A stretch of DNA of 42,596 nt from an uncultured Flavobacteriaceae bacterium (lineage in GTDB: Bacteria; Bacteroidota; Bacteroidia; Flavobacteriales; Flavobacteriaceae): NCBI GenBank assembly GCA_938088195.1, contig CALKEO010000029.1:1-42596 (forward strand), given 5' to 3'. A program made the position numbers and the translations under genes. Positions 1-42,596 of the stretch are shown here, piece after piece. The notes below the pieces were generated by a model that was given only the letters and a program-made list of their open reading frames with translations, made no database searches and had not been told where the DNA came from. Every line of letters starts with the position of its first letter. The stretch's first letter is position 1.

Positions 1-552
1 ACCATCAATGATGTAAAGAGCTCCAGTTCTACCTTTAAGAGAAATCGCTCCTCTTAAGTAAAGGCTACCTTGTTGTCCAAGTTTAGAACCTGCCTGGAAA
101 AGACCAGTTACACCAGCAACTTTACCAGCGATTGCATCTCTTATGTTAGTAGTTTGAGAAACGTTAATTTCATCGTCACTAATTTCCTGAGAAGCATAAC
201 TAATTTTTGCTTTAGCAGTCTTAATACCCAAGGCCGTAACAACTACTTCATCAAGTTCATTATTTGAAACAAGTTGAACGTTAATTGTTGAAGCAGAGTC
301 AACTGAAACTTCTTGGACTGTATATCCAACATAGCTAAAAGAAAGTACATCTCCCTCTGAAGCCATGATTGAATAATTTCCATCAAAATCAGTAGACACA
401 CCATTATTAGTACCCACTACTAATACGGTTGCACCTGGAATTGGCACACCATCACTGTCGGAAACATTTCCGCTAATGTTTTGTTGTGCAAAACTCCATT
501 GAAATATCATCATGAAAGTCATCATAACGATAGTTGAAAATTTTGTTTTCAT
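1..552 (-). CDS. SusC/RagA-family TonB-linked outer-membrane protein, N-terminal part (partial)
   Basis: Reading leftward from an ATG at 552, 184 codons are open and the gene leaves the window at base 1. Residues 1-23 form a signal peptide (basic start, hydrophobic core, ending WSFAQ). Residues 26-95 match the carboxypeptidase-regulatory-like beta-sandwich of SusC proteins (ISGNVSDSDGVPIPGATV, then FDGNYSI and SFSYVGY). A TonB-box-like DEVVVTALGIK follows at 101-111, and the plug domain starts around 137 (IRDAIAGKVAGV) and reaches LYIIDG at the edge. SusC proteins are about 1000 residues long and form outer-membrane barrels that import glycans or peptides with a SusD lipoprotein lid. The substrate and any susD partner lie outside the window. 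The gene is divergent from the ribosomal cluster. Confidence 0.93.
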   Translation of the reverse strand, partial: MKTKFSTIVMMTFMMIFQWSFAQQNISGNVSDSDGVPIPGATVLVVGTNNGVSTDFDGNYSIMASEGDVLSFSYVGYTVQEVSVDSASTINVQLVSNNELDEVVVTALGIKTAKAKISYASQEISDDEINVSQTTNIRDAIAGKVAGVTGLFQAGSKLGQQGSLYLRGAISLKGRTGALYIIDG

Positions 553-577
553 ATAGTTAATTTTTATTATTTGGGTG

Positions 578-608
578 CAAATATGTTAATTATGTGTTAA
601 TAAAACAA
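578..608 (-). promoter_or_regulatory. Putative promoter of the SusC-like gene
   Basis: On the minus strand CATATTTG at 585-578 matches the Bacteroidetes -7 box TAnnTTTG at all but its first base. A weak TTGT stands about 19 nt upstream where TTTG is expected. The motif ends 25 nt before the start codon at 552. The downstream bases TTTGCACCCAAATAA nearly match those at the rpsL promoter, which supports the call. Confidence 0.45.
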
Positions 609-846
609 CTTAATTCCATTTATTTCGACTAAATCCATGCGATTCCTTACATATTTATCAAATTTTTAATAATTTTTAATTTTGTTGATAATTTGTCATT
701 ATATCCTTTTTTTTTTTGACAGTTTAATAAACTCACCCTCAATTAAATTTTTAATGAGATTATAAATAAAAGTTATAGCTGTCCTTATTATATATACATC
801 AAAATTTTAATATTTCAATTTTTAGTGAACTTTTTTAAGAATAAGG

Positions 847-877
847 TTTGATTAATTCTAAAAATAATTTACATTTG
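847..877 (+). promoter_or_regulatory. Bacteroidetes-type promoter of the rpsL (str-S10-spc-alpha) cluster
   Basis: TTTG at 847-850, a 19-nt spacer and TACATTTG at 870-877 give a full match to the -33/-7 consensus TTTG-N19-TAnnTTTG used by the primary sigma factor of Bacteroidetes. The start codon of rpsL is 33 nt beyond the -7 box. This is the strongest promoter match in the window and stands before its largest operon. Confidence 0.8.
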
Positions 878-910
878 CACGCCCAAATAAGGGAAATAAA
901 CAATTAAAAT

Positions 911-1285
911 ATGCCTACAATATCGCAGTTGGTTAGAAAAGGAAGAAAAAAAGTTACTAAAAAAAGTAAATCTGCTGCTTTAGTATCATGTCCACAAAAA
1001 AGAGGGGTGTGTACAAGAGTGTATACCACCACTCCTAAAAAACCAAACTCTGCTATGAGAAAAGTAGCAAGGGTTAGATTAACCAATGGTACTGAAATTA
1101 ACGCCTACATCCCTGGTGAAGGTCATAATTTGCAGGAGCATTCGATTGTTCTTGTCAGAGGAGGAAGAGTTAAGGATTTACCTGGTGTGAGATATCATAT
1201 TGTTCGTGGCGCATTAGACACCGCTGGTGTTGAAGGAAGATTACAAAGAAGATCAAAATATGGCGCTAAGCGTCCAAAAAAATAA
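911..1285 (+). CDS. rpsL: Small ribosomal subunit protein S12 (uS12)
   Basis: The 124-residue protein is the decoding-centre component S12 and has normal family length. The signature [18 protein letters not shown] is present, with K43 and K88 both as in drug-sensitive ribosomes, so no streptomycin-resistance substitution is seen at these sites. D89, the usual methylthiolation site, is also present. It is the first gene of the cluster, 33 nt after a strong promoter. The leader before the ATG is A-rich and has no Shine-Dalgarno sequence. Confidence 0.98.
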
Positions 1286-1297
1286 ATATTAATTGAT

Positions 1298-1315
1298 GTT
1301 CAAATTTATTTGAAC
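1298..1315 (+). promoter_or_regulatory. Perfect inverted repeat in the rpsL-rpsG gap
   Basis: GTTCAAAT at 1298-1305 and ATTTGAAC at 1308-1315 are exact complements around TT, so the mRNA can fold into a 7-8 bp hairpin. No T-run follows, so it is not a standard terminator. In E. coli protein S7 binds the rpsL-rpsG intercistronic RNA to repress its own synthesis. A similar role here is only inferred from position. Confidence 0.5.
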
Positions 1316-1333
1316 CTCTCTAAATCAAAATAA

Positions 1334-1810
1334 ATGAGAAAAAGTAAGGCAAAGAAAAGACCATTACTACCTGATCCAAGGTTTAATGATCAATTAGTAA
1401 CAAGATTTGTCAACAACCTCATGTGGAGTGGTAAAAAATCCACAGCCTTCAAACTTTTTTATGATGCAATCGACATTATAGAAGAGAAAAAACAAAACGA
1501 AGAAAAAACAGCCCTACAAGTTTGGAAAGACGGTTTATCAAATGTAATGCCTCACGTCGAAGTTAGAAGTAGACGAGTAGGTGGAGCTACCTTCCAAATT
1601 CCAATGCCTATAAGAGCAGATAGAAAAATTTCAATGGCTATGAAGTGGCTAATTTCTTATGCAAGAAAGCGTAATGAAAAGTCCATGGCTTTAAAGCTAG
1701 CTTCTGAAATTTTAGCAGCTGAAAAAGAAGAGGGTGCCGCAGTTAAAAAAAGAACAGATGTTCATAAAATGGCAGAGGCTAACAAAGCATTTTCACACTT
1801 TAGATTTTAA
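1334..1810 (+). CDS. rpsG: Small ribosomal subunit protein S7 (uS7)
   Basis: The 158-residue protein is the 16S rRNA 3'-domain assembly initiator S7. Recognisable blocks are the N-terminal [20 protein letters not shown], the central [18 protein letters not shown] and the C-terminal [20 protein letters not shown]. Length is normal. It follows rpsL after 48 nt, one of only two sizeable gaps in the cluster, and precedes fusA by 6 nt. In E. coli S7 is the autoregulator of the str operon. Confidence 0.98.
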
Positions 1811-1816
1811 TTTAAG

Positions 1817-3943
1817 ATGGCAAGAGATTTAAAATATACAAGAAATATAGGTATCGCTGCCCACATTGATGCTGGTAAAACAACCACAACTGAGCGTATT
1901 TTATTTTACACTGGTGTAAGTCATAAAATTGGTGAAGTTCATGATGGTGCCGCTACTATGGACTGGATGGAACAAGAGCAAGAAAGAGGAATAACTATTA
2001 CCTCTGCTGCAACTACATGTACATGGAACTTCCCTACAAATCAAGGTGAAAAAAAGGATGATACCAAACCATACCATTTTAATATAATAGATACACCTGG
2101 CCATGTTGATTTTACTGTTGAGGTTAATAGATCTCTAAGAGTTTTAGATGGTCTAGTATTTTTGTTTAGTGCGGTAGACGGCGTTGAGCCTCAATCTGAA
2201 ACGAATTGGAGACTCGCGGACAACTATAAAGTCCCAAGAATGGGCTTTGTTAATAAAATGGATCGTCAAGGTTCTGATTTTTTAAATGTTTGCAAGCAAA
2301 TAAAAACAATGTTAAAGTCTAACGCAGTTCCTGTTGTTCTTCCTATTGGCGAGGAAGACAACTTCAAAGGAATTGTTGATTTAGTAAAAAATCAAGCCAT
2401 TGTTTGGCATGAAGACAAGATGGGAGCAACATATGATGTGGTTGACATTCCTGAGGATATGAAAGATGAGGTAGCTGAGTATAGATCAAATTTAATTGAA
2501 GCCGTTGCAGAATATGATGATGCCCTACTTGAAAAGTTTTTTGAAAATCCAGATTCCATTTCTGAAGATGAAGTTCATGAGGCCTTAAGAAAAGCAACAC
2601 AGGATATGAGTATTATTCCTATGATTTGTGGTTCTGCTTTCAAAAACAAAGGGGTTCAGTTTCTTTTGGACGCTGTATGTAGGTATTTACCATCTCCTCT
2701 AGATAAAGAAGCTATTACAGGTACTGACCCTAAGACTGACTTAGAAATTGAAAGAAAACCAAGTGTTTCCGAACCTTTTTCTGCTTTAGCATTTAAAATC
2801 GCTACTGACCCATATGTTGGTAGATTGGCTTTCTTTAGAGTCTACTCTGGAAAACTTGATGCTGGTTCATACATATTAAATAACAGATCTGGAAATAAGG
2901 AAAGAATTTCTAGAATATTTCAAATGCATGCAGACAAACAAAATTCTATTCCTCTAATCGAGGCTGGAGATATTGGTGCTGCTGTTGGCTTTAAAGATAT
3001 TAAAACAGGTGATACATTGACCTCAGAAAAGCATCCGATAATATTAGAGAGTATGAATTTTCCTGACCCGGTTATTGGTATTGCTGTTGAACCTAAAACT
3101 AAAGCAGACGTTGATAAATTAGGGATGGCTCTTGGAAAATTAGCCGAGGAAGATCCAACTTTTCAGGTCAAAACTGATGAAGCATCTGGCCAAACAATTA
3201 TCTCTGGAATGGGTGAATTACACCTAGACATTTTAGTTGATAGATTAAGAAGAGAATTTAAAGTTGAGGTTAATCAAGGTCAACCTCAAGTTGAATATAA
3301 AGAAGCTATTACTGCTACTGCTGATCACCGTGAGGTTTATAAAAAACAATCGGGTGGTCGTGGAAAATTTGCTGATATTTCATTCGTTATGGAGCCTGCA
3401 GAAGATGGAAAAACAGGGCTTGAGTTTATCAATAAAATTAAAGGTGGAAATATTCCAAGAGAGTTTATTCCATCTGTTGAAAAAGGGTTTAAAGAAGCTA
3501 TGAAGAATGGTCCTTTAGCTGGTTTCGAAATGGATGCCATGAAAGTTACATTAAACGATGGTTCTTTCCATGCAGTTGATTCTGATTCACTTTCTTTTGA
3601 ACTTGCTGCTAAATTGGGATATAAAAGTGCTGCAAAATTAGCTAAATCTGTAATTATGGAGCCCATAATGAAACTGGAAGTTTTGACTCCTGAAGAAAAT
3701 ATGGGTGATGTTGTTGGAGACTTAAATAGAAGAAGAGGTCAAGTAAATAGTATGGATGATAGAGCAGGGTCTAAAGTTGTTAAAGCTCAAGTTCCGTTAT
3801 CGGAAATGTTTGGTTATGTAACAGCTTTAAGAACTTTGAGTTCCGGTAGAGCTACCTCTACTATGGAATTTGATCATTACGCCGCTACACCTCAAAATGT
3901 TTCTGCTGAGGTAATAGCATCTATAAACGGAGGAAAAGAATAA
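1817..3943 (+). CDS. fusA: Elongation factor G
   Basis: EF-G is the translocation and ribosome-recycling GTPase. At 708 residues it has full family length. GTPase motifs are in order: AHIDAGKT (15-22), the switch I block around 60-66 (GITITSAA), DTPGH (92-96) and NKMD (146-149). Domains II to V follow, including the conserved [14 protein letters not shown] stretch in domain III. A short insert at about residues 71-86 between switch I and DTPGH is typical of many bacterial EF-Gs. The next gene is rpsJ, only 10 nt away, with no tuf gene between them. Confidence 0.98.
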
Positions 3944-3953
3944 AACCAATAAT

Positions 3954-4259
3954 ATGAGTCAAAAAATTAGAATAAAATTAAAATCATACGACTTCAATTT
4001 GGTTGACAAGTCTGCTGAAAAAATTGTTAAGACTGTCAAAACAACTGGGGCGATTGTAACTGGACCGATTCCGTTACCAACACACAAAAAGCTATTTACT
4101 GTGTTAAGATCTCCTCATGTTAATAAAAAATCTAGAGAACAATTTCAGTTGTCTTCTTATAAAAGACTTTTGGATATTTATAGTTCTTCATCAAAAACAA
4201 TTGACGCTTTAATGAAGCTTGAACTTCCTAGTGGTGTTGAGGTTGAAATTAAAGTTTAA
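3954..4259 (+). CDS. rpsJ: Small ribosomal subunit protein S10 (uS10/NusE)
   Basis: The 101-residue protein matches S10 over its whole length ([20 protein letters not shown] at the start, the loop [20 protein letters not shown] in the middle). S10 is a head protein of the 30S subunit and, as NusE, part of antitermination complexes with NusB and NusG. It opens the S10 section of the cluster but lies 10 nt after fusA, so no room exists for the long L4-responsive leader known from E. coli. Confidence 0.98.
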
Positions 4260-4276
4260 TAATTAAAATAAAAAAA

Positions 4277-4894
4277 ATGTCTGGGTTGATCGGAAAAAAA
4301 ATTGGAATGACTAGTATATTTGATGAAAATGGTAAGAATTTACCGTGTACTGTCATTGAAGCTGGTCCTTGTGTAGTTACTCAGTTAAAAACTGTTGAGG
4401 TTGATGGCTATAATGCCGTTCAATTAGGTTTTACTGACAAAAACGACAAACACACCACAAAAGCTGAAGCAGGACATTTTAAAAAATCAAAAGCCTCTGC
4501 TAAGCAAAAATTAATCGAATTTAAAAATTTTGAACAAGATCTTAACCTTGGAGATCAACTAACTGTTGAGCATTTCACTGAGGGAGAATTTGTTGATGTT
4601 TCAGGCACATCTAAGGGAAAAGGTTTTCAAGGTGTAGTTAAAAGACATGGTTTTGCTGGAGTTGGTCAAGCTACTCACGGACAACACAATAGATTAAGAG
4701 CGCCAGGTTCAATTGGAGCTGCTTCATATCCTGCAAGAGTATTTAAAGGAATGAAAATGGCAGGTAGAATGGGTAATGATAAAATCACTATTCAAAACCT
4801 TAGAGTATTAAAAGTGGTAGCCGATAAAAACTTATTAGTTTTAAAAGGATGTGTTCCAGGACATAAAAATTCATTTGTAATAATTAGAAAATAA
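4277..4894 (+). CDS. rplC: Large ribosomal subunit protein L3 (uL3)
   Basis: The 205-residue protein is L3, which reaches from the 50S surface toward the peptidyl-transferase centre. It begins [19 protein letters not shown] and carries the long internal loop [20 protein letters not shown] that contacts 23S rRNA. Its stop codon shares one base with the rplD start codon (TAATG), which suggests translational coupling of L3 and L4. Confidence 0.98.
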
Positions 4895-5520
4895 TGAAAG
4901 TATCAGTTTTAAATATTAAAGGAAAAGATACGGGAAGATCAATCGAGCTTTCTAAATCTATTTTTGATGTAAAACCTAATGATCATGCAGTTTATTTAGA
5001 TGTTAAAAGATACTTAGCTAATCAGCGTCAAGGAACTAATAAAACCAAAGAGCGTGCTGAAATTGTTGGTAGTACTAGAAAAATAAAAAAGCAAAAAGGA
5101 ACAGGTACAGCCAGAGCTGGTAGTATTAAAAACCCTCTTTTCAGAGGAGGTGGTACTATTTTTGGGCCCAGGGTTAGATCTTACTCTCAGAAACTTAACA
5201 AAAATGTTAAAAAATTAGCTAGAAAATCTGCTCTTACACTAAAAATTAAGTCTAAAGCTGTTTCGGTTGTTGAAGATTTTGATTTTGAACTTCCTAAGAC
5301 AAAGTCATTTAGTGATGTAATTAATGCTTTAGGTATAAAAGATAAAAAATCTCTTTTTATATTGGGTGGAGTTAATAAAAATGTATATTTATCGGCTCGT
5401 AATTTAGAACGTTCAAGCGTCGTAACTAATTCAGAAATAAGTACTTACGAAATTATGAATGCTCAACATATAGTGTTTTTAGAAAGCTCTATAAAACAAA
5501 TTGAATCAAATTTAAGTTAA
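4894..5520 (+). CDS. rplD: Large ribosomal subunit protein L4 (uL4)
   Basis: The 208-residue protein is L4, which lines the exit tunnel near its constriction. The tunnel loop is seen in KKQKGTGTARAGSIKNPLFRG (about residues 68-88), rich in Lys, Arg and Gly as in the family. The start overlaps the rplC stop by one base. In E. coli L4 also represses the S10 operon, but the matching leader is absent here. Confidence 0.97.
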   Translation: MKVSVLNIKGKDTGRSIELSKSIFDVKPNDHAVYLDVKRYLANQRQGTNKTKERAEIVGSTRKIKKQKGTGTARAGSIKNPLFRGGGTIFGPRVRSYSQKLNKNVKKLARKSALTLKIKSKAVSVVEDFDFELPKTKSFSDVINALGIKDKKSLFILGGVNKNVYLSARNLERSSVVTNSEISTYEIMNAQHIVFLESSIKQIESNLS

Positions 5521-5521
5521 T

Positions 5522-5812
5522 ATGAATATTTTACTTAAACCAGTAATAACTGAAAAGGCTACAGCTGACAGCGAACTTAAAAACAGATTTACTTTTATGG
5601 TAGATACTGGTGCTAATAAGGTTCAAATCAAAAATGCTGTTGAAGCTGCTTATGGTGTTTCAGTTAGTAAAGTAAGAACAATGAGATACGGAGCTGAAAG
5701 AAAAACTCGTTACACTAAAACTGGTATTCAAAGAGGAAAGTCAGCTATAACAAAAAAAGCTATAGTTCAATTAGCTGATGGAGACACAATAGATTTTTAT
5801 AATAATCTTTAA
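5522..5812 (+). CDS. rplW: Large ribosomal subunit protein L23 (uL23)
   Basis: The 96-residue protein is L23, which sits at the tunnel exit and docks the signal recognition particle and trigger factor. Family blocks seen are LLKPVITEKAT at the start, the helix VQIKNAVEAAYGVSVSKV, and KKAIVQLADGDTIDF near the end. It starts 1 nt after the rplD stop. The SRP protein that would dock on it is encoded at 27440 in this same window. Confidence 0.97.
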   Translation: MNILLKPVITEKATADSELKNRFTFMVDTGANKVQIKNAVEAAYGVSVSKVRTMRYGAERKTRYTKTGIQRGKSAITKKAIVQLADGDTIDFYNNL

Positions 5813-5823
5813 AAAATAGATAA

Positions 5824-6648
5824 ATGGCAGTAAAAGTTTTAAAACCAATCACACCAGGACAACGAGGAAGAGTTGTTAATGGTTTTGATGCCATAACAAC
5901 AAACAAGCCTGAAAAAAGTTTACTTTCTGTGAAGAAAAGAACTGGTGGTAGAAATAGTCAAGGTAAAATGACTATGAAATTTAAAGGAGGAGGTCATAAA
6001 AAAAGATATAGAGTTATAGATTTTAAAAGAGATAGACATGATGATATAGCTGAAGTTGTTTCTATTGAATATGATCCGAACAGATCTGCTTTTATTGCTT
6101 TAACAAAATTTGAAGACAATGAGAAAAGATACATCATCGCTTTAAAAGGTCTTAAGGTTGGTGCCAAGATAATATCTGGCTCTAAAAAATCTCCTGACAT
6201 AGGAAACAGTATGCCTCTAAATGATATTCCTCTTGGTACTATTATTTCTTGTATAGAAATGAGTCCTGGAAAAGGAGCAGCAATTGCTAGAAGTGCTGGT
6301 TCTTTTGCTCAATTGATGGCTAAAGATGGAAAGTTTGTGACTATTAAAATGCCATCAGGTGAAACAAGGATGATATTATCTGTTTGCTTTGCTACGGTAG
6401 GTTCTGTTTCAAATTCTGATCATCAGCTGACTGTTTTTGGAAAGGCTGGTTCTAAAAGATGGCTTGGAAGAAGACCAAGGACAAGACCTGTGGTTATGAA
6501 TCCTGTTGATCACCCAATGGGTGGTGGTGAAGGTAGAGCTTCAGGTGGGCATCCTAGATCTAAAAATGGTATTCCAGCCAAAGGTTTCAGAACAAGAGAT
6601 AAGAAAAAGGCGAGTAACAAATATATAATTGAAAGAAAAAAGAAATAA
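5824..6648 (+). CDS. rplB: Large ribosomal subunit protein L2 (uL2)
   Basis: The 274-residue protein is L2, one of the primary 23S-binding proteins and needed for subunit joining and peptidyl-transferase structure. It shows [13 protein letters not shown] near residue 40 and the family signature [20 protein letters not shown] near residues 221-240, which includes the conserved His beside the catalytic centre. Length is normal and the gene is spaced 11 nt after rplW and 4 nt before rpsS. Confidence 0.98.
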
Positions 6649-6652
6649 TTAA

Positions 6653-6931
6653 ATGGCACGTTCACTAAAAAAAGGACCTTACGTTCATTACAGTTTAATA
6701 AATAAAGTTCAAAAGAATTTGGACTCTAAGAAAAAGACTGTCATAAAGACTTGGTCGAGAGCATCAATGATTATACCTGATTTTGTTGGTCAAACAATAG
6801 CTGTACATAACGGCAGACAGTTTGTACCAGTTTATATCACTGAAAATATGGTAGGTCATAAGTTGGGAGAATTTTCTCCTACACGCTCATTTCGTGGTCA
6901 TGCTGGTGCCAAAAATAAAGGCAAAAAATAA
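6653..6931 (+). CDS. rpsS: Small ribosomal subunit protein S19 (uS19)
   Basis: The 92-residue protein is S19 of the 30S head. It begins [15 protein letters not shown] and contains the signature [20 protein letters not shown] followed by [14 protein letters not shown]. It lies between rplB and rplV with gaps of 4 and 11 nt, the standard order of the S10 operon. Confidence 0.98.
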
Positions 6932-6942
6932 TATAATTTTCA

Positions 6943-7350
6943 ATGGGATTAAGAAAAAGACAAACTGCTGAAAAGATTAAAGAAGCGAAAAAAGAAATTG
7001 CTTTTGCTAAACTAAACGACTGCCCAACATCTCCTAGAAAAATGAGAATCGTTGCTGATTCTATCAGAGGAAAAAAAGTTGAAATAGCATTAACTATGTT
7101 AAAGTTTAGCCCGAAAGAAGCATCTAATAAACTAGAAAAACTTCTTCTTTCTGCTATTGCAAATTGGCAAGCTAAAAATGAGGAAAGTGACGTTGAAGAA
7201 GCAAACTTATTTATTAAAGAAATTAGAGTTGACAGCGCTGGAATGTTAAAAAGACTTAGACCTGCTCCTCAAGGAAGAGCACACAGAATAAGAAAACGTT
7301 CTAATCATGTTACTCTTATATTAGGATCACCAAATTCAATTGATAGTTAA
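6943..7350 (+). CDS. rplV: Large ribosomal subunit protein L22 (uL22)
   Basis: The 135-residue protein is L22, whose beta-hairpin lines the exit tunnel. Family features are the N-terminal block [19 protein letters not shown] and the C-terminal hairpin [20 protein letters not shown]. Compared with the 110-residue E. coli protein it has a Lys/Glu-rich extension of about 18 residues at the N-terminus. It ends 1 nt before the rpsC start codon. Confidence 0.97.
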
Positions 7351-7351
7351 T

Positions 7352-8071
7352 ATGGGACAAAAAACAAATCCAACAGGAAATAGATTAGGAATCATCAGAG
7401 GATGGGAATCTAACTGGTACGGAGGAAGAGATTATGGAGATAAACTTGCTGAGGATCATAAACTAAGAAAATACATATTTGCACGTCTGGCTAAAGCAAG
7501 TGTTTCTAGAGTTATCATTGAAAGGACTCTAAAATTAGTTACCCTTACAATAACTACTGCAAGGCCAGGTATTATTATTGGTAAAGCAGGACAAGAAGTC
7601 GATAAATTGAAGGAAGAATTAAAGAAAATTTCAGGAAAAGATGTTCAATTAAATATAATTGAAATAAAAAGACCTGAATTGGAAGCTCAACTTGTTGGAG
7701 CAAGCATTGCTAGACAAATTGAAAATAGAATTTCTTACAGAAGAGCCATCAAGATGGCAATTGCAGCTTCTATGAGAATGAATGCTGAGGGAATTAAAAT
7801 TCAAATTTCTGGCAGATTAAATGGAGCTGAAATGGCAAGATCTGAATCTTATAAGGAGGGAAGAATTCCTTTATCAACTTTTAGAGCAGATATTGATTAT
7901 GCTTTGGTAGAGGCTCAAACAACTTATGGAAAATTAGGTGTTAAAGTTTGGATCATGAAAGGGGAAGTGTATGGTAAAAGAGAGCTATCACCCTTAGTTG
8001 GATTAAGCCTTAGTGCAGCAAAATCAAAAGGAGGTCCCTCAAAGGGAAGAAATCAAAGAAGAAGAAGATAA
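7352..8071 (+). CDS. rpsC: Small ribosomal subunit protein S3 (uS3)
   Basis: I place the start at the ATG at 7352, giving 239 residues that begin [18 protein letters not shown] as in the family. The reading frame stays open a little further upstream, but only through a TTG inside rplV. The KH RNA-binding domain is visible with its GKAG loop at 77-80, followed by the C-terminal domain ([14 protein letters not shown], then [14 protein letters not shown]). S3 lines the mRNA entry channel and has helicase-assisting activity. Confidence 0.97.
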
Positions 8072-8091
8072 TTTAAATATATTTTATAATC

Positions 8092-8517
8092 ATGTTATCA
8101 CCGAAAAGAACAAAATTCAGGAAAATGCAAAAGGGCCGTATGAAAGGTCTTTCACATAGAGGACATGTACTTTCAAATGGTATGTTTGGGATAAAATCTT
8201 TAGATTCTTGTTTCTTAACCTCTAGACAAATTGAAGCTGCCCGTATTGCTGCTACCAGATTTATGAAAAGAGAAGGTCAATTGTGGATTAAAATTTTTCC
8301 TGATAAGCCTATCACTAAAAAACCATTAGAAGTTAGAATGGGTAAAGGTAAAGGTGCTCCTGAGTATTTTGTTGCAGTTGTAAAACCAGGTAGAATTATG
8401 TTTGAAGTCGCTGGTGTTCCAATTGATGTTGCTAAAGAAGCTTTGAGATTAGCTGCTCAAAAACTTCCTGTAAAAACCAAATTTATTATTGCTAGAGATT
8501 TTGAAGCATTAAACTAA
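8092..8517 (+). CDS. rplP: Large ribosomal subunit protein L16 (uL16)
   Basis: The 141-residue protein is L16, located near the A-site tRNA in the 50S subunit. It begins [19 protein letters not shown] and carries the two family signatures [19 protein letters not shown] and [20 protein letters not shown]. Length is normal. It follows rpsC after 20 nt. Confidence 0.98.
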
Positions 8518-8521
8518 TAAA

Positions 8522-8713
8522 ATGAAACAAAAAGAAGTAAAAGAATTATCAGTTGAAGAGTTAAACGACAAATTAAAATCGTTTAAGAAAGAGCTATCGG
8601 AAATGAAAATGACCCATGCTATTTCTCCAATCGAGAATCCTATGCAAATAAAAAGTATTCGAAGAACCATAGCAAGGATTAATACAGAACTAACAGTTAG
8701 ATCTATTCAATAA
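8522..8713 (+). CDS. rpmC: Large ribosomal subunit protein L29 (uL29)
   Basis: The 63-residue protein is L29, a helical hairpin at the tunnel exit next to L23. It shows the expected pattern [20 protein letters not shown], then [19 protein letters not shown]. The rplP-rpmC-rpsQ order is the standard one, with gaps of 4 and 7 nt. Confidence 0.96.
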
Positions 8714-8720
8714 CAAGAAA

Positions 8721-8978
8721 ATGGAAACACGAAATTTAAGAAAAGAAAGAATTGGAGTAGTTACTAGTAACAAAATGGAAAAATCTATTGTTGTTTCTGA
8801 AGTTAATAAGGTAAAGCATCCTATGTATGGGAAATTCGTATTAAAAACAAAAAGGTATGTTGCACATGATCAAAAAAATGAGTGTAACATTGGAGATACT
8901 GTAAAAATAATGGAAACAAGACCTCTAAGTAAGTCAAAATGTTGGAGGCTTGTTCAAATTTTAGAAAGAGCTAAATAA
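8721..8978 (+). CDS. rpsQ: Small ribosomal subunit protein S17 (uS17)
   Basis: The 85-residue protein is the OB-fold 16S-binding protein S17. It begins [19 protein letters not shown] and includes [19 protein letters not shown] and the signature [20 protein letters not shown]. The stop codon overlaps the rplN start by one base (TAATG), suggesting coupled translation. Confidence 0.97.
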
Positions 8979-9346
8979 TGGTACAACAAGAATCAAGATT
9001 GTCAGTTGCTGATAATACCGGCGCAAAAGAAGTTTTAACTATCCGTGTACTAGGTGGAACAAAAAGAAGATATGCATCTGTTGGAGACAAAATTGTTATT
9101 TCTGTAAAGCAATCAACGCCCAACGGAACTATTAAAAAAGGTCAAGTTTCCACAGCAGTAGTTGTGAGAACTAAAAAAGAAGTTAGAAGAAAAGATGGTT
9201 CTTACATTAGATTTGACGACAATGCTTGTGTTTTATTAGACGCTGCTGGAGAAATGAGAGGAACAAGGGTTTTTGGACCGGTTGCAAGAGAGTTGAGAGA
9301 TAAAAAATTTATGAAAATCGTTTCATTAGCACCTGAAGTTCTATAA
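8978..9346 (+). CDS. rplN: Large ribosomal subunit protein L14 (uL14)
   Basis: The 122-residue protein is L14, a subunit-interface protein and the docking site of the silencing factor RsfS. It begins [19 protein letters not shown] and contains [20 protein letters not shown] and the C-terminal [20 protein letters not shown]. It opens the spc section of the cluster. Confidence 0.98.
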
Positions 9347-9355
9347 TATATTGTT

Positions 9356-9667
9356 ATGATTAAAATTAAAATTAAAACAGGAGATCAAATTAAAGTAATT
9401 TCTGGAGACCATAAGGGATCTGAAGGTAAAGTCGTTAAGATTTTTAGATCTAAAAATTCAGCAATTGTTGAAGGTGTAAATATGGTTAAAAAGCACAATA
9501 AACCTAGCTCTCAAAATCCAAAAGGTGGAATTACTGAAAAAGAAGCTCCGATGAATATTTCTAACCTTTCTTTATTGACTTCTAAAGGAGAGACTACAAG
9601 AATTGGTTACAAAAATATTGATGGTAAAAAAAGTAGAATTGCATTAAAATCTGATGAAATTATTTAA
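9356..9667 (+). CDS. rplX: Large ribosomal subunit protein L24 (uL24)
   Basis: The 103-residue protein is L24, an assembly-initiating 23S-binding protein. The KOW motif is clear near the start ([20 protein letters not shown]), followed by [20 protein letters not shown]. Normal length and position between rplN and rplE. Confidence 0.97.
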
Positions 9668-9669
9668 TT

Positions 9670-10221
9670 ATGAGTTATCAACCTAGATTAAAAAAAGAAT
9701 TTAATGACAGAATAGTCTCTTCTTTAAAAGAGGAATATTCTTACAAGAACGTGATGATGGTTCCAAAACTTCAGAAAATAGTTTTAAGTAAGGGAGTAGG
9801 TGGTGCTGTTGCTGATAAAAAATTAATCGATCATGCTGTAGATGAATTAACTATGATAACGGGTCAAAAAGCAATTGCAACTATTTCTAAGAAGGACGTT
9901 GCAACCTTTAAATTGAGAAAAGGTATGCCAATTGGTGTCAAAGTAACACTGAGATCTGAAAGAATGTATGAGTTTCTTGATAGATTAATAACCACTGCTC
10001 TTCCAAGAGTTCGTGATTTTCAAGGTATTAAGTCTTCAGGTTTTGATGGAAGAGGAAATTATAATTTAGGTGTAACCGAACAAATTATTTTTCCAGAGAT
10101 TGATATCGATAAAGTAAATAAGATTTCAGGTATGGATATTACTTTTGTAACAAGTGCTAATACTGATAAAGAAGCAAAATCTCTGTTAACTGAACTTGGA
10201 CTACCATTTAAAAAGAATTAA
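9670..10221 (+). CDS. rplE: Large ribosomal subunit protein L5 (uL5)
   Basis: The 183-residue protein is L5 of the central protuberance, which binds 5S rRNA and contacts P-site tRNA. Family blocks include [34 protein letters not shown] and [20 protein letters not shown]. It begins 2 nt after rplX and ends 2 nt before rpsN. Confidence 0.98.
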
Positions 10222-10223
10222 TT

Positions 10224-10493
10224 ATGGCTAAAGAATCAATGAAGGCCCGAGAGGTCAAAAGAGCAAAATTATGTGCTAAATATGCCGCGAAAAGGAAGGC
10301 TTTAAAAAAAGCGGGTGATTATGATGCATTACAAAAATTACCAAAAAACTCTTCTCCGGTTAGAGCTCACAATAGATGTAAGCTTACAGGAAGGCCCAAA
10401 GGCTACATGAGACAATTTGGAATTTCAAGAGTTTTGTTCAGAGAAATGGCCAACAAAGGTTTAATCCCAGGAGTTAGAAAAGCTAGCTGGTAA
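10224..10493 (+). CDS. rpsN: Small ribosomal subunit protein S14, zinc-independent long form (uS14)
   Basis: The 89-residue protein is S14 of the 30S head, with the C-terminal signature [19 protein letters not shown] followed by [19 protein letters not shown]. It is the long form without the two CxxC pairs of the short zinc-binding paralog; only isolated cysteines are present. Position between rplE and rpsH is standard. Confidence 0.97.
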
Positions 10494-10508
10494 AAAAAAT
10501 ATTAAAAA

Positions 10509-10907
10509 ATGAATACAGATCCAATTGCAGATTATTTAACAAGAATCAGAAATGCTAATAGCGCAGGTCACAAGGTAGTATCTATCCCTTCTTCAAATCT
10601 AAAAAAAGAAATAACGAAGATATTATTCGATCAGGGTTATATACTTAGTTATAAATTTGATGATTCTACTGTTCAAGGTTCAATTAAAATTGCACTTAAA
10701 TACGATTCATATACTAAAGATCCAGTTATTAAAAAACTTGAGAGAATTAGTAAGCCTGGTTTAAGAAAATATTCTGATTCCGATGGATTGCCAAGAGTTT
10801 TAAATGGACTTGGTGTTGCAATAGTTTCAACATCCAATGGAGTAATGACTGGTAAAAAAGCAAAACAATCAAACATTGGTGGAGAAGTTCTCTGCTATGT
10901 ATATTAA
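10509..10907 (+). CDS. rpsH: Small ribosomal subunit protein S8 (uS8)
   Basis: The 132-residue protein is S8, a central-domain 16S-binding protein. It starts NTDPIADYLTRIRNANSAGH and ends with VSTSNGVMTGKKAKQSNIGG and EVLCYVY, both family signatures. In E. coli S8 represses the spc operon by binding near the L5 start. No comparable RNA structure was evident by eye here. Confidence 0.98.
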   Translation: MNTDPIADYLTRIRNANSAGHKVVSIPSSNLKKEITKILFDQGYILSYKFDDSTVQGSIKIALKYDSYTKDPVIKKLERISKPGLRKYSDSDGLPRVLNGLGVAIVSTSNGVMTGKKAKQSNIGGEVLCYVY

Positions 10908-10916
10908 AAAAAAAAA

Positions 10917-11459
10917 ATGTCTAGAATAGGAAATAATCCAATATCGATTCCAGAAGGTGTTTCAGTTGAAATTCAACCAACACTATTTACTGTTAAAGGA
11001 AAATTAGGTGAGTTGACGCAGTCATATGATAATGTAACTCTTCATAAAGATGAAAATACTTTATTAGTCAAAAGATCTTCTGAATCCAAACCGGCAAAAG
11101 CTAAACACGGTTTGTATAGGGCATTGTTTTCTAATATGGTTATTGGAGTTAGTTCTGGTTGGAGTAAAGAATTAGAATTAGTTGGGGTTGGATACAGAGC
11201 TTCAACTCAAGGTCAAAGACTTGAACTGGCATTAGGTTTTTCTCATAATATTGTTTTTATGATTCCTAATGAAGTAAAAGTTGAAGCTGTTTCTGAAAAA
11301 GGAAAAAATCCAATTATTAAGTTAAATTCTCTCGACAAGCAATTAGTTGGATCTATTGCTGCAAAAATAAGAGGTTTTAGAAAACCTGAACCTTACAAGG
11401 GTAAAGGAGTTAAGTATGTTGGTGAACAAATTCGTAGAAAAGCAGGTAAATCTGCATAA
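10917..11459 (+). CDS. rplF: Large ribosomal subunit protein L6 (uL6)
   Basis: The 180-residue protein is L6, which binds near the sarcin-ricin loop. It has two repeated L6 folds. It begins MSRIGNNPISIPEGVSVEI and ends with the signature RKPEPYKGKGVKYVGEQIRR. The start codon follows an A-run of about ten bases, a leader with no Shine-Dalgarno sequence. Confidence 0.98.
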   Translation: MSRIGNNPISIPEGVSVEIQPTLFTVKGKLGELTQSYDNVTLHKDENTLLVKRSSESKPAKAKHGLYRALFSNMVIGVSSGWSKELELVGVGYRASTQGQRLELALGFSHNIVFMIPNEVKVEAVSEKGKNPIIKLNSLDKQLVGSIAAKIRGFRKPEPYKGKGVKYVGEQIRRKAGKSA

Positions 11460-11470
11460 ATTGATTTAAA

Positions 11471-11827
11471 ATGAGTTTATCTAAGATTAGTAAAAGAAAT
11501 CGAATAAAAAAAAGGATAAGACAGCACGTCCTTGGAAGTACTGTTAGACCAAGGCTATCAGTTTTTAGAAGTAATAAAGAAATCTATGCTCAATTAGTTG
11601 ATGATGTTTCTGGAAATACTTTAGCAGCGGCCTCATCAAGGGATAAGGATGTTAAAACCGACTCTCTTTCCAGAATTGAAATTTCTAAGTTAGTAGGGTT
11701 ATCAATCGGAAAAAAAGCTTTGAAAGCTGGTTTTGAAAAAATTGGTTTTGACAGGGGAGGCTACTTATATCATGGAAGAGTAAAATCATTAGCTGAAGGT
11801 GCTAGAGAGGCCGGATTAAAATTTTAA
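11471..11827 (+). CDS. rplR: Large ribosomal subunit protein L18 (uL18)
   Basis: The 118-residue protein is L18, which with L5 attaches 5S rRNA to the central protuberance. Family blocks are [20 protein letters not shown] and [20 protein letters not shown] near the C-terminus. Normal length and order. Confidence 0.97.
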
Positions 11828-11830
11828 TTT

Positions 11831-12349
11831 ATGAAGAATAATAAAAACGAATTTGTAAAACCAGGTGGCTTAGATCTTAAGGATAGATTAGTCAGTATTC
11901 AAAGAGTAACAAAAGTTACAAAAGGAGGAAGGGCTTTTGGATTTTCTGCTATTGTTGTTGTTGGAGATGAAAATGGTGTAGTTGGTCACGGATTGGGAAA
12001 GTCTAAAGATGTTGCAACTGCAATAGCTAAAGCAGTGGAAGATGCAAAAAAGCATTTGGTTAGAATTCCATTAAACAATGCAACCCTTCCACATGAACAA
12101 AAAGGAAAACACAGTGGGGCTAAGGTTTATTTGAAGCCTGCATCTCAAGGTACTGGAGTTATTGCCGGTGGAGCTGTTAGATCTGTTTTAGAATCTCTTG
12201 GTGTTCAAGATGTGCTTTCTAAATCACAAGGATCGTCAAACCCTCACAATGTTGTAAAAGCTACTTTTGATGCTTTATTAAGATTAAGAAATGCAAATAC
12301 TATTGCGAGTCAAAGAGGAATTTCACTAGAAAAAGTATTTAACGGATAA
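11831..12349 (+). CDS. rpsE: Small ribosomal subunit protein S5 (uS5)
   Basis: The 172-residue protein is S5, involved in mRNA entry and decoding fidelity. The double-stranded-RNA-like N-domain shows [20 protein letters not shown] and [20 protein letters not shown]. The C-domain shows [20 protein letters not shown]. Normal length; rpmD follows after 4 nt. Confidence 0.98.
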
Positions 12350-12353
12350 AGAC

Positions 12354-12530
12354 ATGGCAGTTATTAAAATAAAAAAAGTTAAGAGTGCAATCAAAAAGCC
12401 TGGAAATCAAAAGAAAACTCTTTTGGCATTAGGTTTGAAAAAAATTGGTCAGATTGTTGAACATCAAGATACTCCAAACATATTAGGAATGATAAACAAA
12501 GTTAAACATTTGGTTACTGTTATTAAATAA
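12354..12530 (+). CDS. rpmD: Large ribosomal subunit protein L30 (uL30)
   Basis: A short gene fills the gap between rpsE and rplO. The ATG at 12354 opens 58 codons ending at TAA 12530. The protein starts [20 protein letters not shown] and continues [19 protein letters not shown], then [13 protein letters not shown], the complete L30 pattern. Length and position are exactly those expected for L30. Confidence 0.97.
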
Positions 12531-12538
12531 ATTTAATT

Positions 12539-12991
12539 ATGAACTTAAGTAATTTAAAACCTAAAGAGGGCTCTATTCATAACCCGAAAAAAAGATTAGG
12601 ACGAGGACAAGGTTCTGGAAAGGGAGGAACTGCAGCGAGAGGACATAAAGGTGCCAAGTCTAGATCTGGTTATTCTAAAAAGCTTGGATTTGAAGGAGGA
12701 CAAATGCCTTTACAAAGAAGAGTTCCTAAATTTGGTTTTAAAAACATAAATAGAATTGAATACCAGGGAGTTAATTTAAATAAAATTCAACTTCTTTCAG
12801 ATAATAAAAAGATAAAAGATGCTATTGATTTTCAAGCATTTGTTGACAATGGTTTAGCTAAAAAAAATGATCTTATAAAAATTTTGGCAACTGGAAAAAT
12901 CTCAGTTCCATTAAAAATATCTGCCCATAAATTTTCTGCTGCAGCAAAATTAGCAATAGAAAAAAGTGGTGGAGAGATAGTTATATTATAG
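12539..12991 (+). CDS. rplO: Large ribosomal subunit protein L15 (uL15)
   Basis: The 150-residue protein is L15, a late-assembly 50S protein. Its Gly/Lys-rich N-terminus ([20 protein letters not shown]) is the extended rRNA-threading tail of the family, followed by [17 protein letters not shown]. The C-terminal domain ends [18 protein letters not shown]. secY begins 3 nt later. Confidence 0.98.
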
Positions 12992-12994
12992 TAT

Positions 12995-14341
12995 ATGTAC
13001 AAGTTTGTTGAAACATTACGAAATATTTGGAATATCGAAGAGTTAAGAAATAGAATCTTTATAACACTTTTCTTTATTGCTATTTATCGATTGGGTGCCC
13101 AAGTGGTTCTTCCAGGAATTGATTCTGTTCAACTAGGTGAATTATCCTCAAGAACTCAAGGTGGAGGATTGTTAGGAATTTTAAATGCATTCACCGGAGG
13201 AGCATTTGCTAATGCTTCTGTTTTTGCACTGGGAATTATGCCATACATTTCAGCTTCGATTGTCGTTCAGTTAATGGGTATTGCAATTCCTTATTTACAA
13301 AAACTTCAAAAAGAAGGTGAAAGTGGAAGAAAAACTATCAATCAAATTACAAGATGGCTTACGATACTAATTTGTATAGTTCAAGCTCCAGCATATCTTT
13401 TCAGTCTGGGAGCTTTAGGAGTCCCTGAAAGTGCCTTTATCATGGGTAAAGGACTTGGTTTTATTGTTCCTTCCGTGATAATTTTAGTTACTGGTTGTGT
13501 TTTTGCAATGTGGCTTGGTGAAAAAATTACAGATAGAGGAATTGGAAATGGTATTTCATTGTTGATTACTGTTGGAATAATAGCATCACTTCCCCTATCA
13601 TTTGCTCAGGAGTTTACATCAAGAGTATATGAGAGTAACGGTGGTTTAATTTTAATTTTAATTGAGTTAGTAGTTTGGGTTATTGTAATAGGATTAAGTG
13701 TTTTATTAGTTTTAGCTGTTAGACAAATTCCTGTACAATACGCTAGAAGAACAGCTTCAGGAAATTTAGACAGAAATCAAGCTGGAACCCGACAATATAT
13801 TCCCTTGAGATTAAACGCTTCTGGTGTGATGCCAATAATCTTTGCGCAAGCTATAATGTTTGCTCCAGCTTATATAGGTACACTATTAGGGGATTCAAGT
13901 GCTGGCCAATGGATGCAAGCTTCTTTTTCAGATATGTTTGGATTATGGTATAATATAGTATTTGGTCTGTTAATTGTAGTGTTTACATTTTTCTACACAG
14001 CAATTACAGTTCCTACAAACAAAATGTCCGACGATTTAAAAAGAAGTGGAGGTTTTGTTCCTGGAATTAGACCAGGTGGAGAAACATCTGAATTTTTAGA
14101 TAAAATTATGTCACTGATAACATTTCCTGGTTCTTTATTTTTAGCTGCTCTTTCAGTTTTACCTGCAATAGTAGTTCAAATTATGGGAATGCAGCAAGGA
14201 TGGGCATTATTTTATGGTGGTACCTCACTCTTGATTATGGTTGGGGTTGCTATTGATACAATTCAACAGATCAATGCGTATTTACTAAATAGGCATTACG
14301 ATGGATTAATGAAAACTGGAAAAAATAGAAAATTAGCATAA
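12995..14341 (+). CDS. secY: Protein translocase subunit SecY
   Basis: The 448-residue membrane protein is the channel of the Sec translocon. It starts with a short cytoplasmic stretch and TM1 ([20 protein letters not shown]), and about ten hydrophobic helices can be picked out. Family signatures include [17 protein letters not shown] (plug and TM2 region) and the C-terminal cytoplasmic loop [20 protein letters not shown]. It is placed last in the spc section as usual, with infA 1 nt downstream. No adk or map gene lies between secY and infA. Confidence 0.98.
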
Positions 14342-14342
14342 T

Positions 14343-14558
14343 ATGGCAAAACAGACAGCTATAGAACAAGATGGTACTATTGTAGAAGCCCTTTCGAATG
14401 CTATGTTTAGGGTCGAATTACAAAATGGACATATAGTTACTGCACATATTTCCGGAAAAATGAGAATGCATTATATTAAATTATTACCCGGTGACAAAGT
14501 TAAATTAGAAATGAGTCCTTATGATTTAACAAAAGCCAGAATAACTTATAGACATTAA
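14343..14558 (+). CDS. infA: Translation initiation factor IF-1
   Basis: The 71-residue OB-fold protein matches IF-1 along its full length ([20 protein letters not shown], then [19 protein letters not shown], ending [10 protein letters not shown]). IF-1 blocks the ribosomal A site during initiation. Placement between secY and rpmJ is standard for Bacteroidetes. Confidence 0.98.
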
Positions 14559-14562
14559 AATT

Positions 14563-14679
14563 ATGAAAGTAAGAGCATCAGTAAAAAAAAGAAGTCCCGA
14601 ATGTAAAATCGTTAGAAGAAAAGGGAGACTTTATGTAATTAACAAAAAGAATCCTAGATTCAAACAAAGACAAGGATAA
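14563..14679 (+). CDS. rpmJ: Large ribosomal subunit protein L36 (bL36), zinc-free form
   Basis: A 38-codon gene runs from ATG 14563 to TAA 14679. The protein begins [20 protein letters not shown] and ends NPRFKQRQG, the clear L36 pattern. Of the usual Cys3-His zinc ligands only one Cys (residue 14) remains; the others are Ser, Asn and Phe. This is the C-minus form, as I recall from other Bacteroidetes. It lies 4 nt after infA and 3 nt before rpsM. Confidence 0.96.
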
Positions 14680-14682
14680 ATT

Positions 14683-15057
14683 ATGGCAAGAATTTCAGGG
14701 GTTGATATCCCAAAACAAAAAAGAGGAGTTATAGCTCTAACCTACATTTTCGGAATAGGTAGAAGTCGCGCTAAGAATATTTTAGAAATGGCTAAAGTTA
14801 GTGTTGACAAAAAAGTTTCTGAGTGGAACGACGATGATACTGCAAAAATCAGAGAAGCAGTTGGAACATTTAAAATAGAAGGGGAGCTAAGGTCTGAAAA
14901 TCAAATAAACATTAAAAGATTAATGGATATTGGGTGCTACAGGGGAATCAGACATAGATCTGGTCTTCCATTGAGAGGACAAAAAACTAAGAATAATTCT
15001 AGAACAAGAAAGGGAAAAAGAAAAACAGTTGCTAATAAGAAAAAAGTAACCAAATAA
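14683..15057 (+). CDS. rpsM: Small ribosomal subunit protein S13 (uS13)
   Basis: The 124-residue protein is S13 of the 30S head, which bridges to the 50S subunit and contacts P-site tRNA. It begins [20 protein letters not shown] and ends with the basic tail [20 protein letters not shown]. It opens the alpha section of the cluster. Confidence 0.98.
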
Positions 15058-15063
15058 TAAATT

Positions 15064-15447
15064 ATGGCTAAAGTAGTTTCAAAAAAAAGAAAAGTTATTG
15101 TAGAGGCTTATGGTGAAGTTCACATTAATGCATCATTTAATAACATAATAATTTCTTTCACGAATAAAAAAGGAGAAGTCATTTCTTGGTCTTCAGCTGG
15201 TAAAATGGGATTTAGGGGATCTAAAAAAAACACCCCTTATGCTGCTCAGCTAGCTGCTGAGGAGGCTGTTAAGGTTGCTCAAGAAGCAGGTATGAGAAAA
15301 GCTAAGGTATTTGTCAAGGGACCTGGAAATGGAAGAGAGTCAGCAATAAGAACAATACATAATAATGGAGTTGAAGTTACAGAAATTTTTGATGTAACTC
15401 CTCAGCCTCACAATGGCTGTAGACCACCTAAAAGAAGAAGAGTATAA
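15064..15447 (+). CDS. rpsK: Small ribosomal subunit protein S11 (uS11)
   Basis: The 127-residue protein is S11 of the 30S platform. It shows [38 protein letters not shown], and the ending [16 protein letters not shown]. Normal length. It is followed by a 52-nt gap before rpsD, the largest gap inside the cluster. Confidence 0.98.
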
Positions 15448-15499
15448 TATTTTTTGTCGAAGGAGAGACCTTAATTCACAAAAATAAAAATTAAAAAAT
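15448..15499 (+). promoter_or_regulatory. Candidate leader element upstream of rpsD
   Basis: This 52-nt gap is unusually long for the cluster. It contains AAGGAGAGACCTT at 15460-15472, in which AAGG and CCTT can pair around AGAGA. The same bases include a strong Shine-Dalgarno-like AAGGAG, yet it is about 34 nt before the rpsD start, too far for ordinary initiation. S4 is an autoregulator in several bacteria, so a control element is plausible, but no known leader class is recognised. Confidence 0.35.
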
Positions 15500-16105
15500 A
15501 TGGCAAGATACACCGGTCCTAAAACTAAAATCGCTAGAAAATTTGGCGAAGCAATCTTTGGAGAAGATAAATCTTTTGAAAAAAAGAATTATCCACCAGG
15601 ACAGCATGGAAACAATAGAAGAAGAGGAAAAAAGTCTGAATATGCTATTCAGCTTATGGAAAAACAGAAAGCTAAATATACTTATGGAATTTTAGAGAGA
15701 CAGTTTAGAAATCTTTTCAAAAAGGCAAATAGTAGCAAGGGTGTTACTGGAGAAGTTTTACTTCAGTTGTGTGAATCAAGACTAGACAATCTAGTTTACA
15801 GATTAGGTATTTCCCCAACTAGAAGTGGTGCAAGGCAACTAGTAAGTCACAGACATATCACAGTAAACAATGAAATATGTAATATTCCCTCTAGGACTAT
15901 TAAGCCAGGTGAAGTTATCGGAGTTCGTGAGAAATCAAAATCAGTTGCTACTATTGAGAATTCGATATCAGCTAATTCATCAATTTATGAGTGGGTATCT
16001 TGGAATGGTGATAGAATGCAAGGTACTTTTGTTTCACTTCCAGAAAGAGACCAGATCCCAGAAAATATTAAAGAACAATTAATCGTCGAATTATATTCGA
16101 AATAA
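15500..16105 (+). CDS. rpsD: Small ribosomal subunit protein S4 (uS4)
   Basis: The 201-residue protein is S4, a primary 16S-binding protein. It has the N-terminal [20 protein letters not shown], the YPPGQHG motif near residue 32, and the S4 RNA-binding domain around residues 92-155 ([20 protein letters not shown]). N-terminal zinc cysteines found in some S4 proteins are absent. In E. coli S4 represses the alpha operon. Confidence 0.98.
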
Positions 16106-16120
16106 ATAATAAAAATAATT

Positions 16121-17113
16121 ATGGCAGTATTCAATTTTCAAAAACCAGATAAAGTAATAATGATTGACTCTTCCGAATTTGAAGGTAAATTCGAGTTTCG
16201 TCCCTTAGAACCTGGCTATGGTTTAACCATAGGAAATGCTTTAAGAAGAGTTTTGTTATCCTCTTTAGAAGGTTTTGCATTTACTTCAGTTAGAGTTGAT
16301 AATATAGATCATGAGTTTTCTTCGCTTCCTGGTATTGTTGAGGATGTTACAGAAATCGTATTAAATTTAAAACAAGTTTGTTTAAAAAGACAAATCGATT
16401 CTGTTGAAAATGAAACAGTAAATGTATCTATTCTTGGACAAGAACAAATTGTTGCCGGAGATTTACAGAAGTTTATCTCTGGTTTTCAGGTTTTAAATCC
16501 AGATCTTGTGATTTGTAATCTTGAAAAAAACATATCCTTTAATATCGAACTTAATATTGAAAAAGGAAGAGGTTATGTTCCAGCTGAGGAAAATAAAAAA
16601 TCTTCAGCTCCTTTAGGAACAATTTTTATGGATTCAATTTTTACTCCTATAAAAAACGTTAAATATTCAATTGAAAATTTCAGAGTTGAACAGAAAACTG
16701 ATTATGAAAAACTTGTTTTTGAAATCGTTTCTGATGGATCAATCCACCCTAAAGATGCACTGACTGAGGGAGCTAAGACATTAATTCATCATTTCATGCT
16801 TTTTTCTGATGAAAGAATTACTTTAGAAGCTGATGAAATTGCTCAAACTGAAACCTATGATGAAGAATCATTACATATGAGGCAATTGTTAAAAACCAGA
16901 TTAATAGACATGGACCTTTCTGTTAGAGCACTTAATTGTCTAAAAGCTGCTGAAGTAGATACTTTAGGAGATTTAGTTTCATTTAACAAAAGTGACTTAA
17001 TGAAGTTCAGAAATTTTGGGAAAAAATCTTTAACTGAACTCGAAGAATTGGTCATTATTAAAGGTTTAAATTTTGGAATGGATTTATCTAAATATAAGCT
17101 AGATAAAGATTAA
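16121..17113 (+). CDS. rpoA: DNA-directed RNA polymerase subunit alpha
   Basis: The 330-residue protein is the alpha subunit that starts polymerase assembly and contacts upstream DNA and activators. The N-terminal dimerisation domain shows [20 protein letters not shown] and [17 protein letters not shown] near residue 35. The C-terminal helix-hairpin domain, joined by an acidic linker around residues 230-250, shows [20 protein letters not shown] and [14 protein letters not shown]. Complete, with rpsD 15 nt before it and rplQ 9 nt after. Confidence 0.98.
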
Positions 17114-17122
17114 TAATTTATT

Positions 17123-17725
17123 ATGAGACACGGAAAAAAATTCGCACATTTAGGTCGAAAAACAGCACATAGAAAATATATGCTTGCCAACATGGCTTGC
17201 TCATTAATAGAGCATAAATCTATTAACACCACTGTTGCGAAAGCAAAAGCTTTAAAAAGATACATAGAACCATTAATTACAAAATCTAAAACTGATTCCA
17301 CTCATAACAGAAGAATAGTTTTTAGTTATTTAAAAAATAAATTTGCTGTTACAGAATTGTTCAGAAATATTTCAGTTAAAATTGGTGATAGACCTGGTGG
17401 ATATACTAGGATTATTCGTTTAGGTAATAGGTTGGGTGATAATGCCAGCATGGCTTTAATTGAATTAGTAGATTTCAATGCTATTTACAATGTCAACAAA
17501 GAACCTAGTTCTAAAAGAAGAAGACGTAAAAAGAAAGGAAATTTAAGTACTGAGGCTGTGGTTGAAGAAGCTGTAGTTGAAGAGACTGTGGTTAAAGAAG
17601 CTGTGGTTGAAGAAGCTGTAGTTGAAGAGACTGTGGTTGAAGAAGTTTCAAACGATGAGAAGAAAGAAAATAGTGAGAAAAACGAAATTGACTCATCTGA
17701 TTCTGATAAAATTGATTCAAAATAA
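17123..17725 (+). CDS. rplQ: Large ribosomal subunit protein L17 (bL17) with acidic repeat tail
   Basis: Residues 1 to about 125 are a normal L17 of the tunnel-exit region ([20 protein letters not shown] at the start, [20 protein letters not shown] in the middle). After a basic patch [12 protein letters not shown] the protein goes on to residue 200 with six five-residue units of the type EAVVE (144-173) and a tail rich in Asp, Glu, Ser and Lys. L17 is about 127 residues in E. coli, so about 70 residues are extra. Tails on L17 occur in other Bacteroidetes; the function is unknown to me. This is the last gene of the cluster, with a terminator 37 nt after the stop. Confidence 0.96.
17552..17641 (+). 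repeat. In-frame 15-bp tandem repeat in the rplQ 3' end
   Basis: Six consecutive 15-bp units encode EAVVE-type pentapeptides. They form two copies of a 45-bp super-repeat, unit order gaggct/gaagct/gagact then gaagct/gaagct/gagact, differing at only two bases. Such near-identity at DNA level points to recent duplication by slippage or unequal recombination. Confidence 0.85.
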
Positions 17726-17761
17726 TAGAAATAATAAATTTTTCATAAAATTGTCAAAATC

Positions 17762-17793
17762 AAAGGATAATCTTAATGTTTATCCTTTTTTTT
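17762..17793 (+). terminator. Intrinsic terminator of the ribosomal cluster
   Basis: AAAGGATAA at 17762-17770 pairs perfectly with TTATCCTTT at 17779-17787 around an 8-nt loop, and T residues continue to 17793. The stem is AT-rich but exact. It falls between rplQ and carA. Confidence 0.85.
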
Positions 17794-17797
17794 GTAT

Positions 17798-17805
17798 TAA
17801 TTTTG
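17798..17805 (+). promoter_or_regulatory. Putative -7 promoter box of carA
   Basis: TAATTTTG matches TAnnTTTG exactly and ends 7 nt before the carA ATG at 17813, so the transcript would be leaderless or nearly so. It starts 4 nt after the T-run of the preceding terminator. The expected -33 position falls inside the terminator hairpin and does not read TTTG. Confidence 0.5.
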
Positions 17806-17812
17806 AATAAAA

Positions 17813-18922
17813 ATGGTTAAAGACTCTATCCAAAATAAAGCTATAATTCTTTTAAAAGATGGTACCATTTTTTTTGGCAAAGCATTAGGTGTTAAAGGCA
17901 CATCTTTTGGTGAATTATGTTTTAATACTGGAATGACTGGGTATCAAGAAATTTTTACTGATCCATCATACTACGGCCAATTAATGGTAACCACAAACGC
18001 CCATATCGGTAATTATGGAGTTAATGATGATGAAGTAGAATCTAAAAGTCCTAAAATTGCTGGACTCATTTGTAAGAATTTTAATTCAAATTTTTCTCGT
18101 CCAGCAGCTAAAAATTCCTTGCAAGACTTCTTTATAAAACATAAAATAGTTGCTATTTCTGATGTAGATACTAGAGCACTTGTTTCTTACATTAGAGACA
18201 ATGGGGCTATGAATGCGGTTATTTCAACAGACACGAATTCGATTGATGATTTAAAAAAACAACTTAATAGTTTTCCATCAATGAAGGGATTGGAATTAGC
18301 CTCTAAAGTTTCTACCGATAAACCTTATTTTTATGGCAACTCTGATTCTAAATTCAAAATAGCCGCTCTAGACTTAGGAATAAAAGAAAATATATTGAGA
18401 AATTTTTCTAAAAGAGATGTATACATTAAAGTTTTTCCATATAATTCAACTTTTGAAGAAATGTCAAAATGGAAACCTGATGGGTATTTTATTTCCAATG
18501 GTCCTGGTGATCCTGAGCCCTTAGCTGATGCTATTCAAACAGCTAAAAATATTTTAAAAACAAATGTTCCTCTTTTTGGTATTTGTCTTGGTCATCAGAT
18601 TATTGCCTTAGCTGTTGGAATTTCAACTTATAAAATGCATAATGGACATAGGGGTATTAATCATCCTGTTAAAAATTTGATTACTGGAAAGGGTGAAATT
18701 TCTTCACAAAATCATGGTTTTGCAATTTCTCTTGAAGAAACAGAATCTAACAATAATATTGAAATTACCCACGTTCATCTAAATGATAATACAATTGCTG
18801 GAATTAAAATAAAAAACAAAAATTGTTTCTCTGTTCAATACCATCCTGAAGCTAGTCCTGGCCCACACGATTCAACTTATCTTTTCGATCAATTTATTGA
18901 AATGATGAAAATTAATAAATAA
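17813..18922 (+). CDS. carA: Carbamoyl-phosphate synthase small (glutaminase) subunit
   Basis: The 369-residue protein hydrolyses glutamine and feeds ammonia to the large subunit CarB for pyrimidine and arginine synthesis. The N-terminal CPSase domain shows [20 protein letters not shown]. The C-terminal class I amidotransferase has the nucleophile C258 in LFGICLGHQ and the H344/E346 pair in [10 protein letters not shown]. Length is normal. carB is not next to it. A terminator and a -7-like box precede it; eno starts 2 nt after its stop, so the two are probably co-transcribed. Confidence 0.97.
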
Positions 18923-18924
18923 TT

Positions 18925-20217
18925 ATGAGTAAAATAACCAAAATTAAAGCTAGACAAATTTTTGATTCTAGAGGAAATCCAACTGTTGAAGTTGACGTAT
19001 TAACTGAAAATGGCTTTTTAGGTAGAGCTGCTGTTCCCTCCGGTGCTTCGACTGGTGAACATGAAGCAGTAGAACTTAGGGATGGAGGAAATAAATATAT
19101 GGGTAAAGGTGTTTTAAAAGCAGTTAACAATGTAAATAAGATAATTTCCAAAGAGATAGTTGGTAAATCTGTTTTTGATCAAAAACAAATTGATCAATTG
19201 ATGATTGATTTAGACGGTACCCATAATAAAGCAAATTTAGGGGCTAACGCTATATTAGGAGTTTCATTAGCTACAGCTAAAGCAGCTAGTAATGAAAAAA
19301 AGGTTCCACTTTATTCTTACATTTCAAATAACAGCGCTAAAACTCTTCCAGTTCCCATGATGAATATTATTAATGGAGGATCTCATTCAGATGCGCCAAT
19401 TGCTTTCCAAGAATTTATGATAATGCCTGTAAAAGCGGATTCATTTACACATGCAATGCAAATGGGAACCGAAATATTTCATAATTTAAAAAAAATACTT
19501 ATTGAAAGAGGACTGACTACATCAGTTGGTGATGAGGGTGGTTTTGCACCTAAACTTGATGGAACTGAGGATGCATTGAATACTATTATATTAGCTATTG
19601 AAAGTTCTGGCTATTCTGCAGGTGATGAGGTAATGATTGCTTTGGATTGTGCTTCATCTGAATTTTATGTTAATGGTATGTATGATTATTCAAAGTTTGA
19701 AGGAAAAAACGGAAAAATTTTAAATTCTAAACAACAAGCTGAGTATTTAAGTGAACTAGCAAAAAAATTTCCTATTATTTCTATTGAAGATGGTATGGAT
19801 GAAAACGATTGGGATGGATGGGAATATTTAACTAAAATTTGCGGAAGTAATGTACAACTAGTTGGAGATGATTTGTTTGTTACTAATGTAGAAAGACTTT
19901 CTAATGGTATTAAAAATAATATTGGTAATTCTATTTTAATTAAAGTTAACCAAATCGGAACCCTGTCTGAAACAATTGATGCGGTTAATATGGCACATAA
20001 TGCTGGTTTCACTAGTGTTATGTCACATAGGTCAGGCGAAACAGAAGATTACACTATCGCTGATTTAGCAGTTGGCTTATCTACTGGACAAATAAAGACT
20101 GGTTCTGCGTCTAGAAGTGATAGAATAGCTAAATACAATCAGTTATTAAGGATTGAAGAACAATTAGGTTCTAAAGCTTACTTTCCAAAAAAAGAAGCCT
20201 TCAAAATAGCGTTTTAA
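18925..20217 (+). CDS. eno: Enolase
   Basis: The 430-residue protein interconverts 2-phosphoglycerate and phosphoenolpyruvate in glycolysis. It begins with [20 protein letters not shown] and has the catalytic-loop sequence [19 protein letters not shown]. Metal ligands and catalytic residues are in [32 protein letters not shown] and [10 protein letters not shown]. The family signature SHRSGETED is near residue 370. Full length, 2 nt after carA. Confidence 0.98.
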
Positions 20218-20233
20218 ATCAAGTTTTTTTCAG

Positions 20234-20241
20234 TAATTTTG
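20234..20241 (+). promoter_or_regulatory. Putative -7 promoter box of gltA
   Basis: TAATTTTG matches TAnnTTTG exactly and ends 8 nt before the gltA start codon, implying a very short leader. A TTTT lies at the -33 distance in place of TTTG. It sits in the 32-bp eno-gltA gap. Confidence 0.5.
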
Positions 20242-20249
20242 TAAAATTT

Positions 20250-21533
20250 ATGAGTAACAAGGCTAAATTAAAAATAAACGACTCTGAAATTGAATTAAAT
20301 TTGATTGAAGGGTCCGAACAGGAAATTGGAATTGATATTAGTTCTTTAAGACTCAAATCTAATATTATCACTTTAGATCCTGGCTACAAAAATACAGGTT
20401 CTTGTAAAAGCAGTATAACTTTTTTAGATGGTGAAAAGGGAATTCTTAGATATAGAGGATATTCTATTGAAGAATTAGCCAATAAAGCAGATTTTTTAGA
20501 AGTTGCCTATTTATTAATTTTTGGAGAATTACCAAATAAACAACAATTAGAAAAACTTTCAAATGATATTAAAGAAAGATCAATCATTGATGAAGATTTA
20601 AGGATAATTCTTAACAGCTTTCCTAAATCCGCTCATCCAATGGGTATACTATCATCACTAACAAGTGGTTTAGTAGCATTTGACCCGTCAGCTGTTAATA
20701 TTGACGATGAGGAGGATATGTATGATGCTATTCTTAATTTATTAGCAAAAATACCAGTATTAGTTGCATGGGTATATAGAAGAAGAAATGGTCTTCCACT
20801 TGAATATGGTGATACGTCACTTGCTTATGTTGAAAATCTTGCTAAGATGATGTTTCAACGACCTAATAAAGAATACGTACAAAATGATACTATTGTTAGC
20901 GCATTAAATAAATTATTGATCTTACATGCAGATCATGAACAAAATTGCTCTACATCAACAGTTAGAATTGTTGGATCTTCATATGCCGGATTATTTGCTT
21001 CTGTTGCCGCTGGGATATCCGCTCTTTGGGGAAGGTTACATGGTGGAGCTAACCAAGCTGTTATAGAAATGCTTGAAGAAATACAAAAAGACGGTGGTGA
21101 TACAAAAAAATTCATGTCTAAGGCTAAGGATAAGTCAGATCCGTTTAGATTAATGGGTTTTGGTCACAGGGTTTATAAAAATTTTGATCCAAGAGCTAAA
21201 ATAATTAAAGTTGAAGCTGATAAAGTGTTGAACGAATTAGGTATTAATGACCCAATTTTAGATATAGCCAAAGGGTTAGAGAAAGAAGCCCTTATTGACA
21301 ACTACTTTATTGAAAGAAAACTTTATCCAAATGTTGATTTTTATTCAGGTATTATATATAAAGCTCTTGAAATACCAAGCGAAATGTTTACTGTTATGTT
21401 TGCTTTAGGAAGACTCCCAGGATGGGTTGCTCATTGGCGTGAAATGAGAATTAATAAAGAACCAATCGGTAGACCTAGACAAATTTATACTGGAGAAAAA
21501 CTAAGAAAATTTTCTGAAATTAATAATCGCTAG
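20250..21533 (+). CDS. gltA: Citrate synthase
   Basis: The 427-residue protein joins acetyl-CoA and oxaloacetate at the entry of the TCA cycle. The catalytic triad of the family is visible: H264 in GRLHGGANQAVIEML, H306 in MGFGHRVYKNFDPRAK, and D363 in YPNVDFYSGIIYKAL. Length and the N-terminal extension resemble the E. coli-type enzyme rather than the short type. The start follows a promoter-like box by 8 nt. Two amidinohydrolase-fold genes follow at once and may share its transcript. Confidence 0.97.
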   Translation: MSNKAKLKINDSEIELNLIEGSEQEIGIDISSLRLKSNIITLDPGYKNTGSCKSSITFLDGEKGILRYRGYSIEELANKADFLEVAYLLIFGELPNKQQLEKLSNDIKERSIIDEDLRIILNSFPKSAHPMGILSSLTSGLVAFDPSAVNIDDEEDMYDAILNLLAKIPVLVAWVYRRRNGLPLEYGDTSLAYVENLAKMMFQRPNKEYVQNDTIVSALNKLLILHADHEQNCSTSTVRIVGSSYAGLFASVAAGISALWGRLHGGANQAVIEMLEEIQKDGGDTKKFMSKAKDKSDPFRLMGFGHRVYKNFDPRAKIIKVEADKVLNELGINDPILDIAKGLEKEALIDNYFIERKLYPNVDFYSGIIYKALEIPSEMFTVMFALGRLPGWVAHWREMRINKEPIGRPRQIYTGEKLRKFSEINNR

Positions 21534-21547
21534 TTTTGTCAGTCAAA

Positions 21548-22456
21548 ATGAATTTCTCTGTTAATGATGAAACTTCAAAACTTATTTCTGTAATAATCGG
21601 TATAGCCAATGATATGGGAGAAACACCCAATATAGATGATTTATACGACCCAAAATCAATTCAGAACTTAAAATTGGGAAATTATCCTTTAGAATCTAAC
21701 ATGGTAATTGAACTTGAAAATTTTTCTAATATTTTAATAAAGCATGGAGTTAATGTTTTTAGACCAAGTAATATTAAAAAGTGTAATCAAATTTTTACAA
21801 GAGATGTTGGTTTTGTAATAAACAACTTTTTTTTTAAATCTAATATTCTTCCAAAAAGAGACAAAGAATATTTTGGAATCAAATCAATTGTTGAAAATTT
21901 TAATGGACAAGTGGTGAATATTCCCGAAAAAATACATGTTGAGGGTGGAGATGTTATTTCAACAGATAATAATATTTTTATAGGGTTTTACGATAAAATC
22001 GATTACAGCGAGTTATATACTGCTCGTACAAATAAGTATGCAATTAGTTATTTTAAAAATTTTTTTCCAAAAAAAAACATTAAAGGTTTTCACTTAAAAA
22101 AATCAAATTTAGATCCTCTAAAAAATGTACTTCATTTAGATTGTTGTTTACAATTAATTGGGAGAAATAAAGCAATTGTATACCCAGATGCTTTTACTTA
22201 TAAGGAGGACTATAAATGGATACAAGCTTTTTTTGGAATTGAAAATATTTTTGAGATTACAAATAAAGAAATGTATGAAATGAACAGCAATATTCTTTCA
22301 ATTAGTCCTGAAATAGTTGTTTCTGACCCTAAATTTATAAGACTTAATAATTGGTTAGAATCTAATGATATTTTAGTTGAAAAAATTTCATTTAATGAAG
22401 TTTCAAAACAAGAAGGGTTGTTTAGATGTTCTTCGCTTCCTTTAACAAGAGGTTAA
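21548..22456 (+). CDS. Dimethylarginine dimethylaminohydrolase-like enzyme (amidinotransferase fold)
   Basis: I choose the ATG at 21548 (302 residues, MNFSVNDETSKLISVIIGIA) over an in-frame TTG 12 nt earlier. The protein belongs to the guanidino-group modifying superfamily: FTRD at 83-86, EGGD at 132-135, the catalytic His in HLDCC at 196-200, and the nucleophile Cys at 294 in FRCSSLPLTRG. DDAH enzymes split N-methylated arginines into citrulline and a methylamine. The exact substrate cannot be fixed from the sequence, and arginine deiminase-like or related activity is possible. It lies 14 nt after gltA and 3 nt before a CtlX-like gene. Confidence 0.85.
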   Translation: MNFSVNDETSKLISVIIGIANDMGETPNIDDLYDPKSIQNLKLGNYPLESNMVIELENFSNILIKHGVNVFRPSNIKKCNQIFTRDVGFVINNFFFKSNILPKRDKEYFGIKSIVENFNGQVVNIPEKIHVEGGDVISTDNNIFIGFYDKIDYSELYTARTNKYAISYFKNFFPKKNIKGFHLKKSNLDPLKNVLHLDCCLQLIGRNKAIVYPDAFTYKEDYKWIQAFFGIENIFEITNKEMYEMNSNILSISPEIVVSDPKFIRLNNWLESNDILVEKISFNEVSKQEGLFRCSSLPLTRG

Positions 22457-22459
22457 GTT

Positions 22460-23383
22460 ATGGGTATTAATTTGCATTCTATTTTAATGGTTAGACCTTC
22501 AAAGTTTCGAAGAAATTTACAAACAGTAGAAAGTAATTATTTTCAGAACGATACTCTATATCTAAATTCTGATACAATTTCAAAAAATGCAATTAAAGAG
22601 TTCGATGAATTAGTTTTAAAAATAAAATCATGTGGATTTAAAGTTTTTGTTTTTCAGGATGACGGAAACAATGACACCCCTGACTCCATATATCCAAATA
22701 ATTGGATTACTTTCCATAATGATAAAAGAATTGCAATATATCCAATGTATGCTAAAAACAGAAGGTTGGAAAGAAATGAAAATGTTCTAAATTTTTTAGA
22801 ACATAATAATGTCTACTTTAATCATATTTTTGATTATAGTAGTGCTGAAAAAAAGCAAATGTTTTTGGAGGGTACGGGAAGTATGGTTCTAGATAGGATA
22901 AATAAAAAGGCATATTGCTCAATTTCCAAAAGAACAAACGAAGATCTCATATTTGAATTTTGCAATGATTTTAAATACTTGCCAATAATATTTAATTCAT
23001 TTCAAAATCATGAAAACAAGAGAAAACCAATTTATCATACAAATGTAATGATGAGTGTTGCAAAGGATTATGTTATTGTTTGTTTAGAAGCAATTGATGA
23101 TAAAAATGAAAGAAAAAAGTTAATTAGTAGTTTTGAGGATGATAAAAAAGAAATCATTTCAATATCTGAAAATCAGTTAAAGCTATTTGTTGGTAATGTT
23201 ATTGAACTTAGAAAGAATGAAAAAAGTTTTTTGTTCATGAGTGATACAGCCCATCGTTCTTTAAAAAACAATCAATTGCAAAGATTGACTAATTATTCAA
23301 AAATAATTAGTAGTCCGATTGATACTATTGAAAAATGTGGAGGTGGGGGAGTTAGATGTATGATTGCAGAAATATTTAATTAG
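22460..23383 (+). CDS. ctlX: CtlX-like citrulline hydrolase (amidinotransferase fold)
   Basis: The 307-residue protein matches the CtlX branch of the amidinotransferase family. It starts SILMVRPSKFRRN and has IYPNNWITFH near 78-86, a catalytic acid region LEGTGSMVLDR (136-146), H193 in YHTNVMMSV, and the nucleophile C300 in GGGGVRCMIAEIF at the very C-terminus. CtlX is linked to citrulline use in Francisella, with proposed products ornithine, CO2 and ammonia. It follows the DDAH-like gene by 3 nt, so they form one unit. Its 3' end overlaps the convergent next gene by 8 bp. Confidence 0.85.
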   Translation: MGINLHSILMVRPSKFRRNLQTVESNYFQNDTLYLNSDTISKNAIKEFDELVLKIKSCGFKVFVFQDDGNNDTPDSIYPNNWITFHNDKRIAIYPMYAKNRRLERNENVLNFLEHNNVYFNHIFDYSSAEKKQMFLEGTGSMVLDRINKKAYCSISKRTNEDLIFEFCNDFKYLPIIFNSFQNHENKRKPIYHTNVMMSVAKDYVIVCLEAIDDKNERKKLISSFEDDKKEIISISENQLKLFVGNVIELRKNEKSFLFMSDTAHRSLKNNQLQRLTNYSKIISSPIDTIEKCGGGGVRCMIAEIFN

Positions 23384-23777
23384 AATTTTTAATATTCAGT
23401 ATTTTTTTAAAATATTGATGATCCTTTTTTTTATCTACTAAAACTTTAATAAAATATTTATCAATATAAATTGAATAGACATTAGATTCCCCTTTAAATA
23501 ATTTTAATTTATAAAATGGTATTATTAATCCATAGGTTTCTAATAAAGATCTAAATCTGATAATTAAACCATTTTTTCTAATTTCAATGTTACAACAATT
23601 GTCATTATTGTCTAAGTCTAGAAGGTTTTGAATCTCAGAACTTGAGGCTGTGATTTTTAAGCTAGAGGACCCAATTCCGTTCATCTTTATTCTTTCAAAT
23701 AAAGTGTATGTATCTCCTATCATTTTTAAAATTTCATTTTTAATTTTTGGATTATTATAAGAAATATTTCTAAGCAT
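23376..23777 (-). CDS. Conserved-looking hypothetical protein
   Basis: The 133-residue protein has no signal peptide or membrane segment and I cannot assign a family. It is Lys-, Ile- and Asn-rich with mixed alpha/beta character. Distinctive stretches are EILKMIGDTYTLFERIKMNG, GSSSLKITASSSEIQNLLDL and RFRSLLETYGLIIPFYKLKL. I have an impression of similar proteins in other flavobacteria but no function. It is divergent from argS (85 bp apart). On the minus strand TACCTTTA, one base short of a -7 box, lies about 20 nt before its start. It overlaps the end of ctlX by 8 bp. Confidence 0.75.
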   Translation of the reverse strand: MLRNISYNNPKIKNEILKMIGDTYTLFERIKMNGIGSSSLKITASSSEIQNLLDLDNNDNCCNIEIRKNGLIIRFRSLLETYGLIIPFYKLKLFKGESNVYSIYIDKYFIKVLVDKKKDHQYFKKILNIKNSN

Positions 23778-23862
23778 ATGAATTAAAATTATTTTTTGTA
23801 AAGGTATTTTATTAAAATGTAATTATTCTTTTTATAAGTATATTTACTCGCAAATTATTTAA

Positions 23863-25641
23863 ATGAATCTTCATAATTTATTAAAAAGAAAAGTATCTGA
23901 GTTTATCTTAAAAAAATACGATTTAAATTTTAATGAATTGGAAGTTCAGATGACTAAAAAAGATTTTATTGGTGATATTACTATTGTTGTATTCCCATTA
24001 GTTAAAAGTCTTAGAAAATCTCCTTTAGAAATTGGAAATGAAATCGGAGAATTTCTTTTAAAAGAGTTAGAATATGTTGAAGAATTCAATCTAATTCAAG
24101 GATTTTTAAACTTAGTAATCAAAAGTCAGTTCTATTTAGAATTTTTAAATCAGATCTTTGATCAAGATAATTATGGATTTATTAAACCTAGTTTAGAAGA
24201 TCCTACAATCTTAGTTGAATTCGCATCTCCGAACACTAATAAACCTCTTCATTTAGGACATATTAGAAATATTTTATTAGGAGATTCAATTTCAAAAATT
24301 TTACAGGCTAATGGAAAAAATATCCACAAGACACAAATTATTAATGACAGAGGAATTCATATATGTAAATCAATTGTGGCATGGTTGAAATTTGGGAAAA
24401 ATAGTACTCCATCAGATCTTAATGAAAAGGGAGATTTTTTTGTTGGAAAGTACTATGTTCTTTTTGATAAAGTTTATAAGGAAGAAATTTTACAATTAAT
24501 TAGTGAGGGAAAAGATAATGCTTATGCTAAAAAAAATGCTCCTATTTTTTTAGATGCCCAAAGTTTATTGATTAAATGGGAATCAGGAGATAAAAAAGTT
24601 ATAGAACTTTGGAAAAAGATGAATTCGTGGGTTTACGATGGCTTTGAAAAAACTTATAATAATATAGGAGTTAATTTTGACTCTTATTATTATGAGAGCA
24701 AAACTTATCTTTTAGGTAAAGATATTATAAATGAAGGATTAAAAAATAATGTTTTTTTCAAAAAAGAAGATGGTTCCGTTTGGATTGATTTAACTGATGA
24801 TGGATTAGATGAAAAAATTCTATTGAGGTCGGACGGTACATCCGTTTATATGACACAAGACTTGGGAACAGCTTTATTAAGGTATAAGGATTACCCAAAT
24901 ATGGATGGAATGATCTATACAGTTGGAAACGAACAGGATTATCACTTTAAAGTTCTATTTAAAATTTTAAAAAAATTAGGTTTCGAATGGTCTAAAAACT
25001 TACATCATTTAAGTTATGGTATGGTTGATTTACCCTCTGGAAAAATGAAAAGTAGAGAAGGCACTGTTGTTGATGGGGATGATTTAATTAGTGAAATGAA
25101 ATTGAATGCTAGTAATTTATCAAAAGAACTTGGTAAGATCGATGAGTTTTCAAATTCCGAGAAGGACATGCTTAATAGTACAATTGGATTAGGAGCACTG
25201 AAATATTATATTTTGAAAGTAGATCCTAAAAAAAGAATTTTGTTTGACCCATCTGAGTCTATAGATTTTAATGGTAATACTGGACCTTTTGTTCAGTATG
25301 CCTATGCAAGAATTCAATCATTGAAAAGAAAATCTAGTTTTTCATTAGAAAAAATAAATTTGGACTTTGAAATCAATGAAAAAGAAAAAGATATTTTAAA
25401 GCAATTAACACAGTTTCCTATATCAATTAAAGCAGCAGCAGATAATTACAGCCCTGCATTAATTGCAAATTACACATTTGAACTAGTAAAATTATTTAAT
25501 TCCTATTATCAATCAATTACTATTCTTAAAGTAAATGACAAAACCATAAAGAATTTTAGGTTAACTCTTTCTTTTAAGGTTGGTGAAGTAATTAAAAATT
25601 CGATGAAATTATTGGGAATCAATGTCCCTGAAAAAATGTAA
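23863..25641 (+). CDS. argS: Arginine--tRNA ligase
   Basis: The 592-residue class I synthetase charges tRNA-Arg. The HIGH-like signature is HLGH at 130-133 in SPNTNKPLHLGHIRNILLGD. The KMSKS-equivalent is KMKSREG at 394-400. The N-terminal additional domain (residues 1-110) and the C-terminal DALR anticodon-binding domain (NTGPFVQYAYARIQSLKRK onward) are both present. Length is normal. A TATATTTA, one base off the -7 consensus, lies upstream. A strong terminator follows at once. Confidence 0.97.
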   Translation: MNLHNLLKRKVSEFILKKYDLNFNELEVQMTKKDFIGDITIVVFPLVKSLRKSPLEIGNEIGEFLLKELEYVEEFNLIQGFLNLVIKSQFYLEFLNQIFDQDNYGFIKPSLEDPTILVEFASPNTNKPLHLGHIRNILLGDSISKILQANGKNIHKTQIINDRGIHICKSIVAWLKFGKNSTPSDLNEKGDFFVGKYYVLFDKVYKEEILQLISEGKDNAYAKKNAPIFLDAQSLLIKWESGDKKVIELWKKMNSWVYDGFEKTYNNIGVNFDSYYYESKTYLLGKDIINEGLKNNVFFKKEDGSVWIDLTDDGLDEKILLRSDGTSVYMTQDLGTALLRYKDYPNMDGMIYTVGNEQDYHFKVLFKILKKLGFEWSKNLHHLSYGMVDLPSGKMKSREGTVVDGDDLISEMKLNASNLSKELGKIDEFSNSEKDMLNSTIGLGALKYYILKVDPKKRILFDPSESIDFNGNTGPFVQYAYARIQSLKRKSSFSLEKINLDFEINEKEKDILKQLTQFPISIKAAADNYSPALIANYTFELVKLFNSYYQSITILKVNDKTIKNFRLTLSFKVGEVIKNSMKLLGINVPEKM

Positions 25642-25672
25642 AAAAAAACCGCCTATTAGAGCGGTTTTTTTT
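25641..25672. terminator. Bidirectional intrinsic terminator between argS and proteorhodopsin
   Basis: A-run plus CCGC at 25641-25652 pairs with GCGG plus T-run at 25661-25672 around an 8-nt loop, a 12-bp perfect stem. The A-run and T-run flank the GC core symmetrically, so it can end argS transcripts on the plus strand and proteorhodopsin transcripts on the minus strand. Confidence 0.92.
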
Positions 25673-25690
25673 ATAAAAAAAATGTACTTA

Positions 25691-26407
25691 CTATTTTGAA
25701 ACAGCAAGATTATAAACTACAAGACCGAAACCAATTTTGTTAATTGAGTCACCGATGTTGTAAATAACTTCCATGTTAGGTACAAAAGCATCAATAAAAT
25801 CATACCATCCGTCAGTTCCTGCCATGTAACCAATAGGGTAAATAGCCCAACCAATTATTACAAATAAACACAAAGTGTTATGAGCAGATTGAACTGCGCC
25901 ACCCGCAGAAGCTGCAAGTTTAGCTAACTCACCAAATTTGATCATGTAGACAATGTAGAAATATGCTAAACCAGAGAATAATCCCCACATAGCAGCGTTT
26001 CCTAAGCCTGCTTCACCAACATATCCAGTAACAAGCATAATTGTAGAAGCTACTACTAAATGCTTTAAATGTTTGGTTGTTGCACCAGCACCTTTTAAAA
26101 TAAGATAGAATTCAACACACATTAATGGTACAGTAAGTATCCAGTCAACATATCTGAAAACTACAGTATTGTCGCCAGCAGCATGAGCATCTCTCATGTA
26201 CATGTAATGAACTGCAGCAATAAAAGTAATTAATCCAGAGACTAAAATAGAAGTTCTCCATTTAGCGTCAACTGAATTCATGGATAAGAAGAAAAAAGCA
26301 GATGCTGCCATCATTGCCATTGTACCTATCCAAAAGGTAATACCTACTAAATCGTCACCAGCAGGAGTATCACCAAAAAAATACATTAAGTTTAAAAAAT
26401 TTTCCAT
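25691..26407 (-). CDS. Proteorhodopsin, predicted green-absorbing light-driven proton pump
   Basis: From the ATG at 26407 the protein has 238 residues and seven hydrophobic helices. An in-frame ATG at 26455 is rejected because that extension would cover the -7 promoter box. In the RYVDWILTVPLMCVEF block of helix C, D88 is the proton acceptor, T92 the middle residue and E99 the donor, the DTE pattern of proton pumps. M96 is the spectral tuning position; Leu or Met there goes with green absorption. H67 (the partner of the acceptor) and Schiff-base lysine K224 in NKIGFGLVVYNLA are present. It sits in the inner membrane and needs retinal, supplied by the divergent blh gene. Confidence 0.97.
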   Translation of the reverse strand: MENFLNLMYFFGDTPAGDDLVGITFWIGTMAMMAASAFFFLSMNSVDAKWRTSILVSGLITFIAAVHYMYMRDAHAAGDNTVVFRYVDWILTVPLMCVEFYLILKGAGATTKHLKHLVVASTIMLVTGYVGEAGLGNAAMWGLFSGLAYFYIVYMIKFGELAKLAASAGGAVQSAHNTLCLFVIIGWAIYPIGYMAGTDGWYDFIDAFVPNMEVIYNIGDSINKIGFGLVVYNLAVSK

Positions 26408-26438
26408 AATTATAATAATTAATTGTTTTGTTAATATC

Positions 26439-26446
26439 CAAATATA
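26439..26446 (-). promoter_or_regulatory. Putative -7 promoter box of proteorhodopsin
   Basis: Read on the minus strand, TATATTTG matches TAnnTTTG exactly and ends 31 nt before the start codon at 26407. No TTTG is found 19 nt upstream; that position is occupied by the -7 box of blh. Confidence 0.6.
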
Positions 26447-26466
26447 TAAAAACAATTCTTATTCGC

Positions 26467-26474
26467 TACATTTG
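26467..26474 (+). promoter_or_regulatory. Putative -7 promoter box of blh
   Basis: TACATTTG matches TAnnTTTG exactly and ends 20 nt before the blh start codon. The -33 position (26444-26447) reads ATAT and overlaps the divergent proteorhodopsin -7 box. Confidence 0.6.
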
Positions 26475-26494
26475 TAAATAAATATTTTTAAAAT

Positions 26495-27388
26495 ATGCTG
26501 TTAAAATCTCAAATTTTTAACAACTTTTCATTCAAATTAATACTTATTCCCTCAATTTTTTGTCTAATTCTTAGTTTTTTTTTGAGTGAATTTGCTCAGA
26601 ACTTATTGATTTTCAGTGGAATTTTATCTTTTGGTATAATTCATGGAGCTAATGACATATTATTATTAAAAAAAAACACAAGAAATAATGATGACTCATC
26701 ACTTAGCTTATTAATAAAGTATTTGGCTATGGTTATTTCTTTTGGAATCTTTTTTTATTTTATTCCGTTTTACGCACTAATTTTTTTTGTTTTATTTAGT
26801 TCGTATCATTTTGGTGAGCACCAATGGACAATGTTTGACAACAATGGATTAAAGAAATTGAATTTTTTTTACTTTAGCTATGGTCTTTTTTTGTTTTCAT
26901 TACTTTTTTGGATTCATAGCTCTCAAGTAAGTATAGTGATAGAAGACATTACAAAATTTCAAATTCAATTATTTTTTTATGATTATTTATTAATTATTTC
27001 TTTTATATTAATGTTTTTTAGTGGTTTTTTTAATTTTAAATATATCTTAAATCAATTATTTATTCAATTGATACTGATTACTTTACTTTCTTTCATTTTT
27101 TACTCAACAAAATTAATTTATGCTTTTGGTATTTATTTTGTTTTTTGGCATAGTATACCTTCGATTTTAGAACAATCAAGATATATATATGGAAAATCAG
27201 ATTTTAAATCAATTATTTCATATTTAAAAAATGCTTTTGTGTATTGGTTAATCTCTTTGATTGGATTATTTATCATTTATTTTTTCATGAAAGATTTTCA
27301 AAATCTTTTAATAAGTATTTTCTTTTCATTCTTAGCTGCTATTACTTTCCCTCATGCAGTTATAATATTTAGAATAAAAAGAAATTAA
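26495..27388 (+). CDS. blh: Blh/Brp-type beta-carotene 15,15'-dioxygenase
   Basis: The 297-residue, highly hydrophobic protein belongs to the Brp/Blh family that cleaves beta-carotene into two retinal molecules. The iron-binding histidine motifs are in order: IIHGAND (H50), SYHFGEHQW (H105 and H109), FWHSIPSI (H219) and FPHAVI (H287). About eight membrane helices fill the rest. It is divergent from proteorhodopsin across 87 bp, the standard partnership for making functional holo-pump. Carotenoid synthesis genes are not in the window and must lie elsewhere. ffh follows after 51 bp with its own promoter. Confidence 0.94.
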   Translation: MLLKSQIFNNFSFKLILIPSIFCLILSFFLSEFAQNLLIFSGILSFGIIHGANDILLLKKNTRNNDDSSLSLLIKYLAMVISFGIFFYFIPFYALIFFVLFSSYHFGEHQWTMFDNNGLKKLNFFYFSYGLFLFSLLFWIHSSQVSIVIEDITKFQIQLFFYDYLLIISFILMFFSGFFNFKYILNQLFIQLILITLLSFIFYSTKLIYAFGIYFVFWHSIPSILEQSRYIYGKSDFKSIISYLKNAFVYWLISLIGLFIIYFFMKDFQNLLISIFFSFLAAITFPHAVIIFRIKRN

Positions 27389-27390
27389 AT

Positions 27391-27423
27391 TTTGGATATA
27401 AAATTTTCAAATCATTAGATTTG
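27391..27423 (+). promoter_or_regulatory. Putative promoter of ffh-folD
   Basis: TTTG at 27391-27394, a 21-nt spacer and TAGATTTG at 27416-27423 match the Bacteroidetes -33/-7 pattern with slightly long spacing. The ffh start codon is 16 nt further on. Confidence 0.6.
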
Positions 27424-27439
27424 TATTAAATATTTATCA

Positions 27440-28768
27440 ATGTTTAATAATCTTACAGACAAACTTAATTCTGCATTTCAAGTTTTAAAAGGACATGGTA
27501 AAATAACTGAAATAAATGTTGCAGAAACTCTCAAGGAAGTAAGAAGAGCTTTGTTAGAAGCTGATGTTAATTTCAAGACAGCTAAAGAGTTTACATCAAA
27601 TGTAAAAGCCAAGGCAATAGGTCAAAATGTTCTTACAAACCTTAATCCAGGTCAATTGATGGTTAAAATAGTTAAAGATGAACTTACTGCTCTTATGGGC
27701 AATGAGTCATCAGGAATTAATTTGTCAAAACCTTTCACTATAATTTTAATGTCTGGCCTTCAGGGATCTGGTAAAACAACTTTTAGTGGAAAATTAGCTC
27801 AATATTTAGTTAAAAAGAAATCTAAAAATCCCTTGTTGGTAGCTTGTGATGTTTACAGACCAGCAGCAATTGAACAATTAAATATTATTGGCAACCAAAT
27901 TGGAGTAGAAGTGTATTTTGATGAAGAGGAAAAAAACCCAGTAATTATTGCAAAGAATGCGATTAATTATGCTAAAACGAATGGAAAAAACACTGTTATC
28001 ATTGATACGGCTGGTAGGTTAGCTATAGATGAAAAAATGATGAATGAAATTAAAAATATTCATCAAGTTACTAATCCATGTGAGACCTTGTTTGTTGTTG
28101 ATTCTATGACTGGACAAGACGCTGTTAATACCGCCAAAACTTTTAATGATATTTTAAATTTTGACGGTGTTATATTAACCAAACTAGATGGCGATACGAG
28201 AGGAGGAGCGGCTCTATCAATTAAGTCAGTTGTGGATAAACCTATCAAATTCATTGGAACTGGTGAAAAAATGGATGCCATTGACATTTTTCATCCTGAA
28301 AGAATGGCTGATAGAATACTTGGGATGGGAGATATCGTTTCGCTTGTTGAAAAAGCACAAGATTTATATGACGAAAAACAAGCAAGAATTTTAAATAAAA
28401 AAATTGCTAAAAGTCAATTTGGTTTTGATGATTTTTTGGAACAGATTAAAAAAATTAAACAGATGGGTAATTTAAAAGATATGGTCAATATGATACCTGG
28501 AGCTAGTAAAGCTATGGGTGATAATGAAATTGATGAGGATTCTTTTAAACACATTGAGGCACTTATCTATTCGATGACACCAAAAGAAAGATCAAATCCT
28601 AAAATTATTGATATTAGTAGAAAAAAAAGAATTTCAAAAGGAAGTGGATTGGATGTCCAAGAACTAAATAAACTTTTAAAACAATTTCAGCAAATGTCTA
28701 AAATGATGAAAATGATGCAAGGTGGGGGTTCTGGAAAATTAATGCAGATGATGCAAGGAATGAAATAA
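27440..28768 (+). CDS. ffh: Signal recognition particle protein Ffh
   Basis: The 442-residue protein binds 4.5S RNA and hydrophobic nascent chains and targets them to the membrane through FtsY. An N-domain helical bundle covers residues 1-90. The GTPase G-domain has GLQGSGKTT (106-114), DVYRPAAIEQL, DTAGR and TKLDGDTRGGAA. The M-domain ends in a Met-rich tail (QQMSKMMKMMQGG), the signal-peptide groove. Complete, and probably co-transcribed with folD 10 nt downstream. Confidence 0.98.
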   Translation: MFNNLTDKLNSAFQVLKGHGKITEINVAETLKEVRRALLEADVNFKTAKEFTSNVKAKAIGQNVLTNLNPGQLMVKIVKDELTALMGNESSGINLSKPFTIILMSGLQGSGKTTFSGKLAQYLVKKKSKNPLLVACDVYRPAAIEQLNIIGNQIGVEVYFDEEEKNPVIIAKNAINYAKTNGKNTVIIDTAGRLAIDEKMMNEIKNIHQVTNPCETLFVVDSMTGQDAVNTAKTFNDILNFDGVILTKLDGDTRGGAALSIKSVVDKPIKFIGTGEKMDAIDIFHPERMADRILGMGDIVSLVEKAQDLYDEKQARILNKKIAKSQFGFDDFLEQIKKIKQMGNLKDMVNMIPGASKAMGDNEIDEDSFKHIEALIYSMTPKERSNPKIIDISRKKRISKGSGLDVQELNKLLKQFQQMSKMMKMMQGGGSGKLMQMMQGMK

Positions 28769-28778
28769 TTATATACAT

Positions 28779-29648
28779 ATGAAAATTATTGATGGTAAAA
28801 TGATTTCCAATTTAATTAAAGAGGAAATTAAACAAGAAGTTGAGAAAATTATTAAAAAAGGGGAACGCCCTCCTCATTTAGCAGCAATTCTAGTTGGTAA
28901 TGATGGTGCTAGTTTGACATATGTTGGTAGTAAGGTTAGATCGTGTAAGCAAGTTGGTTTTGATTCAACTCTTTTAAAGTTACCTGCTGAAATTTCACAA
29001 AAGGATCTTCTTAATAAAATTCATGAACTAAATAACGATGATAAAATTGATGGATTTATTGTTCAACTTCCCTTGCCAAATCATATTGATGAAGAAGAAG
29101 TTTTAATGACTGTTAATCCAAATAAAGATGTTGATGGATTCCATCCTTCAAATTTTGGAAAAATGGCTCTTAATATGGAATCTTTTATTCCTGCTACGCC
29201 TTACGGAATTATTGAACTTTTAAAACGTTATGAAATAAATACCTCTGGAAAAAATACTGTGGTAATTGGAAGAAGTAATATAGTAGGAAGACCAATTAGT
29301 ATTTTATTGAGTAGGAAAGGGAACCCTGGAGATTCAACGGTAACTTTAGTGCACAGTAGAACTAAAAATCTTGAAAGCTTCACGAAAAATGCTGATATAA
29401 TTGTCTCTGCTTTGGGTGTTCCAGATTTTTTAAAATCTGAAATGGTAAAAAAGGGAGTGATTATAATTGATGTGGGTATAACAAGAGTTAAAGATGATTC
29501 AAACTCTAAAGGTTATGTAATAAAAGGTGATGTGGATTTTGAATCAGTTAAAGAAAAAGCTAGTTTCATTACACCTGTTCCAGGTGGAGTAGGTCCAATG
29601 ACAATAGCTATGTTACTTAAAAACACTCTTTTTTCTAAAAATTTATAA
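28779..29648 (+). CDS. folD: Bifunctional methylene-THF dehydrogenase / methenyl-THF cyclohydrolase
   Basis: The 289-residue protein interconverts 5,10-methylene-, methenyl- and 10-formyl-tetrahydrofolate in one-carbon metabolism. Catalytic Y48 and K52 lie in TYVGSKVRSCKQVGF. Other signatures are DGFIVQLPLPNHID, the cofactor loop GRSNIVGRPISILLS, and PVPGGVGPMTIAMLL near the end. Length is normal. It converges with the VOC gene, with only 4 bp between the stop codons. Confidence 0.97.
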   Translation: MKIIDGKMISNLIKEEIKQEVEKIIKKGERPPHLAAILVGNDGASLTYVGSKVRSCKQVGFDSTLLKLPAEISQKDLLNKIHELNNDDKIDGFIVQLPLPNHIDEEEVLMTVNPNKDVDGFHPSNFGKMALNMESFIPATPYGIIELLKRYEINTSGKNTVVIGRSNIVGRPISILLSRKGNPGDSTVTLVHSRTKNLESFTKNADIIVSALGVPDFLKSEMVKKGVIIIDVGITRVKDDSNSKGYVIKGDVDFESVKEKASFITPVPGGVGPMTIAMLLKNTLFSKNL

Positions 29649-29652
29649 GATT

Positions 29653-30075
29653 TTATTTTGCAAAAATTTGTTTAGAATCTTTAAAAGATTTGAATTCTAA
29701 AGCATTTCCTGAGGGGTCTTTAAAAAACATAGTCGCTTGTTCTCCAACTAGACCCTTAAATCTAACATAAGGCTCTATTACAAATTCTACATTTTTATTT
29801 TTAAGTTTTTGTGAAAATTCATTAAACATCTCCCACTCTAATATTATACCAAAATGGGGAATAGGAACATCCTTTCCATCAACTGGATTACTATTTTTTG
29901 ATTTTGTTGAGTTTTCATCAAAGTGAATTACTAGTTGGTGTCCAAAAAAATTAAAATCTACCCAGTGATTGCTGCTTCTTCCTTCTTCAAGTCCCAATAT
30001 ATCTTTGTAAAAAGTTTTGGCTTTTTTTAAATCCTTTACAGGAATTGCTAAATGAAATGGTGAAAGTTTATTCAT
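29653..30075 (-). CDS. VOC-family protein (glyoxalase/dioxygenase fold)
   Basis: I place the start at 30075 (140 residues, MNKLSPFHLAIPVKDLKKAK), since family proteins begin just before the first beta-strand; an ATG at 30096 lies inside the upstream gene. The two beta-alpha-beta-beta-beta modules show FHLAIPV with H8, HFGIIL with H74, and FFKDPSGNALEFK with E127, the likely metal ligands. VOC proteins include glyoxalases, extradiol dioxygenases and resistance proteins, so the substrate is open. It lies 11 nt after the lipoprotein gene, likely one transcript. Confidence 0.85.
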   Translation of the reverse strand: MNKLSPFHLAIPVKDLKKAKTFYKDILGLEEGRSSNHWVDFNFFGHQLVIHFDENSTKSKNSNPVDGKDVPIPHFGIILEWEMFNEFSQKLKNKNVEFVIEPYVRFKGLVGEQATMFFKDPSGNALEFKSFKDSKQIFAK

Positions 30076-30086
30076 TATTAAATGAT

Positions 30087-30635
30087 TTAGTCCCATCCAA
30101 TCATAAATCTTTTGATTTTAGAGTTTGACGGAATGTTAATTGATTGAATTTTTTTACTAGTGCCTAATCTAAACTCTAGAGGTAAGTTTTTTTTATCAAT
30201 TATGAAGTAAGCATCAATTTCATCTACAAAAACAACAATGTTGTTAATTGTGTTTTGAATATCTGAAATGGTAAGATTTCTTTTTATGTCTCCAAAAGAA
30301 CTATTTGAACTGATTCCTTGTATAGTTTTAAACTTGTCACTTATTATTTCTATGGTTTCAATTCTTTCATTTATATCATGTTGTTGTTTAGGAGTAAGTG
30401 AAAGAAGGTGTTCCTTATTACTATTAAAAATTAAATATTTGTCGTCTCCAGAAAACATATAGTCTCCTTCTCCAATCCTTTTAACAATCGAGTCGTTTAA
30501 GAATAACGAATCTAGCTCTTTAACAAGAGTTTCATTGTTTACCTTACCAACTTGTCCTTTTTTTATTAGATAGTCAGGGTTATTTGAACATCCAACATAA
30601 AATAATGTTAATAAAAAAAACACTAAATTTTTCAT
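30087..30635 (-). CDS. Putative lipoprotein of unknown function
   Basis: The 182-residue protein starts with a lipoprotein signal peptide (MKNLVFFLLTLFYVGC) with lipobox Cys at 16, so it should be lipid-anchored in the periplasm or outer membrane. The mature part has no repeats or known motif that I recognise. It is charged and largely helical in the middle (PKQQHDINERIETIEIISDK) with beta-like segments after. On the minus strand TACTTTTA, one base off a -7 box, lies in the 40-bp gap shared with the divergent queE. The VOC gene follows. Confidence 0.75.
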   Translation of the reverse strand: MKNLVFFLLTLFYVGCSNNPDYLIKKGQVGKVNNETLVKELDSLFLNDSIVKRIGEGDYMFSGDDKYLIFNSNKEHLLSLTPKQQHDINERIETIEIISDKFKTIQGISSNSSFGDIKRNLTISDIQNTINNIVVFVDEIDAYFIIDKKNLPLEFRLGTSKKIQSINIPSNSKIKRFMIGWD

Positions 30636-30675
30636 CTAATATTAAAAATTAATTAAAAGTAGTAATTCCTTTTTA

Positions 30676-31341
30676 ATGTTAATTAATTATATGATATATA
30701 TTTGTCCTGTGGATAAAAACTTGGATAAATCTGATATTGAATTAGGAATAAAACTCCCAATTATGGAATCTTTTTACACCATTCAAGGTGAGGGATATTA
30801 TAGCGGATCAGCTGCCTATTTCATCAGAGTTGCGGGGTGTGATGTTGGGTGTCACTGGTGTGACGTAAAAGAAAGTTGGGACTCTAATATTCATCCTGTA
30901 ATTTCAATTAATATGTTAGTGGACAATGCTGTAAAACATTCAAAAATGGTGGTCATAACAGGCGGCGAACCTTTGATGTGGAATATGAATCCCTTAACAA
31001 AATTATTAAAACAAAATGGAATTAAAGTTCATATAGAAACATCAGGTTCTAATACACTAACAGGTTCCTGGGATTGGATATGTTTATCTCCAAAAAAAAG
31101 AAAATCCCCCTCTGATGAAGTTTATTTACGAGCTAACGAACTTAAAGTAATAGTTTTTAATAAACATGATCTTATTTATGCAGAAGAACAATCAAAAAAA
31201 GTCAACAAAAAATGTATTCTTTTTTTGCAGCCTGAATGGGACAAAAAAGATGAAATGCTGCCAATTATAGTCGATTATATTAAAAAAAATGATAAGTGGA
31301 AAATTTCTTTACAAACTCATAAGTATCTAAAGATTCCTTAA
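30676..31341 (+). CDS. queE: 7-carboxy-7-deazaguanine synthase
   Basis: This radical SAM enzyme forms 7-carboxy-7-deazaguanine in queuosine/preQ1 synthesis. The iron-sulfur motif is CDVGCHWC (a C-x3-C-x2-C pattern, residues 55-62), preceded by LPIMESFYTIQGEGYYSG and followed by VVITGGEPLMWN. From the first ATG it has 221 residues. The first 11 (MLINYMIYICP) look unlike the family, and a TATATTTG box at 30697-30704 suggests that the true start may be GTG 30709 or TTG 30721. It converges with the next gene, 1 bp between stops. Confidence 0.93.
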   Translation: MLINYMIYICPVDKNLDKSDIELGIKLPIMESFYTIQGEGYYSGSAAYFIRVAGCDVGCHWCDVKESWDSNIHPVISINMLVDNAVKHSKMVVITGGEPLMWNMNPLTKLLKQNGIKVHIETSGSNTLTGSWDWICLSPKKRKSPSDEVYLRANELKVIVFNKHDLIYAEEQSKKVNKKCILFLQPEWDKKDEMLPIIVDYIKKNDKWKISLQTHKYLKIP

Positions 31342-31342
31342 T

Positions 31343-32524
31343 CTATTTATACAATAAATATTTAGATCTAATGGATTTAAAAACTTCAATATCATCTTTC
31401 CAACTTTGTTTTATTTGTTTTTCACTATAACCATTAATAATTTGATTTTTAAGCTTATTATTTCCAGCTAATTTGTTAAATCCATCTCTAAAAAATTTAG
31501 ATTTATTTTTTGATTTATTGTAAGCATCTATAAGCCACTTCAAGTTTATTTCACTTAAAAATGGATAGTTGCTTAGATCAATTCCATTACAGTTTATATC
31601 CATATGCTTTGGGAATTTTGCTCCTTTCATTGATTGTGGTGTAAAATTAAATGATGTTTTACTCCACTCAGGGCTGCCAATTACTTGAAATTGTTTAGTT
31701 GTTCCTCTGCCAATACTAATAGGTGTTTGTTCAAAAAAACATAAACTTGGATATAAATTAATTGATTGTTTATTAGGTAGATTAGGTGATGGTTTAATAG
31801 GTAAAAGATAGTTTATATTTCTATCGTAATTTTTTATGGGGATAACCTTTAAATTTGATTTAACTTGGTTTAGTAACCAACCTTCTTCATTAATCATTAT
31901 TCCAAATTCACCTATTGTCATGCCGTGAACAATTGGAACAGGGTGCATTCCAACAAAACTTTGAAATTGTTTTTCAAGTACAGGCCCGTCTATATAATGT
32001 CCATTTGGATTAGGCCTATCTAAAATTATTAACTCTTTATTATTTTCAGCCACAGCCTCCATTATATAATGCAGTGTTGAAATGTATGTATAAAATCTAG
32101 CACCTACGTCTTGAATATCAAATATTACTACATCTATATTCTTTAAATGATCTTTAGTTGGTTTTTTATTTGATCCGTGAAGAGATATAATTGGTAAACC
32201 AGTTTTGTTATCCTTTCCATCTTCTACTTTTTCCCCAGCATCTGCCTCGCCTCGAAAACCATGCTCAGGTGAAAAAACCTTCTTTACTTTTATGTTTAAT
32301 TTAATTAGTGAGTCAATAAGGTGAATTGAGCTGTTTTGTGATTTTATTATTGATGTTAAATTAGCAACGATTGCTACATTTTTTTCCTTAATGTCATTTA
32401 AAAACAATTCTGTTCTTTCTGCGCCTACTTTTAATTTTTCATTTTTTTGTGAAAAAGATAAAAAGCTAAACGTCATTAAAATCAAAAAAAAGGTATTTTT
32501 GAATATAATTCTACAGAGTTTCAT
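31343..32524 (-). CDS. namZ: DUF1343 protein, NamZ-like exo-beta-N-acetylmuramidase
   Basis: The 393-residue protein has a signal peptide (hydrophobic residues 7-24, then FSQ), so it acts outside the inner membrane. It matches DUF1343, whose studied member NamZ removes N-acetylmuramic acid from non-reducing ends of peptidoglycan fragments during cell-wall recycling. Conserved stretches are FSPEHGFRGEADAGE at 84-98, DVVIFDIQDVGARFYTYIST, and LDRPNPNGHYIDGPVLE. The function is transferred by family. It is divergent from the next gene with only 5 bp between start codons. Confidence 0.9.
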   Translation of the reverse strand: MKLCRIIFKNTFFLILMTFSFLSFSQKNEKLKVGAERTELFLNDIKEKNVAIVANLTSIIKSQNSSIHLIDSLIKLNIKVKKVFSPEHGFRGEADAGEKVEDGKDNKTGLPIISLHGSNKKPTKDHLKNIDVVIFDIQDVGARFYTYISTLHYIMEAVAENNKELIILDRPNPNGHYIDGPVLEKQFQSFVGMHPVPIVHGMTIGEFGIMINEEGWLLNQVKSNLKVIPIKNYDRNINYLLPIKPSPNLPNKQSINLYPSLCFFEQTPISIGRGTTKQFQVIGSPEWSKTSFNFTPQSMKGAKFPKHMDINCNGIDLSNYPFLSEINLKWLIDAYNKSKNKSKFFRDGFNKLAGNNKLKNQIINGYSEKQIKQSWKDDIEVFKSIRSKYLLYK

Positions 32525-32529
32525 TTGTT

Positions 32530-33759
32530 ATGAGATTTGAATCATTTATTGCATCTCGAATAATAAGGTCAAAGCCTTATAAAAATACTATATCATCACC
32601 AATAATAAAAATTTCAATTTTATCTATTTCAATGGGTTTAATAATGATGATAATTTCAATTTCATCCGGAGTTGGCCTGCAAAAATCTATTGAAGATAAA
32701 GTGTCTTCCTTTTTTGGTCATATTATTATATCAAATTTTCAAAACAACTCATCCCAATCATCATTAAACCCAATTGTGTTTAATCAAGATTTTTATAATA
32801 GTAATATAAATAATAAAATTTTACATATTCAAACAGTCGCTTATAAATCTGGAGTTATTACGACTGAATCAACTTTTGAAGGAGTGGTTTTCAAAGGAAT
32901 ACGTAAAGATTTTAATTCTAATAATTTTTCTAAATATTTAGTTGAAGGTAAATTTCCAAATTTAAACGACAAGTTAACTAATGATGTTATGATTTCTGAA
33001 CATTTGTCAAAAAGATTATTTATCAATTTAGGAGATAAATTCAAAACTACCTTTTTTAAAAATGGATCTTCCCTTCCAAATGAAAGAAATTTTAAAGTTG
33101 TTGGAATTTTTAAATCTGGTTTGATTGAATTTGATCAAATTTATTTTTTAGGTGATATAAGACATATTCAAAAGATGAATAATTGGAAACATGATGAAAT
33201 AGGAAGCTTTGAGTTGTTTATTAATAATTTTGATGAGATTTCAAATATTTCTAACGAATTATATGAAAACACGTCATCAGACCTTGATGTTTTCAAAATT
33301 TCAGATAAATTTCCTGACATATTTAATTGGATAGCACTCTTTGATATGAATATTTTGGTTATTGTTATAATAATGATTTTAGTAGGTGGAATTAATATGA
33401 TTACTGCTTTATTAGTTACCATTTTAGAAAAGACTCAATTAATAGGTGTTTTAAAAGTTTTAGGGTCAAAGCAAACTTCGATTAGAAATATTTTTATCTC
33501 AAATGGTGTGTACTTGATTTCCTTGGGTCTTTTTTTTGGAAATTTAATTGGTATTGGACTGGTGTTATTTCAAAAAGTAACTGGGTTTATCAAGTTAGAT
33601 CCTCAAACATATTACGTTTCTGAAGTGCCTTTAGATTTAAATTTTACTACAATTATTTTATTAAATCTTGGTGTTTTACTTCTCTGTTTTGCTATGTTGA
33701 TAATACCTTCATTCATTATTGGCAGAATTTCTCCAACTGATTCTTTAAAAATTAATTGA
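32530..33759 (+). CDS. ABC transporter permease, LolC/LolE-FtsX type
   Basis: The 409-residue inner-membrane protein has the FtsX/MacB plan. One N-terminal membrane helix (about residues 24-47) is followed by a large periplasmic domain up to about 260. Three C-terminal helices follow (about 272-300, 325-350, 372-398), ending in FIIGRISPTDSLKIN. The KISILSISMGLIMMIISIS start and the coupling segment EKTQLIGVLKVLGSKQTSIR are typical of lipoprotein-releasing permeases. The likely role is lipoprotein extraction toward the outer membrane. The ATPase gene is not adjacent. A TATTTTTG -7-like box lies at 32494-32501, inside the divergent gene. Confidence 0.88.
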   Translation: MRFESFIASRIIRSKPYKNTISSPIIKISILSISMGLIMMIISISSGVGLQKSIEDKVSSFFGHIIISNFQNNSSQSSLNPIVFNQDFYNSNINNKILHIQTVAYKSGVITTESTFEGVVFKGIRKDFNSNNFSKYLVEGKFPNLNDKLTNDVMISEHLSKRLFINLGDKFKTTFFKNGSSLPNERNFKVVGIFKSGLIEFDQIYFLGDIRHIQKMNNWKHDEIGSFELFINNFDEISNISNELYENTSSDLDVFKISDKFPDIFNWIALFDMNILVIVIIMILVGGINMITALLVTILEKTQLIGVLKVLGSKQTSIRNIFISNGVYLISLGLFFGNLIGIGLVLFQKVTGFIKLDPQTYYVSEVPLDLNFTTIILLNLGVLLLCFAMLIIPSFIIGRISPTDSLKIN

Positions 33760-33799
33760 ATAATATTAAGCAAAAGTTATTTTGACAAAACTTAAAGTT

Positions 33800-33807
33800 T
33801 AAATTTG
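33800..33807 (+). promoter_or_regulatory. Putative -7 promoter box of the cysteine-synthase-like gene
   Basis: TAAATTTG matches TAnnTTTG exactly and ends 14 nt before the ATG at 33822. A TTTG occurs at 33781-33784, giving a spacer of only 15 nt instead of about 19. Confidence 0.5.
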
Positions 33808-33821
33808 TATTTTAAATTTTT

Positions 33822-34805
33822 ATGAGATATTCAAAAAATATTTTAGAAACCATAGGAAATACACCTTTAATCAAATTAAATAAAATCACGTCTGAAATAG
33901 ATGCTTTGGTACTTGCCAAGGTAGAATATTTTAATCCAGGAAACTCTGTTAAAGACAGAATGGCATTGAAAATGATTGAAGATGCTGAAAAAGATGGTAG
34001 GTTAAAGCCTGGAGGAACAATTGTTGAGGGAACGTCAGGAAATACAGGTATGGGTTTAGCATTGGCAGCCATTGTTAAAGGATATAAACTTATATGTGTT
34101 TCTACCGATAAACAGTCTAAAGAAAAGTTTGATGTATTAAGAGCGGTCGGAGCTAAAGTTATTGTATGTCCTACTGATGTTAAACCTGATGATCCTAAGT
34201 CATATTATTCTACTTCAAAAAGAATTGGTGAAGAAACACCTAACGCATGGTATGTCAATCAGTATGATAACCCATCTAACAGTTCTGCTCATTATGAGTC
34301 TACAGGTCCTGAAATATGGTCTCAAACTGATGGTAAAATTACTCATTTTGTTGTGGGAGTAGGTACTGGAGGAACTATTTCTGGAGTCGCCAAATTTTTA
34401 AAAGAAAAAAATCCAAATATTAAGATTTGGGGAATTGACACTTATGGATCCGTTTTTAAAAAATATCATGAAACTGGAATTTTTGATGAAAAAGAAATAT
34501 ATCCCTATGTTACAGAGGGAATTGGTGAAGATATATTACCAAAAAATGTTGATTTTGACTTAATCGATGCATTTGAAAAAGTAACAGATGAGGACGCAGC
34601 TTTGTATACAAGAAAATTAGCCAAAGAGGAAGGTATTTTTGCTGGAAATTCATGTGGAGCTGCTGTAAAGGGACTTTTACAATTGAAAAATAAATTTAAA
34701 AAGGAGGATGTAGTTGTAATTTTACTACATGATTCAGGCAGTCGCTATATTGGAAAAATTTATAATGATGATTGGATGGATGAACAAGGTTTTAGAAAAG
34801 AGTAG
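33822..34805 (+). CDS. Cysteine synthase / cystathionine beta-synthase family PLP enzyme
   Basis: The 327-residue fold-type II PLP enzyme shows the N-terminal GNTPLIKLN, the PLP lysine K44 in NPGNSVKDRMALKM, the substrate loop EGTSGNTGMGLALAA (69-83) and the phosphate-binding GVGTGGTISGVAKFL. It ends soon after the catalytic domain (LLHDSGSRYIGKIYNDDWM) and has no CBS regulatory domains. The GPEIWSQTDGKITHFV stretch and the C-terminal DDWM sequence look closer to cystathionine beta-synthase catalytic domains than to CysK. O-acetylserine sulfhydrylase or CBS activity are both possible. The diaminopropionate lyase gene follows after 9 bp. Confidence 0.85.
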   Translation: MRYSKNILETIGNTPLIKLNKITSEIDALVLAKVEYFNPGNSVKDRMALKMIEDAEKDGRLKPGGTIVEGTSGNTGMGLALAAIVKGYKLICVSTDKQSKEKFDVLRAVGAKVIVCPTDVKPDDPKSYYSTSKRIGEETPNAWYVNQYDNPSNSSAHYESTGPEIWSQTDGKITHFVVGVGTGGTISGVAKFLKEKNPNIKIWGIDTYGSVFKKYHETGIFDEKEIYPYVTEGIGEDILPKNVDFDLIDAFEKVTDEDAALYTRKLAKEEGIFAGNSCGAAVKGLLQLKNKFKKEDVVVILLHDSGSRYIGKIYNDDWMDEQGFRKE

Positions 34806-34814
34806 AATAAATTA

Positions 34815-35927
34815 ATGAAAGATTTTATTATTAATAATCCTTCAAATTTATTAGTTGAAAACTCAACAAATAAAATTTTAAAAAAAAGTAAACCTCTTAT
34901 ATTTCATAAAAAATTAAGAAATTATTTTAAAACACCTCTTTATGAACTTTCTGGCTTATCAAATAATTTAAATATTGCTAATCTATTTATAAAAGATGAA
35001 TCACAAAGATTTGGTTTAAATGCTTTTAAAGGGTTAGGGGCCTCTTATGCTGTCAGTTTAATTTTAAAAAACAAACCTGAAGTTTCTGTTTTTTGTACTG
35101 CAACAGATGGCAATCATGGAAAAGCCTTGGCGTGGTCATCAAAGATGTATAATAGAAAATGCGTCGTATACGTGCCTAGAAACACTTCAAAATTAAGAAT
35201 CAAAGGAATTTCATCTTACGGTGCTAAAGTTGAAATATTAGATTTAAATTACGAGAATACTTGTAAATATGCCTTTAATATATCTCTAAAAAATAATTGG
35301 GAATTTGTTCAAGATGCTTCCTGGGATAATTATGAAACTATTCCCGCTTACATAATGTCTGGTTATTTAACTCACTTAATAGAAATGCAGGATACCATTA
35401 ATTTTATAAATAAACCAAGTATTGATATTGTCTTTTTACAATGTGGAGTTGGATCTTGGGCAGCTTCTTGTATTTGGTATTATTTAAATAGGTACGGAAT
35501 CAATAGACCTAAAATTATTTTAGTAGAGCCCAATGAATCAAGTGGAGTTTATGATTCCCTTAATAATGGTAAAAGAGTTTCTCCAGTTGGAAATTTAACT
35601 ACAATAATGGCCGGTTTAAATTGTGGTATTCCTTCAAAATCTGCTTGGAATATAATAAAAAGTGGTTGTGATGGGGTTATAAAAATATCGGATAATCGAG
35701 TAAAATCATCAATGAAATTATTATATAATCCTTATGAAAATGATTCTAAAATTATTTCTGGTGAATCCGGTGCTGCCGGCCTTGCGGGATTAATTAAATG
35801 CTTAAGTGATGAAAAAGTAAAAAAATTAAAAAAACATATTGGGCTTGACAAAAATTCAAGAATATTACTTTTCAACACAGAGGGAAATACTGATAAAGAA
35901 AGTTTTTTAAGAATTATAAATAATTAG
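34815..35927 (+). CDS. dpaL: Diaminopropionate ammonia-lyase
   Basis: The 370-residue fold-type II PLP enzyme matches DAPAL (E. coli YgeX), which degrades 2,3-diaminopropionate to pyruvate and two ammonia. The PLP lysine is K72 in RFGLNAFKGLGASYAV. The catalytic Asp is D98 in CTATDGNHGKALAWSS. Other matching blocks are WEFVQDASWDNYETIPAYIM, ILVEPNESSGVYDS, TTIMAGLNCGIPS and IISGESGAAGLAGL. Length is close to the roughly 400 residues of the family. It lies 9 bp after the CBS-like gene, so the two are probably co-transcribed, and it converges with the peptidase gene. Confidence 0.92.
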   Translation: MKDFIINNPSNLLVENSTNKILKKSKPLIFHKKLRNYFKTPLYELSGLSNNLNIANLFIKDESQRFGLNAFKGLGASYAVSLILKNKPEVSVFCTATDGNHGKALAWSSKMYNRKCVVYVPRNTSKLRIKGISSYGAKVEILDLNYENTCKYAFNISLKNNWEFVQDASWDNYETIPAYIMSGYLTHLIEMQDTINFINKPSIDIVFLQCGVGSWAASCIWYYLNRYGINRPKIILVEPNESSGVYDSLNNGKRVSPVGNLTTIMAGLNCGIPSKSAWNIIKSGCDGVIKISDNRVKSSMKLLYNPYENDSKIISGESGAAGLAGLIKCLSDEKVKKLKKHIGLDKNSRILLFNTEGNTDKESFLRIINN

Positions 35928-35930
35928 ATT

Positions 35931-37262
35931 TTAAAAGATTTCATCTGGAAATACAATTATACTTTCAAATCCTCTTTTACTCACACTTGACACGCCAAAT
36001 AAGTAATTATCAATAACTACACCTTCTAAAGTATAATCATTTATTTTTCCTACAAATTTACTATTTTCCCATACAGGTGATGTAGTATTTCTCCAATAAA
36101 TCTTATATCCAATTATACCCTCGTCATCTTGAATGTCCCATTTGAGTTTAGTAGATGGTTCTACAATACCACCAATTTTTAAATTCTTAGGCTCCTCAGG
36201 ACTCCATCCTAATGAAGCTAAATTAATTGCATTGACTGCTGTTAGACTTTTTGCATATTGAAAATTAACTCCAGAAATTACATCTCCATATTTAATACCA
36301 TTTTCTTTTCTGATATCTTGATGTTGTCTATTGTAATTTTCATGAGCTTCCATTATTCTAACGCCTGCATAGCCTAAGTCATTAAATGGTCTATGATGCC
36401 CACCTCTTCCAAATCTATCTAATCTATAAATCATCATTGGATTTAATTTCGGCATAAATTGTTTGACATTTCCGTGAATATATCTGGCTAATTGTCTGGA
36501 ATTTCCGTCAACTTCACCACCATAGAATCTTCTTTTTTTTCTATCATTTTCTGATTCATTAGCTGGTGTTGGTTCTGAAAAAATTCTAAAGCTATAATTG
36601 TCAATAACTCCATCAATACCTTCAATATTTCCAATCATATCATTGTTCAAAACTGCGATGATATCCCAATTATTTTTTTTTGCAAAAGCTGCTAGTCCAA
36701 TTCCACCGTATAAACCTTGTTCTTCACCAGATAATCCTACGTAAATGATACTATTTTCAAATTTATATTTACTCAAAACTCTTGAAGCCTCTATTACTCC
36801 AGCCATGCCAGACGCATTGTCGTTAGCACCAGGTGATTCTGATTCAAAATCGTTTGGATCAGAAACCCTGCTATCTATATCTCCGCTCATAATCACGTAT
36901 CTATTGGGGAATTTTGAACCTTTTTGAATTGCAATCACATTATTGATCCAAACATCATTTACCAATCGTTTTTTATTTTTTTTATAGAAATTTTTTTGGA
37001 AATCAACATCAAGACAATTATTGCATTCTTTTGAAATTTCTTCAAATTTTGATTTTATCCATCTCCTTGCAGCACCAATCCCATTGGTGTTTGAAATCGT
37101 ATCACTTAAGGTATGTCGTGTCCCAAAGGATACTAATTTTTGCACATCTGTTTTAATTCTTTCAGATGAAACATCGTTAATGATTTCATATAGAACATTC
37201 CTATCTTGAGATAAAAGAATGTTAGTGAAAATAAAAATAGGTATGAATTTCAAGTATTTCAT
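35931..37262 (-). CDS. Secreted M28-family metallopeptidase with C-terminal Fn3-like domain
   Basis: The 443-residue protein starts with a signal peptide (residues 1-18, ending LLSQD). The M28 zinc core follows: GDIDSR (127-132), PGANDNASG with D148, LSGEEQG with E180/E181, NNDMIG with D208, and GGHHRPFND with H289/H290. The first metal ligand, normally His in a GHxDS motif, is Asp128 here. Residues about 355-440 resemble a fibronectin type III domain (LKWDIQDDEGIIGYKIYWRN). M28 enzymes are aminopeptidases or carboxypeptidases, so a role in extracytoplasmic peptide degradation is likely. It lies 34 bp after fadE on the same strand. Confidence 0.88.
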   Translation of the reverse strand: MKYLKFIPIFIFTNILLSQDRNVLYEIINDVSSERIKTDVQKLVSFGTRHTLSDTISNTNGIGAARRWIKSKFEEISKECNNCLDVDFQKNFYKKNKKRLVNDVWINNVIAIQKGSKFPNRYVIMSGDIDSRVSDPNDFESESPGANDNASGMAGVIEASRVLSKYKFENSIIYVGLSGEEQGLYGGIGLAAFAKKNNWDIIAVLNNDMIGNIEGIDGVIDNYSFRIFSEPTPANESENDRKKRRFYGGEVDGNSRQLARYIHGNVKQFMPKLNPMMIYRLDRFGRGGHHRPFNDLGYAGVRIMEAHENYNRQHQDIRKENGIKYGDVISGVNFQYAKSLTAVNAINLASLGWSPEEPKNLKIGGIVEPSTKLKWDIQDDEGIIGYKIYWRNTTSPVWENSKFVGKINDYTLEGVVIDNYLFGVSSVSKRGFESIIVFPDEIF

Positions 37263-37296
37263 ACTTAAATTTAAAAATTATTTTAATAATTAAAGT

Positions 37297-39099
37297 TTAA
37301 AAACAATACTTGTTTTCGTTCTTCAATTTTTGAGCTATTTTATTTTTTAACCCAATTACATTTGGAAACTCATAATATTTTGTAAACCTTTTGAGTCCCA
37401 TCAATAATCCCTTTTGCTCATCCCCAGATGAAAATGATATAATTACTTCCTTTCCTCTTGATTGAACTATATCAACAGCATTATATAGATATAATTGTGT
37501 CATAGCTATTTGTTCTGATTGATTTTCTTTTCCAAATCTATTACAGTTTTTTTCTGTTCTTAAAAGTGCAGATTCAGACATGTATATTTCAATTAAAATA
37601 TCAGAGACTCCCATTAGCATCAATTGATGTTCTTCTAATTTATCTCCAAACTTTTTTATTCCAGCTCCAGCTAACATTAAAAATACTTTTTTAAGATTTT
37701 TTAATATTAATTTTTCTTGCGCAAAAAGTTCGGTAAGGTCTGGAATATCAAAGGATGGAATACCCAATAACTCTTCACTTACAGCTGTAGCAGGATTGAT
37801 GAAGTCAATATGACCTTTCATCGCTTTTTTTATAAGCATTCCCACACTTAACATTCTGTTGATTTCATTTGTTCCCTCGTAAATTCTTCCAATTCTGCAA
37901 TCTCTCCACGCACCCTCCATTGGAGTATCTGCTGAGAATCCCATTCCACCAAAAACCTGTATACCTTCATCAGCAATGTTTTGCATGTCTTCACTAACTG
38001 CAACTTTTAAAAGAGAACATTCAATTACATATTCTTCAACTCCTTTAAGTTCTGATTCTTGAAAACTATTTCCACTCTCGTGTCTTATTTTAATCCTATC
38101 TTCAATGTTTTTTGCAGCTCTGTAGCATGCCGATTCACCGACATATGTATCAGTGGTCATTATAGCAACTTTTTCTTTGATAGCTTCAAAATCTATAATT
38201 TTAGTATTAAACTGAATTCTTTCATTAGAATATTGAATTGCATGTGTTGTAACTCTTTTTTGAGCATCTAAGCATGCAACTGCTAGTTTGATTCTTCCAA
38301 CATTTAATGAGTTCATTGCTATTTTGAATCCACTTCCTCTTTTAGAAAGCATATTTTCGACAGGGACTTTTGTTTCGTTAAAAAATACTTGCCTGGTAGA
38401 GGATGAATGTATTCCTAACTTCTTTTCCTCCTCACCCAAAGTAATACCATTATCACTCTCAAATGGCACTATAAACCCTGTTATGTTTTTATCATCTTCT
38501 ATTCTTGCAAAAACTATAAATATCTTAGCAAATCCTGCATTTGAAATCCACATTTTTTGTCCTGTAATTTTGTAGTGAGAGCCATCCTTTGAAAGCACCG
38601 CTTTAGTTTTACCACTATTTGCATCAGACCCAGCTGAGGGTTCTGTAAGACAATAAGATCCAAAAACTTCACCGCTGGCTAGTTTAGGAACATATTTTTT
38701 GTTTTGTTCTTCATTTCCATAAAGAACTATAGGCATTGTTCCGATTCCTGTGTGTGCTCCAAATGCTGTTGATAATGAACCGCAAGCTCCTGAAATTGCC
38801 TCACAAACTAACATTGTAGAAACGAAACCCATTCCCATACCACCATATTCAACTGGGACAGCAACACCTAGGAAGCCAAGTTCTCCGGCTTTTTTCATAG
38901 TATCTTCAGTTAATTGATAGTCTTTATTTTCAAACCTTTCTCTATGAGGAATAACTTCTTTTTCTATAAAATCTTTAACTGCTTGTTTCATCATTAACTG
39001 CTCCTCACTAAAATCTTCAGGTGTAAACACATCATTTGAGTCGGTTTCACTAATTATAAATTCACCTCCTCTTGTAATATTTTGTTCTTTTATTTCCAT
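37297..39099 (-). CDS. fadE: Acyl-CoA dehydrogenase, FadE type
   Basis: The 600-residue flavoenzyme does the first oxidation of acyl-CoA in beta-oxidation. The N-terminal helical domain is followed by the FAD/substrate signature CLTEPSAGSDANSGKTKAV (150-168). The middle beta domain (KITGQKMWISNAGFAKIF) and the C-terminal helices follow, with catalytic Glu408 in GRIYEGTNEINRML. An extra C-terminal domain of about 160 residues makes it longer than ordinary 380-residue enzymes and like Bacillus FadE (about 594). It is the third gene of a fadN-fadA-fadE order, 7 bp after the thiolase. Confidence 0.93.
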   Translation of the reverse strand: MEIKEQNITRGGEFIISETDSNDVFTPEDFSEEQLMMKQAVKDFIEKEVIPHRERFENKDYQLTEDTMKKAGELGFLGVAVPVEYGGMGMGFVSTMLVCEAISGACGSLSTAFGAHTGIGTMPIVLYGNEEQNKKYVPKLASGEVFGSYCLTEPSAGSDANSGKTKAVLSKDGSHYKITGQKMWISNAGFAKIFIVFARIEDDKNITGFIVPFESDNGITLGEEEKKLGIHSSSTRQVFFNETKVPVENMLSKRGSGFKIAMNSLNVGRIKLAVACLDAQKRVTTHAIQYSNERIQFNTKIIDFEAIKEKVAIMTTDTYVGESACYRAAKNIEDRIKIRHESGNSFQESELKGVEEYVIECSLLKVAVSEDMQNIADEGIQVFGGMGFSADTPMEGAWRDCRIGRIYEGTNEINRMLSVGMLIKKAMKGHIDFINPATAVSEELLGIPSFDIPDLTELFAQEKLILKNLKKVFLMLAGAGIKKFGDKLEEHQLMLMGVSDILIEIYMSESALLRTEKNCNRFGKENQSEQIAMTQLYLYNAVDIVQSRGKEVIISFSSGDEQKGLLMGLKRFTKYYEFPNVIGLKNKIAQKLKNENKYCF

Positions 39100-39106
39100 A
39101 TTAAAA

Positions 39107-40291
39107 TTATTTTAAAAATTCAAAAATTCCTGCAGCGCCTTGACCAGCACCTACACACATTGTAACCATTCCATATTTGGATTTTCTTTCTCTCATTTCG
39201 CTAAATAACTGAACTGATAGTTTTGCACCAGAACAACCAAGAGGATGACCAAGTGCAATTGCTCCTCCGTTTACATTTATAATGTCTTTATTTAAATCTA
39301 GTTCTCGAATTACTGCTAGTGATTGAGATGAGAATGCTTCATTTAGTTCAATCAGGTTGATATCATCAATTTTCATGTCAGCTTGTTTTAAAACTTTTGG
39401 AATAGCTTTAATTGGTCCAATTCCCATTATTTTTGGTGGAACTCCTGCGACTGCGTAATTAACCAATTTAGCTATGGGCTCAATATTTAATTCTTTTACC
39501 ATTTTTTCGCTCATAATTAAAACAAATGCAGCTCCATCACTCATTTGAGAAGAGTTACCCGCAGTAACGCTTCCATTCATTTTGAATACCGGTCTTAGTT
39601 TATTTAATACTTTTAAATTAGTATCTCTTCTAGGCCCTTGATCAGTATCGACAGAGTAATTTTTTGTTTCTTTTTGGCCATTTTGATTTAAAAAAGTTTC
39701 TTCAACTGTAATTGGAACAATCTGTGATTTAAATTTTCCTTTCGATATAGCATCAACAGCCTTAAGATGAGAATTAAGAGCGAATTCATCTTGATCCTCT
39801 CTGCTCACTTTGTACTGTTCTGCTACCTGTTCAGCCGTGAGACCCATTCCCCAATAATAATCCTCTTTCCCTTGTTTAGCAATTCCATAATCAGGAACAG
39901 TTTTATAACCTCCCATTGGAATGAAACTCATGCTTTCAACTCCACCAGCTATTATACATTCTGCCATTCCAGATTTAATTTTAGCTGAAGCCATTGCTAT
40001 GGTCTCAAGACCAGAGGCACAGTATCGATTTACAGTGACACCAGGAACATCTTCAACCTTTAAACCCATCAGAGAAATAACTCTTGCGATATTTAAACCT
40101 TGCTCTGCTTCAGGTGTGGCATTTCCAACAATAACATCATCAATTCTAGTTTTGTCCAATTGTGGAACTTCACTAATCATATGATTAATTGTTTCCGAGG
40201 CAAGTTCATCAGGTCTTTTGAACCTAAACAAGCCCTTTGGAGCTTTTCCAACCGCTGTTCTATATGCTTTAACTATATACGCTTCTTTCAT
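39107..40291 (-). CDS. fadA: Acetyl-CoA C-acyltransferase (3-ketoacyl-CoA thiolase)
   Basis: The 394-residue thiolase cleaves 3-ketoacyl-CoA to acetyl-CoA and a shortened acyl-CoA. The nucleophile is C91 in [18 protein letters not shown], the base H349 in [15 protein letters not shown], and the second Cys C379 in [14 protein letters not shown]. Length is normal. It stands between the fadN-like and fadE-like genes with gaps of 3 and 7 bp, so a single transcript is likely. Position favours the degradative thiolase over the acetoacetyl-CoA forming type. Confidence 0.95.
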
Positions 40292-40294
40292 AAT

Positions 40295-42596
40295 TTAATT
40301 TCTTAATGGTTTCCCAGTTTTTAAAATATATTGAATTCTCTCTAATGTTTTTCTTTCAGAGCACAAAGAAAGAAAAGCTTCTCTTTCTAAATCTAACAAG
40401 TACTGTTCATTAACTAAAGTTGATTCAGATAAATCTCCTCCAGCCATTATATACGCTAATTTATTTGCAATTTTTTGATCGTGCTCAGAAATGAATTTTC
40501 CGGCTTGCATTGAGTCGGTTCCCACTAAAAACATACCTAAAGCTTGTTTACCTAGTACTTTAATATTTTTTTCCCTAATGGGCGGAAGATACCCTGATTC
40601 TGATAATAATACAGCATGTTTCTTTGCTATAGAAATTTGGTGATTCTTGTTCATAATTACTGAATCTTTGTTAAAATTAAGAACACCTATGTCAAATGCT
40701 TCACATGCAGAGGTTGAAGTTTTTGCCATCCCTATATTTAAGAAATATTCTTGTAATACGTTTACTTCAACATCATTTTTACTAAATTTTTCAGAGGCCC
40801 TTAATGTCATTTCTTTACATCCACCTCCACCTGGGATTAGACCAGCACCAACTTCAACAAGTCCCATATATGTTTCAGCATATACAATAGCTTTGTCACA
40901 GTGCATAGTTAGTTCACACCCTCCACCTAATGTTAATCCATGGGGAGCTGCTATGGTTGGAATACTTGAATATCTTAATCTCATCATGCTATCTTGAAAG
41001 ACTTTAATTGCCATATTAATTTCATCATACTCTTGTTCCGCAGCCATCATAAAAATGGCCCCGAGGTTAGCGCCAGCAGAGAAATGCGCTCCTTCATTTC
41101 CAATAACAAGACCTTTAAAATCTTTTTCTGCAATATCTAAAGCTTTGTTTATTCCTTGAATTATTCCATCACCCATGGTGTTCATTTTAGATCTGAATTC
41201 AAGATTTATTATTCCATCGTCAAGATCTGTTATTATGGAATCAGTATTTTCCCAAATCTTTTTGTTTTCGTGAATATTTTTTAAAATAATAAAGGATTCT
41301 TGACCTGGTTTTGGAATATAATTTTTAGTTTTTATATCATAATAATTAGTAATGCCTTTTTTTACAACATAAAATTTATTAATGTTGTTTTCAATCATTT
41401 CTAAAATCCAATTTGCAGGATTATGTCCAATAGATTGCATTAACTCAACACCTTGTTTTATTCCAATAGAATCCCAAATTTGGAATGGTCCATTTTCCCA
41501 TCCAAATCCAGCTCTTAAGGCGTCATCAACCCTGTACAACTCATCTGAAATTTCAGGAATTCTATTTTGAATGTAAGCGAACATGGATCCAAAATTGTAT
41601 CTGTAGAACTCTCCAGCTTTGTCATCTCCTTTTATTAAAACAGGAAACCTGTCAATTGTTTTACTTATTTTTTTGGCTTTTCCAATTGTTTCAAAAGTTA
41701 CTTTTTTTGAAGCTGAGTATTCAAGAGTGTTAAGATTTAGTGATAATATGGTAGATTTACCATTTTCGTCTTTTATCCTTTTATAAAATCCTCCATTAGT
41801 TTTTGAACCTAACCAATTATTTTCAACCATTTTATTTACATATTCAGGAATCTTGAAAGTATCTCTAAATTCATCATCTAAACAATTCTCATAAATGCCA
41901 TTAGCCACATTCACTGTTGTATCCAATCCAACCACGTCACTAGTTCTAAAAGTTGCCGATTTTGGGCTTCCAATAATTGGACCAGTTAATCTATCAACCT
42001 CTTCAACAGATAAATCTAATTTTTTTACAATATTTAAAATATTTACCATACCAAAAATTCCAATCCTGTTACCGATAAATCCAGGTGTATCTTTAGCTAA
42101 AACAGAAACTTTTCCTAAAAATCGTTCGCCAAAATCATTTAAAAAAGCAATAATTTCATTTTTACAGTCGGGTCCAGGTATTATTTCAAATAACTTTAAA
42201 TATCGAGGAGGATTAAAAAAGTGTGTAACAGCAAAATGATTTCTAAAATCTTCCGATCTACCTTTATTCATTTGCTTTATTGGAATACCTGATGTGTTTG
42301 ATGTTACAAGAGTTCCTTTTTTTCTATATTTTTCAATTTGTTCAAAAACTATCTGTTTAATATGTAATTTCTCAGTAACAACTTCGATAATCCAATCAAC
42401 TTCACTTATTTTATTTATATCATCACTTAAATTACCTAAGGCTATTCTTTTTGCAAAGTTTTTATGATATAATGGTGCTGGCTTTGATTTAATGCACCTT
42501 TGAAACATTTCATTAACAATTCTATTTTTAACTTTTTTATTATCTAATGATAATCCTAAATTTTTTTCATTTTCATTTAGCTCACTAGGAGCTATA
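40295..42596 (-). CDS. fadN: 3-hydroxyacyl-CoA dehydrogenase / enoyl-CoA hydratase fusion, FadN type (partial at 5' end)
   Basis: The frame is open through the right edge of the window, leaving 766 codons; roughly 30 N-terminal residues with the NAD-binding GxGxxG are missing. The visible start (SELNENEKNLGLSLDN, then KSKPAPLYHKNFAKRI) is already inside the dehydrogenase domain. That domain continues with VDWIIEVVTEKLHIK, TSNTSGIP and the catalytic-His block THFFNPPRYLKLFEIIPG. The C-terminal hydratase domain has GAHFSAGANLGAIF, GLTLGGGCELTMHCD and EVGAGLIPGGGGCKEM. Dehydrogenase before hydratase is the FadN order, opposite to E. coli FadB. With fadA and fadE downstream it rebuilds the Bacillus fadNAE arrangement. 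Confidence 0.93.
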   Translation of the reverse strand, partial: IAPSELNENEKNLGLSLDNKKVKNRIVNEMFQRCIKSKPAPLYHKNFAKRIALGNLSDDINKISEVDWIIEVVTEKLHIKQIVFEQIEKYRKKGTLVTSNTSGIPIKQMNKGRSEDFRNHFAVTHFFNPPRYLKLFEIIPGPDCKNEIIAFLNDFGERFLGKVSVLAKDTPGFIGNRIGIFGMVNILNIVKKLDLSVEEVDRLTGPIIGSPKSATFRTSDVVGLDTTVNVANGIYENCLDDEFRDTFKIPEYVNKMVENNWLGSKTNGGFYKRIKDENGKSTILSLNLNTLEYSASKKVTFETIGKAKKISKTIDRFPVLIKGDDKAGEFYRYNFGSMFAYIQNRIPEISDELYRVDDALRAGFGWENGPFQIWDSIGIKQGVELMQSIGHNPANWILEMIENNINKFYVVKKGITNYYDIKTKNYIPKPGQESFIILKNIHENKKIWENTDSIITDLDDGIINLEFRSKMNTMGDGIIQGINKALDIAEKDFKGLVIGNEGAHFSAGANLGAIFMMAAEQEYDEINMAIKVFQDSMMRLRYSSIPTIAAPHGLTLGGGCELTMHCDKAIVYAETYMGLVEVGAGLIPGGGGCKEMTLRASEKFSKNDVEVNVLQEYFLNIGMAKTSTSACEAFDIGVLNFNKDSVIMNKNHQISIAKKHAVLLSESGYLPPIREKNIKVLGKQALGMFLVGTDSMQAGKFISEHDQKIANKLAYIMAGGDLSESTLVNEQYLLDLEREAFLSLCSERKTLERIQYILKTGKPLRN

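Follow-up and report, generated by a model that had tools for sequence, protein, structure and literature searches.

In bacteria, the citrulline made by arginine deiminase usually passes to ornithine carbamoyltransferase and carbamate kinase, and a helical insertion brings the deiminase chain to about 400 amino acids. The cyanobacterial ArgZ and AgrE proteins instead convert arginine into ornithine, ammonia and CO2 in one protein with one active site. In the ArgZ study, Asn71 is said to be the residue that sets ArgZ apart. Dimethylargininase (DDAH) carries a Lys that lets the dimethylamino group fit, where arginine deiminase has an Asp that stabilises the guanidino group, according to the available text of PMC11659421.

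CtlX was described by Price et al. 2022 (PMC9007349). The available portions of that paper mark CtlX by a PNN and an HTN signature and present it as a putative citrullinase, for which the paper itself asks for biochemical proof. In the same portions, ctlX mutants show a defect on ornithine as well, argGH had a role in the use of citrulline by one strain, one ctlX mutant phenotype may be polar, ocd or aruG is often a neighbour, and the citrullinase Ctu is assigned to an unrelated family (PF00795). Two other systems, likened here by description from parts of their reports, join an enzyme that attacks arginine to one that hydrolyses citrulline, namely the arginine-like deiminases and AguB/Ctu citrullinase of Francisella (PMC9251427), and the roc system of B. 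subtilis, which has arginase and RocB, a probable citrullinase (PMC4813224).

The pair described here consists of a gene for a compact arginine-deiminase-like enzyme, called gene 1, followed by ctlX. It probably constitutes a split, ATP-free arginine dihydrolase, in which gene 1 would convert arginine into citrulline and CtlX would convert citrulline into ornithine. This reading draws on the order of the genes, on their family, residues and model folds, on their co-occurrence, on the substitution of other arginine hydrolases for gene 1, and on the absence of any sign of the classical finishing enzymes. The components are of known kinds, and the novelty lies in a deiminase of compact form that is constantly paired with CtlX. 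A description of the pair was not found in the open-licence literature, including the available portions of PMC9007349, PMC12366310, PMC6273216, PMC8826395, PMC11659421, PMC9251427 and PMC4813224. Among these publications, as far as their available text extends, CtlX function is treated in PMC9007349 only.

If the reading is true, it corrects a misleading DDAH-like interpretation of the usual gltA neighbour in this bacterial family, gives these bacteria an ATP-free route for drawing ammonia from arginine, and adds neighbourhood evidence that the putative CtlX finishes arginine breakdown.

The gene 1-ctlX locus

The window, which is the whole stretch of DNA that was analysed, comprises 42,596 nucleotides of an uncultured Flavobacteriaceae bacterium (contig CALKEO010000029.1, assembly GCA_938088195.1). 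The assembly is 1.53 Mb long, 80% complete and divided into 70 contigs. Its closest named relatives are metagenome bins labelled Flavobacteriaceae or Cryomorphaceae, and from the relatives' names and a remark in the original prediction we infer a marine habitat for them. The locus has the order carA-eno-gltA-gene 1-ctlX-(133-aa gene, opposite strand)-argS, where the identities of gltA, eno, carA and argS come from reading of their translations. The features are as follows.

20250 to 21533, forward strand: gltA, citrate synthase (open reading frame and translation); the usual upstream neighbour of the pair, with no role assigned to it there
21548 to 22456, forward strand: gene 1, compact arginine-deiminase-like enzyme, 302 aa (open reading frame, profiles, alignments, fold model)
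22460 to 23383, forward strand: ctlX, putative citrulline hydrolase, 307 aa (NF046062 score; PNN and HTN signature as in the available text of PMC9007349)
21794 to 21805, forward strand: FTRD codons of gene 1, residues 83-86, with Asp86 a predicted guanidinium binder (alignments A1, A3 and A5)
22130 to 22141, forward strand: LHLD codons of gene 1, residues 195-198, with His196 predicted to be catalytic and Asp198 the second guanidinium-binding Asp (alignments)
22427 to 22429, forward strand: codon of the catalytic Cys294 of gene 1 (invariant in A1 and in 38/38 distinct sequences)
22694 to 22702, forward strand: PNN codons of CtlX, residues 79-81, where Asn replaces the first substrate Asp (alignments)
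23036 to 23044, forward strand: HTN codons of CtlX, residues 193-195, with the catalytic His and an Asn replacing the second substrate Asp (alignments)
23357 to 23359, forward strand: codon of the catalytic Cys300 of CtlX (invariant in A2)

The two genes are separated by 3 nt. The length of gene 1 is counted from an ATG, and an alternative TTG at 21536 would add four amino acids. The original prediction of two intact, adjacent genes with a guanidino-modifying fold, directly after gltA, is borne out by coordinates, Pfam matches and models. It had also asked how constant the place beside gltA is, and of the 38 distinct loci where enough upstream sequence is available, 30 have gltA no more than 300 nt upstream of gene 1; gltA was not found beside the pair in locus L092 of genome G022. 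The neighbours of CtlX here are gene 1, gltA and argS, and neither ocd nor aruG is among them. The locus thus differs from those in the available text of PMC9007349, with an arginine-hydrolysing enzyme in place of ornithine cyclodeaminase or aruG.

Family scores, model folds and substrate residues

CtlX scores 396.6 bits against NF046062 (cut-off 334), and its identity agrees with what had been predicted for the second gene; like the protein of Price et al. (PMC9007349, in its available portions), it has PNN and HTN. It also matches PF19420, a model of eukaryotic DDAH, at 8e-102. A sequence search of solved structures gave no match and a profile search gave chance-like matches only, so that its fold was settled by fold search. 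AlphaFold2 models of gene 1 and CtlX are both confident (mean pLDDT 92.1 and 92.2), and both match guanidino-modifying enzymes with Z about 30. The CtlX model is closest to ArgZ (Z 29.9), followed by DDAH (27.2), succinylarginine dihydrolase (27.1) and arginine deiminase (23.7).

Gene 1 matches two general Pfam models above their cut-offs, those for arginine deiminase (3.4e-10, 39.9 bits) and PF19420 (2.8e-7, 30.5 bits), and lies far below every curated NCBIfam cut-off, including those of ArcA (TIGR01078 / NF002381; 41.2 bits with a cut-off of 489.1, and 38.1 with 414), of arginine dihydrolase (NF052232; 20.8 with 450) and of dimethylargininase (NF045660; 19.1 with 340). The long deiminases that adjoin CtlX in other genomes likewise fall below the two ArcA cut-offs (235.9 and 249.9 bits for L065, and 379.3 and 379.4 for L091). 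All 20 members of A1 match the deiminase and arginine dihydrolase models and two match CtlX; bit scores are shown for the first member only. Among solved structures, the gene 1 profile finds arginine deiminase first (8.9e-11), then DDAH-1 (6.5e-8) and AgrE (6.7e-6). A scan of genome contigs with gene 1 gave three loci.

Gene 1 shares with ArcA (PF02274) the fold, the Cys/His/Glu residues, both substrate Asp residues and a C-terminal RC..(L/M)PL.R motif. However, the long enzymes seen here have about 410 to 550 aa, whereas gene 1 has 302; it has no helical insertion, and it shows gaps where the long enzymes have additional columns in A3 and A5. A 69-protein tree places gene 1 in one clade of 37 rows (support 100/98), separate from ArcA-like sequences, and long deiminases, ArgZ-like proteins and CtlX also form one clade each, with long branches that leave the deep order unsure. 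Gene 1 represents a compact subfamily without a name.

The fold of gene 1 points to several enzymes at once. Its model matches arginine deiminase with Z 30.4 (2.5 A over 278 residues), ArgZ with Z 30.3, amidinotransferases with Z 29.8 and DDAH with Z 27.4 or less; rows within 1 Z are taken as tied, and therefore the fold leaves deiminase, ArgZ and amidinotransferase unranked. One alternative is that gene 1 passes the amidino group from arginine on to some acceptor, with release of ornithine. Amidinotransferases also use arginine, they occupy the first seven ranks by Foldseek alone (TMq 0.71 to 0.78), and they are compatible with the residue rule given below, which was built without amidinotransferase residues. 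By sequence the resemblance is weak, at 3.3e-4 for StrB1 and 3.2e-3 for the human enzyme compared with the value for arginine deiminase given above; no acceptor pathway was recognised among the genes neighbouring the pair; and amidino transfer would leave unexplained both the replacement of gene 1 by long deiminases and its strict pairing with a citrulline enzyme. We therefore regard an amidinotransferase as very improbable.

The catalytic Cys and His had been predicted in both proteins, and they are present: C294, H196 and E132 are invariant in gene 1 (A1, 20 rows), as are C300, H193 and E137 in CtlX (A2, 21 rows). In A1, the motifs F-x-R-D86, E132-G-G-D, R160-T-N and H196-L-D198, together with C294, have no exceptions. 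R104 and R160, at positions that we take to be those of the substrate-carboxylate-binding Arg residues of deiminases and DDAH, are conserved throughout the 135 distinct sequences of gene 1, long deiminases, ArgZ-like proteins, dimethylargininase and CtlX.

The two substrate positions separate the families. Counts are of distinct sequences, 38 for gene 1 (47 rows with repeats) and 77 for CtlX (88 rows with repeats), and were taken from A5 and from motifs, because in the wide residue alignment the FTRD column is wrongly placed for the rows of CtlX and of ArgZ-like proteins. The first position is F-x-R-D in gene 1 (38/38) and in long deiminases (14/14), F-x-A-N in ArgZ-like proteins (5/5, as FTAN or FCAN) and P-N-N in CtlX (76/77). 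The second is Asp in gene 1 (38/38), long deiminases (14/14) and ArgZ-like proteins (5/5), Lys in the Pseudomonas dimethylargininase L121 (1/1, the sole one compared) and Asn in CtlX (77/77, within HTN in 76/77). YHLDTC served as the selection motif for four of the five ArgZ-like rows, which makes the Asp that they have at position 198 a result of the selection; the PDB chains of ArgZ and AgrE carry the same motif independently of that picking. Both PNN and HTN occur in the window's CtlX and in all 21 rows of A2, and the other motif patterns appear elsewhere in some CtlX rows (F-x-A-N in 10/77, H-L/I-D in 2/77).

Gene 1 thus has the Cys/His/Glu and both guanidinium-binding Asp residues of ArcA in all of its distinct sequences. 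These residues let gene 1 be read as a deiminase that would stop at citrulline, and those of CtlX as an enzyme for a neutral ureido group. If true, the pattern amounts to a testable residue rule for the superfamily, with Asp/Asp in deiminases, Asp/Lys in dimethylargininases, Asn/Asp in dihydrolases and Asn/Asn in citrullinases.

The original prediction had called gene 1 DDAH-like and had proposed that it acts on mono- or dimethylarginine to give citrulline plus a methylamine, with CtlX then forming ornithine. The order of this two-step route, citrulline first and then hydrolysis to ornithine, is retained here; its substrate is not, and arginine takes the place of methylarginine because of Asp198, the model scores and the substitution by arginase described below. 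Salvage of methylarginine would be consistent with the PF19420 match of gene 1, with the second rank of DDAH-1 chains among its solved relatives, with weak matches of 15 to 17 of the 20 A1 members to dimethylargininase models (best 8.5e-10), and with the fold, chemistry and compact size that gene 1 shares with DDAH (NF045658-NF045660; L121 has 254 aa). However, PF19420 is unspecific, since CtlX and the ArgZ-like protein L124 (83.1 bits) score above the dimethylargininase L121 (34.4 bits). The NF045660 score is far below its cut-off, and the other two dimethylargininase models, NF045658 and NF045659, do not list gene 1 at E up to 0.1. All 38 distinct sequences have Asp198 where the one dimethylargininase compared has Lys, a difference whose meaning comes from the available text of PMC11659421. 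Also, arginase can occupy the place of gene 1, which fits arginine and not methylarginine. Methylarginine salvage is thus highly unlikely. As a label for gene 1 itself, DDAH was discarded on the Lys/Asp position and the model scores.

Pairing with CtlX and replacement of gene 1

Two samples were surveyed, a close sample of 21 genomes (the window's own and 20 relatives) and a phylum sample of 296 Bacteroidota genomes. Gene 1 was counted as present at 459 bits or more; the next matches (G215, 301 bits; G230, 159; G310, 100; G171, 58) are all in genomes without CtlX, and the rest are below 47 bits. CtlX was counted at E up to 0.001, which places 73 of its 74 genomes above the cut-off and G181 below it. 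Long deiminases were counted at E up to 1e-20 with A4, and arginase at 190 bits or more, which gives 82 genomes, including a split match in G183 (without CtlX) and several slightly below the curated cut-off. The presence and absence counts ignore shared ancestry.

In the close sample, gene 1 and CtlX are found together in the same 16 genomes, and neither is found in the other five. In the phylum sample, CtlX is present in 74 genomes and gene 1 in 35, all 35 of which have CtlX. Across both samples, two genomes being common to them, all 49 distinct genomes with gene 1 also have CtlX, which answers the question of co-occurrence raised by the original prediction. In the phylum sample, CtlX follows gene 1 on the same strand at a distance of no more than 1 kb at 32 of 37 gene 1 loci, and at the other five it is 7 to 93 kb away. 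The agreement among the 16 of 21 relatives and the closeness at 32 of 37 loci indicate that the pairing is not due to chance.

That prediction had taken relatives that regularly have only one of the two genes as evidence against it, and such relatives exist for one gene and not for the other. Gene 1 without CtlX was seen in neither sample. Genomes with CtlX and no gene 1 are frequent (39 of 74), and each of these 39 has another arginine-hydrolysing enzyme: a long arginine deiminase is present in 24 and an arginase in 20, five of them having both, so that 15 have arginase and no long deiminase. For comparison, deiminase or arginase occurs in 130 of the 222 genomes without CtlX. Among the 35 genomes with gene 1, none has a long deiminase and three have arginase.

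The replacements are also visible in gene order. A long deiminase adjoins CtlX at 13 of 39 loci without gene 1 (12 upstream, one downstream) and is one open reading frame away at another, so that in other families the long enzyme substitutes for gene 1 beside CtlX. Within the window's own family, arginase is found between gltA and CtlX at two loci, L053 and L054 (genomes G048 and G076). The arginase of G076 lies directly between the two genes and scores 222.2 bits, slightly below the cut-off of 227.6; that of G048 scores 233.8 bits and has one opposite-strand open reading frame intervening. The CtlX proteins of G048 and G076 are on separate, starred branches within the CtlX associated with gene 1. 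These replacements within a family are stronger evidence than the counts, which are uncorrected for ancestry. A third arginase neighbour of CtlX, at L073, belongs to another family.

ArgZ-like proteins, which might carry out both steps in one protein, are found in 70 of the 296 genomes, all below the NF052232 cut-off, and none shares a genome with CtlX. Gene 1 could itself be a dihydrolase of the ArgZ type that forms ornithine from arginine alone, and CtlX would then handle citrulline from other sources. The tie of ArgZ with arginine deiminase in the fold search is in keeping with this, as are the NF052232 matches of all 20 A1 members (best 9.6e-15), although the window's gene 1 reaches only the 20.8 of 450 bits given above. 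In alignments with the PDB chains of ArgZ, both wild-type and N71S mutant, Asn71 maps to the first-position motif, where it corresponds to Asp86 of gene 1, so that the Asn of the ArgZ type is absent. The separation of ArgZ-like proteins (70 genomes) from CtlX (74 genomes), while gene 1 never occurs without CtlX, also argues against a dihydrolase, but this argument is weak alone and follows deep phylogeny. Overall, such a dihydrolase is very unlikely. The pair would resemble ArgZ/AgrE in fold and in its predicted overall reaction, from arginine to ornithine, ammonia and CO2, and would differ in using two proteins, with Asp/Asp and then Asn/Asn, where ArgZ/AgrE has Asn71 and an Asp in one site.

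Genome G022, which belongs to a different family, may have acquired the pair. Its gene 1 nests within the gene 1 clade of the window's family, with seven rows of that family (100/99). Its CtlX is on a long branch outside the CtlX of the window's family, and grouping it with the CtlX of its own family is disfavoured (two-tree AU test, p 0.019). Joint transfer of the pair into G022 is therefore possible on these sequences. The balance tips, if only somewhat, towards a broader proposal: that gene 1 defines a family, as yet unnamed, of compact deiminases that act on arginine and work only with CtlX, as a split dihydrolase with two related active sites, that different Bacteroidota have gene 1, long deiminase or arginase in the position next to CtlX, and that gene 1 and ctlX may have passed between families together.

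Fate of citrulline and ornithine

With gene 1 as a compact arginine deiminase, Cys294 would attack the guanidinium carbon of free L-arginine while Asp86 and Asp198 hold the guanidinium group. Ammonia would leave, and water activated by His196 and Glu132 would free citrulline. CtlX shares the catalytic residues and has Asn at both Asp positions; it would take up the neutral ureido group of citrulline and hydrolyse it to ornithine and carbamate, the latter giving ammonia and CO2. We infer both reactions and the handing over of citrulline from the first enzyme to the second.

Alternatively, the citrulline could follow the classical arginine deiminase pathway through ornithine carbamoyltransferase and carbamate kinase to ATP, with CtlX as a bystander. 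This is the usual bacterial fate of such citrulline, but the gene content contradicts it as far as the models see. Among the 59 CtlX genomes with gene 1 (35) or a long deiminase (24), a set that leaves out the 15 CtlX genomes with arginase only, none has carbamate kinase (E up to 1e-20) and none has ornithine carbamoyltransferase above the cut-off. In contrast, among 21 sampled deiminase genomes without CtlX, two have carbamate kinase and four have ornithine carbamoyltransferase. Weaker carbamoyltransferase matches occur in all 80 of these genomes (59 and 21), and only the window's own was identified. We consider the classical pathway hardly credible here.

The carbamoyltransferase of the window's genome lies in an arginine-synthesis cluster on contig 66. 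It is an N-acetylornithine carbamoyltransferase (295.1 bits, cut-off 288), and the cluster also contains argH (327 bits, cut-off 279.5), argG, argD and argE as best matches below their cut-offs, and argC, proC and argB as identified from reading of translations. Because arginine synthesis in this genome proceeds through N-acylated intermediates, free ornithine is not expected in it, and the ornithine formed by CtlX would probably leave through ornithine aminotransferase. A match to this enzyme above the cut-off was not found in the window's own, 80% complete genome; it is present in 17 of the 21 genomes, including the nearest relative, where it is split over two contigs. In the relatives, it is sited away from the pair.

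The combination of arginase with CtlX is outside the two-step scheme, and in the 15 CtlX genomes that have arginase but neither gene 1 nor a long deiminase, citrulline must come from elsewhere. By analogy, the roc precedent of B. subtilis suggests a separate supply of citrulline in these genomes.

ArgZ-like proteins and a relative of gene 1

Proteins of approximately 300 amino acids that resemble ArgZ are found in 70 of the 296 Bacteroidota genomes sampled (for example, L124 103-999). Within these 70 genomes, the ArgZ-like proteins score at most 219 bits, versus a cut-off of 450 bits for arginine dihydrolase, and 62 of the genomes also have a match to the long arginine deiminase profile. The F-x-A-N motif, which is the ArgZ-like first-substrate motif, is present in all five ArgZ-like proteins inspected.

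Genome G215 lacks CtlX, the putative citrulline hydrolase, and carries a relative of gene 1, the compact arginine-deiminase-like gene of the window:

L093 5270-6139 (G215), shorter gene 1 relative, 289 amino acids, 301 bits

With 56.1 bits, this protein is nearer to the dimethylargininase models than gene 1 is. Despite this score, it retains H-L-D, the motif of the catalytic His and second substrate Asp.

Surroundings of ctlX in other loci

Five loci (L055-L059, family f10) contain mutually clustering proteins of 462-464 amino acids near ctlX; the genes adjoin in four loci and are separated by one ORF in the fifth. The L056 protein, the sole one of the five scanned, is arginine-decarboxylase-like (NF003763, 165.1 bits versus a cut-off of 369). 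At L025 5575-6490 (G001), gene 1 is interrupted, which may be an assembly error; ctlX is intact there.

Genes downstream of ctlX

The end of ctlX is overlapped, tail to tail, by an ORF:

23376-23777, minus strand, 133-amino-acid gene

Searches of Pfam and NCBIfam returned no matches to this gene. Among the genus's 13 loci, a count that includes one contig twice, L021 lacks it and the other 12 carry it at the same position.

Throughout L021-L029, which belong to the window's genus, argS adjoins ffh, with neither a rhodopsin nor a Brp/Blh beta-carotene dioxygenase gene between them. The argS-ffh interval of the window holds both, arranged back to back:

25691-26455, minus strand, rhodopsin gene (PF01036, 135.6 bits)
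26495-27388, plus strand, Brp/Blh beta-carotene dioxygenase gene (TIGR03753, 164.5 bits)
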